From NCBI RefSeq assembly GCF_003030345.1, contig NZ_CP028158.1, positions 5,642,001 through 5,706,000 on the forward strand: a stretch of DNA of 64,000 nucleotides. The letters are read 5' to 3'. This document shows, in pieces, positions 1 to 64,000 of this stretch. The stretch's first letter is position 1. Each line of letters begins with the position of its first letter. Source of the stretch: Plantactinospora sp. BC1 (GTDB lineage: Bacteria; Actinomycetota; Actinomycetes; Mycobacteriales; Micromonosporaceae). The position numbers and the translations under genes are program-made. Under the pieces are notes generated by a model. It searched no databases, had not been told where the DNA came from, and saw only the letters and a list, made by a program, of their open reading frames with translations.

Positions 1-2
1 TC

Positions 3-581
3 GACCTCTCCGTGGCGACCGGCCGCTCGGGGGCGGGGGACTCGCTGGCCGAGATGGCCGCGTTGCCGCCCGAGGAGTGCGCCGAACGGATCGCCGGCTT
101 CCAGGCCGGCTTCACCTGGCTGCACCGCCCCGACCTGATCTCGATCGCGGCGGTGCAGGGGCACGCCATCGGGGCCGGTTTCCAGCTCGCGCTCGCCTGC
201 GACCTGCGGGTGCTCGCCTCCGACGCCACCTTCGCGATGGCCGAGGTCACCCTCGGCCTGGTTCCCGACCTGGCCGGCACCAAGCGGCTGGTGGAGCTGG
301 TCGGCTATGCCCGGGCCCTGGAGGTCTGCGTGACCGGCCGGCGGATCGACGCGGCCGAGGCCGAGCGGCTCGGCCTGGCCAGCGTGGTCGTGCCGCCGGA
401 GGAGCTCGACGCGGCGGCCCGGGACCTGACCGCCGCGATCCTCAGCGGCGACCGGAACGCGGTGGTGGAGATCAAGGCGCTGCTGGCCGGCGCCGCCGGG
501 CGCTCCCCGGCGGAGCAGCAGCGGGCCGAGCGCGAGGCGCAGGCCCGGCGTATGCGTGATCTTGTCGGAGCCGGCGAATAG
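3..581 (+). CDS. Enoyl-CoA hydratase/isomerase family protein, 5' end cut off
   Basis: The reading frame is already open at base 3, so the N-terminus lies outside the window. The visible 192 residues contain the crotonase-fold oxyanion-hole segment GHAIGAGFQLALACD and the second conserved stretch LGLVPDLAGTKRL, followed by a helical C-terminus. Crotonases hydrate or isomerise enoyl-CoA thioesters in fatty-acid or amino-acid breakdown. The substrate cannot be told from this fragment. The canonical LGLIPGAGGTQRL is altered to LVPDLAGTKRL, which is common in paralogues. The stop codon is TAG at 579-581. Confidence 0.88.
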   Translation, partial: DLSVATGRSGAGDSLAEMAALPPEECAERIAGFQAGFTWLHRPDLISIAAVQGHAIGAGFQLALACDLRVLASDATFAMAEVTLGLVPDLAGTKRLVELVGYARALEVCVTGRRIDAAEAERLGLASVVVPPEELDAAARDLTAAILSGDRNAVVEIKALLAGAAGRSPAEQQRAEREAQARRMRDLVGAGE

Positions 582-629
582 GCTGAGCCCGACGGCGTGC
601 GTGATCAGCCGACGGGGTGTGATCAAGGG

Positions 630-648
630 GCGATTCGGGAAGAATCGC
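630..648. terminator. Small hairpin downstream of the crotonase gene
   Basis: A perfect 7-bp stem (GCGATTC / GAATCGC) with a 5-base loop lies 49 bases after the stop codon and 50 bases before the next start. There is no T-run. It could be a weak terminator or part of the next gene's leader. Confidence 0.3.
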
Positions 649-697
649 GCGGCCGCTCCGGTTGTCGTAGTCGTCGAGGACGACTGGGAGGTCGCGC

Positions 698-2665
698 GTG
701 GTGAACCCGATGGGTGCCGGTGCCAGCATGGGCGGTTGGAACATGCTGCGCTCGTTGCGAAACCGCGACGAGGTGACCGCACACCGGGTGAGCCGGCGCA
801 GCGTACGACGGGTCGTGGAGTTCGCCCGACCCTACCGGCGCGACATCGCGGTGTTCCTGGTCACGGTCGTCTTCGCCGCGATCATCGGGGTGGCGACCCC
901 GGTCCTCGCCGGTGACGTGATCAACGCGATCTCGGGCGGCGGCGCCGACGCGGGCGGACTGGTCGTCCGGCTGGCCCTGGTGATCGCCGGTCTCGCGGTG
1001 CTGGACGCGCTGCTCTCGCTGGCCCAGCGCTGGTATTCGGCGCGGATCGGTGAGGGGATCATCCTCAACCTGCGCACCCGGGTCTTCGACCACGTCCAGC
1101 GGATGCCGTTGCAGTTCTTCACCCGGACCCAGACCGGGGCGCTGGTCAGCCGGATCAACAACGACGTGACCGGGGCGCAGCGGGCCTTCACCAGCACGCT
1201 CTCCGGGGTGGTCAGCAACATCATCCAGCTGGTGCTGACCGCCGCCGTCATGTTCACGCTCTCCTGGCAGATCACCGCGCTCTCCCTGGTGCTGCTGCCG
1301 ATCTTCATCATCCCGGCCCGCCGGGTGGGTCGCCGGCTGGCGGAGATCACCCGGGAGTCGTACGACCTCGACGCCAAGATGAACGCCACCATGACCGAGC
1401 GGTTCGGGGTGTCCGGGGCGCTGCTGGTCAAGCTCTTCGCCCGGCCGGAGGTCGAGGCGCGGCGGTTCGGCGACCGGGCCGAGCGGGTCCGCGACATCGG
1501 CATCCAGTCCGCGATGTACTCCCGCACCTTCTTCGTGGCGATGCTCCTGGTGGCCTCGCTGGCCCAGGCCCTGACCTATGGGCTCGGCGGCTGGCTCGCG
1601 GTCCAGGGCGACGTCAGCGCCGGCACGGTGGTGACGCTCGCCCTGCTGCTCACCCGCCTCTACGGCCCGCTGACCGCGCTGTCGAACGTCCGGGTGGACG
1701 TGATGAGCGCCCTGGTCTCCTTCGACCGGGTCTTCGAGGTGCTCGACCTGACCCCGTCGATCTCCGAGAAGCCGGACGCGGTGGAGATCCCGCGCGGCGC
1801 CGGCCGGCTGGAGTTCGACGACGTACGGTTCCGCTATCCGTCCGCCGCCGAGGTGTCGCTCGCCTCGCTGGAGGAGGTCGCCACGCTGGACCGTACCGTC
1901 AACGAGCCGGTGCTGCGCGGCGTCTCGTTCACCGTCGAGCCGGGCCAGATGGTGGCCCTGGTCGGGCCCTCCGGTGCCGGCAAGTCCACCACCTCGATGC
2001 TGGTCTCCCGGATCTACGACGTCACCGACGGGGCGGTCCGGGTCGGCGGCGTCGACGTCCGGGACGCCACCGGAGACTCACTGCGCGACACCATCGGGGT
2101 GGTGACCCAGGACTCGCACCTGTTCCACGAGACCATCGCCGAGAACCTGCGCTACGCCAAGCCCGACGCGACCGACGACGAACTCTGGGCGGCGCTGCGC
2201 GGCGCCCAGGTGGAGGAGCTGGTCCGCTCGCTGCCGGACGGGCTCGACACCATGGTCGGCGAGCGGGGCTACCGCTTCTCCGGCGGTGAGAAGCAGCGCA
2301 TCGCCATCGCCCGGCTGCTGCTCAAGGCCCCGTCGATCGTGATCCTGGACGAGGCGACCGCACACCTCGACTCCGAGTCGGAGGCGGCGGTGCAGCGGGC
2401 GCTGTCGGTGGCGCTGAGCGGGCGTACGGCGCTGGTCATCGCACACCGGCTGTCGACGGTACGGGAGGCGGACCAGATCCTGGTGCTGGACCGCGGGCGG
2501 ATCGTCGAACGCGGCCGGCACGAGGAGCTGGTCGCCGTGGGCGGCCTCTACGCCGAGCTGTACCGGACCCAGTTCGCCGTCGTCGACTCCCCGGCGCCGT
2601 ACGCCGACGCGGTCGGCCCGGAGCCGGTGATCACGATGCCGCGCCCCGACTACGACCCGGTCTGA
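698..2665 (+). CDS. ABC transporter, fused permease and ATPase (half-transporter)
   Basis: This 655-residue protein has the exporter layout. An N-terminal six-helix membrane domain spans about residues 45-340. The ATPase follows, with Walker A LVGPSGAGKST (about 420-431), signature FSGGEKQR (about 526) and Walker B plus D-loop VILDEATAHLDS (about 547). The H-loop histidine is in IAHRLST. It should work as a homodimer or with an unlinked partner and export a lipid, drug or peptide. The start is GTG at 698, with GGGAGG ending 6 bases upstream; GTG 701 fits equally well. An extra loop of about 15 residues (ASLEEVATLDRTVNEP) interrupts the start of the ATPase domain. The 3' end overlaps the convergent mug gene. 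Confidence 0.93.
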   Translation: MVNPMGAGASMGGWNMLRSLRNRDEVTAHRVSRRSVRRVVEFARPYRRDIAVFLVTVVFAAIIGVATPVLAGDVINAISGGGADAGGLVVRLALVIAGLAVLDALLSLAQRWYSARIGEGIILNLRTRVFDHVQRMPLQFFTRTQTGALVSRINNDVTGAQRAFTSTLSGVVSNIIQLVLTAAVMFTLSWQITALSLVLLPIFIIPARRVGRRLAEITRESYDLDAKMNATMTERFGVSGALLVKLFARPEVEARRFGDRAERVRDIGIQSAMYSRTFFVAMLLVASLAQALTYGLGGWLAVQGDVSAGTVVTLALLLTRLYGPLTALSNVRVDVMSALVSFDRVFEVLDLTPSISEKPDAVEIPRGAGRLEFDDVRFRYPSAAEVSLASLEEVATLDRTVNEPVLRGVSFTVEPGQMVALVGPSGAGKSTTSMLVSRIYDVTDGAVRVGGVDVRDATGDSLRDTIGVVTQDSHLFHETIAENLRYAKPDATDDELWAALRGAQVEELVRSLPDGLDTMVGERGYRFSGGEKQRIAIARLLLKAPSIVILDEATAHLDSESEAAVQRALSVALSGRTALVIAHRLSTVREADQILVLDRGRIVERGRHEELVAVGGLYAELYRTQFAVVDSPAPYADAVGPEPVITMPRPDYDPV

Positions 2666-3264
2666 CCGGGCTCGGCCAGGGTCGCCGCCCGCAGTGCGGC
2701 GAACTCGGCAGCCAACCCCGGCCCGGTGAAGTGGGCGTTCAGCCCGCTCGGGTTCGGCAGCACCCAGAGCTGGGCGTCACCGATCGTCTCCGGTTGCCGG
2801 CCGATCCTTGCCGTACGCCGTGCGAACGCCGTCCGGTACGCCGTCACCCCGAGTACCGCCACCCAGCGTGGCCGGTAGCGGTGGACCTTCTCGACCAGCA
2901 GCCGGCCGCCCTCGACCAGTTCGTCCCGGGTCAGTTCGTCGGCCCGGGCGCTGGCCCGGGCCGCCAGGTTCGTGATGCCCAGCCCGTAGCCGAGCAGGTC
3001 GGCCTGGTCGGCCGGGTCGACCAGGTGCGGCGTGAACCCGCCCTGGTGCAGGGCGGGCCAGAACCGGTTGCCGGGGCGGGCGAAGTGCCAGCCGGTCGCG
3101 GCCGAGTAGAGCCCCGGGTTGATGCCGCAAAAGAGCACCCGCAGGTCCGGGGCGATCAGGTCGGGGAGGAGCCGGTCGGCGGCCGCCGCCACCTCGGCCG
3201 GGGTCGGTCGGCGCCTGGCCCGCGGCGCTGCGGTCAAGGTCGGCCGCTCTTCCGGGTCGCCCAT
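2650..3264 (-). CDS. mug: Mismatch-specific uracil/thymine-DNA glycosylase (Mug family)
   Basis: The protein carries the Mug/TDG active-site motif GINPGLYSA, the GNRFWPALHQGGF segment and the DNA-wedge motif NPSGLNAHFT. It should remove uracil, or thymine opposite guanine, and start base-excision repair. The start is uncertain. ATG 3264 gives 204 residues but has no clear ribosome site. TTG 3237 gives 195 residues, begins nearer the conserved region, follows GGAAGAG, and overlaps the TGA of the small upstream frame as TTGA, which would suit translational coupling. The 3' end overlaps the convergent ABC transporter gene by 16 bases. Confidence 0.9.
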   Translation of the reverse strand: MGDPEERPTLTAAPRARRRPTPAEVAAAADRLLPDLIAPDLRVLFCGINPGLYSAATGWHFARPGNRFWPALHQGGFTPHLVDPADQADLLGYGLGITNLAARASARADELTRDELVEGGRLLVEKVHRYRPRWVAVLGVTAYRTAFARRTARIGRQPETIGDAQLWVLPNPSGLNAHFTGPGLAAEFAALRAATLAEPGQTGS

Positions 3265-3353
3265 ATCACCGTCAGCACCAGACCGGACACGACCAGGCAG
3301 CCCAGCCCGCCGACGGCGAGCACGAGCCCGCTGACCGAAACGATGACATCCAC
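3234..3353 (-). CDS. Candidate 39-residue single-helix membrane peptide upstream of mug
   Basis: This frame starts at GTG 3353 and encodes 39 residues, almost all forming one hydrophobic helix (LVLAVGGLGCLVVSGLVLTV) followed by a basic tail (TRKSGRP). A strong GGGAGG abuts the GTG, which is too close for ideal initiation. TTG 3365 in the same frame and ATG 3349 in another frame are alternatives. It overlaps the 5' end of mug. The hydrophobic profile with a positive C-terminus looks like a real small membrane protein, but I recognise no family and the region is short. Confidence 0.4.
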   Translation of the reverse strand: MDVIVSVSGLVLAVGGLGCLVVSGLVLTVIWATRKSGRP

Positions 3354-3414
3354 CTCCCTCGGCAACGGGTGGCAACTCTATCCGGGCCGGTGCCCGGCCG
3401 GCGTGCCGAGACCG

Positions 3415-4176
3415 TCAGAGGCTGCGCAGCGCGCCGCCGTCGACCGGGATGGTCACCCCGGTCAGATAGCTGGCGGCGGGGGAGAGCACGAACGCGGCCA
3501 CCCGGCCGAACTCGTCCGGGTCGCCGATCCGGCGCAGCGGTATCGCCGCCTCGGCGTCGGCCCGGGCCCGCTCCGGGTCGCCGGTGGCGGCGAAGAGTTC
3601 CCGGTTGCGGTCGGTCAGGATCCGGCCCGGGAGCAGGCTGAGCACCCGTACCCCGCGCGGGCCGTACTCGTCGGCCATGTCCTTGGCCACTCCGGCCAGT
3701 CCCGGGCGCAGCCCGTTCGAGATGCCGAGCCCGGGGATCGGTGCCCGGGCCGAGTTGGAGAGGACCAGGCCGAGCGCCCCGCCGGTGCTCAGGGCCGCGG
3801 CGATCGTCCGGGCGGCCCGGACGGTGCCGAGGAAGATGGTCTCGAAGGAGTCCCGCCACTGCGCGTCGGTGGCCTGGGCGGCGCTGCCGTGCGGCGGGCC
3901 GCCGACCGAGACGAGCCCGCCGTCGAGCCGGCCGAACCGCTCCAGCGCGGTCTCGACCAGCCGGGTCGCGGTCTCCGGCGCGGCCAGGTCGGCGGCGAGC
4001 CCCACCACCCGGTCGGCCGGGCCGAGCCGGCTCGCCGCCTCGGCGACCTGGTCGGGGTCCCGGGCCGAGATCACCACCCGGGCGCCGTCGGCCACCAGCG
4101 CGCGTGCGGTGGCGAGGCCGAGTCCCTTCGAGGCGCCGGTCAGCACGTACGCCCGGTCCGCGAGTCCGAGGTCCAT
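3415..4176 (-). CDS. Atypical short-chain dehydrogenase/reductase (BKR-like)
   Basis: The 253-residue protein has the N-terminal cofactor loop TGASKGLG and the usual SDR length, so a Rossmann-fold oxidoreductase is clear. At the catalytic site the usual Tyr-x3-Lys is missing. Where YxxxK is expected, the sequence reads ARAPIPGLGISNGLRPGL, with Ile in the Tyr position and no aligned Lys. This pattern matches the SDR subgroup described as BKR-like proteins lacking the standard tetrad. It may bind NAD(P) without normal reductase chemistry, or use other residues. The gene stands alone. Confidence 0.88.
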   Translation of the reverse strand: MDLGLADRAYVLTGASKGLGLATARALVADGARVVISARDPDQVAEAASRLGPADRVVGLAADLAAPETATRLVETALERFGRLDGGLVSVGGPPHGSAAQATDAQWRDSFETIFLGTVRAARTIAAALSTGGALGLVLSNSARAPIPGLGISNGLRPGLAGVAKDMADEYGPRGVRVLSLLPGRILTDRNRELFAATGDPERARADAEAAIPLRRIGDPDEFGRVAAFVLSPAASYLTGVTIPVDGGALRSL

Positions 4177-4264
4177 GGAAGGGATCCTATGACCCGGACG
4201 GCGTCGAGTCGATCTTCGGGTTGCCGTGGGTGCCCGGAGTGCGCCGGGTCTGCGAGCCCGGCAG

Positions 4265-4834
4265 TCACGAACCGGAGCCGGCCCGGGAGCCGGGCAGGGT
4301 CCACACCCGTACCCGACCGGCGACCTGCACCACCAGCACGTCCGGGGTCCGGCGCAGCGCCGGCAGTCGACGTCGGCGCGGTGCCGTGCGGCCGTCGTAC
4401 CGCCAGCCGGCCTCCCGGACGGCGAGTTCCCCGGCGGCGGGCGCCGGGAGCGTCTTCCCGGCGGCCAGCTCCCGGGCCAGGTCCCAGCCGTCCCGGACCG
4501 AGCCGGCGGGCGGGCGGCCCGCCGCCCAGGCCGCGAAGACGGCCCGCCAACTCCGGCCGTGCCCGGCGGCGAGCAGCGGCCAGTGCCGGGCGACCTCGCC
4601 GGCCCGCTTGTGCAGCAGCGCCGACCGGGCCACCCCGACCAGTCGGGCGTCGAAGCCGGCTGGCAGCGGTGCCCCGGCCACCAGGGCGGCCACCAGCGCG
4701 GCCTGCCGGTCGGCCAGCGTCCCGGCCGGTCCGGGCGGGGTCTCCCCGGTCGTCAGCTCACCGCCGGGCGGCCGGAGGCGTGGTCGTGCTGCCGTTGGGC
4801 CGGCGCCGCCGACGGCGGTGGTCCGGTCGGTCAT
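4265..4834 (-). CDS. MNIO partner protein, HvfC/DUF2063-like
   Basis: This 189-residue protein starts one base after the stop of the DUF692 gene and must be co-translated with it. About residues 40-125 (LADRQAALVAALVAG, then RSALLHKRAGEVARHWPLL, then FAAWAAGRPPAGSVRDGWDLAREL) resemble the helical N-terminal domain of DUF2063/HvfC proteins. Those proteins accompany DUF692 enzymes and are thought to present the precursor peptide. The C-terminus (about 130-185) is Arg-rich and ends in a short beta-like segment DVLVVQVAGRVRVWTLPG. The family call is by eye. The position as third gene of an MNIO operon is firm. Confidence 0.72.
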   Translation of the reverse strand: MTDRTTAVGGAGPTAARPRLRPPGGELTTGETPPGPAGTLADRQAALVAALVAGAPLPAGFDARLVGVARSALLHKRAGEVARHWPLLAAGHGRSWRAVFAAWAAGRPPAGSVRDGWDLARELAAGKTLPAPAAGELAVREAGWRYDGRTAPRRRRLPALRRTPDVLVVQVAGRVRVWTLPGSRAGSGS

Positions 4835-4835
4835 C

Positions 4836-5687
4836 TCAGGTCACCGTCGGGTAGCCGGAGGCGGCGGCGATCGCGTCCAGTTCGGCGCGCAGCGCCGTCG
4901 CCGGTGGATAGTGCCCGTCCCGCTCCAGCAGCAGCGCCGGTGGCCGGTGCCGGGCGGAGAGTTCGGCGACCAGGTCGAGCACCTCCGGCGGGACCGGGTC
5001 GGTGTGCGTGTCGTGGTAGATCCCGTCGCTGGCCGCCCCACCCGCGACGTGTACGTAGCCGACCCGGTCCAGCGGCAGCCGGTCGAGCAGGTCGAGCGGG
5101 TCGGTACCCCGGTTGCGGGCGTTGGCGTAGACGTTGGCGATGTCCAGCAAGAGCAGCGCGCCGGTGCGGTCGAGGATCTCGGTGAGGAAGTCCGCCTCGT
5201 CCAGCTCGTCGTCCGGCCAGTCGAAGATGGCGGCGATCGGTTCCAGGGCGAGCGGAACGGAGAGTTCGGCCCGTACCCGGGCGACGTTTCCGACGACCGC
5301 GTCGACCGCCTCCCGGGTACGCGGCAACGGCAGCAGGTGGCCCGCCTCGATGCCGCCGGCCCGGACGAAGGCGATGTGTTCACTGGCCAGCGGGGCGTCC
5401 AGCAGCTCGGCGGCCCGGGCGAACTGGCGTACCCGGGCCGGCTCGACCGGCTCGGCGCCGCCGAGGGAGAGCCGCACCCCGTGCGGTACCACGGTCACGC
5501 CGCGGTCGCGCAGCTCGGCGAGGCCCGGCGGCGGCCCGGCGGCGGGGATCGACTCGGCGATCACCTCGACGAAGCGCAGGCCGGGCAGCTCCGCGACGAA
5601 GCCGGCGATCTCCGGCCGCCAGCCGATTCCCACCCCGTACCCGGGCTGCGGTGCCGACGCGCCGGGCAGGCCGTTCCCGGTCGTCAT
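4836..5687 (-). CDS. DUF692 multinuclear non-heme iron oxidative enzyme (MNIO)
   Basis: The 283-residue TIM-barrel protein shows the metal-site pattern of the MNIO family: H69 (VVPHGVRLSLGG), E103/H104 (ASEHIAF), E149 (LALEP), D182 and N185 (LLLDIANVY), H213 (YVHVAGG), D226/H228 (DTHTD) and E255 (LLLERD). Characterised relatives (MbnB, TglH, ChrH, the bufferin enzymes) oxidise cysteines of ribosomal peptides at a di- or tri-iron centre. The start is ATG 5687, which overlaps the upstream TGA as ATGA, so translation is coupled to the preceding gene. That gene encodes a protein with four cysteines in a Gly-rich tail, the obvious candidate substrate. The stop is one base before the partner gene. 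Confidence 0.93.
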   Translation of the reverse strand: MTTGNGLPGASAPQPGYGVGIGWRPEIAGFVAELPGLRFVEVIAESIPAAGPPPGLAELRDRGVTVVPHGVRLSLGGAEPVEPARVRQFARAAELLDAPLASEHIAFVRAGGIEAGHLLPLPRTREAVDAVVGNVARVRAELSVPLALEPIAAIFDWPDDELDEADFLTEILDRTGALLLLDIANVYANARNRGTDPLDLLDRLPLDRVGYVHVAGGAASDGIYHDTHTDPVPPEVLDLVAELSARHRPPALLLERDGHYPPATALRAELDAIAAASGYPTVT

Positions 5688-6622
5688 CCGCCACACCCGC
5701 CGCAGCCACCGCAGCCGCCGCCGCAGCCGCCGCCCGAACCGTCGCCGCCGCCGCTGCTGTCCCCGCCGCCGGATCCGCCGCCGGTATTCGCGGCCGTCCA
5801 GCCGCCGCCCGCCGCCGAACCGCTCATCGCGCGCTGCACCTCGGCCTCCATCGCGAAGGCCGGGTCGAACTCGACCAGCGCGGCCGTGCCGAACAGGGCG
5901 ACGCCCAGCGCCGCACCGGCCGCGCCGTAGGTGGCATAGGCCGGGGAGTGCCTCGGTTCGAGGTGCCGGTGTTGCCGGCGCAGGTCACGCAGCAGTGCGT
6001 CCGCCGCCCGGGTCCGGCGCGGCACCACGCAGAGCAGCACCACGCTGGTGGGCGCCAGCACCAGCAGGCTCAGCCCGAGGTAGCCGACCGGCTGGCCGCC
6101 GACCAGGCCGGCGACCAGCCGGGCCAGGCCGACCGCCACCAGCCCGAGCAGCAGCACCGGCCCGATCCGGGCGACCGGGCGGGCCGACGAGGGCAGCGCC
6201 AGGCCGCTGCGGGTCAGGTCGGCCCGGAGCGCGGCGAGCGCCGCGAGGACCTGCGGGTCGCTGTCGAGGGCCCGTCCGGGTACCCCGTGCGCGGCGGCCC
6301 GGTGCACGGCGGCGTCGAGCGGGGTGGCCGGTACCGGCAACGGTCCGGTCTGCGTCAGCCGGTGCTGCGGTGCGGTGCCGATCGCCCCGGCCGCGCGGAG
6401 CGCGCCGAGGGTGGCGTGCACGGCCAGCCGGTCACCGCCGGCCAGCCAGGCGAGCTGGACGGGATGTAGCCGCTCGGCCCCCGGTGGGCGGCGCCCGGCG
6501 AAGCCGAGCAGCCGGTGGGCCAGGGTGCCGAGCAGGACGACTCCGGCGATCGCCAGGTAGCCGCTCAGGAAGACCGGGCCGGACACGCCCCAGGTCTCGG
6601 TGTGCAGGGTCAGCGCGTCCAT
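5684..6622 (-). CDS. TIGR04222-like membrane protein with Gly/Cys-rich C-terminal tail
   Basis: The 312-residue protein has a membrane segment near residues 13-35, a soluble stretch with HPVQLAWLAGGDRLAVHATLGAL, two further helices around 150-205 and one near 235-255. This layout matches TIGR04222-domain proteins. After about residue 270 it becomes low-complexity Gly/Ser and ends in GGGCGGGCGGCGGCGG, with cysteines at 300, 304, 307 and 310. A GGAGG lies six bases before ATG 6622. The gene is first in an operon with an MNIO enzyme (ATGA overlap) and its partner. The tail therefore looks like a membrane-tethered precursor whose cysteines are modified. Metal binding or redox sensing are possible roles. 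Both are inference. Confidence 0.88.
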   Translation of the reverse strand: MDALTLHTETWGVSGPVFLSGYLAIAGVVLLGTLAHRLLGFAGRRPPGAERLHPVQLAWLAGGDRLAVHATLGALRAAGAIGTAPQHRLTQTGPLPVPATPLDAAVHRAAAHGVPGRALDSDPQVLAALAALRADLTRSGLALPSSARPVARIGPVLLLGLVAVGLARLVAGLVGGQPVGYLGLSLLVLAPTSVVLLCVVPRRTRAADALLRDLRRQHRHLEPRHSPAYATYGAAGAALGVALFGTAALVEFDPAFAMEAEVQRAMSGSAAGGGWTAANTGGGSGGGDSSGGGDGSGGGCGGGCGGCGGCGG

Positions 6623-6808
6623 CCGGTGCCTCCAGGCGTACGGGGGCGGACTGTCACCATTGTGGATCGGCCGTGCCAGCCGGCCGGGTCGCGGTTCGGC
6701 AAACCTCCCGAGCCGCTCGACCGGCGGCCCGGCCGGCAGCCGAGGACCGGTAGGCCCGGACCGGCAGCCCCGACCGGCGCCGCTCGGGGCGACCGGGCCG
6801 ACCCGTGC

Positions 6809-7390
6809 TCAGCCCTCGGGGCGGCGTACCGCCTCCTCGACCAGGTCGAGCACCGGGCCGAGGTCGCCGGCCGGCCGGGCCATCGCCAGTTGCAGTACCA
6901 GGCCGTCGTAGGCCAGCTCCAGGAACCGGGCCAGCGTCTCGATCGGTACGTCGTCGCGCAGCACCCCGGCGTCCCGCTGCCGGGCCAGCCGATCCCGGGT
7001 GGCCTCGGCCAGACTCGCCGAACGTTCCGCCCAGCGCTGCGCGAACTCGGGGTCGGTGCGCAGTCGCCGGGACACCTCGAGCTGGCTGCCCAGCCAGCCG
7101 GTGGTGTCCGGCGAGGTGGCACCGGCGAGCAGGTCGCGCATGACCTGCACCAGGCCGTTGCGGGCGACCGTGGCGACCATCGCGGCGGCGTCGTCCTCGG
7201 CGACGGCGAGAAAGAGCGAGTCCTTGTCCCGGAAATGGTGGAAGATCGCTCCCCGGGAGAGCCCGGTCGCCTCTTCGAGCCGGCGCACCGTGGCACCCTC
7301 GTAGCCGTGGCGGGCGAAGCAGGCCCGGGCCGCGCCGAGAATCTCCTGACGGCGGGCGTCGAGCTGGTCCTGACTTACCCTGGGCACCAT
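6809..7390 (-). CDS. acnR: TetR-family repressor resembling AcnR (aconitase repressor)
   Basis: The 193-residue protein has an N-terminal TetR helix-turn-helix (AARACFARHGYEGATVRR, then LSRGAIFHHFRDKDSLF). It continues with MRDLLAG, LEVSRRLRTDPEFAQRW and DVPIETLARFLELAYDGLV. From memory these match corynebacterial AcnR closely along the whole length. AcnR represses aconitase and lies beside acn in Corynebacterium and Mycobacterium. Here acn is about 10 kb away. The same 16-base site occurs in both promoters, which supports the assignment. The ATG at 7390 is kept because GTG-CCC follows and the HTH needs this N-terminus. Confidence 0.85.
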   Translation of the reverse strand: MVPRVSQDQLDARRQEILGAARACFARHGYEGATVRRLEEATGLSRGAIFHHFRDKDSLFLAVAEDDAAAMVATVARNGLVQVMRDLLAGATSPDTTGWLGSQLEVSRRLRTDPEFAQRWAERSASLAEATRDRLARQRDAGVLRDDVPIETLARFLELAYDGLVLQLAMARPAGDLGPVLDLVEEAVRRPEG

Positions 7391-7422
7391 CCGATCGTGC
7401 CAGGCGGCGTCCGGGTATGCAA

Positions 7423-7451
7423 TCCGTACGTACGTCTTGGGTTGTCGTCGA
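7423..7451 (-). promoter_or_regulatory. acnR promoter with candidate AcnR operator
   Basis: On the minus strand, TCGACG and TACGGA are 17 bases apart, a plausible -35/-10. The site CAAGACGTACGTACGG (7424-7439) covers the spacer and -10. It matches the remembered AcnR consensus CAGNACnnnCGTACTG at 11 of 13 fixed positions and recurs with one change upstream of acn at 20871-20886. This suggests autoregulation. Confidence 0.62.
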
Positions 7452-7473
7452 CCGGTCGGCGCGACCGGGCCAC

Positions 7474-8271
7474 TCAGCCCGACCGGCGTCCCACCATCAG
7501 CGCCTGGGCGCCCCGGCCCAGCCCGCCGGTGGCGTCGGAGAGCACCGTCTCGGCCAGCCCGGACCCGTACCCGTCCAGGGTGGTACCGGCCCGTACGTGC
7601 AGCCACTCCTCGGTCGGCTGCCGGTGCAGGTGCAGCGTCAGCTCGGTGTTGATGAACCACCACCGCTGCATGTCCAGCAGCCGGCTCAGCCCGTTGCCGG
7701 AGTCGGCGAGCAGGGCGACCCGCTGCAACGGGCTCGGCTCCTCGCCGGCCACCAGCGGAATCCGTTGCCGGGCCCAGGCCGAGGCGGGGCCGGGGCGCTC
7801 GAAGTGGCCCTCGACGAACCGCCAGTCGATCGCCCGCAGGTAGCCGATCTGCCAGCGCGGCTCGGTGAACCGGGACGGCTGCGCCGGCCGGGGCGGCGGC
7901 ACCACCGGAGCGGTGACCGCCTCGGCGGGCAGGTCGACCGGGGTACGCCGGATCCGCCACACCCGGGCGCGCAGCGCCACCCGTCCGGCGGCGTGCAGCT
8001 CCGCCTCGACCAGTTCCACCGAGCGTCCGGGCCGGCCCACGGTGGCCCGTACCTCCACCTCGGCCACCGGCACGGCGCCGAGGAACTCCACCGTCAGCCG
8101 GCTGACCTGTGCCGCCCCCTCCAGCGAGCTGGGTGTCCGTTCCACGGCCCGGGCCAGCAGCGCGCACGGCGGTCCGCCGTGTTGCAGGCCGCTGCTCCAC
8201 GGCCCCTCGGTGGCCGGGGTGGCGACGTACCGTTCGGGGTCGCCGGTGGGCAGGTAGAAGGCGTCGGGCAC
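7474..8271 (-). CDS. Acyl-CoA thioesterase family protein (double hot-dog, TesB-like)
   Basis: The 265-residue protein begins with the pattern GDPERYVATPATEGPWSSGLQHGGPPCALLARAVE, a hallmark of the actinobacterial thioesterase-family hot-dog proteins. A second hot-dog half follows, with ALLADSGNGLSRLLD and the Asp of TELTLHLHRQP. It probably hydrolyses acyl-CoA thioesters of unknown chain. The frame is open far upstream, but the homologous region begins at GTG 8271, which GAGAGG precedes. It lies upstream of acnR on the same strand with 83 bases between and is divergent from the nitrilase gene. Confidence 0.85.
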   Translation of the reverse strand: MPDAFYLPTGDPERYVATPATEGPWSSGLQHGGPPCALLARAVERTPSSLEGAAQVSRLTVEFLGAVPVAEVEVRATVGRPGRSVELVEAELHAAGRVALRARVWRIRRTPVDLPAEAVTAPVVPPPRPAQPSRFTEPRWQIGYLRAIDWRFVEGHFERPGPASAWARQRIPLVAGEEPSPLQRVALLADSGNGLSRLLDMQRWWFINTELTLHLHRQPTEEWLHVRAGTTLDGYGSGLAETVLSDATGGLGRGAQALMVGRRSG

Positions 8272-8343
8272 GGGCCGATTTTCCTCTCCGGCGCCGGTTT
8301 CGCAAGATCGGACGGGCTTCGCCGCCCGGTTATCATCGCGGCC

Positions 8344-9210
8344 GTGACGCAGACCACCGCCGGAGCGCCGGCCGCAGTACTGCCCGTCGCCGCGGTACAG
8401 GCCGAACCGGAACCCGGGAACGTCACCGGGAACGCCGGCTCCGCCGCCCGGCTGGTGGCGCGGGCCGCCGACGAGGGCGCCCGGGTCGTCGTGCTCCCGG
8501 AGTTGTTCCTGCCGGCGTACCATCCGCCGACCCTGGCCGACGATCCGGCCGGTACCGACGTGGCGGCCGACCACGACGGCCGGGTCGCGGACGCCCGGCT
8601 CGACCCGCTGCGCGCGGTCGCCCGGGATCGCCGGGTGGTGGTCGTGCTCGGCGCGGCGGTCCGGCACCCGGACGGCCGGCGGACCTGTTCGGCGCTGGTG
8701 GTGGACCGGGCCGGCCGGGTCGACGCCGGATACGCCAAACAGCACCTCTGGGGGCCGGACGAGAACGCGCTGTTCACCCCCGGGCGGAGCGGCGCGACCC
8801 TGCTGGTCGACGGTTGGCGGCTCGGTCTCGGCGTCTGCTACGACGGCTGCTTCCCGGAGCACGGCCGGGCGGCGGCGGCCGACGGGGCGCACGGCTACCT
8901 CTGCCCGAGCGGCTACCTGGTCGGCTCGGAACACCGGCGTGACCTCTACTACCGGGCCCGCGCGCTCGACAACACCATGTACGTGGTCTTCGCCAACGCC
9001 GCCGGCGGTGCGCCGCCGTGGCGGTTCAACGGCGGCGCGGCGGTCTACGACCCCGAGGGCCGGGTGCTGGGCCGGGCCGGGGACTCCGGCGAGGCCGTCG
9101 TCGTCGCGCGGCTCGACCCGGCCGAACTGCACCGGGTACGCGACGCGCACCGGATGCTCGCCGACCGGCTGCCCGAGCAGGGTCGGGTACGGACCCGGTT
9201 GACCGGTTGA
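8344..9210 (+). CDS. Carbon-nitrogen hydrolase (nitrilase superfamily)
   Basis: The 288-residue protein contains the full nitrilase triad: E53 in LPELF, K132 in AKQHLW and C165 in GVCYDGCFPE. It hydrolyses a C-N bond (amide, carbamoyl or nitrile). Soluble family members of this length are usually amidases such as omega-amidase or N-carbamoyl hydrolases. The substrate is not readable. The start GTG 8344 was chosen because homology begins at once (VLPVAAVQAEPEPGN) and the longer frame crosses the divergent thioesterase gene. The 72-base gap to that gene must hold both promoters. Confidence 0.9.
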   Translation: MTQTTAGAPAAVLPVAAVQAEPEPGNVTGNAGSAARLVARAADEGARVVVLPELFLPAYHPPTLADDPAGTDVAADHDGRVADARLDPLRAVARDRRVVVVLGAAVRHPDGRRTCSALVVDRAGRVDAGYAKQHLWGPDENALFTPGRSGATLLVDGWRLGLGVCYDGCFPEHGRAAAADGAHGYLCPSGYLVGSEHRRDLYYRARALDNTMYVVFANAAGGAPPWRFNGGAAVYDPEGRVLGRAGDSGEAVVVARLDPAELHRVRDAHRMLADRLPEQGRVRTRLTG

Positions 9211-9257
9211 CGCCGTCGTCCGCCTGGCCAACCGGGCTTGTTTACATGCTGGGACTG

Positions 9258-9285
9258 TTGTCCGACCGGGTGCGTCCCGTACTGT
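9258..9285 (+). promoter_or_regulatory. Predicted leaderless promoter of the HAD gene
   Basis: TTGTCC (9258-9263) and TACTGT (9280-9285) are 16 bases apart. The GTG start follows six bases later with no ribosome-binding site, so transcription should begin at or next to the start codon. Confidence 0.5.
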
Positions 9286-9291
9286 GCGCAA

Positions 9292-9936
9292 GTGCCGCTG
9301 TTGCTCCTCGATCTGGACAACACTCTGCTCGACCGGGCGGGCCCGTTCCGCACCTGGGCGCAGGGGTTCCTGGACGAGATCGGGGCACCCGAGAGCGACA
9401 TCGACTGGCTCCTCTCGGTGGACGCCGACGGCCTGACCAACCGCTGGGACGTGGCCGACGCGATCCGTGACCGGTACCGTCTCCGGATCCCCTCCATCGA
9501 CCTGGTCGAGGCGCTGCACGAGGGAGTGGTGGAATACACCCGGCTCGATCCGCTGATCGCCTGCGCGCTGCGGATTGCCGACGACGCCGGCTGGGTGCCG
9601 GTGGCGGTCACCAACGGCACGCAGCGGCAACAGGAGATGAAGATCAGGCGTACCGGCCTGGACCGCTACCTGGCGGACTGGGTGATCTCCGAGGAGGTCG
9701 GGGTCAGCAAGCCGAATCCGCGGATCTTCGCGCTCGCCGCCGAGCGGGTCCGGATGCGGCTGCGCGGCGCCTGGATGGTCGGGGACAGCCCGGAGGCCGA
9801 CATCGGCGGCGCCGCCGCGGTCGGGCTGCCCAGCGTCTGGCTGCACCGGGGCCGCCGCTGGATGGAGCGCCGGTACGCCCCGACCAAGACCGTGGACGGG
9901 CTGATCCCCGCCGTCGCCACGGTCCTCGCCGCCTGA
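9292..9936 (+). CDS. HAD-superfamily hydrolase
   Basis: The 214-residue protein starts LLLLDLDNTLLDRAG, motif I of haloacid-dehalogenase phosphatases, with the nucleophile in DLDNT. It continues with VAVTNGTQRQQ (motif II), SKPNPRIFALA (motif III Lys) and WMVGDSPEADIGGAAAVGLPSVW (motif IV). A helical cap lies between motifs I and II (subclass C1). It is probably a phosphatase for a small phosphorylated metabolite. GTG 9292 is preferred over GTG/ATG codons further upstream because motif I normally lies within the first ten residues and a -10 box sits just upstream. Confidence 0.9.
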   Translation: MPLLLLDLDNTLLDRAGPFRTWAQGFLDEIGAPESDIDWLLSVDADGLTNRWDVADAIRDRYRLRIPSIDLVEALHEGVVEYTRLDPLIACALRIADDAGWVPVAVTNGTQRQQEMKIRRTGLDRYLADWVISEEVGVSKPNPRIFALAAERVRMRLRGAWMVGDSPEADIGGAAAVGLPSVWLHRGRRWMERRYAPTKTVDGLIPAVATVLAA

Positions 9937-10023
9937 CCGCCTGATCGCCGCCTGACCGTCCGATCGCCGCCTGACCGTCCGATCGCGGTCGGCCATCTGA
10001 TCGTGGTCGGCCGTCCGATCGCG
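9931..10023. repeat. Imperfect 18-19-bp tandem repeat, five units
   Basis: Units of the form GCCTGACCGTCCGATCGC run from the last codons of the HAD gene into the intergenic region. Two central copies are nearly identical, and two later copies read GTCGGCCATCTGATCGTG and GTCGGCCGTCCGATCGCG. Each keeps a GATCG core. The remaining intergenic DNA up to 10150 shows no other clear structure. Confidence 0.7.
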
Positions 10024-10173
10024 GTCCGCCGGAGGCGTCGACCCGGCGCGGTAATTCGGTTGACCGTCGTCGTCGGGGTTGGCGAACATGTGCGCGTCGG
10101 AGGACCCTGCCCGGTCTCTCCGGGTCGTATCGCATCCCGGGCACCGCCCGGCCGAGTGGAAGGAGGAGTGACC

Positions 10174-10329
10174 GTGGCTGTCGTTGTGCTGCGTTTCCGC
10201 CTGCCTTCTTCCGACTCGACCAGAGGATTCCTCCAGTGCCACGCGATTATGACGACTATTCCGGTTCGGCCCGCTCCCGTGGCGGTCGCACCACCCGCCG
10301 GTTCGACGACGACGAGCCGCGCTTTCTGA
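10174..10329 (+). CDS. Possible 51-residue leader ORF overlapping the RIO kinase start
   Basis: A near-perfect AAGGAGG (10160-10166) stands seven bases before GTG 10174, a better ribosome site than that of the kinase itself. The frame reads MAVVVLRFRLPSSDSTRGF and runs 94 bases into the RIO kinase gene in a different frame. It could be a translated leader that controls the kinase, or a small protein. I recognise no family. Confidence 0.35.
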   Translation: MAVVVLRFRLPSSDSTRGFLQCHAIMTTIPVRPAPVAVAPPAGSTTTSRAF

Positions 10330-11186
10330 AACGCAACCGGCACGCCACGACGGCCGCGTTCGACACCAACGCCGACACCGACACGCCGGACGTCGGCGAC
10401 CGCTGGTCGACCTGGGACCAGGCGGTGCACGGGCCGGAGCCGCATCCCGACTGGCTGGTCACCGAGCTGGCCGCCGTCGACACCGAGCTGGGCGTGCTGA
10501 AGACCGGCAAGGAGGCGGACGTGCACCTGGTCCGCCGGGCCGTGCCGGACAGTGACCGGAGCTGCCTGCTCGCCGCCAAGCGCTACCGCGACCCGGAGCA
10601 CCGGCTCTTCCACCGCGACGCCGGCTATCTGGAGGGACGGCGGGTACGCCGGTCCCGGGAGAACCGGGCGATGGAGGGGCGTACCGCGTTCGGCCGGCAG
10701 ATGATCGCCGGTCAGTGGGCCGCCGCCGAGTTCGCCGCGCTGAGCCGGCTCTGGCAGGTGGGGCGGGAACTGGGCAGCATCGCCGTGCCGTACCCGGTGC
10801 AGTTGATCGGGACGGAGCTGATGCTCGAGTTCGTCGGCGATCCGGTGCAGGGGGAGGCGGCTCCCCGGCTGGCCCAGCTCCGGCCCGACCCGGTGCTGCT
10901 GCGCCAGCTCTGGGACCAGCTCGTCGACGCGCTGGTCGTACTGGCCCGGGCCGGGCTGGCGCACGGCGACCTCTCGCCGTACAACCTGCTGGTGCACGCC
11001 GACCGGCTGGTGCTGATCGACCTGCCGCAGGTGGTGGACGTGGTCGCCAACCCGGGCGGGCGGGAGTTCCTGGCCCGGGACGTACGGGTGGTGGCCGCCT
11101 GGTTCGCGGCGCGCGGACTCGCCGGCGAGCTGGTCGATCCGGGCGTACTGACCGGGCGACTGTTCCGGGAGGCGGGGCTGCGCTAG
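10236..11186 (+). CDS. RIO1-family atypical serine/threonine kinase
   Basis: The 316-residue protein has a disordered Arg/Asp-rich N-terminus (1-60), then the RIO kinase core. It shows the nucleotide loop LKTGKEADVHLV, the ATP lysine in LAAKRYR, the catalytic loop AHGDLSPYNLLVH and the metal site LIDLPQVVD (RIO form of DFG). Bacterial RIO kinases are soluble and their substrates are largely unknown. The start is GTG 10236 with GAGGA (10223-10227) eight bases upstream. A strongly initiated small frame overlaps the start. Confidence 0.92.
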   Translation: MPRDYDDYSGSARSRGGRTTRRFDDDEPRFLKRNRHATTAAFDTNADTDTPDVGDRWSTWDQAVHGPEPHPDWLVTELAAVDTELGVLKTGKEADVHLVRRAVPDSDRSCLLAAKRYRDPEHRLFHRDAGYLEGRRVRRSRENRAMEGRTAFGRQMIAGQWAAAEFAALSRLWQVGRELGSIAVPYPVQLIGTELMLEFVGDPVQGEAAPRLAQLRPDPVLLRQLWDQLVDALVVLARAGLAHGDLSPYNLLVHADRLVLIDLPQVVDVVANPGGREFLARDVRVVAAWFAARGLAGELVDPGVLTGRLFREAGLR

Positions 11187-11190
11187 GGGT

Positions 11191-11436
11191 TCACTGGAGG
11201 TACTTCTCGACCTCGTTCACGCTGCGTGCTCCGGTGGTGTCCGGGTCGCTGCCGGCCTGCCGGGCGGCCCGGCGCCGTCGGAGCAGGTCCCAGCACTGGT
11301 CGAGCGACTCCTCCAGCTCGCGCAGCCGGGTCCGGTCGTCGTCGGTCGAGTTCTCGACCTGCTGGGCGTGGTTGCGGAGCCGGTGTTCCTCGTCGACCAG
11401 TTCGGAGATCCGGCTCAGAATCGTCCTGTCGTCCAT
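11191..11436 (-). CDS. DUF2630 family protein
   Basis: This 81-residue, highly charged and helical protein (MDDRTILSRISELVDEEH, then LRELEESLDQCWDLLRRRRA) matches the actinobacterial DUF2630 family, whose function is unknown. The Glu/Arg-rich heptads suggest a short coiled-coil. It is convergent with the RIO kinase gene, four bases apart. ATG 11436 is the natural start, directly before the conserved DDRTIL. Confidence 0.88.
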   Translation of the reverse strand: MDDRTILSRISELVDEEHRLRNHAQQVENSTDDDRTRLRELEESLDQCWDLLRRRRAARQAGSDPDTTGARSVNEVEKYLQ

Positions 11437-11605
11437 GTCCAAGATCCTGGCACAGCGTCGAACCTGCCGCCCACCATCCGCGAGGCTGATGGGCGGCCCG
11501 GGCCGGCGCGTCGTCGGACGGGGTGGTCGGCACCGGTCGGCGGCGCGGTGCCCGGGGTCGGGCACGAGGTCGGCGACCCCGTCCCGGACCGCCGGAAGAC
11601 ATTCA

Positions 11606-11656
11606 TTGACATAGTTCTCCGTGGTTCCTATCGTGGCGGTTAGGAAAGCGCTTTCC
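11606..11656 (+). promoter_or_regulatory. Promoter and LacI-type operator of the pectate lyase genes
   Basis: TTGACA (11606-11611) and TATCGT (11629-11634) are exactly 17 bases apart. The perfect palindrome GGAAAGCGCTTTCC (11643-11656) lies at about +2 to +15. Its central GCGC dyad is typical of LacI-family sugar repressors. The rest of the 354-base intergenic region shows only a long leader up to GTG 11791. Confidence 0.75.
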
Positions 11657-11790
11657 AGGTCGCCCGTACCCGTCGGAGCCGCTTCCCGGCGGCGCCGCAC
11701 ACCCACCTGCCGCGCGCCGGCCGACCACGCTCCGCCAGCCACCCCACCGAGCCCGCGCATCCCCGCCACCACCGGAAAGGCAGAAGACCC

Positions 11791-12951
11791 GTGACCTCAC
11801 CGCGCACCAGGGCCGGCACCACCGTCCCGGCCGGTCGCCGCTGGCGGCGACCCGCCGCCGTCGGCCTCGCCGTCGCGCTGGCCGCCACCCTCAACCACGG
11901 CGCCGGCACCGCCCAGGCCGCCAGCCGCACCGACACCCGCGACGTCACCGCCCGGGCCGCCCCGCCCGGGCCGCCCCCGACCTCGTCGACGGCCGGCATC
12001 TCCGGCCCGACCGTGCTGGTGCCGGCGGGCCCGGCGGACGGCTTCGCCAGCGTCGACGCGCTCGGCCAGAACGGCACCACCGGCGGCGCCGGTGGACCGG
12101 TCGTCACCGTGAACAGCACCGCCGCGTTCCTCGACCACATCGCCCGACCCGGCCCGTACGTCATCCAGGTCGCCGGCACCATCACCCTGCCGACCGGCGA
12201 CAGCGACGGCATGCACGACGTCACCTCGGACAAGACGATCGTGGGCATCGGGGCGAACGCCACCCTGCGCGGCGGCGGCCTCAACATCGGCCTGCCGGTG
12301 AACGACGACACCACCGCACCGCCGGCCGACGCGGTACACAACGTGATCATCCGGAACCTGCACCTCACCGGGGCCACCGACGACCTGCTCAACGTGCAGA
12401 TGTTCTCGCACCACATCTGGATCGACCACAACGAGTTCTCCAACGGCGACGACGGCGCGGTCGACATCAAACGCGGCTCGGACTACGTCACCGTCTCGTG
12501 GAACCACTTCCACGACCACGACAAGACCCTGCTGCTCTCGCACGACGAGGACGCCGGCGCCCAGGACATCGGGCGGCTGCGGGTCACCTACCACCACAAC
12601 TGGTTCAACGCCTCCGACCAACGGCACCCCCGGGTGCGCTTCTCGGCCATGACGCACGTCTACAACAACTACTACTACGAGAACAGCTACGGGGTGGCCT
12701 CCACCTACGACGCCGCCGTGCTGGTCGAGGAGAACTACTTCTACAGCGTCAACAACCCCGGCCGGGTCGAGTTCAGCGGCGACCTGGGCCGGATCGTCGA
12801 ACGCGGCAACATCCTGGTCGACTGCAACCACCCGATCGAGACCCGGGGCACGGTACCCGAGCCGAGCGGCTTCTACCGCTACCAGGCCGACGACGCGGCC
12901 GCCGTCCCGACCATCGTCCCGGCCGGTGCCGGGGTGGGAAAGCTGGGCTGA
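11791..12951 (+). CDS. Secreted pectate lyase, polysaccharide lyase family 1
   Basis: The 386-residue protein has an Arg-rich n-region and a signal peptide ending near AQA (about residue 45). A short Pro/Thr-rich segment follows, then a right-handed beta-helix lyase. Typical PL1 elements are IWIDHNEFSNGDDGAVDIKRG (calcium ligands), DYVTVSWNHFHDHDKTLLLS and RHPRVRF (catalytic arginine region). It cleaves polygalacturonate by calcium-dependent beta-elimination outside the cell. GGAAAGG precedes GTG 11791. It is first in a two-gene pectinolytic operon. Confidence 0.93.
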   Translation: MTSPRTRAGTTVPAGRRWRRPAAVGLAVALAATLNHGAGTAQAASRTDTRDVTARAAPPGPPPTSSTAGISGPTVLVPAGPADGFASVDALGQNGTTGGAGGPVVTVNSTAAFLDHIARPGPYVIQVAGTITLPTGDSDGMHDVTSDKTIVGIGANATLRGGGLNIGLPVNDDTTAPPADAVHNVIIRNLHLTGATDDLLNVQMFSHHIWIDHNEFSNGDDGAVDIKRGSDYVTVSWNHFHDHDKTLLLSHDEDAGAQDIGRLRVTYHHNWFNASDQRHPRVRFSAMTHVYNNYYYENSYGVASTYDAAVLVEENYFYSVNNPGRVEFSGDLGRIVERGNILVDCNHPIETRGTVPEPSGFYRYQADDAAAVPTIVPAGAGVGKLG

Positions 12952-12955
12952 CCCG

Positions 12956-13993
12956 ATGACCGAGAACCTCCTGGTACGCCGAGCGGCCCGGCGCCCCGTC
13001 GCCGTCGCCCTCGCCGGGACGCTGGCCGTGACCCTGACCGCCGTGATGGTCGCCGGCACCGGCCCGGCTCGGGCGGTACCGCCGTCGACCGGCGCGCTGC
13101 CGAGCGCGGTCGGGCAGCCGGACGGCTTCGCCAGCGTCGACGCGCTCGGCCAGAACGGCACCACCGGCGGGGTCGGCGGACCGGTGGTCACCGCCACCAA
13201 CGCCGACGACTTCCTGGAGTACATCGACACGGTCGGGCCGATGACGATCCGGGTACAGGGCACCATCCGGATCAGCAGCAAGCAGGGCGTACGGCCGAAC
13301 AAGACGATCATCGGCGTCGGGTCCAACGCCACCATCGACGGCGGCGGGCTGGACTTCTACCGGTCGTACAACGTGATCGTGCAGAACCTCAACTTCACCA
13401 ACGCCGAGGACGACGCGGTCAACGTCGGGCAGGAGTCGCACCACATCTGGATCGACCACAACCGGTTCACCGGCGCGGTGGACGGCTCGGTCGACGTCGT
13501 TCGGGGCGCCGACTACGTCACCGTCTCCTGGAACCACTTCGACCACGCCGACAAGAGCATGCTGATCAGCCACTCCGACGGGGCCGCCTCGACCGACGTC
13601 GGGCACCTCAAGGTCAGCATCCACCACAACTTCTTCGACAACAGCCGGCAGCGGCACCCCCGGGTCCGGTTCGGCGAGCCGGTGCACGTCTACAACAACT
13701 ACTTCCTCGGCAACGAGCTCTACGGGGTCGCCTCGACCGAGAACGCCGGGGTACTCGTCGAGGGGAACTACTTCGAGAACGTGCCGTACCCGCTCCACTC
13801 GGCCAGCGGCTACGCCGACAGTGGACCCGGCCGGGCGGTACAGCGGAACAACATCTTCGTGAACTCCGGCGTACCGGAGACGGCGGGTTCGGTGGTCGAG
13901 CCGCGGACGTACTACGCGTACCAGCTCGATCCGCCCGCCGGGGTGCCGGCCTCGGTCCGGGCCGGCGCCGGTACCGGAAGGATCTCCGGCTGA
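12956..13993 (+). CDS. Second secreted pectate lyase, PL1
   Basis: The 345-residue protein starts at ATG 12956, four bases after the first lyase. Its own signal peptide ends near ARA (about residue 38). It repeats the PL1 pattern of its neighbour: QPDGFASVDALGQNGTTGG, IWIDHNRFTGAVDGSVDVVRG, DYVTVSWNHFDHADKSMLIS and RHPRVRF. A nearly identical N-terminal motif in both (DGFASVDALGQNGTTGG) points to tandem duplication followed by divergence. Two strong hairpins close the operon. Confidence 0.93.
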   Translation: MTENLLVRRAARRPVAVALAGTLAVTLTAVMVAGTGPARAVPPSTGALPSAVGQPDGFASVDALGQNGTTGGVGGPVVTATNADDFLEYIDTVGPMTIRVQGTIRISSKQGVRPNKTIIGVGSNATIDGGGLDFYRSYNVIVQNLNFTNAEDDAVNVGQESHHIWIDHNRFTGAVDGSVDVVRGADYVTVSWNHFDHADKSMLISHSDGAASTDVGHLKVSIHHNFFDNSRQRHPRVRFGEPVHVYNNYFLGNELYGVASTENAGVLVEGNYFENVPYPLHSASGYADSGPGRAVQRNNIFVNSGVPETAGSVVEPRTYYAYQLDPPAGVPASVRAGAGTGRISG

Positions 13994-14050
13994 CCCGATC
14001 CCCGACTGACCCGGTCGTTGCCTGACCGGTCAGTCCGTGGCCAGCCGGGG

Positions 14051-14082
14051 CGGACGGTCGGGAGGTGGGTCCCGACCGTCCG
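14051..14082 (+). terminator. Hairpin downstream of the pectate lyases (first of two)
   Basis: A perfect 12-bp stem CGGACGGTCGGG / CCCGACCGTCCG with an 8-base loop. It has no T-run, as is usual for terminators in very GC-rich actinobacteria. Confidence 0.75.
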
Positions 14083-14087
14083 CCGGT

Positions 14088-14120
14088 CAGTGCCCCCCGC
14101 GCGACGCGCGGGGGGCACTG
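14088..14120 (+). terminator. Second, very strong hairpin terminator
   Basis: A perfect 15-bp stem (14088-14102 with 14106-14120, CAGTGCCCCCCGCGC and its complement) with a 3-base loop, only five bases after the first hairpin. The remaining bases to 14298 hold the next gene's leader, with no convincing -35/-10. Confidence 0.85.
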
Positions 14121-14298
14121 CGCGTCGTGGGTCGGTGACCGCCGCTGCTATTTGGTCATTCGGCTCCGACCGGGGTGTCCGTTTGATATGAACTACCAAA
14201 CCCGGTGCCGGGAAGCCCGCAGATCGGGCATTCTCGATGCCGGGGAGGTAGTCCTGTCCTCAGGGGACCAGACCCGGAACGGAAAGAGCCCGAACATC

Positions 14299-14943
14299 AT
14301 GGACCAAGCTACGTTGCCGACACCGCTCCGCGAGGCTGTCACGGTCACCACGGCCGGGGCCACCGGGGTGGCCCGGCTGGTGATCCAGGGTCTGCTCGAC
14401 CTGATCGACGACCCCGCCGCGACCGCCGCCGCGACGGAGTTCCTGACCGCCCGGCTGCCCGGCTACGCGCCGATGTGGCACATCGCCAACGCGGTGCGTT
14501 CGGCCGAGCCGGCCGAGGCGCTGCGGCGGATCCGGGCCGAACTCGACCACGCCGTGGAGAACACCGTGAAGGCGGCGGTCACCTGGGTCGGCGAGCAGGG
14601 TGTCCCGGTGACCTACGCGCCCAGCAGCTCGATCGTCAAGCAGATCCTGGCCCAGTTGCCGGAGTCGCTGCGCAGCGGCGAGCCGGCGGTCGCGCTGGCC
14701 GGCGCCGACGCGATCGGGCCGGACACCGTGCTCAACATCCGGGGTACCCGGGAACTGGCCGAGACGCTGCCCACCCTGATCGTCACCACCGCGCTGAAGC
14801 TGGTCCCCGCGCCGGTCTTCGCCCGCCTCGGCGCGCCGGTCTTCGAGCACATCCCGCTGGACGGCTTCGTCGGCGTGGTGCTCGACGGTGAGCTGCTCAG
14901 CCCGGGAGAGGTCGGCCGGCGAGCCGCGGAACTGCGTGAGTGA
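14299..14943 (+). CDS. eIF-2B/MtnA-like Rossmann protein of unknown function
   Basis: The 214-residue protein has an N-terminal helical part, then GEQGVPVTYAPSSSIVKQIL, ALAGADAIGPDTVLNIRGT and FEHIPLDGFVGVVLDGELLS. These recall the C-terminal domain of the eIF-2B/MtnA/ribose-1,5-bisphosphate isomerase family (THSSSSTV, GADAI.ADG.V.NK.GT). The resemblance is partial and the catalytic Cys/Asp pair of MtnA is not obvious. GGAAAGAG precedes ATG 14299. The next gene starts six bases after the stop and encodes an NDK-like protein, so the two probably act together on a nucleotide or sugar phosphate. Confidence 0.7.
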   Translation: MDQATLPTPLREAVTVTTAGATGVARLVIQGLLDLIDDPAATAAATEFLTARLPGYAPMWHIANAVRSAEPAEALRRIRAELDHAVENTVKAAVTWVGEQGVPVTYAPSSSIVKQILAQLPESLRSGEPAVALAGADAIGPDTVLNIRGTRELAETLPTLIVTTALKLVPAPVFARLGAPVFEHIPLDGFVGVVLDGELLSPGEVGRRAAELRE

Positions 14944-14949
14944 CCCGCG

Positions 14950-15915
14950 ATGGCCACCCCCGGCGCCCAGCAGATCCCCGCCTTCCTGTCGACGCTTCCG
15001 GAAAAGCGGTCGCTCTACGCGGTCGACACGTACTTCCGGGAGAGCTTCGAAGACCTGCTCGCCGTCGGTGGTGGCCGCATCGAGGAGTTCTGCCACGACC
15101 ACGCACTCCTGCTGCTGAAACCGGACGCCGTGGTCAGCCGCCGGCTCGGCCCGGTGCTGCGCTGGGTGCTGGCGTACGGTTTCAGCATCGTCTGGGCCGC
15201 GACGGTGACGATCGACCGGCACGGCGTACGGGCGCTGTGGCAGTACGGCCTGAACGCCGCCAGCCGGGACCGGCGAGACGCCGCCGACCTCTACGTCACG
15301 GCCTGCGAGTGCCTGCTCCTGCTGCTCGCCCTGCCCGGCCGTCCCGAACCGGCCTCGCTGGTGCTCAGCACCGCCAAGGGGCCGGCCGACCCGGTCCGGT
15401 GCCGTCCCGGGCAGCTCCGCTACGACGTCGGCAGCTTCAACTACCAGCTCAACCTGGTGCACGCCGCCGACGAGCCGGCCGACCTGCTCCGGGAACTCGC
15501 CGTGCTCTGCAACCACGAGACCCGGGCCGGCCTCTACCGGCGCACGCTGTGTGGATCGGCGGGGCCCGCCCCGGACGGTCGGTCCGAGGCGTTCGCCCTG
15601 GCCGACCGGCTGGAGGCGGCCACCCCGCAGGTCGACCTGGAACTGGACCGGACCCTCGGCGAGCTGGCCGACGTCGCCGAGGCCCGCCGACGCGGCGGCT
15701 CCGGCACGTCGGCCGGCGAACTCGTGTCGCTGATAGAGCGGATCCGGGCCCGCTGCTCCCGGGACTGGCGGGCGGTGGTGCGGCTGGCCGAGTCGAGCGG
15801 GGTACCGGTCAGCCGGTGGCAGCGGATCGTGCTCGCCACCCACCTGCTCGACCCGTACGTGCCCGGCGCCACCAGCCTGCTCCCGGACAGCTCCACCACC
15901 GCCGCCGACCCGTAG
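14950..15915 (+). CDS. Protein with nucleoside-diphosphate-kinase-like domain
   Basis: In this 321-residue protein, about residues 50-185 align by eye with NDK: ALLLLKPDAV (57-59 KPD), GQLRYDVG and NLVHAADEPADLLRELAVL, where H171 takes the position of the phosphorylated histidine in NVVHGSD. A C-terminal helical domain of about 130 residues (VDLELDRTLGELADVAEA, DWRAVVRLAESSGV) is not found in NDK. NDKs move a phosphate between nucleoside di- and triphosphates. The divergence and fusion suggest a specialised nucleotide-binding or transfer role. It is co-transcribed with the eIF-2B-like gene. Confidence 0.72.
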   Translation: MATPGAQQIPAFLSTLPEKRSLYAVDTYFRESFEDLLAVGGGRIEEFCHDHALLLLKPDAVVSRRLGPVLRWVLAYGFSIVWAATVTIDRHGVRALWQYGLNAASRDRRDAADLYVTACECLLLLLALPGRPEPASLVLSTAKGPADPVRCRPGQLRYDVGSFNYQLNLVHAADEPADLLRELAVLCNHETRAGLYRRTLCGSAGPAPDGRSEAFALADRLEAATPQVDLELDRTLGELADVAEARRRGGSGTSAGELVSLIERIRARCSRDWRAVVRLAESSGVPVSRWQRIVLATHLLDPYVPGATSLLPDSSTTAADP

Positions 15916-15988
15916 GGCAGCCCAGCGGCACCCTGACCCCCGGCTCGGCCGGGCCGTCAGAGCAGACCGACCCGGCTGGGCGGGGCCG

Positions 15989-16771
15989 TCAGAGCACCCG
16001 GGTCACCCGTTCGGCCTGGCTGCGCCGCTGCACCGTCGCCGGGTCGAGGTTGGCGCAGAGCACCACGGTGGCCCCGGCGGCCAGCGGTGCCAGCAGCCAC
16101 TTCACCGGGTGCTCGTGCTCGGCCGCGTCGACCAGTACCCGGTCGCCGGGGCGCAGCCCGAAGACCTCGTCGGCCATTCCCCGGGCCAGCCGGCCCCACT
16201 CGGCGTAGCTGGTGCCGTCCACAGTGGCCGCGTCGTCGGGGTGCAGCGGCACGTACGGCCGCAGGTCGGGGTCGTGTCGGCGTACCTCGGTGAGGTAGTC
16301 CCGGTAGCCGTCCGGCGGCTCGGCCAGCGGGGCGCCGTCCGGCGCGAACCCGAGCACGAACCGGTGTCTCGCCTCGGGTACGTGATCGAGCCAGTCGTCG
16401 ATCCGGGGCAGCGCGGCGTACGTGACGTCGAAGGGCTCCTCGACGCCCGGGCCGAGCCGGGGCAGCCCGGCGGTGGCGGTGCCGTGGAAGCTCACCGACA
16501 CCCCCGCCGACCAGGCGCCGAGCAGTACGGCGGCGGTCTGCCAGTGCGGCGGCAGCAGCACCGCGGCCCGGGCGCCGATGCCCAGCCCGCAGCCGTGGAC
16601 CAGCAGGTTCGCCGTCCGGGCCACCCACTCGGCCAGCGCCTCGGCGGAGAGTTCGGTGCGTTCCCCGGTCGCGTCGTCGTAATAGGTGAGCAGCGGCCGG
16701 GCCCGATCCGTCGCCAGCGCGGAGGCGAAGAGCGCCGGTACCCCGCTCACCCGGACCGAACTCTGCCGCAT
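15989..16771 (-). CDS. TIGR03089 family AMP-binding-like protein
   Basis: The 260-residue protein resembles the N-terminal part of AMP-forming acyl-CoA synthetases (RPLLTYYDDATGERTELSAEALAEWVARTANLL, IGARAAVLLPPHWQTAAVLLGAW). It lacks the ATP-binding P-loop YTSGTTG and the whole C-terminal domain. This short form is the actinobacterial TIGR03089 family, of unknown function. Catalysis of adenylation seems unlikely. AGGGGG stands seven bases before ATG 16771. It is convergent with the NDK-like gene. Confidence 0.88.
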   Translation of the reverse strand: MRQSSVRVSGVPALFASALATDRARPLLTYYDDATGERTELSAEALAEWVARTANLLVHGCGLGIGARAAVLLPPHWQTAAVLLGAWSAGVSVSFHGTATAGLPRLGPGVEEPFDVTYAALPRIDDWLDHVPEARHRFVLGFAPDGAPLAEPPDGYRDYLTEVRRHDPDLRPYVPLHPDDAATVDGTSYAEWGRLARGMADEVFGLRPGDRVLVDAAEHEHPVKWLLAPLAAGATVVLCANLDPATVQRRSQAERVTRVL

Positions 16772-16853
16772 GGAATGCCCCCTGCCCGCTGGCTGCCGGT
16801 GCTCGCGCGGGCCGTCCCGCGCGGCACCGACGATACCGGTCCCGGCGCCCCGC

Positions 16854-17765
16854 TCAGTCGATGGTGAGCACCAGCTTGCCCCGGCCGTGCCGGGTCTCCA
16901 GCTCGCGGTGCGCCTCGGCGGCGCGCTCCAGCGGCAGCGTCCGGCGGACGTGGATCCGCAGTTCGCCCCTGGTGTGCAGGTCGACGAGTCCGGCCAGCCG
17001 GTGTGCCGACCGGAGGTTGCGGGTGACCCGGATGCCGAGTTCCTCGGCCCGGCCGTGCTCGACCAGGGTGAGGATCCGCTTGCGGTCGGGCACCAGCTCC
17101 AGGCTGACCCGCAGCGCGTCGCCGCCGGCCCCGTCCAGCGCCGCGTCCACCCCGTCCGGCGCGAGCGCGCGGACCCGGTCGGCCAGGCCCGGCCCGTACG
17201 CCACCGGGGTGGCGCCGAGCGACCGGAGGTAGTCGTGGTTGTCCGGGCTGGCCGTGCCGAGCACCGTCGCGCCGGCCGCCACGGCGAGCTGTACCGCCAC
17301 CGTGCCGACCGCACCGGCGGCGGCGTGCACCAGCAGCGTCTCGCCGCGCGCGACGGCCAGCTCGTCGAGGGCGATGTGCGCGGTCTGCGCCCCGGCGGTG
17401 AAGCCGCCGGCCACCTCCCAGGGCATCTCGGTGGGCTTGGCGGTGATCTGGTCGGCCGGGATCACCAGGTATTCGGCGTAGCAGTCGAGCTGACCGAAGC
17501 CGAGCACCTCGGCACCGACGGCGACGCTGCTGACGTCCGGGCCGAGCTGGTCGACGATGCCGGCGAACTCGTTGCCGGGCACCCTCGGCAGGTCGCCGGT
17601 CACCCCCGGCGGCGCCCAGCCGGACCGGATCGCGCAGTCGTACGGCTGCACCCCGGCCGCCTTCACCCGGATCCGTACCTGGCCCGGGCCGGGCACCGGG
17701 GTGGGCAGCTCCAGCAGCCGCAGTACCTCGGGACCGCCGTACTCGGTGAAACCCGCCGCTCGCAT
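16854..17765 (-). CDS. Quinone oxidoreductase / zinc-type alcohol dehydrogenase-like protein
   Basis: The 303-residue MDR protein starts MRAAGFTEYGGPEVL and has GVQPYDCAIRSG, the nucleotide loop HAAAGAVGTVAVQLA, and a C-terminal LERAAEAHRELETRHGRGKLVL typical of NADPH:quinone reductases. The structural zinc-binding Cys cluster is absent, as expected for QOR-like enzymes. It would reduce quinones or enals with NADPH. GGGAGG lies seven bases before ATG 17765. Its promoter carries a SoxR-type box with MerR geometry, so it is probably induced by redox-active compounds. Confidence 0.92.
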   Translation of the reverse strand: MRAAGFTEYGGPEVLRLLELPTPVPGPGQVRIRVKAAGVQPYDCAIRSGWAPPGVTGDLPRVPGNEFAGIVDQLGPDVSSVAVGAEVLGFGQLDCYAEYLVIPADQITAKPTEMPWEVAGGFTAGAQTAHIALDELAVARGETLLVHAAAGAVGTVAVQLAVAAGATVLGTASPDNHDYLRSLGATPVAYGPGLADRVRALAPDGVDAALDGAGGDALRVSLELVPDRKRILTLVEHGRAEELGIRVTRNLRSAHRLAGLVDLHTRGELRIHVRRTLPLERAAEAHRELETRHGRGKLVLTID

Positions 17766-17798
17766 CGGACATCCTCCCGTCGTGGAGTTGACGGGCCG

Positions 17799-17829
17799 AG
17801 TCTGCGTCCTCAACCTCGATTGAGGTCAA
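17799..17829 (-). promoter_or_regulatory. MerR-geometry promoter with SoxR-type box
   Basis: On the minus strand, TTGACC and CAGACT are 19 bases apart, the stretched spacing used by MerR-family activators. The perfect dyad CCTCAA-N6-TTGAGG (17808-17825) has the same half-sites and spacing as the SoxR box. The start of transcription would lie about 25-30 bases before ATG 17765. No MerR or SoxR gene is present in the window. Confidence 0.72.
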
Positions 17830-17844
17830 GTCGCCGGGAACGGG

Positions 17845-17880
17845 CCGGGCCGGTCACCCCGACTGGGGTGACCGGCCCGG
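17845..17880 (-). terminator. Terminator of the aconitase gene
   Basis: A perfect 16-bp stem (CCGGGCCGGTCACCCC and its complement) with the tetraloop GACT lies just beyond the acn stop codon. It separates acn from the SoxR-type promoter of the next gene. Confidence 0.85.
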
Positions 17881-17904
17881 TCTCGCGGGGCTGGCGGCGC
17901 CGGC

Positions 17905-20694
<2,790 letters not shown>

Positions 20695-20869
20695 GTCGTA
20701 CTCCTTCACGCTGTCTTCGTCCCGGCCCATGCGGTCGGCGTGTCCGGGGGCGGGTCGGCCGGCCCCCGGCCGGCGGGCGACCGGGCGTAGTACCCCGCAG
20801 TCTTTCCTACCCAGTACCTCACCGCAGGGCTCAGGTAACCCTTACCAACGTCCCGTTCGACTCAACAAA

Positions 20870-20898
20870 ACCGTACGTCCGTCTTGCTAGAAACGCAA
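20870..20898 (-). promoter_or_regulatory. acn promoter with candidate AcnR operator
   Basis: On the minus strand, TTGCGT (20893-20898) and TACGGT (20870-20875) are 17 bases apart. The site CAAGACGGACGTACGG (20871-20886) covers the spacer and -10. It differs by one base from the site at acnR. This geometry equals the one I recall for AcnR at the C. glutamicum acn promoter. The leader to the start codon is about 170 bases. Confidence 0.65.
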
Positions 20899-20929
20899 GC
20901 CTTTCCGGATGCCGGGACACCGGGTGCGG

Positions 20930-21142
20930 CTAGGCCGGGTGCTCGGTGGGGTCCGGCCCGGCGGCCGGCCGACCGTCGTCGGACGTCGTCCCACCGAGCG
21001 CCTCGGCGTGCCGTTCCCGCAGCCGGTCGCGGATCTGCTCCGGGGTGTACGCCCGGCGGCGCCGCTCGGACCGGGCCAGCACCACCCCGGTGGCGGCCAC
21101 CCCGACGACACTCGCCACACCGATTACCTTCCACCAGCGCAT
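20930..21142 (-). CDS. Small single-pass membrane protein
   Basis: This 70-residue protein begins RWWKVIGVASVVGVAATGVVLA, one membrane helix, followed by a basic cytoplasmic stretch (RSERRRRAYTPEQIRDRLRERHAEA) and an acidic tail. By topology the N-terminus is outside or in the membrane and the helical C-terminus is inside. I know similar hypothetical proteins from Micromonosporaceae but no function. ATG 21142 is the only sensible start. It lies between acn and a divergent hydrolase gene. Confidence 0.75.
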   Translation of the reverse strand: MRWWKVIGVASVVGVAATGVVLARSERRRRAYTPEQIRDRLRERHAEALGGTTSDDGRPAAGPDPTEHPA

Positions 21143-21201
21143 CCGCCTAGGGTAGTCAGTCGGCGGGCCCCGGGACGGCCCGGCGGACCGAGGTGGGAGC
21201 G

Positions 21202-21846
21202 ATGGCCGAGGAGCGCACCGAACTCAGCCTCGACGAGGCGGTCGAGCTGACCCGTACCGGCGACGTCTGGGTCTTCCGGGGTCGCAGCGTGCCGGATCGG
21301 GCGATCCAGTTCACCACGAACAGTCCGGTGAACCATGTCGGAATGTCCGTGGTCATCGAGGACCTGCCGCCGTTAATGTGGCACGCCGAACTCGGCCGGT
21401 CGCTGCCCGATCTGTGGTCGGGCAGCCACCAGCGGGGCGTGCAACTGCACGACCTGCGCGACGCCGTCCGGGTCTGGGGAATCCGGTACGGTCAGCGCGC
21501 CTGGCTGCGGCAACTCGAACCGCCGGCCGACGACGAGATGGAGAACGGGGTGCTGCGTACCATCGCCCGCCTGGACGGAACGCCGTTCCCGTCCACCGCC
21601 CAGCTCGCCTGGCGGTGGCTGCGCGGCCGGGCCCCCGCCGTGCGCCGCCGGCCGAACGACAGCACCCTGGAGACGGCGTACTGCGCCGAGGTCGTCGCGG
21701 CGACCTACCAGGCGATGGGGCTGCTCCCGGCCGGCCGCCGACCGAACTGGTACGACCCCGGTCGGTTCTGGAGCGGCGACGACCTGGAACTCTCCTCCGG
21801 ACGACGGCTCGGCAACGAGATCTCGGTGCGGATTCCGGCGCGGTGA
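21202..21846 (+). CDS. YiiX-type permuted papain-like cysteine hydrolase
   Basis: The 214-residue protein contains GDVWVFRG, the histidine region TTNSPVNHVGMSVV and the cysteine region STLETAYCAEVVAATYQAMG. In this order (His before Cys) they mark circularly permuted NlpC/P60 (YiiX/YebB) hydrolases. These cleave amide or ester bonds in cell-wall or lipid-linked substrates. No signal peptide is visible, so it may act inside the cell. GAGGTG stands six bases before ATG 21202. The stop overlaps the next gene as GTGA, so the two products are coupled. Confidence 0.85.
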   Translation: MAEERTELSLDEAVELTRTGDVWVFRGRSVPDRAIQFTTNSPVNHVGMSVVIEDLPPLMWHAELGRSLPDLWSGSHQRGVQLHDLRDAVRVWGIRYGQRAWLRQLEPPADDEMENGVLRTIARLDGTPFPSTAQLAWRWLRGRAPAVRRRPNDSTLETAYCAEVVAATYQAMGLLPAGRRPNWYDPGRFWSGDDLELSSGRRLGNEISVRIPAR

Positions 21847-22529
21847 GCGCCCCCGAACCGACCCGGCCGAGGCTGCTCGCGGCGGCGCCGTGGATCGTCG
21901 TGCTGGCCGGCGTCCTGGTGATGACCGTGCTCTTCGCCCTCGCCGCCGGATACCTCACCGGTGACCGGCGCACCTCCGGCGCGCCCGAGCCGGCCTGGCC
22001 GTTCGCCCCCGGCTCCACCCCGGCACCGGTGGACTCCGGCACCGACCCGGCGAGTCCGAGCAGTTCCCCGTCGGCGGCGCCCCGGACCCCGACGCCGACC
22101 TCGGCGCGGCCGAACGGCGGCAAGCCGGCCGCGTCCCGGCCCGCTCCGCCGCGCACCACACCGGCACGGCCCCGGCCGACCACCTCCGCACCGAAGCCGC
22201 CCGAGCCGCTGACCGGCCGCTACCGGGTACTCGCCGACTACCGTGACTCGTTCATCGCCGAGGTGCTGGTGCGCAACGAGAGCGGCTCGGCACAGTCCTG
22301 GACCGTGGAGCTGCGGTTCCGGCACGAGGTCGACGACCTGCGGGGCTTCTGGGTCGAGGGCGCGCCCCGGCCATCGGTGGACCGCGACGACGGGCGGTGG
22401 ATCTTCCGCAGCGGTGCACCGCTGGCCGGTGGAGAATCCGATCCGCTGCGGTTCCAGTTCGAACGCTGGGGCGACGGCGAGCGGCCGATCAGCTGCACGG
22501 TGAACGGTCGGGCCTGCCAGATCCCGTAG
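21843..22529 (+). CDS. Membrane-anchored protein with C-terminal beta domain resembling CBM2
   Basis: The 228-residue protein has a short cytoplasmic N-terminus, one membrane helix (about 15-40) and a long Pro/Ser/Thr linker (45-115). The extracellular beta domain shows FIAEVLVRNESGSAQSWTVELRF and ends with a disulfide-like Cys pair (SCTVNGRACQIP). The RNESGSAQSWTVEL segment recalls type-2 cellulose-binding modules, although exposed binding tryptophans are few. GTG 21843 overlaps the previous TGA. It may be the surface partner of the papain-like hydrolase. Confidence 0.75.
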   Translation: MSAPEPTRPRLLAAAPWIVVLAGVLVMTVLFALAAGYLTGDRRTSGAPEPAWPFAPGSTPAPVDSGTDPASPSSSPSAAPRTPTPTSARPNGGKPAASRPAPPRTTPARPRPTTSAPKPPEPLTGRYRVLADYRDSFIAEVLVRNESGSAQSWTVELRFRHEVDDLRGFWVEGAPRPSVDRDDGRWIFRSGAPLAGGESDPLRFQFERWGDGERPISCTVNGRACQIP

Positions 22530-22663
22530 CCGCCCGGAGCACCGCGTCGGCGAGCCGCTTGCCGAGCATCTTGCGTCGCCGTGCCCCGAGCCTCGTCCGC
22601 CGCCGTCTCCGCACCCGGCCAGGGTAGGAGCGACGGCCGTCGGGCGCCGCCAAATATCCGGGG

Positions 22664-23557
22664 TCAGCCGCCGAGGAAGCCGCTCGTGGCGGTGCGGATC
22701 GCGGCGACGAAGGCGGCGGTCGCCGGATGGCTGGCGGCGCCGCGCCGGTATGCGATCCGGGTCCGGCGTCGGGTCTCCAGCGGCACCAGCCGGACGCCGA
22801 CCGGTGGCTGCGCGGCGGCGAGCTGGGGGATCACCGAGACGCCCTGGCCGGCGGCGACCAGGGCCAGCACGGTGGCGAAGTCGTCGGCGTGGTGCCGGGC
22901 CCGGGGCGTGAAGCCGGCGGTCCGGCAGACGTGCAGGGTGGCCGTGTGGCAGAGGGTGCCAGGGCTGGCCAGGATCCAGGCCGCGTCCCGGGTCGCCCGC
23001 AGCGGGTCGGCGGATTCCGGTTCGCCGGCGGGCACGGCGAGGAAGACCGTCTCGTCCAGCAGCGGTAGCGTCTCCAGCCCGGGATCGGGTTCCACCGGTA
23101 CGACGTCGTAGTCGTGCAGCAGACCCACGTCGAGCCGGCGCTCGCGCAGCCCGGCCGGTACCGCGACCGGGTCCAGTTCGGTCACCCGCAGCTCCAGCCC
23201 GGGGTGCTGCTGGCCGAGCGCGACCAGGGTGGCCGGGAGCAGCGTACGGACGGCGGTGGGGAAGGCGCCGATCCGCAGCGGGCCGGTCGGGCCGGTGGCG
23301 ACCGCGGCGAGCGCGGCGGTGGTCTGCTCCAGTGCGGTGAGGACGGTCTCGGCGTGCCGGACCAGCACCCGGCCGGCGGTGGTGAGGGTGACCCGCCGCC
23401 CGGTGCGTTCCAGCAGCGGCACGCCCGCCTCCCGCTCCAGCGTCGCCAGTTGCTGGGAGACCGCCGACGGGGTGTAGGTGTGCGCCTGCGCCACCGCCGC
23501 GATGGTGCCGAGGCGGGCGAGGTCGCGGAGCAGCCGGAGTCGACGTACGTCGAGCAT
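22664..23557 (-). CDS. LysR-family transcriptional regulator
   Basis: The 297-residue protein has the N-terminal LysR winged helix (MLDVRRLRLLRDLARLGTIAAVAQAHTYTPSAVSQQL) and a co-inducer domain starting near residue 90 (GPLRIGAFPTAVRTLLPATL). It is divergent from a DapA-family gene with about 70 bases between, the classic LysR arrangement. It probably controls that gene and itself. The ligand is unknown but may be the aldolase substrate. Confidence 0.92.
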   Translation of the reverse strand: MLDVRRLRLLRDLARLGTIAAVAQAHTYTPSAVSQQLATLEREAGVPLLERTGRRVTLTTAGRVLVRHAETVLTALEQTTAALAAVATGPTGPLRIGAFPTAVRTLLPATLVALGQQHPGLELRVTELDPVAVPAGLRERRLDVGLLHDYDVVPVEPDPGLETLPLLDETVFLAVPAGEPESADPLRATRDAAWILASPGTLCHTATLHVCRTAGFTPRARHHADDFATVLALVAAGQGVSVIPQLAAAQPPVGVRLVPLETRRRTRIAYRRGAASHPATAAFVAAIRTATSGFLGG

Positions 23558-23628
23558 CAGCAGAGCTTACGCAACTGTTCAGAAAGCTGTACTGGACCTT
23601 ACGGGTCTGCCTGCCGGACGCTGTGGTC

Positions 23629-24525
23629 ATGACGTTCTCCGGCGTGTACGTACCGCTGATCACCCCGTTCGACGCCACCGGCGCGGTGGCGCTCGACGCA
23701 CTCGACGCGCTGACCCACCAGGTGCTGGCGGCCGGTGCGGCCGGGGTGGTGGCGCTGGGCACCACGGGCGAGCCGGCGTCGCTGAACGTCCGGGAGCGGC
23801 AGGCCGTGGTCGACGCCGTGGCCCGGGTCTGCCGGGAGCGGAACGCCCCGCTGATCGTCGGGGCGAACGCGGTGGAGGCGGTCGAGGCGCTGCCCCGGCG
23901 GGCCGAGGTGGTGGCGGCGCTCAGCGTGGTACCGCCGTTCCTGCGCCCCGGCGAGGCCGGCGTACTCGCGCACTTCGCCTCGCTCGCCGCCGCCAGCCCG
24001 GTGCCGCTGGTCGTCTACCACGTGCCGTACCGGACGGGTCAGCACCTCGGCACGGACGCGATCCGGCGGCTGGCCGAGCTGCCCGGGGTGGCCGGGATCA
24101 AGTACTCGGTCGGTGCCATCGACGGCGGCACCGTCGAGTTGCTGGCCGAACCGCCGCCCGACTTCGCGGTGCTGGGCGGCGACGACACGCTGATCTCCGC
24201 ACTGCTGGCGCTCGGCGCGCACGGCGGCATCCTGGCCTCGGCACACCTCGGCACGGCCGCCTTCGTGGCGCTTGCCGAGGCGTGGCGGGCCGGCGACGCC
24301 GCCCGGGCCCGGTCGCTCGGGCACCGGCTCGCCGCGCTCTCCACCGCGCTCTTCGCCGAGCCGAACCCGACGGTGATCAAGGCGGTGCTGCACGCCCAGG
24401 GGCGCATCCCGACCCCCTCGGTACGGCTCCCGCTGGTCCGGCCCGGCCCGGAGGCGGTACGGGCGGCGGCACGGCTTGCGCAAGATGATGGATGGCGGAC
24501 GCTTTCATTGCAAGGTCTTGCATAG
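23629..24525 (+). CDS. Dihydrodipicolinate synthase/N-acetylneuraminate lyase family aldolase
   Basis: The 298-residue TIM-barrel protein has GVYVPLITPFD, the GTTGEPASLN motif, the Tyr of LVVYHVPYRTG, the Schiff-base lysine in AGIKYSVG and GGDDTLISALLALGAHGGILA. Pyruvate aldolases of this family either make dihydrodipicolinate or act on sugar acids. The divergent LysR gene, in place of lysine genes, favours a catabolic or specialised role. The start is ATG 23629 (GTG 23623 is possible); no ribosome site is seen. Its last 50 bases double as the operator region of the next gene. Confidence 0.88.
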   Translation: MTFSGVYVPLITPFDATGAVALDALDALTHQVLAAGAAGVVALGTTGEPASLNVRERQAVVDAVARVCRERNAPLIVGANAVEAVEALPRRAEVVAALSVVPPFLRPGEAGVLAHFASLAAASPVPLVVYHVPYRTGQHLGTDAIRRLAELPGVAGIKYSVGAIDGGTVELLAEPPPDFAVLGGDDTLISALLALGAHGGILASAHLGTAAFVALAEAWRAGDAARARSLGHRLAALSTALFAEPNPTVIKAVLHAQGRIPTPSVRLPLVRPGPEAVRAAARLAQDDGWRTLSLQGLA

Positions 24526-24528
24526 ACT
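24475..24528 (+). promoter_or_regulatory. Amylopullulanase promoter with two MalR-like operators
   Basis: CTTGCGCAAG (24475-24484) and TGCAAG-GT-CTTGCA (24509-24522) are perfect dyads with the same CTTGC half-site, centred 36 bases apart. They resemble the maltose repressor elements seen before actinomycete amylase genes. TAGACT (24523-24528) is a fair -10. A third, weaker dyad CTTT-CCGC-AAAG follows at 24527-24538. Both strong sites overlap the end of the aldolase gene. Confidence 0.6.
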
Positions 24529-24580
24529 TTCCGCAAAGGACTAGCGTGCGGGCGAATCAGCGACCACAGGAAGGCCGTCG

Positions 24581-30142
<5,562 letters not shown>

Positions 30143-30291
30143 TAAATCGGAAGTAGCGGCCGTTGTCGGTGAAGTGTCGGCAAGTGACTGTTTCGAGATT
30201 GAGGTTCCGTGCAGATTTATGCTGCGATGCGCTCCGTAGTTGCGGGAAGGCCTGATGTGGGCTGTCGAATGTCGTATAGGCAGGCGGGCCA

Positions 30292-30834
30292 TTGACTCGG
30301 TGGGTGGTTCACGAAGAACGAATAGTCGACGGCAGTCGGCGAGCGCAGCTAGCCATCGCGAACGTGGAGTTGCCGGATGGGACGCGGTTCGAGCAGTACG
30401 TGATCCGCGCACCTCGGTCCGCGATGGTCGCGGTCCTGGACGAGCAGGAGCGGCTGCTGCTGATGCGGCGGCACCGGTTCGTCTTCGATCGGTGGGTGTG
30501 GGAACTGCCCGGTGGCTACGTCGATGACGAGGAGCACCCGGCGGAGTGCGCCGTACGCGAGGTCGAAGAGGAGACCGGCTGGCGGCCGGAGGCAGTCGAG
30601 CCGTTGTTGTCCTTCCAGCCCTGGGTGGGCATGGCCGACGCGGAGAACCTGCTGTTTCTGGCCCGACGGGCCGACCTTACTGGTGCGCCTGTAGACATCA
30701 ACGAGGCCGAGCAGGTGGCGTGGATTCCGCTCGACGAGGCGCGTGACCTCGTGTCGCGGGGCGAGATTGTCGGCGCCGGCAGCATCATCGCCGTGCTCGA
30801 ACTGGTCGCCCGAAAGGCGAGGGGTGTCCTGTAA
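30292..30834 (+). CDS. NUDIX hydrolase, ADP-ribose pyrophosphatase-like
   Basis: The 180-residue protein carries the complete Nudix box, from GGYVDDEEHPAECAVREV into EEETGW. The upstream WELPGG and downstream LLSFQPWVGMADAENLLFLARRA fit ADP-ribose or GDP-mannose pyrophosphatases. It hydrolyses a nucleoside diphosphate linked to a sugar or similar group. The start is TTG 30292 or GTG 30304; neither has a good ribosome site. TATAGG at 30275-30280 would place transcription start a few bases before TTG, so a leaderless message is likely. It is the first gene of a less GC-rich patch and is convergent with an XRE regulator. Confidence 0.88.
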   Translation: MTRWVVHEERIVDGSRRAQLAIANVELPDGTRFEQYVIRAPRSAMVAVLDEQERLLLMRRHRFVFDRWVWELPGGYVDDEEHPAECAVREVEEETGWRPEAVEPLLSFQPWVGMADAENLLFLARRADLTGAPVDINEAEQVAWIPLDEARDLVSRGEIVGAGSIIAVLELVARKARGVL

Positions 30835-30837
30835 AGG

Positions 30838-32259
30838 TCAACGCCGCTTACCCAAAACCGCGTCGACCTGGTTGACGAACTGGCGAACGGCCGGACGGCG
30901 ACGGTGCGCCGCAAGCAGCGACTGGAGGTCGCGCAGATAGCGAACGGCTCGCGCCGACCGCAGGTCCTTGGTCTTGGCCAAGGACTCCGTGCCGATCGTG
31001 CATGCCCGGTCGACCTCGCCCTGCCCCGCGTAGATGCTCGCCAGCAGCGCCAGGTTGAAGCTGTTGCCACGTACGTAGCTCGGGTTCATCCTCAAGGAGC
31101 GAACGGCGAAACGCTCGCCTTCGCGCAACTGCCCCAACGCATGGAAGCAGTGCCCGAACTTGGCAGACAGGTACGCCTCGTCGAAGTAGCTGATCCATTC
31201 TGGGCCACTGCCCCGATCGGCGCGGTCGAGCGCTTGTTCTGCTTGATGAAGGGTGCGGACGCAGGCGCGCTTGTCACGGCCGACGGCATGTGCGTGAGCC
31301 TCCATCACGAGGGCTTCGGCGACCAGGATCCGCATGCCGGTTCGGCGGGCCGTTTCCCGGGCGGCGCGGGCAAGGTCTATGCCGGTGGCGGCATGACCGA
31401 GGTAGGTGGCTTGGTGACTCATAGCGGCGATGATCTCCGCGCCAAGATTGTGGTCACCGGCCTCTCCGGCGAGGTCGAGCGCGAGGGTGAGATAGCGCTG
31501 CGCGATGCCGTGTTCGGCCATGTCATACGCTTGCCACCCGGCGAGCTGGCTCAGTTCCGCTGTCGCGCTGAGGAGCCGCCGGCCAGTGTCGTGGTCATAT
31601 CGACCGTCGATCAGCAGCGGAGCAACCTCCAGGTCGAGATAGCGGGCAACGGCGTCCCTCGCATGGCCGCCCCCGTACTGGTTGTCCAGCCGTCGGTAGG
31701 CGGCGGTCATCTCCCGAATTGTTTCGACCTCCGGTGGACCGACACTACGGCTTCCCCTCTGGGCGAGGGGAGCCGGATCCGACGCTGTGAGCCAGCGCAG
31801 CGCCGGCAGCGTGTACCCGGCGGTGGTGAACGCACTACGCCGCAGCAAATCTCGACGGTTCACGTCACCTCGCCACAGATCGACACAGCTCCGTACGCTG
31901 TCCCGCCACGCCCGGCGGGGACCATCCTCAGCCTTCCGCTCTTCCTTGTCGAAAGCCATGTCAGGACGACATGGCCTCGTCCTCGGTGCCAAGCCCATAG
32001 CCATCCGCGACTCGTCGGGCATGTCGCAACCGTCCGCGATCCGCTCCAGAACCTCGATGGAGGTCACCCTTCGGCCGTTCATGATCCGGCTGACGTATCC
32101 CTGCTCAAGGCCACAGGCGGCGCCCAAGCGGGTCTGGCTGGCTCTGGTTAGTCGGGAGATCAAGCGGAACAATGCGCCGATGTCCCGCCCGACCAGCGCC
32201 ACCCGCACGTCATGGTCGGACCAGACGTCGTCAGGTATCCGAAGCGGATCGAGCAGCAC
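30838..32259 (-). CDS. XRE-family regulator with TPR-like C-terminal domain
   Basis: The 473-residue protein has an N-terminal helix-turn-helix (ISRLTRASQTRLGAACGLEQGYVSRIMNGRRVTSIEVLERIADG, about 35-80). A twin-Arg-like RRDLLRRSAFTTAGYTLPAL follows at about 134-153, then a long array of helical repeats. This is a common actinomycete-specific type linked to development and antibiotic control (NsdA-like). The RR segment is usual in the family and need not mean export. Codon use is less GC-rich than in the flanks. It is convergent with NUDIX, three bases apart, and divergent from two small Cys-containing genes. Confidence 0.85.
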   Translation of the reverse strand: MLLDPLRIPDDVWSDHDVRVALVGRDIGALFRLISRLTRASQTRLGAACGLEQGYVSRIMNGRRVTSIEVLERIADGCDMPDESRMAMGLAPRTRPCRPDMAFDKEERKAEDGPRRAWRDSVRSCVDLWRGDVNRRDLLRRSAFTTAGYTLPALRWLTASDPAPLAQRGSRSVGPPEVETIREMTAAYRRLDNQYGGGHARDAVARYLDLEVAPLLIDGRYDHDTGRRLLSATAELSQLAGWQAYDMAEHGIAQRYLTLALDLAGEAGDHNLGAEIIAAMSHQATYLGHAATGIDLARAARETARRTGMRILVAEALVMEAHAHAVGRDKRACVRTLHQAEQALDRADRGSGPEWISYFDEAYLSAKFGHCFHALGQLREGERFAVRSLRMNPSYVRGNSFNLALLASIYAGQGEVDRACTIGTESLAKTKDLRSARAVRYLRDLQSLLAAHRRRPAVRQFVNQVDAVLGKRR

Positions 32260-32385
32260 GGCGGTCTCCGTGTCGTGGCGTGGCTACTCCAGGTGCTTGA
32301 CTCGGATCGTAGGGGCTACGTCATCGCAGGTCGAGCCGGCCCATGTCAGGCTGCCATGGCTGTTTGTCATGGCCTCGGGAACCGT

Positions 32386-32401
32386 CGCACGGAATCGTGC
32401 G
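32386..32401 (+). promoter_or_regulatory. Palindrome immediately upstream of a small gene
   Basis: The dyad CGCACG-GAAT-CGTGCG ends three bases before ATG 32405. Its place suggests translational or operator control, possibly by the divergent XRE regulator. Confidence 0.4.
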
Positions 32402-32404
32402 GGC

Positions 32405-32812
32405 ATGCCTTTCGACCTCACCAATCCGCCTGTCGAGCCTCCGCCCGAATGCGAATCACCGATCGTGTGGCGGCTTGCGCGCAAGCTGTGGCAGCAGCAT
32501 CGCCCCGACGACAGCGGATGCTGCCGCAACCCTGCCTGCCGGGGCGGTGGCCAGTACGTTCCCTGCTGGCCGTCGCGCTTAGCGATCCGTGGAATGAACG
32601 CGGCCTGTCGAACAACATCCGCAGACTCGCTGGTGTGGATATCTATGGCACGCCGAAGGCTCGGTGCGGATCCGCCACGGCAGACAGACGCCCGGCAACG
32701 AATCGACGGCGCCGACGAGAGGCGACTCCGGGAGCCGACGTCCACCATCTACTCCTCAGAAGCCCTGCGGGACTACGCGTACCCGTCAGATCGACACTGC
32801 CGACACGTTTCT
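32405..32812 (+). CDS. Small Cys-containing actinobacterial protein, 3' end uncertain
   Basis: ATG 32405 begins a frame with SPIVWRLARKLWQQHRPDD, then GCCRNPACRGGGQYVPCWPSRLA. This recalls small actinomycete proteins with C-x-x-C...C-W-P-x-R-L-A found beside XRE regulators. The four or five cysteines could bind zinc. The frame has no stop until 33365-33367, deep inside the opposite-strand deaminase gene. The native stop has probably been lost or shifted, so the end given here is arbitrary. Codon use is less GC-rich than around it. Function is unknown. Confidence 0.5.
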
Positions 32813-32813
32813 C

Positions 32814-32954
32814 ATGATCCATCGCGAAGCTGGTCTCGGTCTTTGCCGCTGCGGTCGTTTGTATCCCTGTGGCGATCGAAGCTACTGGTCAGGGATCCGA
32901 GAGCACTACCAGGGGCTGCTTCGGGACGTCGAGCCGCGAGGCAGTGGAAGCTAG
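32814..32954 (+). CDS. Small protein with CxCGxxxPC motif
   Basis: The 46-residue frame from ATG 32814 contains LCRCGRLYPCGDRSYWSGIR. The pattern C-x-CG-x4-PC-x-R-x-x-W/Y is one I know from short actinomycete proteins located next to XRE-type regulators. Such clusters may bind one zinc ion. GTG 32664 in the same frame would give 96 residues with a composition unlike a folded domain. No ribosome site is clear for either start. Function is unknown. Confidence 0.5.
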   Translation: MIHREAGLGLCRCGRLYPCGDRSYWSGIREHYQGLLRDVEPRGSGS

Positions 32955-32978
32955 CTGCACTTGGTGCGGCGGTCGGCC

Positions 32979-33485
32979 TCAGTGCGGCGGGTCGACCAGG
33001 GTCTGCGCCCAGCGTCGGGCGGGGGAGTCGGGCGCGGTCGCGCACCAGCGGCGGAACAGTTCCCGGCTCTCCTCCCGGCGGATCCCGCCGACGATCACCG
33101 AGGGAGCCGCGAACCACGGTACGGCCGGCTCGGGTCGCCAAGCCGCCGCGACCGAAGCGCCGCCGTCGCTCGGCGACTCCAGTCCGAAGTAGACCTCGTC
33201 CACGCCGAGTGCCATCGCCGTACCCAGGCACATCATGCACGGTTCCAGGTTCACCGCGAGCCGCAGCGGAGCCGGGCGTTCCCGCCAGCCCAGCCGCTCG
33301 TCGGCCTCGATCATGGCCAGCAGGTCGGCGTGCACCAGCCGGCGCCGGAGGTCGCGTTCCCGGGTGAAGCCCCGCCCGACGATCTCGTCGCCCAGCATCA
33401 CCACGGCGCCGATCGGCTGTTCCCCGGCCGCCAGGCCCGCCTCGGCGACCTCCAGGGCCGCCCCGACCATCTCGTTGGGATTCAC
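32979..33485 (-). CDS. Nucleoside deaminase (CDA fold) with Asp in place of catalytic Glu
   Basis: The 168-residue protein has the deaminase zinc site: H52 in VHADLL and C83/C86 in EPCMMC. It also has GEQPIGAVVM and the C-terminal GGIRREESRELFRRW. Enzymes of this family (guanine deaminase, TadA, related nucleoside deaminases) use HAE, where Glu shuttles the proton. Here the motif reads H52-A53-D54. This may mark a distinct subfamily with altered activity. ATG 33485 fits the family N-terminus. It is convergent with the accessory patch and divergent from the GH15 gene. Confidence 0.88.
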   Translation of the reverse strand: MNPNEMVGAALEVAEAGLAAGEQPIGAVVMLGDEIVGRGFTRERDLRRRLVHADLLAMIEADERLGWRERPAPLRLAVNLEPCMMCLGTAMALGVDEVYFGLESPSDGGASVAAAWRPEPAVPWFAAPSVIVGGIRREESRELFRRWCATAPDSPARRWAQTLVDPPH

Positions 33486-33708
33486 CGGCCGACCCTACGG
33501 GGCGTCGATGACCCCGCACCATCCCGAGACGCCGACCGCCTCCGGCCGACCGTCCCGGTGCACTCTCCATCCGGGCTCGGCGTACCGGCGCCGGATCCTC
33601 GACGTGCGGGCGGGCCGGCTGACGGTTGACGCCTGGGACAGAGGTCGGTCGGTTAAGCCGGCCGGAGCCGGGTAAGCGGCTGCCCGGATGTAGTAGGGAG
33701 AAACAGCC

Positions 33709-33729
33709 GTGATCCGGACGAAGCGCTGA
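33709..33729 (+). promoter_or_regulatory. Possible six-residue leader peptide upstream of the GH15 gene
   Basis: GGGAG (33696-33700) precedes GTG 33709 by eight bases. The frame then reads MIRTKR and stops. It lies 51 bases before the GH15 start. A TTGACG at 33626 could be the -35. The rest of the 295-base gap shows no other clear element. Confidence 0.3.
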
Positions 33730-33780
33730 GCGGAGGCGATCGGGTCGCCCGGACATCGACCAGCCAGGGGGTGGCCTGCG

Positions 33781-35580
33781 GTGTGCGCCCGTCGGATCGA
33801 CGACTACGGCTACCTCGCCGACGGCCGGTCCGGGGCACTGGTCGGCCGGGACGGGTCCGTGGACTGGTGGTGCCCGCCCCGGTTCGACGCGCCCTCGGTC
33901 TTCGCCCGCCTGCTCGACGACGCCGGTGGGCACTGGTGGATTCGCCCGGCGGGCGAGTTCCGGGTCGAGCGGAGCTACCTGGACGACACGCTGGTGCTGC
34001 GTACGGTCTTCACCACCGAGGAGGGGTCGGTGGCGGTCACCGATGCCCTGGCCCTGGGCCACGGCCGGGGGCACGAGATCGGCCGCAACTCGCCCAGCCT
34101 GCTCCTCCGGCTGGTGGAAGGGCTCACCGGGCGGGTGCCGATGGTGATGTCCTACGCACCCCACTTCGAGTACGGCCGCGTGCGGGCCTACCTCGAACGG
34201 CGCGGTCAGACCGTGATCGGGACCGCCACCGGCGCCACCCTGGGGATGACCGCGAGCGTTCCGGTGGACTGCCATGAGACGACCGCCTCGTCGTTGTTCA
34301 CCATCGGGGCGGGCCAGCGGGAGAGCTTCTCGCTGGCCTACTGGTCGAGCTACCGAGAAGATCCACCGGTCGCTCCCGACGTCCCGGCGTCGCTCGCCGA
34401 AACGGTCGAGGGCTGGCACTCCTGGATGGCGGAGCACGACTACACGGGAGAGCATTCCGATCTGGTACGGCGCAGTACGTTGCTGCTGGTGGGGTTGACC
34501 TACCAGCCCAGCGGCGGTGTCGTCGCGGCGGCCACCACCTCCGTGCCGGTGCGGCCGGAGGGGCACGACAACTACGACTACCGCTACGTGTGGCTGCGCG
34601 ACTTCAGCCTCACCCTGCGGATGCTCTCCATCGCGGCCTGCCCGAAGGAGGCGGACCGGCTCTTCTGCTGGTTGGCCGAGTCGATCGGCGACGCCAACCT
34701 GGCGCCCGTACCGATCATGTTTGGCGTGGAGGGCGAGCGTGACCTCGCCGAGCGGGAACTCGGCACGCTGGGCGAGCCGGGGGAGAACGATCCGGTGCTG
34801 CTCGGCAACGACGCCTGGCACCAGCGCCAGCAGGACGTACTCGGTCAGGTGCTCGACGCCGCGTGGTTGCTGCGCAGGCGGCTCGACCCGATGCCCAAGC
34901 CGGTACGCCGAATGCTGCGGTCCCTGACCGACCGTGCGGTCGAGACGTGGCGGCTGCCGGATTCGGGCATGTGGGAGCTGCGGGGCGAGGAGCGGCACTA
35001 CCTGACGGCCAAACTGGGCTGCTGGATCGCACTGGATCGGGCCGTACGCTTCGACGCCGTACTGGGTGACCCGGCCGAGGTGGCGCGGTGGGCGGCCGTC
35101 CGCGACGAGATCCGGGAGGCGATCCTGCGGTACGGCTGGAATCCCGAACTCGGTGCCTTCACCGACGCCTTCGAGTCGGACCGGCTGGACGCGTCGGTTC
35201 TGGTCCTTCCCCTGGTGGGGTTCATCTCCGCGGCCGATCCGCGGATGCGTGCCACGATCGAGCGGATCGAGCGGGAGTTGACCACCGACGGGCTGGTCCG
35301 GCGCTGGCCCGGTGACTCCGCCGGCTTCGTCATCTGCTCGTTCTGGCTGGTGGGTTGTCTCGCGCTCCTCGGCGAACAGGACCGGGCCGATGCACTCTTC
35401 ACCCGGATGGTCGCCCGCGCCAACGACCTCGGCCTCTTCGCCGAGCAGATCGACCTGCGGACCGGTGAGCAGCTGGGCAACTTTCCGCAGGCGTTCTCGC
35501 ACATCGGGCTGATCTCGGCGGCGTGGCGGCTCACCTCGGCCAGGACGGGCCGGCCCACGCCGATCACCACGGTGGTGTGA
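33781..35580 (+). CDS. Glycoside hydrolase family 15 (trehalase or glucoamylase type)
   Basis: The 599-residue protein starts with the GH15 N-terminal beta domain (IDDYGYLADGRSGALVGRDGSVDWWCPPRFDAPSVFARLLD). Its (alpha/alpha)6 barrel contains YRYVWLRDFSLTLRML, the acid in DSGMWELRGEERHYLTAKLGCW and the C-terminal LGNFPQAFSHIGLI. No signal peptide is present, so it acts in the cytoplasm. Actinobacterial intracellular members of this type are often trehalases or maltodextrin glucosidases. GTG 33781 has AGGGGG about nine bases upstream. It may use products of the amylopullulanase encoded 4 kb away. Confidence 0.93.
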   Translation: MCARRIDDYGYLADGRSGALVGRDGSVDWWCPPRFDAPSVFARLLDDAGGHWWIRPAGEFRVERSYLDDTLVLRTVFTTEEGSVAVTDALALGHGRGHEIGRNSPSLLLRLVEGLTGRVPMVMSYAPHFEYGRVRAYLERRGQTVIGTATGATLGMTASVPVDCHETTASSLFTIGAGQRESFSLAYWSSYREDPPVAPDVPASLAETVEGWHSWMAEHDYTGEHSDLVRRSTLLLVGLTYQPSGGVVAAATTSVPVRPEGHDNYDYRYVWLRDFSLTLRMLSIAACPKEADRLFCWLAESIGDANLAPVPIMFGVEGERDLAERELGTLGEPGENDPVLLGNDAWHQRQQDVLGQVLDAAWLLRRRLDPMPKPVRRMLRSLTDRAVETWRLPDSGMWELRGEERHYLTAKLGCWIALDRAVRFDAVLGDPAEVARWAAVRDEIREAILRYGWNPELGAFTDAFESDRLDASVLVLPLVGFISAADPRMRATIERIERELTTDGLVRRWPGDSAGFVICSFWLVGCLALLGEQDRADALFTRMVARANDLGLFAEQIDLRTGEQLGNFPQAFSHIGLISAAWRLTSARTGRPTPITTVV

Positions 35581-35596
35581 CCGGCAGCCCTGCCGG
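35581..35596. terminator. Short hairpin between convergent genes
   Basis: CCGGCAG-CC-CTGCCGG forms a short, tight stem directly after the GH15 stop and before the convergent phosphotransferase stop. It could end both transcripts. Confidence 0.45.
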
Positions 35597-35602
35597 CTCG
35601 GC

Positions 35603-36613
35603 TCAGACCCGGGCGGCCGGGAGCGTGCCGATGTGCTCCAGCACCGAGCGGAGGATCGTGAACGACTCGTCGTCGTCCTCGGTGCCGGCGTGCGGGGCCC
35701 GGAACCGGCTCGTCTCCTCGGCGACGTCGGCAAGGTGCCACCAGCTGCGGTACAGCTCCAGCATCTCCGCCAGCGGTGCCGCGCCGGTCGCCTCGGCGTA
35801 GCCGTCGAGCACCGACCCGTCACCGGGTTCCATCAGCCAGAGGTCGCGTTCGGGCGGCGCGACCCGCACGGTGTCCCAGTCGATCAGCCGCCAGCCGTCG
35901 ACCGTCCGCATCGTGTTGCCGGGATGCGGTTCGCCGTGGGTCAGGACCATCCGGCCCGGCTGAGCGCGCGCCGCCCGCACGAGTTCGCCGTGCCGGGCGA
36001 GCAGCCGGCGTACCGGTGCCGCGTGCGTGACGAGCAGCCGGGCGGCAGGGCCGGCGTACGGGCCGGTGTCGGGGACGTCACCGGTGCCGGCCAGGCCGAG
36101 TCCCAGCTCGTCGGAGTGCGGGATGGCGAAGTCGTCGACCGGGGCATGCGCGCGGGCCGCTGCCGGCGCCGCGTGCACCGCCAGCACCATGTCGAGTACG
36201 CCCCGCAGGTGCGCCGCCGACGAGAACGCGCCCCACCGGAAGCTCTCCCCGTCGACGTACGGGTAGAGCGCGAGCGCGAACCGGCCGCCGACCCGGACCA
36301 GCGGCTCGCCGCCCGAGGTCGGGATCGGCGCCACCACGAACCCGCGGCCGTGCTCCCGGAGCCGCCGGGCGGTGCCGAGCGCGGCGCGCAGCCGGGCGTA
36401 CGCGGCGTCGAGCGGGTCGGTCAGGGTCAGCCGCTTGGTGGTCAGCTCGTCGACGGAGACGAACCGCCGGCCGCCCTCGGCGTCGGTGACCTCCCAGTGG
36501 TGACTGCCCCGCCCCACCGCGCGGTATTCGAGGGAGCCGACCCGTAGCCCCCAGTCCCGCAGCAGCGCAGCCCGGAGCAGGTCCTCGGGGAGATCGTCGG
36601 GCGGGGTCAGCAC
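35603..36613 (-). CDS. Aminoglycoside phosphotransferase (APH) family protein
   Basis: The 336-residue kinase-fold protein has an N-lobe with GRGSHHWEVTDAEGGRRFVSVDE, the catalytic loop LTHGEPHPGNTMR and the metal site LIDWDTVRVAPPERDLW. These define the APH/choline-kinase group. It phosphorylates a small hydroxylated molecule or drug. The actual substrate is open, since many such genes do not confer resistance. GTG 36613 is a reasonable start, with the conserved DDLPEDLLRAAL following. It is divergent from a TPR membrane protein. Confidence 0.88.
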   Translation of the reverse strand: MLTPPDDLPEDLLRAALLRDWGLRVGSLEYRAVGRGSHHWEVTDAEGGRRFVSVDELTTKRLTLTDPLDAAYARLRAALGTARRLREHGRGFVVAPIPTSGGEPLVRVGGRFALALYPYVDGESFRWGAFSSAAHLRGVLDMVLAVHAAPAAARAHAPVDDFAIPHSDELGLGLAGTGDVPDTGPYAGPAARLLVTHAAPVRRLLARHGELVRAARAQPGRMVLTHGEPHPGNTMRTVDGWRLIDWDTVRVAPPERDLWLMEPGDGSVLDGYAEATGAAPLAEMLELYRSWWHLADVAEETSRFRAPHAGTEDDDESFTILRSVLEHIGTLPAARV

Positions 36614-36692
36614 CCGTCCACCCTGGAACGCGGCGGACAGCGCCGGCAACCGGTTTTCGCCCCGGTCACCCGCCGGCTGGCACCATGTGCTG

Positions 36693-37937
36693 ATGTCCGA
36701 GCTTCCCCGGCCGTCGGCCGCGCAGGCGTACCAGCGCGCCCGGCTGCTCGCCGACTCCGGCCGGTACGACGACGCCGAGCGCCAGATCCGCTCCGGGTTG
36801 GCCGTCGAGCCCGACGACCCGGACTCGCTCGTCTTCCTGGCGTACCTGCTGCGGGTCCGGGAGCGGTACGTCGAGGCGCTCGCCGCCTGCGACGCCGCCG
36901 TGGCCGCCGCGCCGGGACACGCCGAGGCGTACGTGGAACGGGCCGAGGCCCTGGTCGCGGTCTTCCGGGGCGAGGCGGCGGTGCGGGCCGCCACCGAGGC
37001 GGTCCGGCTCGACCCGGGGGCGCCGAGGACGCACCGGAGCCTCGCCCGGGCGCTCGCCTTCACCGAGGAGTACGACCGGGCCCGGTACGCCGTCCGGCAA
37101 GCGCTCGCGCTCGACCCGGGGTCGGTCGACTCGCTGCTGACCCTGGCCGCCCTGGAGCGGGACGCCGGCAACCGGGGCGCCGCCGAGCAGGCGGTCCGGG
37201 CGGCCCTGCGGCACGAGCCCGACAACGCCCACGGCCGGCGGCTGCTCGCGATGCTCGACGCGGACCGGTGGCGGGTCGGCCGCTCGATGCGAATCCTGCG
37301 CGCGGTCGCCGCCCAACACCCCGCCGATCCCGACCCGGTGGCGATGGTCTGGCCGCTGCGCCGGGCGCTGACCGGCCCGTGTCGCTGGCTCTCCGGCGGT
37401 GCCGTCCTGCTGGCCGTCGCCGCGCCGCTCGCGGCCGGGCCGCTGCCCGCCCCGGCCGGCATCCTCGGCCGGCTGGCCGCCGCCCTGCTGGCCGTGGCCG
37501 TCGTCGCCGTCCAGTTCCGGGTGCTGGCGCCGGCCGGGCGTACGCCGTGGCGCTGCCTGCGACTGGTGCCCCGTTTGCTGCGTACCGCCCTCGGTCTCGG
37601 TCTGCTCGTCTCGACCGCGCTGCTCGGGCTGCTCGTCGGGTACGCCGGCACCGGCTGGTGGCCGCTGCCGCTGATCGCCCTCGCCCTCGTCCCGCCGCTC
37701 TGGGCCTGCGTACTGGCGGAACGGATCGGTGCGCATGCCGACGACCCCGGCCTGCACCAGGCGGCCCGGGACATCGGCTCCGGCTTCGCCCAGTGGTGGG
37801 CGGAGCTGCGGCAGTGGTGGACCGAAACCCGCCGGGACCTGCGGACCGCCTGGCAGGAACCGGCCGCCGTACCGCCCACAGTGGATGGAACGGGCGGCGG
37901 CGTAGGATCCGGCGATGCCCGAGAAGGTGACCGATGA
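36693..37937 (+). CDS. TPR-repeat membrane protein
   Basis: The 414-residue protein has about five tetratricopeptide repeats in residues 10-190 (for example AYQRARLLADSGRYDDAERQI and SLARALAFTEEYDRARYAVRQAL). Four hydrophobic helices follow between about 225 and 350, and then a Trp-rich amphipathic tail (FAQWWAELRQWWTETRRDL). TPRs bind protein partners at the membrane. The partner is unknown. ATG 36693 is preferred over the GTG two codons earlier. Its end overlaps the next gene by 23 bases, so both are co-expressed. Confidence 0.85.
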   Translation: MSELPRPSAAQAYQRARLLADSGRYDDAERQIRSGLAVEPDDPDSLVFLAYLLRVRERYVEALAACDAAVAAAPGHAEAYVERAEALVAVFRGEAAVRAATEAVRLDPGAPRTHRSLARALAFTEEYDRARYAVRQALALDPGSVDSLLTLAALERDAGNRGAAEQAVRAALRHEPDNAHGRRLLAMLDADRWRVGRSMRILRAVAAQHPADPDPVAMVWPLRRALTGPCRWLSGGAVLLAVAAPLAAGPLPAPAGILGRLAAALLAVAVVAVQFRVLAPAGRTPWRCLRLVPRLLRTALGLGLLVSTALLGLLVGYAGTGWWPLPLIALALVPPLWACVLAERIGAHADDPGLHQAARDIGSGFAQWWAELRQWWTETRRDLRTAWQEPAAVPPTVDGTGGGVGSGDAREGDR

Positions 37938-38751
37938 ACCGCCGGACGGGTCCGGCGGCTCCGGCGACGCCCCGGCGACCGCGATGCCGGCGGTCGGCTA
38001 CCTGACCCTGCTCGCGTTCGGCGTCGGCCTGCTGGCCTGCTGCGGCGGGGTCGGTACCGCCTGGTTCGGCCCCGGGTTCGGCCCGGCCGCGCTCGGGCTG
38101 GGCGCCGCGGGTCTGGTCCTCACGGTCGGCAGCTTCGCCCTGATCAAGGCCAGGGGCGGGGACTGGACCAGCCGGGTGCCGCCGCCGGACGTACCGCCGG
38201 AACGGGTGACGGAGCTGGCCCGGCGGTACCAGCTCGGCGAACACCTGGTCTCCCGGACCGGGGAGAGTCCGGCCGGCACCTTCGGGGTGGTGCTGGTCTG
38301 CGCCGCCGGCCTGGTCGGGATCGCCCTCGGCGTCGGCTGGCTGCTCGACACCGTCGCCCTGCGGCGGCTGGCGTTCGTCGCGGTGCTGCTCGTGGTGGTC
38401 ACGGTGGTACTCGTGCCGGTGGCGCTGCTGGTCCTGCCGACCAGGAAGGTCCGGACCGACCTGTTCAGCCACGGCCTGGTGCACGGCACCCGGCGCCGGC
38501 CCCGGGCGGTCTACTGGCACGAGATCGACCGGATCGTGCTCTGGATCGCCGCCCAGGGCAAGCTCTTCGGCGGCCGGATCCTCGGCTACCACGTCCGGAC
38601 CAGGGACGGTGCCTGGCTGCGCATCGAGGCCCGCCCGCACCAGCGGTCCGACCCGTTCGGCGAGCGGTTGCTGGCGGCGGCCGAGGCGGCGCGGCTGCCG
38701 GTCGAGCGGGGCGGCCCCTACTACGGCGAATGGCGGCCCCGCCGCTCCTGA
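37915..38751 (+). CDS. Multi-pass membrane protein of unknown function
   Basis: The 278-residue protein has two N-terminal helices (about 28-75), a cytoplasmic segment (GGDWTSRVPPPDVPPERVTELARRYQLGEH) and two further helices (about 120-175). A C-terminal soluble part follows (VRTDLFSHGLVHGTRRRPRAVYWHEIDRIVLW) that resembles a bacterial PH-like fold. I recognise no precise family. It overlaps the TPR gene by 23 bases and probably forms a membrane complex with it. Confidence 0.75.
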   Translation: MPEKVTDEPPDGSGGSGDAPATAMPAVGYLTLLAFGVGLLACCGGVGTAWFGPGFGPAALGLGAAGLVLTVGSFALIKARGGDWTSRVPPPDVPPERVTELARRYQLGEHLVSRTGESPAGTFGVVLVCAAGLVGIALGVGWLLDTVALRRLAFVAVLLVVVTVVLVPVALLVLPTRKVRTDLFSHGLVHGTRRRPRAVYWHEIDRIVLWIAAQGKLFGGRILGYHVRTRDGAWLRIEARPHQRSDPFGERLLAAAEAARLPVERGGPYYGEWRPRRS

Positions 38752-38897
38752 CCCCGACGGCGGCCCCGCCGCTGGAGAACCGACGGCGGCCCGGCGGAAA
38801 GATGCCCGTTACGTGCCGTTCGCTCCGACTCCTCCCGACTGCAACGCCCGAACGGCTGTCGCCCGTCATCGGTGCGGAGCATCCAGAAGGGAGCGGC

Positions 38898-39410
38898 ATG
38901 CGTGCCGACTGCGAGACCGAGTACGTGGAGTACGTCACCGCACGGCTGCCCGCGCTGCACCGGGCCGCGTACCTGCTGTCCGGTGACACGCACCGTGCCG
39001 ACGACATCGTGCAGAGCACCATCACCGCCCTGTACCGGCACTGGCGGCGGGCCCGGGCGGTCGACAACCTCGACGGGTACGTGCACCGGATCCTGGTCCG
39101 CAAGCACCTCGACGAGGTACGCGGACCCTGGGCCCGGGTACGGCTGATGTTTCAGCCGCCCGACCGGCCGGCGGCGCCGGCGGCCAGCGTCGAGGACCGG
39201 GACACCGTCCAGCGGCTGCTCGGCGAGCTGACCGGGGCGCAGCGGGCCGTCCTGGTGCTGCGCTTCGCCTGCGACATGTCGGTGCAGGAGGTGGCGGCGG
39301 TGCTGAACACCTCCACCGGCAACGTCAAGAGCCACACCGCACGGGGGCTGGCGGCACTCCGGCGCCACCTCGACGTCCAGCAGTCCGGCACCGGCACCGC
39401 AGAGCGCTGA
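38898..39410 (+). CDS. SigE-family RNA polymerase sigma factor (ECF type)
   Basis: The 170-residue protein has region 2 (ALHRAAYLLSGDTHRADDIVQSTITALYRHWRR) and region 4 (LTGAQRAVLVLRFACDMSVQEVAAVLNTSTGNVKSHTARGLAALR), joined by a short linker. This is the actinobacterial SigE-type ECF group (SACE-like). AAGGGAG lies five bases before ATG 38898. The next gene starts ten bases downstream and encodes a membrane protein that could act as its anti-sigma factor. The region between 38752 and 38897 may contain an autoregulated promoter, but I cannot fix one. Confidence 0.92.
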   Translation: MRADCETEYVEYVTARLPALHRAAYLLSGDTHRADDIVQSTITALYRHWRRARAVDNLDGYVHRILVRKHLDEVRGPWARVRLMFQPPDRPAAPAASVEDRDTVQRLLGELTGAQRAVLVLRFACDMSVQEVAAVLNTSTGNVKSHTARGLAALRRHLDVQQSGTGTAER

Positions 39411-39420
39411 GGGGGAGATC

Positions 39421-40737
39421 ATGCCTATCGAAGACGACCAGGAGACGGCGCGGACGCTGCACACACTGCTGCGCGAGGCGGCGGTGCCGCCGAGCAGGGC
39501 CGACATCGGCGAGGCCGTCCGGCAGGGGCGCCGGGCCGAGCGACGTCGCCGGGGCGCGGCAGCCACGGTGGCGGCGGTGGCGCTGCTCGGGGTGATCGGG
39601 ACGGCCACGGTGGTGCTGGGCCGGGGCGGGGAGGTCCGGCCGGAGCCGGCCCGCCCCGTCCCGTCGATCTCGCCCGGCCCGATCGGCACCGTGCCCGCGC
39701 AGGTGCGGACCGTGCCGGTGACCATCAGCGACGAGACGCTGAGCTGCGACATCGCCCCCCTCGTGCTGCCGACCGAAGCCCGTCAGGTGCACGTCGAGGG
39801 GATCGACCCGAGCGGGCGGTTCATCGTCGGCAGGATCGCGATTGCGGCCGGACGGGTAGCGCAGCGCGCCGAAGGGCAGCAGGTGCTGTGGGATCGGGGC
39901 ACGCCGAAAGTCTTCCACGTGCCGAACGGCTCACGTCGCGGATCGCCGGTGGTGAACGCCGACGGTGTGGTGGCCGGCACCGGGAACGACAACCAGGGCC
40001 AGGGGCGTGAGCGGGAGTTCGGCTGGGTCTACCGGGACGGCCAGGTCCACCGGCTGCCACTGCTCTCCGGTTACGACGCGGCCCGGGTCGGGGCGATCAC
40101 CCCGCAGGGCGACATCGTCGGGCACGCCTACCGGATACCGCCGATCGGTGAGACGGTCAGCGTCGCCGTACCCGTGCTCTGGCGGTCGGACGGCACCGGC
40201 GGCCCCTGGCCGCTGAGCACCCCGGAAAACGGCGGCGAGGTGCTGGGGGTGACCCGGGACGGCACCGTGGTCGGCGCGCACGGGATGTCCCGGATCCGGA
40301 TCTGGCGGCCCGACGGCAGCGCCGCCGACCTGCAACTGCCGCCCGGGATCACCCGGACCTCCGGCTGGCACGTCAGCGGCGACTGGGTCACCGGGTTCGT
40401 CGCGCCCGGCGACGCGCAGTCGCCGACCCCGCTGATGCGCTGGAACGTCCGCACCGGAACGCTCGACGTCTATCCCCGCATCGACACCGAGGGCGTCTTC
40501 AGCATGGCCGTCAACGCCGGGGGAAGGATGATCGTCTCGACCGCGAAGGACCGCCAGTTGGTGGTGGCCCCGGACGGCACGGTCCGCCGGCTGCCGACGC
40601 CGCCGGGCGCGGAGGAATGGCCGAAGCAGCTCGACGCGAGTGTCATCAGCGACAACGGGCTGGTGGTCGGCAGCGCCTACCACGGGCCGAGCGCCCCGGT
40701 CGTCCGCCGCGACTACACCTGGCAGTGCGGCGGATGA
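39421..40737 (+). CDS. Membrane-anchored beta-propeller-like protein, candidate anti-sigma factor
   Basis: The 438-residue protein has a cytoplasmic N-terminus (1-45), one membrane helix (about 47-66) and a large extracellular domain of repeated beta units. The units carry motifs such as GIDPSGRFIVG, VVNADGVVAGTG, AITPQGDIVGHAY, GVTRDGTVVGAH and VISDNGLVVGSAY, typical of HAF-like repeats. Genes of this form directly after SigE-type sigma genes are common in Micromonosporaceae. The N-terminal part may bind the sigma factor while the outside domain senses a signal. This is inference from position and topology. Confidence 0.8.
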   Translation: MPIEDDQETARTLHTLLREAAVPPSRADIGEAVRQGRRAERRRRGAAATVAAVALLGVIGTATVVLGRGGEVRPEPARPVPSISPGPIGTVPAQVRTVPVTISDETLSCDIAPLVLPTEARQVHVEGIDPSGRFIVGRIAIAAGRVAQRAEGQQVLWDRGTPKVFHVPNGSRRGSPVVNADGVVAGTGNDNQGQGREREFGWVYRDGQVHRLPLLSGYDAARVGAITPQGDIVGHAYRIPPIGETVSVAVPVLWRSDGTGGPWPLSTPENGGEVLGVTRDGTVVGAHGMSRIRIWRPDGSAADLQLPPGITRTSGWHVSGDWVTGFVAPGDAQSPTPLMRWNVRTGTLDVYPRIDTEGVFSMAVNAGGRMIVSTAKDRQLVVAPDGTVRRLPTPPGAEEWPKQLDASVISDNGLVVGSAYHGPSAPVVRRDYTWQCGG

Positions 40738-40760
40738 GACCCCGGTAGCCGGCCGAGCGC

Positions 40761-40799
40761 CGTCCCTCCGCCGCCGGCGGCACCAGCGGCGGAGGGACG
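40761..40799. terminator. Bidirectional terminator between convergent genes
   Basis: A perfect 14-bp stem CGTCCCTCCGCCGC / GCGGCGGAGGGACG with an 11-base loop lies 24 bases after the sigma-partner stop and 43 bases from the lipoprotein stop. Confidence 0.82.
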
Positions 40800-40841
40800 G
40801 GCCGTCGTCGGGTACGTCCCCGACGGCCGGGTCGGCACCGG

Positions 40842-42476
40842 TCAGCCGGTCGCCTCGATCTTCAACAGGTCGACCTGGCCGAACGCGTCCATCTCGACGT
40901 TGCTGACCCGGGTCGAGTGGCCGAAGTTGTTCTGGCCGAACCGGAGCGGGATCACCGGCATCTCCCGGGCCAGGATCTGCTCCGCCTCCTGGTACTTCTT
41001 GATCGCCGCCTCCTGGTTCGGCGCCCGCTCACCCTCGGCGACCAGCCGGTCGAACTCGGCGTTGCTGAAGCCGTAGTAGTTCGACGACCCGTCGGTGGTG
41101 TAGATCGGCCCGAGGTAGTTCTGCATCGACGGGTAGTCCATCGACCAGCCCATCCGGAACATCCCGACCGGCGTCTTCGCCTCCACCTTGTTGAGCAGGT
41201 CGGCGAACCTCGCCTCCGGAGTACTGCTGCACTTCACGCCGAGGTTGTTGGAGAGCTGGTTGCAGGTGGCCTCCACCCACTCCTGGTGGCCGCCGTCGCC
41301 GTTGAAGGAGATCTGCAACCGGGCCGGTCCGCCGGCCGCCTGGTAGTCGGCCTTCGCCCTCGCCGGATCGAACTGGCACGCCTCGCCGCAGGTGTCCGGC
41401 CGGGCACCGGCGAGCAGCGGGGAGACGAAGGACCGCGCCGAGGTCTGCGAGTCCTTGAAGACGGACTTCACTATCTCGTCCCGGTCGATCGCCATCGAGA
41501 TCGCCTTGCGTACCTCGGCCCTGGCGAACTCCGGCTGGAAGGTGGGGAAGGCGAGGAACTGGAACGACGACAGCGGGCTCTTCTTGAACCGGTCGCCCAG
41601 GTCGCCCGGCGCGGTGCCCAGCGCCTCGGTCGGCACCTGCCTGGTCACGTCGTTGTTCCCGGCGAGCAGGTCGGCGTAGTCGGCGGCCAGCTCCTGGTAG
41701 ATCTGGAAGACCACGCCGCCGATCTTGGGCTTCGGGCCGGGGTACGCGTCGTAGCGCTCGACCTCGATCCGGCTGTCGTGCTGCCAGCTCCCCTTCATCC
41801 TGAACGGCCCGTTGCCGATCGGGGCCTGCTCGAAGCCCTCCTTCAACACCCCGTCCGAGGCCCACGCGGCGTTCGGCAGCGGCGCGAAGACGTGGTAGCC
41901 GAGCACCGACTCGAACTCGGCGAACGACGCGGAGAGGGTGATGGTGAAGGTGAGGTCGTCGACCTTCTGCAGACCGGTCAGCTTCTTCGCCTTCGGCTCC
42001 GGAGCCTTCTGCGGACCCTCGCCGTCCGGGTCGGTCGACTGGAGGTCGTCGTACCCCTGGACCTTGCCGAAGAAGTATGCCCCGCCGTGGCCGTTCGGCC
42101 CGTACGCCGCGTGGTTCCAGGCGTTGATGTAGCTGTCGGCGTTGACCGGCTCTCCGTTGTGGAAGGTGTACCCGCTCTTCAGCTTCACCGTCCACAGTTT
42201 GTTGTCGGTCGACTCGATCGACTCCGCCGCCACCTCGAACGGCTTCTTGTTCTCGTCGAAGTCGACCAGCGGGGTGTAGAGGGCGGCCAGCACCTGCGCC
42301 CCGGCGCTCTCGGTGGCGTTCGACGGGATCAGGTGCTGCGGCTCGGCGATGCCGATCCGCACCACCGCGTCGGCGTCCGAGGTGCTCGGGTCCTCGCCGC
42401 CGCCACTGCACCCCGTCGCGGCGAGTACGGCGGCCAGCGCCGCCGCGCTCCAGGTCATCCGTCTGGACACCGGCAT
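40842..42476 (-). CDS. Peptide/oligopeptide ABC transporter substrate-binding lipoprotein
   Basis: The 544-residue protein has a lipoprotein signal with the modified cysteine at residue 23 (LAATGC). It has the family 5 solute-binding fold (EPQHLIPSNATESAGAQVLAALYTPLVDFDENKKPFEVAAESIE, then LDRDEIVKSVF-like AIDRDEIVKSVFKD). It binds peptides or similar ligands at the outer face of the membrane. GAGGGAG stands five bases before ATG 42476. No permease or ATPase genes are adjacent, so the rest of the transporter is elsewhere. An ArsR-type gene is divergent. Confidence 0.93.
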   Translation of the reverse strand: MPVSRRMTWSAAALAAVLAATGCSGGGEDPSTSDADAVVRIGIAEPQHLIPSNATESAGAQVLAALYTPLVDFDENKKPFEVAAESIESTDNKLWTVKLKSGYTFHNGEPVNADSYINAWNHAAYGPNGHGGAYFFGKVQGYDDLQSTDPDGEGPQKAPEPKAKKLTGLQKVDDLTFTITLSASFAEFESVLGYHVFAPLPNAAWASDGVLKEGFEQAPIGNGPFRMKGSWQHDSRIEVERYDAYPGPKPKIGGVVFQIYQELAADYADLLAGNNDVTRQVPTEALGTAPGDLGDRFKKSPLSSFQFLAFPTFQPEFARAEVRKAISMAIDRDEIVKSVFKDSQTSARSFVSPLLAGARPDTCGEACQFDPARAKADYQAAGGPARLQISFNGDGGHQEWVEATCNQLSNNLGVKCSSTPEARFADLLNKVEAKTPVGMFRMGWSMDYPSMQNYLGPIYTTDGSSNYYGFSNAEFDRLVAEGERAPNQEAAIKKYQEAEQILAREMPVIPLRFGQNNFGHSTRVSNVEMDAFGQVDLLKIEATG

Positions 42477-42737
42477 GAAGACTCCCTCACATCGACGCCG
42501 CACCTCGGGCACCGCCGGCGGCGTGACCTCGCCGGGCGCGACGGTCGTCGTCCGGCCGGACCGGACCATCACCGGCCGGCTCCTGCTCCCAGTTACGAGC
42601 CGATCAGCCCGTCGCGGCAATGCTTTTGACTGGGTCCAAACCGTCCGGAGAGCCGACAACTGGGCGGCGGGGTGACCGCGTCTCGTGATCAGACATCAGC
42701 CGTGCGGTGCCGCTCGGCTCCAGGCGTGGAGGTGGTG

Positions 42738-43688
42738 ATGATCCGGATCTGGTTGGGCCCCGAGGACATCGCCCGGACCCGGATCGCACCCGCGCCCCTC
42801 CCGCTGTACGAGGTTTTCCTCAGCCTCGCCGGGTCCCCGGCCGACGACGCGGCGGGTCCGGTGGCCGGGCCGGAACTCGCCGGCTGGCTGCGTGAGCTGA
42901 CCGAGGCGACCGACGCGGCGTGGGGCGTCCGGCGGAGGTCGGCGGCCGCTCTCCGGCCCGAGTCGGCCGACCTGCTCGCCCCGCTGACCGAGGACCGGAC
43001 CCTGGAGGGTGCCCTCGCCTGGTTGCTCACCACCTCGGCGCGCCGGGCCCGCAGCCTGGCGGCGGCGGTGCGCGGCTACTACGACCGGCGGGTACGCGCC
43101 GAGCTGACCGCCTGGGAGTCGGTGGTCCGGCTCGACGTCAACGAGCGTGGCCGTGCCCTGGCCACCGGCGGGGTGGAGGCGCTGCTGGCGATGTTCGACC
43201 CGTGGGCGGCATGGCGTAACCCGGTGCTCTCGGTCTCCTCCAGCATCGACCTGGACCTGCGGCCGAACGGCGCCGGCCTGCTGCTGGTGCCCTCGGTCGC
43301 CGCCCGGAAGCTCTGGGTCGGCGGGCAACCCGACTCCGTGGTGCTGGCCTATCCGGTACGCCGGCCCCGCACCCCCGGCGGTCGTGCGCCCGGGCACCGG
43401 CCGGTTCCGGCGTACGCGCTGGGCGCCGCCGCGGCCACCGGGGATCCGCTGACCGCGCTGCTCGGGCGCTCCCGGGCGGCGGTGCTCCGGGCCGCCATGG
43501 TCGGAGCGAACACCACCGACCTGGCCCGCCGGGCCGGCATCAGCACCCCGTCCGCCTCCCAGCACGCCAGCGTGCTCCGCGACGCCGGACTGCTGCGGAC
43601 CACCCGGCACGGCAAGGCGGCCCACCACACGCTCACCCCGCTGGCCCGCGCCCTGCTCACCGCCGACGACGCCGTCAGCCGACGCTGA
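42738..43688 (+). CDS. ArsR-type winged-helix regulator with long N-terminal domain
   Basis: The 316-residue protein ends in a winged helix (AAMVGANTTDLARRAGISTPSASQHASVLRDAGLLRTTRHGKAAHHTLTPLARALL, about 260-312). The first 250 residues are a separate domain beginning IRIWLGPEDIARTRIAPAPLPLYEVFLSL. This form is frequent in Streptomyces and Micromonospora and its ligand is unknown. GGAGG lies five bases before ATG 42738. It is divergent from the peptide-binding lipoprotein, which it may control. The 261-base gap contains no clear dyad. Confidence 0.87.
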   Translation: MIRIWLGPEDIARTRIAPAPLPLYEVFLSLAGSPADDAAGPVAGPELAGWLRELTEATDAAWGVRRRSAAALRPESADLLAPLTEDRTLEGALAWLLTTSARRARSLAAAVRGYYDRRVRAELTAWESVVRLDVNERGRALATGGVEALLAMFDPWAAWRNPVLSVSSSIDLDLRPNGAGLLLVPSVAARKLWVGGQPDSVVLAYPVRRPRTPGGRAPGHRPVPAYALGAAAATGDPLTALLGRSRAAVLRAAMVGANTTDLARRAGISTPSASQHASVLRDAGLLRTTRHGKAAHHTLTPLARALLTADDAVSRR

Positions 43689-43698
43689 CCGGCGCCGG

Positions 43699-43757
43699 GT
43701 TTCAGCGGCGGCGGGCGCCGGCCGGCTCAGAGTTTCAGCCGGCGGGCGCCGGCCGGC
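43699..43757. repeat. Direct duplication of the 3' end of the SLOG gene
   Basis: GTTTCAGC followed by GGCGGGCGCCGGCCGG occurs at about 43699 and again at about 43732, offset 33 bases. The second copy is the coding 3' end (AGARRLKL). The first lies just downstream in the intergenic space. Confidence 0.65.
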
Positions 43758-44215
43758 CAGAGTACGGTCACCGGCAGGTCCCGGGACTGCGCCGCCCGGA
43801 CCACGTCGGCGGTGTCCCCGACGTCCGCCGACGGGTTGCCGTCCCAGACCGCGAAGAGCCGCTCGCACCGGCGCAGCATCTCCAGACTCGCCGCCAGGTA
43901 CGCTGCCCGCCCCGAGCGCGGAAACGGCATGTACGACACCGAGGTGGCCCGGCGCAGCAGCTCGTCGAAGGCGGGCAGGTTGTGCGCCCGTACCGACCGC
44001 TGCCGGTAGTCCCGGGCCGGGATCACCGCCTCGAAGCTCCCGCCGCTGTCGAGTACCGCCCGGGCGAAGATCTGGTCGGCGCCGTCGGCGAGGCAGGTGA
44101 TCCCGTGCAGCTCCGGCCCGGCGTACGGGCGCAGCTCCTCGGTCAGCCGGGCGTAGACCAGCTCCGCCGTGCCGTCGGCGAGCACTACGTGCCCGGTGAC
44201 ACCGATGCGGGCCAT
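43727..44215 (-). CDS. SLOG-domain (Rossmann-like nucleotide-binding) protein
   Basis: The 162-residue protein begins ARIGVTGHVVLADG and has GITCLADGADQIFARAVLDSGGSFEAVIPARDY, AAYLAASLEMLRRCERLFAVWDG and DTADVVRAAQSRDLPVTVLWPAGARR. The GxTGH opening, the GADQ motif and the VWDG turn fit the SLOG superfamily related to DprA and LOG proteins, which bind or process nucleotides. It starts 20 bases after the stop of a membrane TrkA-N/RyR-domain gene, so the two form one operon. SLOG and RyR domains have been predicted to take part in nucleotide-based signalling and defence. Confidence 0.8.
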   Translation of the reverse strand: MARIGVTGHVVLADGTAELVYARLTEELRPYAGPELHGITCLADGADQIFARAVLDSGGSFEAVIPARDYRQRSVRAHNLPAFDELLRRATSVSYMPFPRSGRAAYLAASLEMLRRCERLFAVWDGNPSADVGDTADVVRAAQSRDLPVTVLWPAGARRLKL

Positions 44216-44235
44216 CCAGCACCGTCCGTTCGTGG

Positions 44236-45972
44236 TTACGCGTGCCCGACGCGGACGATCCGGAAGCCCGCGTCGGCCAGGATGACCGGGAGTTCCCGGA
44301 CCGCCTCGTGGTTACGCTCCCGGAGATCTTCCCGTAGATCCTCCCAGGGGCTCAACGCCGGATGGAGTCGTCGCTCGTCGTCCCGGTGTGGCGCGTACCG
44401 CCAGCCGCTCGCCACCTGCTCGGCCAGCCAGCGCTGGTGCTCCAGGATGGCCAGCCGCTCGATCTCCGGCTCCTCCAGGGCGTGCTCGTCGCCCGGCCCG
44501 ACCCGGGGCGACAGGGCGCAGCCGAGCTCCCGCAGCTTGCGACCGATGTCCTTGGCCTGGGCCCGGTTGGCCCGGCGCAGTGATTCCGGCAGCTCCTCCC
44601 AGGGCACCAGCGCGGGGTTGCCACCGGGCCGTTCACCGTGCCGGCGCCGGGCCACCACGTAACTCTCGTGGATCACCCGGGCCAGCCGTTCCACCAGGTC
44701 GTCCCCGATCAGCGCCGGGTCGCAGGCGGCGTGCACCACGCCGTAGAGCCGGAGCGCGCCGGAGAGGTCGTCGAGGACGCCGAGGCCGGTCCCGCTGCCG
44801 AACGCCTCCCGCAGGTTGGCCAGCCGGTCCAGCCGGACCACCATCGAGCCGGGCCCGCCGTGCCAGAGCTGCTCGGCGGTGAGCGCCGTCTTCAGCGCCC
44901 GCTCCTCGTCGTCGTAGCAGATGAAGACCCGGTCCGGCGGGAGCGGGAAGCCGGCCCGGGGAAGCTGGCCGAGCAGCTCGCCGAGGCCGCCGTCGAGCGG
45001 GATGATCCGGCAGACCCGGGACAGGAACGGATAGCGGTGGGTGAGCTGGGCCGCCGCCTCGGTCGCCGCCTCGTCGACCAGGACCAGGGGTACCAGTCGG
45101 GCGCCGTGCGGGTCGCGTACCCGCCAGCGCCGGGCCAGCTCGACCAGTACCGCCCGGCCGAACGCGGTGGCGCCGAGCACCACCACCCGGGGCGGCCGGC
45201 CGTCCACGGCGGTCAGCGGGTCCTCGGCGAAGAGCTTCCGGGCGGCCAGGTCGTCGATGTTGAAGAAGTCCAGCCGGGCGCCGGGGTGCCGGGCCAGGCC
45301 CAGGTGCCGGGCCTGCAACGCGAGGCAGAGTTCCGGGTCGGCGACCTGGGCGTACACGGTCAGCGGGGAACGGCCGTGCCGGGCCGCGGCCAGCCCGATC
45401 GCGGCGTTGGTGGCGCTGTCGTCGGTACACGCGTAGACGGCCCTGGCCCGGCCGATGCCGGCGCCGCGCAGCACGCTCGGGTCCCGGGCGGCCCGCGCCA
45501 CCTGGCCGGAGCCGGACGGCGTCGTGACGTCGGAGCGGACCGCCACCACCCGGTGGCCGGCGGCCTGGAGCCGGCGGGCCAGGGTGTCCGCCACCAGGCC
45601 GTCGCCGCAGACGATGACGTGCCCCCGGGCGTTGCGGTCGCGCAGCCGGCGCAGCTCGGTGGCGAAGAGCAGCCGGCAGGCCTCCACCAGGGCGTACGCG
45701 GTGACCGCCGGTGCGGCGAACCGGGCGAAGTTCAGCAGCGCCGGAAACGGCCCGCCGTCGTCCAGCGGCGGCGCGCCGAGCACGAAGAGCTGTAGGTCGT
45801 AGTAGATCAGGTCGAACGGGTCGGAGCCGTAGCCGCCGGTCCGTTCGATGTGCTGGGAGAGCCCGAGGTAGCCACAGACGAAGGCGACCACTCCGGCGAG
45901 CGCGAACACCAGTCTGAGCACACTCTTGGTCGGTGCGCGGGGCGGCTCGCCGAGGTTGTTTCCGGGCACCAC
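44236..45972 (-). CDS. Membrane protein with TrkA-N Rossmann domains and C-terminal RyR domain
   Basis: The 578-residue protein has two membrane helices (about 18-38 and 80-103). A TrkA-N/RCK-like domain follows (GHVIVCGDGLVADTLARRL, about 116-135) with a second Rossmann unit (RVVVLGATAFGRAVLVEL, about 257). The C-terminus (about 420-575) looks like a RyR domain, with IHESYVVARRRHG, EELPESLRRANRAQA, LAILEHQRWLAEQVASGWRYA and WEDLREDLRERNHEAVRELPVIL. RyR domains come from ryanodine receptors and occur in bacteria in putative nucleotide-signalling systems. The layout suggests a ligand-gated membrane effector. GTG 45969 is an equally good start after GGAGAGG. Confidence 0.82.
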   Translation of the reverse strand: MVPGNNLGEPPRAPTKSVLRLVFALAGVVAFVCGYLGLSQHIERTGGYGSDPFDLIYYDLQLFVLGAPPLDDGGPFPALLNFARFAAPAVTAYALVEACRLLFATELRRLRDRNARGHVIVCGDGLVADTLARRLQAAGHRVVAVRSDVTTPSGSGQVARAARDPSVLRGAGIGRARAVYACTDDSATNAAIGLAAARHGRSPLTVYAQVADPELCLALQARHLGLARHPGARLDFFNIDDLAARKLFAEDPLTAVDGRPPRVVVLGATAFGRAVLVELARRWRVRDPHGARLVPLVLVDEAATEAAAQLTHRYPFLSRVCRIIPLDGGLGELLGQLPRAGFPLPPDRVFICYDDEERALKTALTAEQLWHGGPGSMVVRLDRLANLREAFGSGTGLGVLDDLSGALRLYGVVHAACDPALIGDDLVERLARVIHESYVVARRRHGERPGGNPALVPWEELPESLRRANRAQAKDIGRKLRELGCALSPRVGPGDEHALEEPEIERLAILEHQRWLAEQVASGWRYAPHRDDERRLHPALSPWEDLREDLRERNHEAVRELPVILADAGFRIVRVGHA

Positions 45973-46007
45973 ACCTCTCCTGCTGTCCGGTGCGACGACG
46001 CAGCGCT

Positions 46008-46037
46008 ATCGTACCGTCGCGGTCTGCCCGCAGCGAA
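46008..46037 (-). promoter_or_regulatory. Predicted promoter of the RyR/SLOG operon
   Basis: On the minus strand, TTCGCT and TACGAT are 18 bases apart, with TACGAT ending about 35 bases before GTG 45972. GGAGAGG follows. Confidence 0.42.
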
Positions 46038-46073
46038 CGTGAAATGATCGAGACTTTTCCCTGCACCGGGAGG

Positions 46074-46109
46074 CCGTCGCCGGCCGGGACGGGTCCCGAC
46101 CGGCGACGG
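46074..46109 (-). terminator. Terminator of the M24 peptidase gene
   Basis: Arms CCGTCGCCGG (46074-46083) and CCGGCGACGG (46100-46109) pair perfectly, and an inner GGGAC/GTCCC extends the stem. It lies 14 bases past the stop codon. Confidence 0.78.
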
Positions 46110-46122
46110 GAAGCCGGTTGGT

Positions 46123-47634
46123 TCAGCCGGGCAGCCGGAACCCGGCGTCGCGCTGGGCGGCCAGCCACGCCTCCACCTCGTCGGCCCGCCGGGGCAGCCC
46201 GGCCGAGAGGTTGACCGCGCCGTCCGCCGTGACGAGTACGTCGTCCTCGATCCGGATGCCGATCCCGCGCAGCTCGGCCGGGACCAGGTCGTCCTCGGGC
46301 TGGAAGTAGAGCCCCGGCTCGACGGTCAGCACGTACCCCTCGCCGAGGGTGCCGTCCCGATAGCTCTCCTTGCGGGCGTTGGCGCAGTCGTGCACGTCGA
46401 GCCCGAGCATGTGCCCGAAGCCGTGCAGCGTCCACCGGCGGTAGACCATCGACGTCTCGTCCATCGCCTCGTCCACGCTGACCGGCAGCAGACCCAGCTC
46501 GGCGAGCCCCTCGGCGAGCACCCGCATGCAGGTCCGGTGCACGTCCTTGAAGGTCACCCCGGGCCGGATGAAGTCGATGCCGGCCTGCTGGGCCGCGTAC
46601 ACGATGTCGTAGACCTGGCGTTGCAGCGGGGAGAAGCTGCCGGAGACCGGCAGCACCCGGGTCACGTCGGCGGTGTAGAGGTGCCGCCCCTCCACGCCCA
46701 TGTCCATCAGCAGCAGCTCGCCCGGGCGGGTGATGCCGGTGTTGTGGATCCAGTGCAGGATCGTCGCGTGCTCGCCGGCACCGACGATCGAGTTGTAGCC
46801 GACGTCGTAGCCGTCGTGCCGGGCCCGCAGCCCGAAGACCCCCTCCAGGAGCCGCTCGCTGACCGGGCGGTCGGCCGGCAGCACCCGGGCGACGTCCTCG
46901 AAGCCGCGTACGGTGGCGTCGATCGCCTCCTGGAGCTGGGCGATCTCCCACTCGTCCTTGACCAGCTTCTGTTCCGACAGCAGCGCGGCCAGCTCCCGGT
47001 CCCGGCCGAGTCGGGCATCCTCGGTCGCCCCGCTCTTCGGCGGCTCGTACGGCCGCACCGCGCCGTCCACCGCCGGGTCCAGCCCGCGCAGCACCCGGGT
47101 CCGACCGGGAGCGCAGTCGGCCAGCGCCTCCGGCAGCTCGGACAGGGGCGCGGTCTCGATGCCCAGCTCGGTCGACTTCTCGGTCAGGGTGTGCCGGCGG
47201 CCGACCCAGAGTTCGCCGTTGCGGCTGCGGAAGAACTCGTCGGTCTCCCGGGAGGAGCGGGGGCGCATGTAGAGCACCGCGTCGTGGCCGGAGCCGTTCG
47301 GGCGCATCACCAGCACGCTGTCCGGATCGTGGTCGCCGGTCAGGTAGACGAAGTCGCTGCCGGGGCGGAACCGGTAGGCGGTGTCGTTGGCGCGTACCTT
47401 CTCCGGGCCGGTCGGGATCACCAGGGTCTCGCCGGGCAGGGCCGCCGAGAGCGCCGCCCGGCGCTTGGCGTGGTTGGGCACCTCGGGCCGGGGGCCGACC
47501 GGCAGGGTGCTGTCCCGCCAGCCCTGCCGCATGAACTCGAGGAACTTCTCCGGGAAGTCCGGGTCGTGTGACTCCGTCCGGGCCGTCTCCACCTCTGCCG
47601 GCTCCGCCGTGATGTCGGTGTGCTCGTCTGACAT
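46123..47634 (-). CDS. pepP: Xaa-Pro aminopeptidase (M24B)
   Basis: The 503-residue protein has the N-terminal aminopeptidase P domain (FLEFMRQGWRDSTLPVGP, YLTGDHDPDSVLVM) and the pita-bread catalytic domain. Its metal ligands are in LLMDMGVEG, YTADVTRV, HGFGHMLGLDVHD, LTVEPGLYF and IRIEDDVLVT. It removes N-terminal residues that precede proline, using two manganese ions, in the cytoplasm. GGGAGGAG lies five bases before ATG 47634. It is divergent from asparagine synthetase with 209 bases between and closes with a hairpin. Confidence 0.95.
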   Translation of the reverse strand: MSDEHTDITAEPAEVETARTESHDPDFPEKFLEFMRQGWRDSTLPVGPRPEVPNHAKRRAALSAALPGETLVIPTGPEKVRANDTAYRFRPGSDFVYLTGDHDPDSVLVMRPNGSGHDAVLYMRPRSSRETDEFFRSRNGELWVGRRHTLTEKSTELGIETAPLSELPEALADCAPGRTRVLRGLDPAVDGAVRPYEPPKSGATEDARLGRDRELAALLSEQKLVKDEWEIAQLQEAIDATVRGFEDVARVLPADRPVSERLLEGVFGLRARHDGYDVGYNSIVGAGEHATILHWIHNTGITRPGELLLMDMGVEGRHLYTADVTRVLPVSGSFSPLQRQVYDIVYAAQQAGIDFIRPGVTFKDVHRTCMRVLAEGLAELGLLPVSVDEAMDETSMVYRRWTLHGFGHMLGLDVHDCANARKESYRDGTLGEGYVLTVEPGLYFQPEDDLVPAELRGIGIRIEDDVLVTADGAVNLSAGLPRRADEVEAWLAAQRDAGFRLPG

Positions 47635-47843
47635 CGCCGCTCCTCCCTCGTCCGGCCCGGTCCTCGCGAGGTCCCGTCGGCGTACGGCGGGGATCGACGA
47701 CTCCCGCCGGCTGGCGACCCTGTCCCTCGTCCGGCTGACCTGATCTGCGCTTCTGGCGTGCCCCGACCGTACCGTGCCCGGAGCGGTCGGTCTCGGTGGC
47801 GGTGCCGGCACAGCGGACGGGTCCGCGTGGAAAGATGACCGCC

Positions 47844-49802
47844 ATGTGCGGACTCCTGGCCTTCTTCAGCGCGCACGGCAACGCCGGCGCACACCGAGAC
47901 GCCCTGGCCGGTGCGTTGGAATGCCTGCACCACCGGGGACCGGACGAGACCGGCGTAGAGGTGATTTCCACCCCGGACGGGTACACCGACGCCGTTTTCG
48001 CACACAAACGGCTCTCGATCATCGACGTGGCGTCCAGCCACGAGCCGCTGCCGTACGCGGGCGGTCGCTACCTGCTGACCTTCAACGGCGAGATCTACAA
48101 CTACATCGAGCTGCGCGAGGAGCTGGCCCGGGACTACGGCGCCCAGTTCGCCACCGCCGGTGACGGCGAGGTGATCGTCGCCGGCTTCCACTACTGGGGA
48201 GAGCAGGTGCTCACCCGGCTGCGCGGGATGTTCGCCTTCGTGATCTGGGACCGGCAGCAGCGCCGCGCCTTCGGCGCCCGGGACTACTTCGGGATCAAGC
48301 CGCTGCACTACCTCCAGACCCGGGACGGGGTCTACCTCGCCTCGGAGAAGAAGGCGCTGCTGCCGTTCGCGCCCTCGGCGCACGCCGGTGACGCCGGGGT
48401 GGACACCGCCAACCTGTCGCACTACCTGACCTTGCAGTACGTCCCCGAGCCCGGCACCCTGCACCAGGGGATCAACCGGATCGGTTCCGGCGAATACCTC
48501 ACCTGGAGCCCGGGCCGGCAGATCGAGGTGCGCCGCTGGTACCGGCCGGTGTTCCGGCCCGCTCCGGTGCAGGAGCCGCAGAAGCTCTACGACCGGATCC
48601 GGGAGACGCTGCGGGAGAGCGTCCGGATGCACATGCGGGCCGACGTGCCGGTGGGCTGCTTCCTCTCCAGCGGCATCGACTCGACCGCGGTGGTGGCGCT
48701 GGCTAGGGAGTTCAACCCCAACATTCTCACCTTCACCGTCGGCTACGACGTGCCCGGCTACTCCGAGATCGAGGTGGCCCAGGACTCGGCCCGGCACCTC
48801 GGGGTCACCACCATCCCGACCAAGATCGGCCCCCGGGACATGATGGAGGCGCTGCCGAAGATCGTCTGGCACCTGGACGACCCGGTCGCCGACCCGGCCC
48901 TGGTGCCGCTCTACTTCGTCGCCAAGAAGGCCGCCGAGCACGTCACGGTGGTGCTCTCCGGCGAGGGCGCGGACGAGTTCTTCGGCGGGTACACGATCTA
49001 TCGGGAGCCGCTCTCGCTCGGCACGGTCAACGGCCTGCCCGGCGGGGTGCAGAAGGGGCTGCGGGCGGTCTCCAAGGCGATCCCGCAGGGGGTCAAGGGC
49101 AAGAGCTTCCTGGAGCGCGGCACCACCCCGATCGAGCAGCGCTACTACGGCAACGCCCGGATGTTCACCGAGGAGGAGAAGCAGAAGCTGCTCCGCCGCT
49201 ACGACCCGGCCGTCCGCTACACCGACGTCACCGCGCCGATCTACGCCGAGTGCACCGAGCTGGACGACGTGACCAAGATGCAGTACGTCGACCTCTACAC
49301 CTGGCTGCGCGGCGACATCCTGGTCAAGGCGGACCGGATCTCGATGGCGCACTCGCTGGAGGTGCGGGTGCCCTTCCTCGACCGGGAGGTCTTCGAGGTC
49401 GCCGCCGGCATCCCGGTGGACCTGAAGCTGCCGCCCCGCTCCGACGCCACGAAGTGGGCGATGCGGCAGGCGTTGCAGGGCGTGGTGCCGCCGGCCATCG
49501 TCAACCGGCGCAAGCTCGGCTTCCCGACCCCGACCCGGGTCTGGCTGGCCGGCGAGATGTACGAGTGGGCCCGGCACATCTTCTCGATCTCCGGCGCCGG
49601 TGAGCTGCTCGACCTCTCGTACGCGATGCGGCTGCTCGACGAGCACCAGCGGGGCGAGGCCGACCACTCCCGCAAGATCTGGACCGTGCTGATCTTCTGT
49701 GTCTGGCACGCCATCTTCGTGGCCCGCACCCTGGACCCGGGCATCCAGCGCAACCAGTCGGCGCTGCTCACCAAGCCGGTGGTCGGCTCGATGGTGCGCT
49801 GA
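47844..49802 (+). CDS. asnB: Asparagine synthetase (glutamine-hydrolysing)
   Basis: The 652-residue enzyme starts MCGLLAFFS, so Cys2 becomes the N-terminal nucleophile of the glutaminase domain. This fixes the start at ATG 47844. Further marks are RLSIIDVASSHEPL, FNGEIYNYIELREEL, the synthetase PP-loop FLSSGIDSTAVVAL and VLSGEGADEFFGGY. It makes asparagine from aspartate, glutamine and ATP. Actinobacterial paralogues of this length occur alone, as here, and a role in amidating a cell-wall or natural-product precursor cannot be excluded. A strong hairpin follows. Confidence 0.95.
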   Translation: MCGLLAFFSAHGNAGAHRDALAGALECLHHRGPDETGVEVISTPDGYTDAVFAHKRLSIIDVASSHEPLPYAGGRYLLTFNGEIYNYIELREELARDYGAQFATAGDGEVIVAGFHYWGEQVLTRLRGMFAFVIWDRQQRRAFGARDYFGIKPLHYLQTRDGVYLASEKKALLPFAPSAHAGDAGVDTANLSHYLTLQYVPEPGTLHQGINRIGSGEYLTWSPGRQIEVRRWYRPVFRPAPVQEPQKLYDRIRETLRESVRMHMRADVPVGCFLSSGIDSTAVVALAREFNPNILTFTVGYDVPGYSEIEVAQDSARHLGVTTIPTKIGPRDMMEALPKIVWHLDDPVADPALVPLYFVAKKAAEHVTVVLSGEGADEFFGGYTIYREPLSLGTVNGLPGGVQKGLRAVSKAIPQGVKGKSFLERGTTPIEQRYYGNARMFTEEEKQKLLRRYDPAVRYTDVTAPIYAECTELDDVTKMQYVDLYTWLRGDILVKADRISMAHSLEVRVPFLDREVFEVAAGIPVDLKLPPRSDATKWAMRQALQGVVPPAIVNRRKLGFPTPTRVWLAGEMYEWARHIFSISGAGELLDLSYAMRLLDEHQRGEADHSRKIWTVLIFCVWHAIFVARTLDPGIQRNQSALLTKPVVGSMVR

Positions 49803-49833
49803 GCACCCGGTCGATTCCCGAAGCGGGCAGCGA

Positions 49834-49864
49834 ACGGGCCCGGCGCCGCCGACGCCGGGCCCGT
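49834..49864. terminator. Bidirectional terminator between asnB and the LPMO gene
   Basis: A perfect 12-bp stem ACGGGCCCGGCG / CGCCGGGCCCGT with a 7-base loop lies midway between two convergent stop codons. Confidence 0.85.
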
Positions 49865-49881
49865 CGCGTTCCGCGGGGTGG

Positions 49882-50979
49882 TTACGAGGTGGTGCAGGTC
49901 AGCGTCGGGGCACCGCTGGTGTTGCCGCTGCCGACGAAACCGAAGGTGGCGCTCGCACCGGGGGCGAGGCTGCCGTTGTGGGCGACGTTCCGGACTGTCA
50001 CCGTACTGCCGCTCTGGGTGTGCGTACCGTTCCACAGGCTGCCGATGGTCTCGCCGTTCGCCCAGATCCAGCCGGCCGTCCAGCCGCCCAGCGTGGCGGT
50101 GCCGCTGTTCCGGACCGTCACCTCTGCCTGGAAGCCACCGCTCCAGCTACCGGTCGACCGGTACGTCGCGGTGCAGGCACCGGTGCCCGGGTTGTTGGTC
50201 GGCGGGTTCGTCGGGTTGCCGGTCGGCGGGTTGGTCGGCGGGTTCGTCGGCGGGTTGGTCGGGTTGCTGCCACCCGGGCCGGCCCCGGTGACCTCGCCGT
50301 TGCCGCCGTCGAAGACCACGTCGGAGCAGCCGAAGAAGTTCTCCTGGCTGTCCGAGCGGACCCAGCGGGAGTAGATGATGTGCCGGCCGCTCTTGCCGGT
50401 CGGCAGCCGCCCGCTGAAGTAGTAGTGGCCGTCGTTGGTGCCGACCGCGCCCTGCTGCGGCGGGTTGGTCACCGTCAGGAACGGCGTCGCCTCCAGGTCA
50501 CTCCAGTTCAGCGCCCGGGTCGGGCTGAAGCCGTCCCGGGTCACGTAGAAGTAGAACGTGCCGGGGTGGTGGGCCCAGTTGCTGTACTTGAAGTTGAAGT
50601 TGCCGCCGGCGGTCAGGTGGGTCAACGGCCAGTCGTTGCGGGCCAGGTTGTAGCCGCTGAAGCTGCTGTTGCCGCCGCTGCAGAGCTGCCCGTCCGGGAC
50701 GAAGCCGGTGGTCCGGCCGCCCGCGTCCGAGCGGAGCACGCTGAACCAGTTGTAGAGCGAGTTGGCCCCGCTCTGCGCGACCGCGGCCGCGCAGGCCGGG
50801 TTGTTGGGCCTGATGTCGCCCTGCGGGCTGAGCCCGTCCTTCCAGCAGAGGAAGGTACGGCTGCCCGGCGCCATGGCGGCACCGTGCGCGACGGCCGGAG
50901 TGGGATTGACCACCGTGATGACACCGGCGGTGAGCGCGGCCACGGCGCCGAGGGCCGCGATCCTGCGTAGACGTTTCAC
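49882..50979 (-). CDS. Secreted lytic polysaccharide monooxygenase (AA10) with CBM2
   Basis: The 365-residue protein has a signal peptide ending in AVA. The mature chain begins with His32 (HGAAMAPGSRTFLCW), which forms half of the copper histidine brace. The AA10 domain contains NPACAAAV, WAHHPGTFYFYVT and FFGCSDVVFDGG. A repetitive Asn-Pro-Pro-Thr linker (about 233-262) leads to a C-terminal family 2 cellulose-binding module (CTATYRSTGSWSGGFQAEVTVRN, WTAGWIWANGETI). It oxidatively cleaves crystalline cellulose or chitin outside the cell. AAGGAG lies six bases before GTG 50979. Confidence 0.95.
   Translation of the reverse strand: MKRLRRIAALGAVAALTAGVITVVNPTPAVAHGAAMAPGSRTFLCWKDGLSPQGDIRPNNPACAAAVAQSGANSLYNWFSVLRSDAGGRTTGFVPDGQLCSGGNSSFSGYNLARNDWPLTHLTAGGNFNFKYSNWAHHPGTFYFYVTRDGFSPTRALNWSDLEATPFLTVTNPPQQGAVGTNDGHYYFSGRLPTGKSGRHIIYSRWVRSDSQENFFGCSDVVFDGGNGEVTGAGPGGSNPTNPPTNPPTNPPTGNPTNPPTNNPGTGACTATYRSTGSWSGGFQAEVTVRNSGTATLGGWTAGWIWANGETIGSLWNGTHTQSGSTVTVRNVAHNGSLAPGASATFGFVGSGNTSGAPTLTCTTS
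50195..50265. repeat. Short tandem repeat encoding the NPPT linker
   Basis: The LPMO linker is built from 12-base units of the type GTCGGCGGGTTG (minus strand Asn-Pro-Pro-Thr), with an interruption near the middle. Such repeats change length easily by slippage. Confidence 0.7.
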
Positions 50980-51122
50980 CGAGTTCTCCTTCTGGGGGCA
51001 GTGTCGCAGCGGGTAACCGACGCTGCGGACGACCTGCGGGGGACCCGCGACACGGCGGGCGCCCGCTTCCGACACTGGTTGCGGTATCACCGGTCCGCCC
51101 CGCCAGAGGTGGTGGGCTGGTA

Positions 51123-51138
51123 TCTGCCGGATGGCAGA
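51123..51138. promoter_or_regulatory. Dyad in the LPMO upstream region
   Basis: TCTGCC-GGAT-GGCAGA is a perfect dyad about 145 bases upstream of the LPMO start. The remaining 554-base divergent gap up to the kinase gene holds a looser GGAA...TTCC element near 51277-51300 and a TTGACG at about 51306. I see no convincing promoter and no gene. Confidence 0.35.
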
Positions 51139-51533
51139 CGGGCGACACGGCGCACAGTCCGATCACGGATGTGTGCCCTTCGCGTGGCCCCTTGCCGGCA
51201 CCCGGCACAGCGCGTCAGCCCCCGCACTGGCTCGGTACGGGCAATCGCATCACGGAACCCGGCGCCGAGGCAATAGGAATCTCTCGATGAAAAGTTTCCA
51301 GGCGGATTGACGGATGTCGGGGTCGGACGTCCGGCCGACCTGCTCCCGGGCCCGCGCCCGGCACGCGGCCCGGTACCCCGGAACGATCTCGTGCGCTTCC
51401 GTCATGCCGGCGGAGTCTGCCCGGCGGGTACGACGGGATCGGCGGTGTGCCAGGGTCAGGGGGATACACCGGAACCCGCCGGTGCCGGCCGGCCCGGGTC
51501 GGCACGGACGGCGGTGCGGGTCGGGAGGTTCGG

Positions 51534-52472
51534 ATGGGATACGCGGTGGTGCTCGGCGAGGCCCTCGTCGACCTGCTCGACGGCGAGTACGACGGGCAGC
51601 CCGTCTACCGGCAGGCGATCGGCGGGGCGCCGCTGAACGTGGCCGTCGGGGCGGCCCGGCTCGGTGCCGAGGTGGAGTTCGCCGGCTCGCTCGGCGACGA
51701 CGTACTCGCCGGGCGGATCGCCGACTTCCTGACCGGCGCCGGGGTCGGCCGGCGGGGCGTGGTGGTCCGCCCCGTACCGACCGCGCTGGCGGTGGCCACC
51801 TTCGCCGGGGCGGAACCCGACTTCCGGTTCTACGGCGAGCCGCTCTCCTACGGGCTGCTCGGGCCGGAGGATCTCGACGTACCCCTGGTCGAGGGCGCCT
51901 CGGTGCTCTACGCCGGCTCGATCGTGCTGCTCTGCCCGCCGGTGCTGGCCGCCGCCCGGCGGGCCTGGACGCTCGCGACCGGCCTGCGGGTCTTCGACCC
52001 GAACGTCCGCCCCCGGCTGCTGCCGGACGAGGCGGCGGTGGCCGGGCTCCGGGCCGTGGTGGCCGAGTTCGTCGCCTCCGCCGACCTGGTGAAACTGAGC
52101 CTGGCCGACGCGGAGGTGCTCTACGGCGACACCGTCCCCGAGGCCGCCGCCGGGCGGCTGCACGACCTCGGCGCCGGCACCGTCGTGGTCACCCTCGGAC
52201 CGCGCGGCGCGCTGGTCTCGACCGCCGCCGGCACCACCGGGGTACGCCTGCCGGCGCCGGCGGTCCAGGCCGTGGACGCGACCGGCGCCGGCGACTCGGT
52301 GATGGCGGCCCTGATCGCCGACCTGCTCGCCGACGGGCTCCCGGTCGACGCGGCCGGCTGGTCCGAGCGGGTCGGCTACGCGCTCCGGGTCGCCGGACTG
52401 GTCTGCGAGTCCCCGGGCGGCGCGGTCTCGATGCCGACCCGGGCCCAGGTCGCCCGCCGCTTCCCCGACTGA
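51534..52472 (+). CDS. PfkB-family carbohydrate kinase (fructokinase-like)
   Basis: The 312-residue protein has the N-terminal GEALVDLL...GGAPLNVAVGAARLGAEVEFAGSLGDD motif and the C-terminal anion-hole motif DATGAGDSVMAAL with the catalytic Asp. It phosphorylates a free sugar, most likely fructose given the GGAPLNVA form, using ATP in the cytoplasm. GGGAGG lies six bases before ATG 51534. It stands alone, divergent from the LPMO gene and convergent with a metallo-beta-lactamase-fold gene. Confidence 0.92.
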   Translation: MGYAVVLGEALVDLLDGEYDGQPVYRQAIGGAPLNVAVGAARLGAEVEFAGSLGDDVLAGRIADFLTGAGVGRRGVVVRPVPTALAVATFAGAEPDFRFYGEPLSYGLLGPEDLDVPLVEGASVLYAGSIVLLCPPVLAAARRAWTLATGLRVFDPNVRPRLLPDEAAVAGLRAVVAEFVASADLVKLSLADAEVLYGDTVPEAAAGRLHDLGAGTVVVTLGPRGALVSTAAGTTGVRLPAPAVQAVDATGAGDSVMAALIADLLADGLPVDAAGWSERVGYALRVAGLVCESPGGAVSMPTRAQVARRFPD

Positions 52473-52497
52473 CCCGACGCGTGCGGACGCCGGCCGC

Positions 52498-53340
52498 TCA
52501 GCCGTCGCCGCGCAGTTCGGCGTAGCCGCGCTGGACGGCGGCGAGGCCGGCCTCCGGGCCGAACGGCGTGCGCTGGGCGACCCGCTCGGCGGGAGCCCGG
52601 TCCGCGTCCCCGTTGCGGATCAGCCAACTCATCGTGGCCAGGTCGTCGTGCTGCACCCGGACGAATTCGGTGTCGACCACCGTGCCGTGCCCGGGGACCA
52701 CCACGCTGCCCGGGGTGAGCAGGCGCAGCAGCGCGGTGACGGTCTCCACCCACTCCAGCGGGAAGGCGTCCTCGAAGGCCGGCGGGCCGCTCTGCTCGAT
52801 CAGGTCACCGGCGACCAGCACGTCGGCGTCCGGCACCTGCACCACCAGGTCACCCTCGGTGTGCCCGCGTCCGAGGTGCCGCAGCAGCACCGCCCGGCCG
52901 CCGACGTCGATGGTGGCCTCCTGGCGTACCGGGTGGGTGGGGGCGAGCACCGTGGTCCGGGCGAGTTCGGCGGCGAGCCCGGGATCGGCGGGCAGCACCT
53001 CGTCGTACGCCTGCCGGCGCACCAGCGCGGGCTGTTCGCGCAGCAGCCGGGCGGTCTCCTCGTGGGCGTAGATCGGCACCGGACCGGCTGCGGCCAGTGC
53101 CGCGTTGCCGAAGCAGTGGTCGAAGTGGTGGTGCGTGTTGACCACCACCAGCGGGTCGGCGGTGAGCCTCCGGACGGCGGCGAGCAGCTCGGCGGCCTGG
53201 CCGGCGGTGGAGAGGGTGTCCACCACCAGCGCACCACCGTCGCCGACCACCAGGGTCACGTTGACGTCGAGCAGCGGCTGGCGCAGCACGTACACCCGGT
53301 CGGCGACCTCGGTGAAGGCGAGGCCCACGGTGGCGGTCAT
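52498..53340 (-). CDS. Metallo-beta-lactamase-fold hydrolase
   Basis: The 280-residue protein has the zinc motif THHHFDH, a further ligand region LGRGHTEGDLVV, the aspartate of VLVAGDLIEQ, and the last histidine in VVPGHGTVVD. It probably hydrolyses a thioester or lactone. ATG 53340 overlaps the stop of the upstream hot-dog gene as ATGA, so the two proteins are made together. A thioester substrate would fit both. Confidence 0.92.
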   Translation of the reverse strand: MTATVGLAFTEVADRVYVLRQPLLDVNVTLVVGDGGALVVDTLSTAGQAAELLAAVRRLTADPLVVVNTHHHFDHCFGNAALAAAGPVPIYAHEETARLLREQPALVRRQAYDEVLPADPGLAAELARTTVLAPTHPVRQEATIDVGGRAVLLRHLGRGHTEGDLVVQVPDADVLVAGDLIEQSGPPAFEDAFPLEWVETVTALLRLLTPGSVVVPGHGTVVDTEFVRVQHDDLATMSWLIRNGDADRAPAERVAQRTPFGPEAGLAAVQRGYAELRGDG

Positions 53341-53966
53341 GCCGGGCCCTGCTGCGCCCGCTCGACGAAGCGGTGCCGGTCCACCAGGACCCGTTCGACC
53401 CGGCCCTCGGCCACCGTCGTCGCGCCCTCGGTGACAGCCACCTCGAAGAGCAGCCGGCGCCCGTCGACCTTGGCCAACCGGGCCTGCGCCACGGCGGTCC
53501 GGCCGACCGGGGTCGGCACCCGGTGGTCGAGTTCGACCCGCATCCCGACGGTGGTCATCCCGGTCGGCAGCCGGCTCGCCGTGGCGGCGACGGTGGCCGC
53601 CTCGGCCAGCGCCAGCACCCTGGGGGTGCCCAGCACCGGCACGTCGCCGGAGCCGACCGCCTGCGCGGTGTCGACGTCGGTGACGGTCAGCTCGACCCGG
53701 GCGGTCAGGCCCGGCGGAAACACGCTCTGTGACTCGGACGCGGCCGAGCGGGACTCGGACGCGGCCGAGCGGGACTCGGACGCGGCCGAGCGGGACTCGG
53801 ACGCGGCGGGGCGTGCTTCGGGCGCGGCGCGGCGTGACTCGGTCGCGGTGGGGCGTGCTTCGGGCGCGGCGGGGCGCGACTCGGGTGCGGCTGCGCTGAC
53901 CTGCGGTTGCGTCGAACCGTCCGACGCTGACTCCGGCGCCTGTCCGGCCGGGTGTTCCTGATCCAT
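53337..53966 (-). CDS. Hot-dog thioesterase (FlK-like) with heptad-repeat N-terminus
   Basis: The 209-residue protein has a C-terminal hot-dog domain of about 125 residues (VELTVTDVDTAQAVGSGDVPVLGTPRVLALAEAATVAATASRLPTGMTTVGMRVELDHRVPTPVG). This matches the fluoroacetyl-CoA-thioesterase-like group. The first 80 residues are low-complexity, with eight seven-residue units such as AASESRS, likely disordered. ATG 53966 is the first start in frame after the repeats' upstream edge. It is coupled to a metallo-beta-lactamase-fold gene by ATGA. Confidence 0.87.
   Translation of the reverse strand: MDQEHPAGQAPESASDGSTQPQVSAAAPESRPAAPEARPTATESRRAAPEARPAASESRSAASESRSAASESRSAASESQSVFPPGLTARVELTVTDVDTAQAVGSGDVPVLGTPRVLALAEAATVAATASRLPTGMTTVGMRVELDHRVPTPVGRTAVAQARLAKVDGRRLLFEVAVTEGATTVAEGRVERVLVDRHRFVERAQQGPA
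53731..53898. repeat. Eight 21-bp tandem repeats inside the hot-dog gene
   Basis: The unit GACTCGGACGCGGCCGAGCG(G) occurs three times without change (53731-53793), then five more times with substitutions. Each unit encodes a heptad of the type xAxESRx on the minus strand. Confidence 0.9.
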
Positions 53967-54024
53967 CAGCAAAGCGTAGATGTTCGGCCGACCGCTGACG
54001 CCGACACGCGACGACACGCCGGAC

Positions 54025-54039
54025 GACTGTCGGACAGTC
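54025..54039. promoter_or_regulatory. Perfect palindrome upstream of the hot-dog gene
   Basis: GACTGTC-G-GACAGTC lies 59-73 bases before ATG 53966. Its position suggests an operator for the two-gene thioesterase/hydrolase unit. Confidence 0.5.
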
Positions 54040-54242
54040 CACAGCCGGCCCGCTCCCCGGACCGTCGAAACCGTACGTGACCAGGGGTTTCCCGACGGAA
54101 TCGCCCGGTCCGCCCGCCAGTCGCCACCCGGCCCCTGCTCCGACACTCGCGGGCTGAAGTCCGGCCCGTCCGCCAGTGCCCCGGGAGAGCCACCGCCCCG
54201 TATCCGGGTGGATGCACAAGCGGGCCGCCGCCCGTCCTCGGT

Positions 54243-54297
54243 CACCTGGACACCAGATGCGCTACGACCGATCGATTACGCCTCTGCTGTCCAGGTG
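54243..54297. repeat. Inverted repeat with 10-bp arms in a gene-free stretch
   Basis: CACCTGGACA and TGTCCAGGTG pair perfectly across 35 bases. The 488-base gap between the hot-dog gene and the FtsX gene contains this element, the 54025 palindrome and a short GCCGAGCCGGCG run near 54380. No gene is seen. Confidence 0.6.
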
Positions 54298-54454
54298 AGT
54301 GCGCCGACCGGCAGCCGTGGTGGGCGCACAAGCGGGGCAGCTCGACAGTCTCCGAGCTGGGCACTCCTCGGCGGCCGAGCCGCTGGCCGAGCCGGCGGCC
54401 GAGCCGGCGGCCGCCTGGGCGGGGGCACCGGCTGTCGCCGATCACCTCGCCCGG

Positions 54455-56746
54455 TCAGGGTCGGCGGAGCTGTTCGGCGGTGATCCGCTGGGTCAACCAG
54501 GCCGGTACGGCGATCAGCACCACCCCGACCACCAGCGCCCCGCCGGCCAGCCAGAGCGTCGGGGCGACCCGGTCGAAGACCTGCGCTCGGTCGACGTCGA
54601 AGAGGCCGGCGAGCACGGTCGCGATGACGATCGTGGCCAGGCTGGCCAGGCCGAGCCCGATCACCAGCGGCAGGGTGCCGAAGCCGACCTCTCCGGCGGT
54701 GATGGTGCGCGGGCTGGTGCCGACCACGGCCAGCGTGGCGTTGTCGCGGCGCCGTTCCACGGTGCGGTCGATCGCGGCGGCGGCGAACGCCCCGATCCCG
54801 AGCACGAAGCTCAGGGTCAGCCCGGCGACCAGCAGCGTCACCAGGAGTTCCGCGTCGAACCCGCGACGGGCGCCGAGGTCGCCTTCGAGATAGCGGGTCG
54901 GCACCCGGGCGGCCAGCACCTGGGCGGCCCGGTCGGCGGCGGCCGGATCGGTCGCCACCAGGTGCATCGAGGACGACGGCGGTACCTCCAGCGCGGCGGC
55001 GACCGCTGCCTGCCGGGTGATCAGCATCTGTCCGCCCATACCGACGTCGAACCGCATCCGGGTGTGCAGGATCTGCTCCGGCACCGGTATCCGGGTCCCG
55101 CCTTGCGCGACCACCTCGGCGCCGGGCTGCGGCAGCGGTGCCCCGCCGAAGAAGGACTCGTGCACCAGCCGGTAGGTCCGGCCGTCCACACACGATTCCC
55201 CGGCGCCGAGCGCGAACATGCCGGTGAAGTCGGCACAGTCGCCGACGACCAGGAAGTCCGGCTCGCCGGAGACGGTCGCCGGCACGCCGACCAGGTCGAC
55301 GAGCTGCACGCCGGGGAGCTGCCGCAGTTCCGCGGCGGGCAGCGGACCCGGGCCGAGGAGCTGGTACATCCGGCGTCCGGCCGGGTCGTTGGTCGGGCTG
55401 AGGCCGCGATCATTGACGATCAGGCTGACGCCGAGCGAGCCCATCCCGGCCACGTAGACCATCACGGCGAAGGCGGCGACCAGCCGGGGTGCCACCCCGG
55501 GCGTGTGCCGCAGCCGGGCGGCGGCCAGTTCCAGCCAGACCGGGGTACCCGGCAGCCGGGCGACCAGCGCGGCGGCGGCGTACCCGAGGGTGGGTAGGGC
55601 GAGCGGCAGGGCAAGGCCGGTGAGCAGCATCGAGACGGCGAAGAGCAGGGCGTCGGACTGGGTGGGTTCGTGCCGGCCGGACCAGCCGGCCAGTACCGCA
55701 CCGGCGAGCCCGGCCAGCAGCGGGAGGACCCGCCAGACGCCGGGGCGGCGGTGCGGCGCGTCCCGGCGTACCGCCAGCGGGTCGATCCGGGCGGACCGGG
55801 TGGCGAGTACGCCGACGGCGACCGCGTACGCCACCGTCACCGCGACCATCCCGACGACCACCGGCACCGGTACGGCGAGGTCGGCGGCGTACCAGCGCAG
55901 CCGCCCGATCCGCCAGCCCGCCGAGACCGGGGCGAGGATCGCGAAGGCGGCCAGCCCGAGCAGCGCGCCGCCGAGGGTGACCACCCCGGTCTCCACCGCG
56001 TTGACCAGGGTCGCCTGCCGGGCCGAGACGCCGAGCAGCCGCAGCGCGGCGATCCGCCGGTCCCGGGTGGAGGCGGAGAGCCGGGCGCAGGTGGCCAGGA
56101 AGACGCCGAACGGGACCAGCACGAACAGCCCGAAGGCGCCGGCCAGGATCCGGGCCGGGGTGAAGACGTCCGGCCCGGCGCCCTGGCCGAGGGCGTAGTT
56201 CAGCGGGTGACCGAACCCGGTGACCGGCCAGTGTTCGTCGAGCATCCGCTCCACCTCCGGCACGGTCACCGGTTCGGCCCCGACGTAGGCCAGCAGTTCG
56301 TCCGGGGCGAGCAGCCCGGCCGGGCCGACCGTGCCGATCACCCGCTGCGGCAGGCGTGCCGCCGCTCTCGGGTCGGTGGCGAGCAGGTCGCGCAGGGCCG
56401 GCGAGACCACCATCTCCCCGGGTGCGGGCAGCGCGGCCACCCCGGGCGGGCGAGGGCTGGTCGCGGTGGCACCGATCACGGCGGTACGCCGGAGCACCCG
56501 GCCGCCGACCACGTCCTCGATGTCGTAGATCCGCAGCGCCGACGGGCTGGCCGGGTTCTCCTCGCGGACCGGGGTGCGCGCCTCGGCCCGCCCGTGCTGT
56601 GCCCCGGCCACCGAGACCGTGGCCAGCGACGCCAGCACCAGCAGTACGCCGAGCGCCGCCCCGGACGACATCAGCGCGGTACGCAGCAGCCCGCCCCGCC
56701 CGGAGCCGACCGAGAGCCGCAGTCCGAGCCAGATCCACCGCCTCAT
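54455..56746 (-). CDS. ABC transporter permease, FtsX/MacB-like
   Basis: The 763-residue protein has an N-terminal helix, a large extracellular domain (about 45-180) and a cluster of helices (about 200-330). A second duplicated half follows, with helices about 345-450 and a final FtsX domain (about 635-760) with FVLGIGAFAAAAIDRTVERRRDNATLAVVGTSPRTI. This duplicated FtsX layout is typical of actinobacterial exporters linked to peptide resistance or lipoprotein handling. GGAAGGGG precedes ATG 56746. The ATPase gene is 43 bases upstream in the same operon. Confidence 0.92.
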   Translation of the reverse strand: MRRWIWLGLRLSVGSGRGGLLRTALMSSGAALGVLLVLASLATVSVAGAQHGRAEARTPVREENPASPSALRIYDIEDVVGGRVLRRTAVIGATATSPRPPGVAALPAPGEMVVSPALRDLLATDPRAAARLPQRVIGTVGPAGLLAPDELLAYVGAEPVTVPEVERMLDEHWPVTGFGHPLNYALGQGAGPDVFTPARILAGAFGLFVLVPFGVFLATCARLSASTRDRRIAALRLLGVSARQATLVNAVETGVVTLGGALLGLAAFAILAPVSAGWRIGRLRWYAADLAVPVPVVVGMVAVTVAYAVAVGVLATRSARIDPLAVRRDAPHRRPGVWRVLPLLAGLAGAVLAGWSGRHEPTQSDALLFAVSMLLTGLALPLALPTLGYAAAALVARLPGTPVWLELAAARLRHTPGVAPRLVAAFAVMVYVAGMGSLGVSLIVNDRGLSPTNDPAGRRMYQLLGPGPLPAAELRQLPGVQLVDLVGVPATVSGEPDFLVVGDCADFTGMFALGAGESCVDGRTYRLVHESFFGGAPLPQPGAEVVAQGGTRIPVPEQILHTRMRFDVGMGGQMLITRQAAVAAALEVPPSSSMHLVATDPAAADRAAQVLAARVPTRYLEGDLGARRGFDAELLVTLLVAGLTLSFVLGIGAFAAAAIDRTVERRRDNATLAVVGTSPRTITAGEVGFGTLPLVIGLGLASLATIVIATVLAGLFDVDRAQVFDRVAPTLWLAGGALVVGVVLIAVPAWLTQRITAEQLRRP

Positions 56747-56789
56747 GCCGTCGCCCCTTCCGGCCGCTTCGACGGGCCGTCCGGCCGGC

Positions 56790-57446
56790 TCACGCGGCTA
56801 CCCGGCCGTCGCGCAGGAAGACGGTCCGGTCCGCGTACGCCGCCACCCGGGCCTCGTGGGTGACCATCACCACCGAGCTGCCCTCCTTGCGGGCCAGCCC
56901 GGTCAGCGCGTCCAGCACCACCTCGCCGGCCGCGCTGTCCAGCGCCCCGGTCGGCTCGTCGGCGAAGATCACCGAGGGCCGGTGCGCCAGTGCCCGGGCG
57001 ACGGCGGCGCGCTGTGCCTCGCCGCCGGAGACCTGCCCCGGGCGCCGGTCGGCCAGCTCGGCCACGGCCAGTTGGCCGAGCAGTTCGGCGCCCCGGCGCC
57101 GGGCCTGCGCCCGGGGCGTGCCGAGCAGTCGCAGCGGCAGTTCGACGTTCTCCCGCAGGGAGAGTTCCGGCACCAGGTCGCCGAACTGGAGCACGAATCC
57201 GAACGACCGGAGCCGGAGTCGGCTGCGCCGGCCGTCCGGGAGGTTGTCGATGCGCTGCGCGTCGAGGCGTACCTCGCCGTGCTCGGGGCGGAGGATGCCG
57301 GCGAGGACGTGCAGCAGGGTCGACTTGCCGGAGCCGGACGGTCCCATGATGGCGACGATCTCGCCGGGTGGGATGGTCACGTCGGCGCCGTCGAGCGCGA
57401 CGGTCCGGCCGAACCGGAGGGCCAGGTTGCTGCCCTGGAGTGTCAT
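56790..57446 (-). CDS. ABC transporter ATP-binding protein (LolD/MacB type)
   Basis: The 218-residue ATPase has Walker A IMGPSGSGKST, the Q-loop in FVLQFGDLVPELSLRENV, the signature VSGGEAQR, Walker B VIFADEPTGALDS and the H-loop VTHEARV. It energises the following FtsX permease. ATG 57446 overlaps the PadR stop as ATGA and has AAGGAG five bases upstream. The operon order regulator, ATPase, permease suggests substrate-induced expression. Confidence 0.95.
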   Translation of the reverse strand: MTLQGSNLALRFGRTVALDGADVTIPPGEIVAIMGPSGSGKSTLLHVLAGILRPEHGEVRLDAQRIDNLPDGRRSRLRLRSFGFVLQFGDLVPELSLRENVELPLRLLGTPRAQARRRGAELLGQLAVAELADRRPGQVSGGEAQRAAVARALAHRPSVIFADEPTGALDSAAGEVVLDALTGLARKEGSSVVMVTHEARVAAYADRTVFLRDGRVAA

Positions 57447-57997
57447 CGGGACTCCTTCTCCGCGTCGTCGGCGCGGGACACCAGTGCGGCCAGCCGGGCG
57501 AGCCGGGCGACGGCGCCGTCGATCCACTTGAGGTCGGCGTCGAGGTGGTACATCTCGAAGTCGGCGTCGAGCTGGGTGAGCAGGTCGCCGGCCTGCCGCT
57601 GGACGCGCAGCTCGCGCATCCGGGCCAGGTGCGCCTGGCGCTGCCGGTCGAGCATCGGCTCGGCCGGCCGGCCGCTGGAGAGCGCGATCAGCACCTTGGC
57701 GAAGAGCACCCGGCGGCTGCCGGTCACCTCGGGCACCTCCGGCTCGTCGAGCCAGCGGTCGAGTTCGCCGACGCCCGCCTCGGTGATCGCGTAGACCCGG
57801 CGGTCCGGGCCGACCCCGCTGGCCACTCCGGCGAGGTCGATCAGCCCGTCCCGGTCCAGCCGGCCGAGGGTGGCGTAGACCTGTGCCGACTTGAGCGGAC
57901 GGCTGTTGCCGAACCACTCGTCGTAGCGGCGGCGCAGCACGTAGCCGTGTTGGGACCTCGGTTCGAGGAGGCCGAGCAGGATCCGGGAGACCGACAT
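57443..57997 (-). CDS. PadR-family transcriptional repressor
   Basis: The 184-residue protein has the PadR winged helix (ILLGLLEPRSQHGYVLRRRYDEWFGNSRPLKSAQVYATLGRLDRDGLI) and a C-terminal helical dimerisation domain (about 95-175). It is first in an operon with an FtsX-type ABC exporter. Two copies of a CTAGCAA-N5-TTRCTAR dyad lie 9-51 bases upstream of its start, so it very probably represses its own operon until a drug or peptide binds. Confidence 0.93.
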   Translation of the reverse strand: MSVSRILLGLLEPRSQHGYVLRRRYDEWFGNSRPLKSAQVYATLGRLDRDGLIDLAGVASGVGPDRRVYAITEAGVGELDRWLDEPEVPEVTGSRRVLFAKVLIALSSGRPAEPMLDRQRQAHLARMRELRVQRQAGDLLTQLDADFEMYHLDADLKWIDGAVARLARLAALVSRADDAEKESR

Positions 57998-58005
57998 GGC
58001 GGGGA

Positions 58006-58048
58006 CACTAGCAACTGGGTTACTAAGCTAGCAAGCGAGTTGCTAGTG
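58006..58048. promoter_or_regulatory. Tandem PadR operator sites
   Basis: Two dyads share the form CTAGCAA-N5-TTRCTAR: CTAGCAA-CTGGG-TTACTAA and CTAGCAA-GCGAG-TTGCTAG. In addition the outer arms CACTAGCAACT (58006-58016) and AGTTGCTAGTG (58038-58048) are perfect inverted repeats. The block lies just upstream of the padR start and within 60 bases of the divergent PAP2 gene. Confidence 0.78.
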
Positions 58049-58105
58049 GCCGCGCCATCGTCCCTCTCGGAGTTCGTCGTACCGGCGCCGTTAACCTGGA
58101 CGGCG

Positions 58106-59155
58106 ATGACCGCCACCGTCACCGACACCCCGCCCGCGCCGCCACCCGGTCCGGCGTCCCCGGACAACCGGCGCCGCCGGTTCGTCGCCATGTCGATCTG
58201 GGCGGTGGCCTTCGTCGCCGCCTGGCTGCTGATCGGCCTGCCCACCGACCCGCTGTACGCCTTCGCCTGGCTCTGGGCCGCCACCATCGCCTGGCGCAGT
58301 GACCGTCCCTGGCGGACACATCTGGGCTTCGCCCGGGACTGGCTGCCGGTGGTGGTGCTGCTCGCCCTCTACAACCTCTCCCGGGGGTTCGCGGACAACG
58401 GGGCGACGCCGCACGCCTACGAGCTGATCGTCGCCGACCGGTGGATGTTCGGCTGGGCGATGGACGGCCAGGTCCCCACCGTCTGGCTGCAACAGCACCT
58501 CTACGACCCGGACGGCATCCACTGGTGGGACGTCGGCGTGAGCTGGGTCTACTTCTCGCACTTCGTGGTCACCCTGACCGCCGCGGTGGTGCTCTGGCTG
58601 CGCTCCCGGACCCAGTGGGGCGCGTTCATGCGCCGCTGGGGCTTCCTCTGCGCCAGCGGCCTGGTCACCTACTTCATCTACCCGGCCGCGCCGCCCTGGT
58701 GGGCCGCACAGTACGGGATGCTCACCGACGTCGCCCGGATCTCCACCCGGGGCTGGCGGGAGTTCGGCATGCACGGCGCCGGCAACCTGCTCAACGCCGG
58801 TCAGATCGCCTCCAACCCGGTCGCCGCGATGCCGTCGCTGCACACCGCCTGGGCGCTCTTCGTGGTGGTCTTCTTCCTCGGGGCGACCCGCCGACGCTGG
58901 TGGCCGCTGCTGCTCTGCTATCCGCTGGCGATGACCTTCACCCTGGTCTACGCGGGCGAGCACTACGTGATCGACGTACTGGTCGGCTGGGCGTACGTCG
59001 GGCTGACCTTCCTGGTCGTCGGGCTCGCCGAGCGCTGGTGGGCGGCGCGCAGGGCCCGCCGCCAGCCGGCCGAGCCGGCCCCGTCCGAGCCCGCTCCGGC
59101 CGAGGCCGCCGAAGCCGCCGAGGCGCCGGAGCCGACGGTCAGCGCGGGTCGCTGA
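58106..59155 (+). CDS. PAP2-superfamily membrane phosphatase/phosphotransferase
   Basis: The 349-residue protein has about six membrane helices. Active-site pieces are SRGFADNG (motif 1 region), MPSLHTAWAL (motif 2, usually SGH) and YAGEHYVIDVLVGW (motif 3 with the catalytic His and Asp). Members with SLH and EHYxxD form the inositolphosphotransferase/phosphatase type found in Actinobacteria. It probably acts on lipid phosphates at the outer membrane face. The C-terminus is an Ala/Glu/Pro-rich tail. No ribosome site precedes ATG 58106; TAACCT at 58092-58097 would suit a leaderless start. Its end overlaps the convergent PH gene by 17 bases. Confidence 0.9.
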   Translation: MTATVTDTPPAPPPGPASPDNRRRRFVAMSIWAVAFVAAWLLIGLPTDPLYAFAWLWAATIAWRSDRPWRTHLGFARDWLPVVVLLALYNLSRGFADNGATPHAYELIVADRWMFGWAMDGQVPTVWLQQHLYDPDGIHWWDVGVSWVYFSHFVVTLTAAVVLWLRSRTQWGAFMRRWGFLCASGLVTYFIYPAAPPWWAAQYGMLTDVARISTRGWREFGMHGAGNLLNAGQIASNPVAAMPSLHTAWALFVVVFFLGATRRRWWPLLLCYPLAMTFTLVYAGEHYVIDVLVGWAYVGLTFLVVGLAERWWAARRARRQPAEPAPSEPAPAEAAEAAEAPEPTVSAGR

Positions 59156-60536
59156 GCCGGGCGGCCCGGGCCCGGGCGGTCAGTTCGGCGGCCAGCGCCC
59201 ACGCCTCGTGCAGGTCCCGGTCCCGGGCGGCGGCGCCGGGCCCACCGGCGGTGTCCGCGTACACGGTGGCCAGCCGCAGCCGCCGCTGGAGCGGCCCCTG
59301 CACCACCCGTACGCTCTGGATCCGGGCGTACGGCACGACGAGGAGTTCCCGGGTCAGCAGTCCGGAGCGGACCGCGAAGACCCGGGCGGAGAGCCCGGCG
59401 CCGAGCGCGGTACGGGCCAGCGGGTGCACCCAGCGGGCCCGGGCCGGTGGCGGGGTGAGGGTGCCGGTGATCGCCACCCCGGGCAGGATCTCGGCCATGA
59501 TCATCTGTGCCGTGGCCAGGTCGCCGACCGGCAGCAACCGGTCCGGATGGCTCCGGTCGTCCAGTTCACCGCTGGCGAACCCGGCGACCGACAGCCGCAT
59601 CCGCAACCACCCCTTCATCCGCCAGAGCAGCGGCCAGGTGACCCCGATCGCCTGGAGCCGGTCCAGCGGTACGGTCTGGGCCCGGGTCTCCAGCAGGCCG
59701 TGCCGGACCCGCAGCGCGGCGTCGTCACGGGCCAGCCGGAAACTCCAGTCGTCCAGCACCCGCCGGATCGGCTGGAGCACCACCCCGGCCATCGCGGTCA
59801 GGGTGCTGGCGACCGCGATGAACGACCAGGAACCCTCGGTGAAGAACTGGACCAGCACGAAGGCGACGCCGAACGGCAGCAGGAACGCCTGCGGGGTGAG
59901 AAGCTGGCTGACCAGCAGGTCGCGGTTGGAGACCGCGTGCAGGTGCCGGCCGACCGGAGGCTCGACGGTGCCGACCAGTCCGGGCAGACCGGGTACGCCG
60001 GGCTGACCCGGCACCGGTGCACCCGGCTGCCCGGCCGGTGTCGCGCCGGGCGCGGCCCCTGGCACCTGCACCGGGCCGGACGGCGCCCGGCCGGCCAGCA
60101 CCAGCAGGCGCTCCCGCAGCGCCACCGCGTCGGCCACCGTGACGTACGCCAGCGGCGCCTCCGTCTTGCCGCCGCCGACCACCTCCAACCGCAGCTCGGC
60201 GAGCCCGCTGAGCTGGGCCAGCAGCGGCCGGACCACCTCCACGGACTGCAACCGCTCCAGGGGGATCGCCCGGGTACGCCGCCACAGCAGACCCTCGTGG
60301 ATCCGCAGTTCCCGCCCGACCACGTGGTAGCCGGTGTTGTACCAACTGACCACCGAGAGCACCAGCGCGCCGACCAGCAACACCGCGACGAGCAGGGCGA
60401 AGAAGCCGAGGCCGACCCGGGACAGCGTCGACCAGGAGAGCGCGGCGACGATCACCACCAGTGATTTCGCCCCGTGCAGCAGCGGACTCAACGGGTGCAG
60501 CCGCTGCCGGGGCTCGGCGCCCTCCTCGGGAGTCAC
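59139..60536 (-). CDS. PH domain-containing membrane protein (YdbT-like)
   Basis: The 465-residue protein has three bPH2 domains, each with the pattern YNTGYHVVGRELRIHEGLLWRRTRAIPLERLQSVEV or its variants, mixed with two pairs of membrane helices (about 27-65 and 215-265). A Pro/Gly-rich linker separates the first domain. YdbS/YdbT-type pairs are widespread membrane proteins of unknown role. GTG 60536 overlaps the previous stop as GTGA. Confidence 0.9.
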   Translation of the reverse strand: MTPEEGAEPRQRLHPLSPLLHGAKSLVVIVAALSWSTLSRVGLGFFALLVAVLLVGALVLSVVSWYNTGYHVVGRELRIHEGLLWRRTRAIPLERLQSVEVVRPLLAQLSGLAELRLEVVGGGKTEAPLAYVTVADAVALRERLLVLAGRAPSGPVQVPGAAPGATPAGQPGAPVPGQPGVPGLPGLVGTVEPPVGRHLHAVSNRDLLVSQLLTPQAFLLPFGVAFVLVQFFTEGSWSFIAVASTLTAMAGVVLQPIRRVLDDWSFRLARDDAALRVRHGLLETRAQTVPLDRLQAIGVTWPLLWRMKGWLRMRLSVAGFASGELDDRSHPDRLLPVGDLATAQMIMAEILPGVAITGTLTPPPARARWVHPLARTALGAGLSARVFAVRSGLLTRELLVVPYARIQSVRVVQGPLQRRLRLATVYADTAGGPGAAARDRDLHEAWALAAELTARARAARLSDPR

Positions 60537-61129
60537 AGACCCTCCGCCCGGTCCTCGCCGAGGGCGGTGAGCCGGTCGCGCAGCCGGGACGCCTCCGCCG
60601 GGCGCAGCCCGGGCACCCGGGCGTCGCTCGCGGCGGCGGCGGTGTGCAGTTGCACGGTGGCCAGGTCGAAGGCGCGCTCCAGCGGCCCGGCGGTGACGTC
60701 GACGAACTGCATCCGGGCGTACGGCACGATCGACAGTCGCCGGACCAGCAGGCCGTGCCGGACCAGCAGGTCGTGGTCGCGTTCGGCGTACCCCCAGGCG
60801 CGTACGGCCCGGACGATCACCGTCAGCCGCCACACGGTCACTACCACCACCGCGCCGAGGGCGAGGCCGAAGAGCCAGTGGCCGGTGAGCGCGAGGCCGA
60901 TCCCGGCACCGGCGGCGAGGGCCAGCATGCCGATCCCGAGCCGGAGCGCCTCCACCTTTATCAGGTCCGTGGAGACCGGCTGCCAGCGTACGGTCTCCGG
61001 CCACGGCTCCAGCGGGTCCGTCGGCCCGGTCGCGGACCGTCCGGCCGCCGGCTCGCCGGTCGACTCCGGGTCGTGCCCGCCTCGGTCGTCATCGCCGGGC
61101 CCGCTTCGCTCGCCGCCTCGCTCGCTCAC
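60533..61129 (-). CDS. PH domain-containing membrane protein (YdbS-like)
   Basis: The 198-residue protein has a charged disordered N-terminus (1-50), two membrane helices (about 62-105) and one bPH2 domain (GYAERDHDLLVRHGLLVRRLSIVPYARMQFVDVTAGPLERAFDLATVQL). It is translated together with the larger three-domain protein (GTGA overlap) and probably forms a complex with it. GTG 61129 also overlaps the stop of the gene before it. Confidence 0.9.
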   Translation of the reverse strand: MSERGGERSGPGDDDRGGHDPESTGEPAAGRSATGPTDPLEPWPETVRWQPVSTDLIKVEALRLGIGMLALAAGAGIGLALTGHWLFGLALGAVVVVTVWRLTVIVRAVRAWGYAERDHDLLVRHGLLVRRLSIVPYARMQFVDVTAGPLERAFDLATVQLHTAAAASDARVPGLRPAEASRLRDRLTALGEDRAEGL

Positions 61130-61380
61130 GTGTCGAGCGTAGGCGATCCTCCGGCGGGTGCTACCTCGCGAAGGAACCCGCGCGCGCCGAGGAAGTCGCC
61201 GAGCGACTGCCGGTGCTCCACACAGGCGAGCCAGGTCTTGCGCCGCTCCGGGGTGTGCAGCCGGGGATTGTTCCAGCGCAACGCCCAGGCGGCCGGTGCC
61301 CGGCAGCCTCGCGCCGAGCAGATCCGGGGCTGACTGTCGGCCGGCGGGGAGGTGTCGGCGGCTGGGGACCCTTCGCTCAC
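61126..61380 (-). CDS. Small conserved actinobacterial protein with CxxxxC motif
   Basis: The 84-residue protein contains RICSARGCRAPAAWALRWNNPRLHTPERRKTWLACVEHRQSLGDFLGARGFLREV. The three cysteines and a histidine (ICSARGC and LACVEH) look like a small zinc knuckle. The same sequence pattern occurs as a hypothetical protein in many actinobacteria, sometimes misnamed acetone carboxylase. It is first in an operon with the two PH-domain genes, each joined by GTGA overlaps. Confidence 0.85.
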   Translation of the reverse strand: MSEGSPAADTSPPADSQPRICSARGCRAPAAWALRWNNPRLHTPERRKTWLACVEHRQSLGDFLGARGFLREVAPAGGSPTLDT

Positions 61381-61517
61381 GGCGGCGATTCTACGGCGCG
61401 GCACGGCGGGGCCCGGGGGGAAGAGATCGCCGGGCGGCCACGGGGGGAGCCGCCCGGCGATTCGCGCCATCGTACACAGAGAAAACCCCTCTATGTCTAC
61501 CCACCATCGACCGTTTT

Positions 61518-61572
61518 CCGGATTGCGCGTCTTGGCGAGGCGCAAATGCGCGGGATGGAACCGCAAATCCGG
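61518..61572 (+). other. Structured leader upstream of moxR
   Basis: CCGGATT (61518-61524) pairs with AATCCGG (61566-61572), and TTGCGC (61523-61528) pairs with GCGCAA (61540-61545). The two helices share bases, so they could be alternatives. The surrounding 61381-61666 gap has an AT-richer patch near 61480-61500, and no other feature. Confidence 0.3.
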
Positions 61573-61666
61573 TTCTCCCTTCGCGGTCTGCTCGGCGGAC
61601 GTGCGACGCTTGGGGACGTCGGCCCGCGCCGACCCGTTGATCCCGTGACCCTGCTGTGGAGGACCG

Positions 61667-62812
61667 GTGGCCCAGCCGACGACGCCCGACACCCCGACCC
61701 CGCCCGACGTCGGCGGTGCCGTCCCGACCGTGGGAAGCACCCCGGCCGAGGACGCCACCCTGCTGGAGCGAGCCCTCTTCGAGGTCAAGCGGGTCATCGT
61801 CGGGCAGGACCGGATGGTGGAGCGGATGTTCGTCGCCCTGCTGGCCCGGGGACACTGCCTGCTCGAAGGGGTGCCGGGGGTGGCCAAGACGCTCGCGGTG
61901 GAGACCCTGGCCCGGGTGGTCGGCGGCACCTTCGCCCGGGTGCAGTTCACCCCGGACCTGGTCCCCGCCGACATCGTCGGTACCCGGATCTACCGGCAGT
62001 CGAGCGAGAAGTTCGACGTCGAACTCGGGCCGGTCTTCGTGAACTTCCTCCTCGCCGACGAGGTCAACCGGGCACCGGCCAAGGTGCAGTCGGCGCTGCT
62101 GGAGGTGATGTCCGAGCAGCAGGTGTCGATCGGCGGGCAGACCCACCGGGTGCCGAACCCGTTCCTGGTGATGGCCACCCAGAACCCGATCGAGCAGGAG
62201 GGGGTCTATCCGCTGCCCGAGGCGCAGCGGGACCGCTTCCTCATGAAGATCATCGTCGGCTATCCCACCGACGCCGAGGAGCGGGAGATCGTCTACCGGA
62301 TGGGGGTCAGCGCCCCCGAGCCGTCCTCGGTCTTCACCCCGCTCGAACTCGTCGGGCTGCAACAGAAGGCCGACAAGGTCTTCGTGCACAACGCCCTGGT
62401 CGACTACGCCGTACGCCTGGTGCTGGCGACCCGGGCCCCGGCCGAGCACGGGATGCCGGACGTGGCCCAGCTCATCCAGTACGGTGCCAGCCCGCGCGCC
62501 TCGCTCGGCATCGTCCGGGCCACCCGGGCGCTCGCGCTGATGCGTGGCCGGGACTACGCGCTGCCGCAGGACGTCCAGGACATCGCCCCGGACATCCTCC
62601 GGCACCGGCTGGTGCTCAGCTACGACGCGCTGGCCGACAACATCCCCGCCGACCACGTCGTCGACCGGGTGATGTCCACCATCCCGCTGCCCTCGGTCGC
62701 ACCCCGGCAGAACGCCACCCCCACCCCGCCGGCCGGTCCCGGGCTCGGCATCGGACCCGCGTCCGGGGTGCCGGCGGTCGGCTCGGCGTGGCCCGGGCGC
62801 CCGCCGGCATGA
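61667..62812 (+). CDS. MoxR-family AAA+ ATPase
   Basis: The 381-residue protein has the MoxR pattern VIVGQDRMVERM, Walker A LEGVPGVAKT, FTPDLVPADIVGTRIY, Walker B LLADEVNRAPAK and the sensor ATQNPIEQEGVYPLPEAQRDRFLM. MoxR ATPases act as chaperones for VWA-domain proteins, often in metal insertion or complex assembly. GGAGG lies six bases before GTG 61667. The stop overlaps the DUF58 gene as ATGA. Confidence 0.95.
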   Translation: MAQPTTPDTPTPPDVGGAVPTVGSTPAEDATLLERALFEVKRVIVGQDRMVERMFVALLARGHCLLEGVPGVAKTLAVETLARVVGGTFARVQFTPDLVPADIVGTRIYRQSSEKFDVELGPVFVNFLLADEVNRAPAKVQSALLEVMSEQQVSIGGQTHRVPNPFLVMATQNPIEQEGVYPLPEAQRDRFLMKIIVGYPTDAEEREIVYRMGVSAPEPSSVFTPLELVGLQQKADKVFVHNALVDYAVRLVLATRAPAEHGMPDVAQLIQYGASPRASLGIVRATRALALMRGRDYALPQDVQDIAPDILRHRLVLSYDALADNIPADHVVDRVMSTIPLPSVAPRQNATPTPPAGPGLGIGPASGVPAVGSAWPGRPPA

Positions 62813-63765
62813 CGTCGGCGACCGACGGCGGTCCGGCCCGGGCCGAGGCCGTACTCTCCCGGTTGCAGTTGCTGGTCACCCGCAAACTCGACGGACTGCT
62901 CCAGGGCGACTACCTCGGACTGCTGCCGGGGCCCGGCACCGAGGCGGGGGAGTCCCGGGAGTACCGCCCCGGCGACGACGTACGCCGGATGGACTGGCCG
63001 GTGACGGCCCGGACGACGGTGCCGCACGTCCGGCGTACGGTCGCCGACCGGGAACTGGAGACCTGGCTTGCGGTGGACCTCTCGGCCAGCCTCGACTTCG
63101 GCACCGGCCGCTGGCTCAAGCGCGAACTCGTGATCGCGGCGGCGGCGGCGATCACCCACCTGACCGTGCGCGGCGGCAACCGGATCGGCGCGGTGATCGG
63201 CACCGGCCCGCCCCCCGGCGGCGGGACAGGGTCGCTCGCCACCCCGCCGGGGGTGCTGCGGCTGCCGGCCCGGCCCGGGCGCAAGGAGGCACAGGGGCTG
63301 CTCCGGGCCGTCGCCGGCACGCCGACCCGACCCGGGCGCACCGACCTCGGCCTGCTGGTGGACGCGCTCAACCGCCCGCCCCGGCGCCGGGGGATGGCGG
63401 TGGTGATCTCCGACTTCCTGGCCCCGCCGCAGCAGTGGGGACGCCCGGTACGCAAGCTCGGGGTCCGGCACGAGGTGCTCGCCGTCGAGGTCGTCGACCC
63501 GAGGGAACTGGAACTGCCGGACGTCGGGGTGCTGCCCGTCGTCGACCCGGAGACCGGTGAGCTGCACGAGGTGCAGACCGCCGACCCACGGCTGCGGCGC
63601 CGTTACGCCGCCGCGGCGGCAGCCCAGCGCGCCGCCATCGCCCACGAGCTGCGGGCCGCCGGAGCGGCGCACCTGCGGCTGCGTACCGACTCCGACTGGC
63701 TGCTGGACATGGTGCGCTTCGTCGCAGCGCAGCGGCACGCCCGTACCCGGGGGACGACACGATGA
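62809..63765 (+). CDS. DUF58 domain-containing protein
   Basis: The 318-residue protein has the DUF58 signature ESREYRPGDDVRRMDWPVTARTTVPHVRR, then a VWA-like segment (LETWLAVDLSASLDFGTGRWLKRELVIAAAAAI, MAVVISDFLAPPQQW) with a DxSxS metal-site form. It is the usual partner of MoxR ATPases and membrane VWA proteins. Both ends overlap their neighbours as ATGA, showing tight coupling. Confidence 0.94.
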   Translation: MTSATDGGPARAEAVLSRLQLLVTRKLDGLLQGDYLGLLPGPGTEAGESREYRPGDDVRRMDWPVTARTTVPHVRRTVADRELETWLAVDLSASLDFGTGRWLKRELVIAAAAAITHLTVRGGNRIGAVIGTGPPPGGGTGSLATPPGVLRLPARPGRKEAQGLLRAVAGTPTRPGRTDLGLLVDALNRPPRRRGMAVVISDFLAPPQQWGRPVRKLGVRHEVLAVEVVDPRELELPDVGVLPVVDPETGELHEVQTADPRLRRRYAAAAAAQRAAIAHELRAAGAAHLRLRTDSDWLLDMVRFVAAQRHARTRGTTR

Positions 63766-64000
63766 TCCGTTTTCTGCAACCGTGGTGGCTGCTCGCCGTG
63801 CTACCCGTGCTGCTGCTCGCCGGGGCGTACGTCTGGCGACAACTGCACCGCCGCACGTACGCGATGCGGTTCACCAACGTGGAGCTGCTGCGCACCCTCG
63901 TGCCGAAGGGGATCGGCTGGCGCCGGCACGCCGCGGCCGGGGTGATGCTGCTCAGCCTGCTGATCCTGGCCACCGGGATGGCCCGGCCCGCGATCGACAC
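63762..64000 (+). CDS. Membrane VWA-domain protein (BatA-like), 3' end cut off
   Basis: The visible 79 residues start MIRFLQPWWLLAVLPVLLLAGAYVWRQL, a first membrane helix. MRFTNVELLRTLVP and a second helix (AAAGVMLLSLLILATGMARPA) follow. This is the N-terminal part of BatA/VWA proteins that complete MoxR-DUF58 operons. The VWA domain itself lies beyond base 64000. Confidence 0.9.
   Translation, partial: MIRFLQPWWLLAVLPVLLLAGAYVWRQLHRRTYAMRFTNVELLRTLVPKGIGWRRHAAAGVMLLSLLILATGMARPAID

Follow-up and report, generated by a model that had tools for sequence, protein, structure and literature searches.

Tail cysteines of a TIGR04222 membrane protein as the putative substrate of an adjacent MNIO enzyme in Plantactinospora sp. 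BC1

Organization of the three-gene unit

The window, a 64,000-nt stretch of the Plantactinospora sp. BC1 genome (contig NZ_CP028158.1), carries a unit of three genes, all on the minus strand, that encode a TIGR04222 membrane protein, an MNIO (DUF692) enzyme expected to use iron, and a small helical protein.

5684..6622, minus strand: 312-aa membrane protein of the TIGR04222 family, putative substrate of the MNIO
4836..5687, minus strand: MNIO (DUF692) enzyme, 283 aa; Pfam PF05114 at 263 bits (cut-off, 25)
4265..4834, minus strand: MNIO partner, helical, PME-type 2-like, 189 aa; modeled as five helices plus three C-terminal strands
3415..4176, minus strand: downstream short-chain dehydrogenase (SDR)-like gene, assigned by eye, probably a neighbor outside the system

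The C-terminal end of the membrane protein reads GGGCGGGCGGCGGCGG, with cysteines at positions 300, 304, 307, and 310. Its TGA stop codon (5686..5684) overlaps the MNIO ATG (5687..5685) as ATGA; this start yields the 283-aa enzyme, and an alternative, mechanically assigned GTG start at 5696 yields one of 286 aa. The partner gene begins one base past the MNIO stop codon. A preliminary description of this DNA had named three coupled genes with this spacing, the Cys/Gly tail, and the enzyme's ligand positions, and the sequence and profile matches bear out all four. A homologue of the downstream SDR-like gene is present at 30 of 82 loci, confined to the window's own family, on which ground it was rejected as a fourth gene of the unit. 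k-mer enrichment upstream of 81 genes gave no clear operator, the enriched words resembling coding sequence of the upstream gene.

The MNIO and its helical partner

The NCBIfam models nearest to the MNIO are those of the maturases BufB (177.7 bits; equivalog cut-off, 310) and HvfB (150.5 bits; cut-off, 360), both matched below cut-off; MbnB and TglH were found as further relatives. All 112 MNIOs examined next to a TIGR04222 gene conserve ten residues proposed as metal ligands by analogy with the MbnB and TglH structures (E48, H72, H107, E152, D185, N188, H216, D229, H231, and E258, numbered in the 286-aa frame).

A homologue of the partner adjoins or is fused to the MNIO at 111 of 112 loci (the search model having been built from the same loci; 26 of 147 MNIOs, for which there was no locus, were left out of this count, and later-listed MNIOs served for adjacency only), and in 79 of 80 cases in a sample of named MNIO relatives. 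Both misses are loci cut by contig ends. The partner is short and has no recognition (RRE) domain. The preliminary description had called it HvfC/DUF2063-like, which its position and helical make-up leave plausible and which sequence and fold searches leave unproven. It has no Pfam or NCBIfam match of its own, and a Pfam search detected DUF2063 neither in the window partner nor elsewhere in this genome; among 29 homologues of the partner, two give a weak DUF2063 match (best E, 0.0039). A fold search with the partner model (pLDDT 86.6) against the PDB returned no significant match, with the MbnC chain 7dz9_C at rank 7 (E 1.5), and a profile search against PDB sequences returned nothing credible. 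Comparison by hhalign of the partner with one DUF2063 protein and two partner-position proteins was negative, one of the four frames (L356) being possibly mis-cut.

Architecture and topology of the TIGR04222 protein

The 312-aa protein matches NCBIfam TIGR04222 at 136.7 bits (cut-off, 43), and its AlphaFold2 model has a mean pLDDT of 86.5 and a pTM of 0.78. The parts of the protein are as follows.

6503..6580, minus strand: TM1, residues 15-40, model helix; N-terminus proposed to lie outside
6203..6475, minus strand: winged-helix-like soluble domain, residues ~50-140, from helix/strand order in the model; proposed to be cytoplasmic
6029..6166, minus strand: TM2-TM3 hairpin, residues 153-174 and 180-198, from model helices and alignment to the DUF2207_C hairpin
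5867..5941, minus strand: residues 228-252, possible fourth TM; hydropathy 1.42, model helix of 16 residues, then broken
5687..5815, minus strand: Gly/Ser-rich disordered tail, residues 270-312, ending CGG; pLDDT <50 across most of it

In an alignment of 54 homologues, the columns of the terminal GGCGG are among those that hardly vary. A fold search of the model against the PDB returned no match at E <= 0.001, and a profile search against PDB sequences returned nothing credible.

TIGR04222 and DUF2207_C are distantly related. Alignments of the two families compared by hhalign gave a probability of 96.3 (E 1.6e-9 for the single comparison), with the soluble domain aligned to the soluble part of DUF2207_C. 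Of the 54 homologues, 27 matched PF20990 (DUF2207_C) weakly, at E values of 10 or less with a best of 1.9e-4; no PF20990 match was obtained for the window protein. DUF2207 proteins carry a large N-terminal domain ahead of the C-domain that is missing from the TIGR04222 protein, and at least 5 of 18 terminate in a run of Gly and then SW; cysteine is absent from the last 40 residues in 15 of the 18 and occurs there once in the other three. A Protter prediction places the DUF2207 N-terminus outside the cell and the Gly/Ser-rich C-terminus in a location given as "intercellular," evidently intracellular (PMC10457818).

Hydropathy was computed for the 54 homologues and for DUF2207 proteins with two scales. 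The best 19-residue mean is 2.36 in TM1, and TM2 and TM3 reach 2.10 and 2.55, versus 1.42 in the candidate fourth segment, which attains 1.6 or more in only 24% of the homologues. A hydrophobic segment occupies the equivalent position in one of five DUF2207 proteins, and the helix preceding the C-domain went undetected in two of the five. Positive charge (mean K+R in the 54 homologues) is 0.09 in residues 1-14, which in the model are all that precedes TM1, 1.67 in residues 41-60, 2.76 in residues 140-152, and 6.44 in residues 199-228; residues 41-152 average 13.7 K+R and 9.7 D+E. Residues 228-252 are more likely an amphipathic surface element that matches the RYLPYAIVFG motif of DUF2207 than a fourth transmembrane helix. 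Kinship, hydropathy, and charge together point to a protein that crosses the membrane three times and has its tail in the cytoplasm, where a cytosolic MNIO could reach it without export.

The same enzyme and substrate could also be arranged with the tail outside: cytosolic modification would precede or accompany insertion, and the tail, once exposed, would act like a tethered bufferin. We consider this arrangement unlikely, although it is the placement published from AlphaFold2 models (PMC12452194), bufferins are exported, and the fourth segment is marginally favorable on the octanol scale in 67% of the 54 homologues. Against it, positive charge lies on the side of the soluble domain and of the residues following TM3, and the fourth segment is weakly hydrophobic, is modeled as a short, broken helix, aligns with the DUF2207 motif that follows the hairpin, and contains charged residues in the paralogues.

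Tail cysteines accompany MNIO adjacency

The TIGR04222 sample comprised 51, 146, and 91 listed matches over the family cut-off, with gene fragments and repeats counted once; matches below the cut-off, including three that had been fetched (L082-L084), were left out, and six of the 288 genes were dropped because their frame ran off the contig. Only the best candidates in each genome were scored (up to 17 in the first two samples and up to 7 in the third), so weak paralogues are missed.

Tail cysteines are associated with MNIO adjacency among Gly/Ser tails. Among the matches listed, a tail cysteine is present in 149 of 149 Gly/Ser-tailed TIGR04222 proteins encoded beside an MNIO (148 have at least two), versus 2 of 11 where the genome has no detected MNIO; downstream of one of these two lies an MNIO start, recognized by eye, that is cut by the contig end. 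Counted per genus among the same matches, the figures are 45 of 45 versus 2 of 5. Fisher values of 3.7e-13 and 1.8e-4 ignore kinship, and 97 of the 149 tails belong to one family. Within the last 60 residues, Gly follows 552 of the 652 cysteines that have a next residue (matches listed).

The association has exceptions on both sides. The preliminary description had proposed the tail as the MNIO substrate and asked whether Cys-rich tails occur only beside DUF692. Cysteine does track MNIO adjacency among Gly/Ser tails; Cys tails also occur away from an MNIO. Among the matches listed, they are found in 23 of 27 Gly/Ser-tailed orphans from MNIO-bearing genomes, and cysteine is present without an MNIO in 7 of 24 tails that are not Gly/Ser-rich; a paralogue in the BC1 genome likewise has a Cys tail and no adjacent MNIO. 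If the tail is the substrate, such orphans would have to be modified in trans. Conversely, 23 MNIO-adjacent TIGR04222 genes among the matches listed, none of which reaches the Gly/Ser threshold, have no cysteine in the last 40 residues, an occurrence that the preliminary description had named, if common, as evidence against the proposal. Twenty of these come from one genus, probably Streptomyces, and seven stand in tandem with a Cys-tailed copy; MNIO neighbors with neither a tail cysteine nor such a copy are, among the matches listed, 15 probable Streptomyces genes and one other (G296). In the probable Streptomyces group the MNIO-adjacent TIGR04222 protein is without the whole tail, and all ten ligand positions are kept by the MNIO in seven of seven genomes checked of the 15, which implies that these MNIOs act on something else, if on anything. 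Two further tail-less TIGR04222 genes fell slightly outside the adjacency limit, with an MNIO 5.7 and 6.6 kb away.

These exceptions bear on a second alternative, in which the cysteines of the tail stay unmodified and serve as metal-binding or redox-sensing thiols, and the MNIO with its partner has a different substrate. The cysteines of the orphan tails and the MNIOs beside tail-less TIGR04222 proteins speak for it. We nevertheless judge it improbable: cysteines are rare in the Gly/Ser tails of MNIO-less genomes among the matches listed, the three genes are translationally coupled, and the window's three-gene unit contains no other precursor-like gene.

GGC becomes TGC by a single base change and Gly/Cys tails are prone to repeats, and the tail might on that ground be low-complexity sequence that a GC-rich genome generates as a side effect, in a coincidental operon; this is very hard to reconcile with the cysteine content (among the matches listed, 0.102 per residue in the 149 genes beside an MNIO versus 0.011 in the 11 without), with the exact CGG end of 106 of the 149 listed tails, or with a sample of named close MNIO relatives, picked by MNIO similarity and overlapping the TIGR04222 sample, in which a TIGR04222 gene precedes the MNIO in 72 of 73 cases, its product having a tail cysteine in every one of the 72 and a CGG end in 62.

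Relation to known systems

The preliminary description had regarded the chemistry and role as, to its knowledge, uncharacterized. The idea of the TIGR04222 tail as an MNIO substrate had been published as a prediction by Antoine et al. (2025) (PMC12452194), with a Micromonospora example in the legend of their Fig. 4 and the helical partner type as well (PMC12452194). The window unit has the C-proximal cysteines in a Gly/Ser tail and the adjacent MNIO of TIGR04222 MNIO-associated proteins, and shares with the published clusters the protein family, the enzyme, the Cys/Gly tail, and probably the helical partner type. It differs in that the tail is here predicted to be cytoplasmic and was placed by those authors in the periplasm, from AlphaFold models (PMC12452194). 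PME-type 2 partners, helical proteins that lack a DUF2063 signature and have an NGO1945/TglI-like fold, are reported to accompany 10% or more of the TIGR04222 clusters, with all clusters as denominator (PMC12452194), whereas the partner is near-universal here among MNIO-linked loci, a narrower denominator. In the available text of that paper we found no cross-count of tail cysteines against MNIO presence (PMC12452194).

The BufA/BufB/BufC bufferins, whose BufB is the closest NCBIfam maturase, likewise combine a Cys-containing substrate with a partner. Bufferins are Sec-exported and have a DUF2063-type (PME-type 1) partner (PMC12452194); the putative substrate in the window is a multi-pass protein of 312 aa with almost no positive charge ahead of TM1. 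The HvfB/HvfC-type oxazolins (Buf_EGKCG), second closest by maturase model, have a Sec-exported EGKCG precursor; the window tail has no EGKCG and sits on a multi-pass protein.

Proposed mechanism and significance

We favor, with moderate confidence in the whole, a reading in which the operon makes a membrane-anchored, cytoplasmic tail of modified cysteines that acts as a soft-metal ligand. The TIGR04222 protein would insert by three helices with its N-terminus outward, placing the winged-helix-like domain and the Gly/Cys tail on the cytoplasmic side. With the small helical partner holding it, the soluble MNIO would oxidize cysteines of the tail where they lie, and export would not be needed. 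The product would most likely be a thiooxazole- or oxazolone/thioamide-type Cu(I)-binding group, because the nearest characterized relatives of the MNIO are the bufferin and HvfB maturases, and a copper (or other soft-metal) ligand would thereby be tethered to the inner face of the membrane. Modification of the tail itself is very probable from the nature of the enzyme and the association with tail cysteines, and the cytoplasmic topology is strongly suggested; a metal role is at most weakly suggested by analogy, and nothing found here spoke for or against the copper or redox buffer that the preliminary description had raised as a possibility. A literature search returned no observed modification of a TIGR04222 tail.

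A more specific version, which we put forward tentatively and regard as somewhat doubtful, is that the product is a RiPP-like metal ligand that faces the cytoplasm, is permanently tethered, and is never cleaved or exported, carried on an inserted DUF2207-type protein whose winged-helix-like domain possibly replaces the RRE, with modification starting at the fixed C-terminal CGG.

As a prediction, the pairing has been published before, and the unit described here is a good, testable case of a known kind. If the favored reading is true, MNIO substrates extend beyond short peptides to integral membrane proteins, and a gene set that is common among actinobacteria and of unassigned use becomes a concrete test case. 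The proposed topology shifts the compartment to examine, predicts that there is no export step, and points to an intracellular metal or redox role. The uncharacterized DUF2207/TIGR04222 superfamily would, on the same condition, gain a chemical handle.

Results

A coupled TIGR04222–MNIO–partner unit

The window encodes three closely spaced genes.

6622..5684, minus strand: TIGR04222 membrane protein, 312 aa, C-terminal end GGGCGGGCGGCGGCGG; 136.7 bits (cut-off 43)
ATG at 5687, minus strand: MNIO enzyme (PF05114, 263 bits); the start codon shares ATGA with the preceding stop
Start one base past the MNIO stop, minus strand: partner, 189 aa; no family match in Pfam and NCBIfam profile searches

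Sequence reading and family matches agree with the preliminary description on the three genes, their spacing, and the Cys/Gly tail. Upstream on the operon's strand lies a TetR-family-like regulator gene (by eye; window 6809 to ~7400, minus strand); no clear operator was seen upstream of the operon.

This operon is a real, well-conserved member of a kind already proposed in print. The available text of Antoine et al. 2025 (PMC12452194) proposes that some subsets of the TIGR04222 family serve as MNIO substrates via C-proximal Cys-rich tails; it assigns PME-type 2 partners, the class without a DUF2063 signature, to TIGR04222–MNIO pairs and names a Micromonospora example. Among the matches listed, the MNIO/TIGR04222 literature, as far as its text was available, yielded no experimental test of the tail as an MNIO substrate.

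Cysteines in Gly/Ser tails accompany the MNIO

Searches for TIGR04222 and PF05114 covered two overlapping class-level samples, a first of 148 and a second of 374 genomes, and 150 genomes of the family. From the matches listed, 205 genomes contributed 288 different TIGR04222 genes, of which six ran past a contig end and 282 were counted. Adjacency required a same-strand MNIO at ≤5 kb, and a Gly/Ser tail required G+S ≥50% of the last 40 residues. Among these matches, Cys is present in 149/149 MNIO-adjacent Gly/Ser tails (45/45 by genus), in 23/27 orphan Gly/Ser tails from MNIO-bearing genomes (by genus, 9/11 for orphans, any gene), and in 2/11 Gly/Ser tails from genomes without a detected MNIO (2/5 by genus). 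The expectation that Cys tails occur only beside DUF692 did not hold strictly: orphans, mostly those of MNIO-bearing genomes, have them too. Because non-Gly/Ser tails from the same matches have Cys within the last 40 residues in 4/27 (adjacent), 7/44 (orphan), and 7/24 (MNIO-less) cases, the rule is restricted to Gly/Ser tails. An exact C-terminal CGG ends 106 of the 149 adjacent tails listed.

Of the two MNIO-less exceptions, the one in genome G067 is followed immediately past its stop, in another frame, by an MNIO-like N-terminus (by eye) running off the contig; the one in G216, a highly fragmented assembly, has one tail Cys, and the next gene is a different one. The other nine listed tails have no Cys across their last 40 residues. 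Such Cys-free tails may explain part of the looseness seen by Antoine et al., whose available text reports C-proximal Cys absent in more than one-quarter of TIGR04222 proteins and MNIO absent from one-third of TIGR04222-bearing genomes (PMC12452194).

A DUF692 neighbor without tail Cys, named in the preliminary description as counter-evidence, occurs at 23 genes among the matches listed. None has Cys across the last 40 residues, none reaches the Gly/Ser threshold, and 20 come from a single genus, g21 (probably Streptomyces), in which the MNIO is the upstream gene. These genes are real evidence against a strict rule; what they lack is the entire tail, rather than the Cys of a Gly/Ser tail. A Cys-tailed tandem copy shares the MNIO in 7/23 (five in g21, plus genomes G111 and G163). 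Among the matches listed, 6 of the 15 g21 genomes without a tandem copy carry, at another locus, an orphan whose tail has one or two Cys; no Cys-tailed orphan was found in the other nine. Two further tail-less genes were scored as orphans, their distances to an MNIO being 5.7 and 6.6 kb.

In the first sample, g21 loci encode MNIO and partner as one fused protein. At L041, L037, L053, L055, and similar g21 loci, this ~450-aa fusion precedes a Cys-tailed and/or tail-less TIGR04222 gene; genomes G050 and G063 have an extra intervening gene with an N-terminal hydrophobic segment. Two second, different MNIO loci (L115 in G252, L124 in G214) encode a 270 to 290-aa protein at the partner position; no adjoining TIGR04222 gene was found there, and both genomes also carry a TIGR04222-type locus.

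A named sample retained the 80 closest MNIO relatives from Micromonospora, Actinoplanes relatives, Phytohabitans, Actinomadura, Pseudonocardia, and others; upstream DNA was too short in seven. A TIGR04222 gene precedes the MNIO in 72/73, with at least two tail Cys in all 72 and an exact CGG end in 62; L367 of Verrucosispora sioxanthis is the sole locus without a detected one. Since this sample overlaps the first survey and was chosen by similarity to TIGR04222-linked MNIOs, it is supportive and not independent.

A genome-wide search of the organism itself found one MNIO and four TIGR04222 genes. An orphan, L002 (G000:C1:7755895-7756587), lies ~2.1 Mb from the operon, has no adjacent MNIO, and ends in GSGCGGGGGCGGGGGGS. 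Because this Cys/Gly orphan shares its genome with a single detected MNIO, its product is a possible candidate for in-trans modification. The remaining two genes lack a Gly/Ser tail; one has a DADCGCA end.

Enzyme and partner

All 112 TIGR04222-linked MNIOs compared keep the same ten ligand-type residues. Structures have been solved for the relatives 3bww, TglH (8hi7/8hci), and MbnB (7dz9); the nearest NCBIfam model is bufferin maturase, under whose cut-off the window MNIO scores. With a search model made from 55 partners drawn from those 112 loci, the partner adjoins the MNIO in 97/112 and is fused in 14/112, the one miss (G149) being a contig-end cut. In the named sample, it lies directly downstream in 79/80, the miss again a contig-end cut. 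The available text of Antoine et al. (PMC12452194) gives PME-type 2 proteins in at least 10% of TIGR04222 clusters, a rate not directly comparable because its denominator is all TIGR04222 clusters, and describes many clusters with TIGR04222 and MNIO seemingly without partner. The predicted partner structure, five helices with a C-terminal sheet of three strands, would fit the picture in that text, in which a helical portion resembling DUF2063 is joined to a truncated RRE. Against the PDB, the fold gave no significant match (MbnC rank 7, E 1.5).

Topology and DUF2207 kinship

The AlphaFold2 model of the TIGR04222 protein has helices at 15–40, 153–174, and 180–198; the first two flank a winged-helix-like domain, and a short broken helix (229–252) precedes a disordered tail. 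Across 54 homologues, the three helices are clearly hydrophobic (2.36, 2.10, and 2.55), and the fourth segment is lower (1.42; 24% reach 1.6). Mean K+R is 0.09 (residues 1–14), 1.67 (41–60), 2.76 (140–152), 6.44 (199–228), and 1.17 (253–275).

PF20990 (DUF2207_C) matched 27/54 homologues with E values no higher than 10, the best being 1.9e-4, and did not match the window protein itself; hhalign of TIGR04222 against DUF2207_C gave a probability of 96.3, aligning the winged helix, the hairpin, and an RYLPYAIVFG element that falls on the would-be fourth helix. By these comparisons, TIGR04222 and DUF2207_C are distantly related families. For DUF2207, the available text of PMC10457818 predicts an extracellular N-terminus, a variable number of TM segments, and a Gly/Ser-rich C-terminus printed as "intercellular," evidently meaning intracellular. 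Of five DUF2207 proteins checked, four have no TM segment past the hairpin; the helix preceding the C-domain went undetected in two. The DUF2207 proteins L332, L333, L335, and L349 end in a Gly run, then SW. A Cys-free Gly-rich tail may be an old feature of the superfamily. We consider it rather likely that the TIGR04222 tail is cytoplasmic, contrary to the likely periplasmic placement in the available text of Antoine et al. (PMC12452194); a cytoplasmic tail fits a cytosolic MNIO.

Discussion

The genes, their coupling, their conservation, and the association are established computationally. In the most likely scheme, the TIGR04222 protein would insert into the membrane, the MNIO–partner pair would dock on it, and the MNIO would oxidize Cys within (G/S)-Cys-Gly units of the tail, perhaps beginning at the fixed C-terminal CGG. 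We infer tail modification and the order of sites; its chemistry is suggested by kinship to BufB and HvfB (the oxazolin maturase). The product would be a soft-metal ligand on the inner membrane face, a metal role proposed by analogy. What this analysis adds, all of it computational, is a near-complete association of tail Cys with MNIO among Gly/Ser tails, a partner near-universal at MNIO-linked loci, the DUF2207 kinship of TIGR04222, and a proposed topology differing from the published one.
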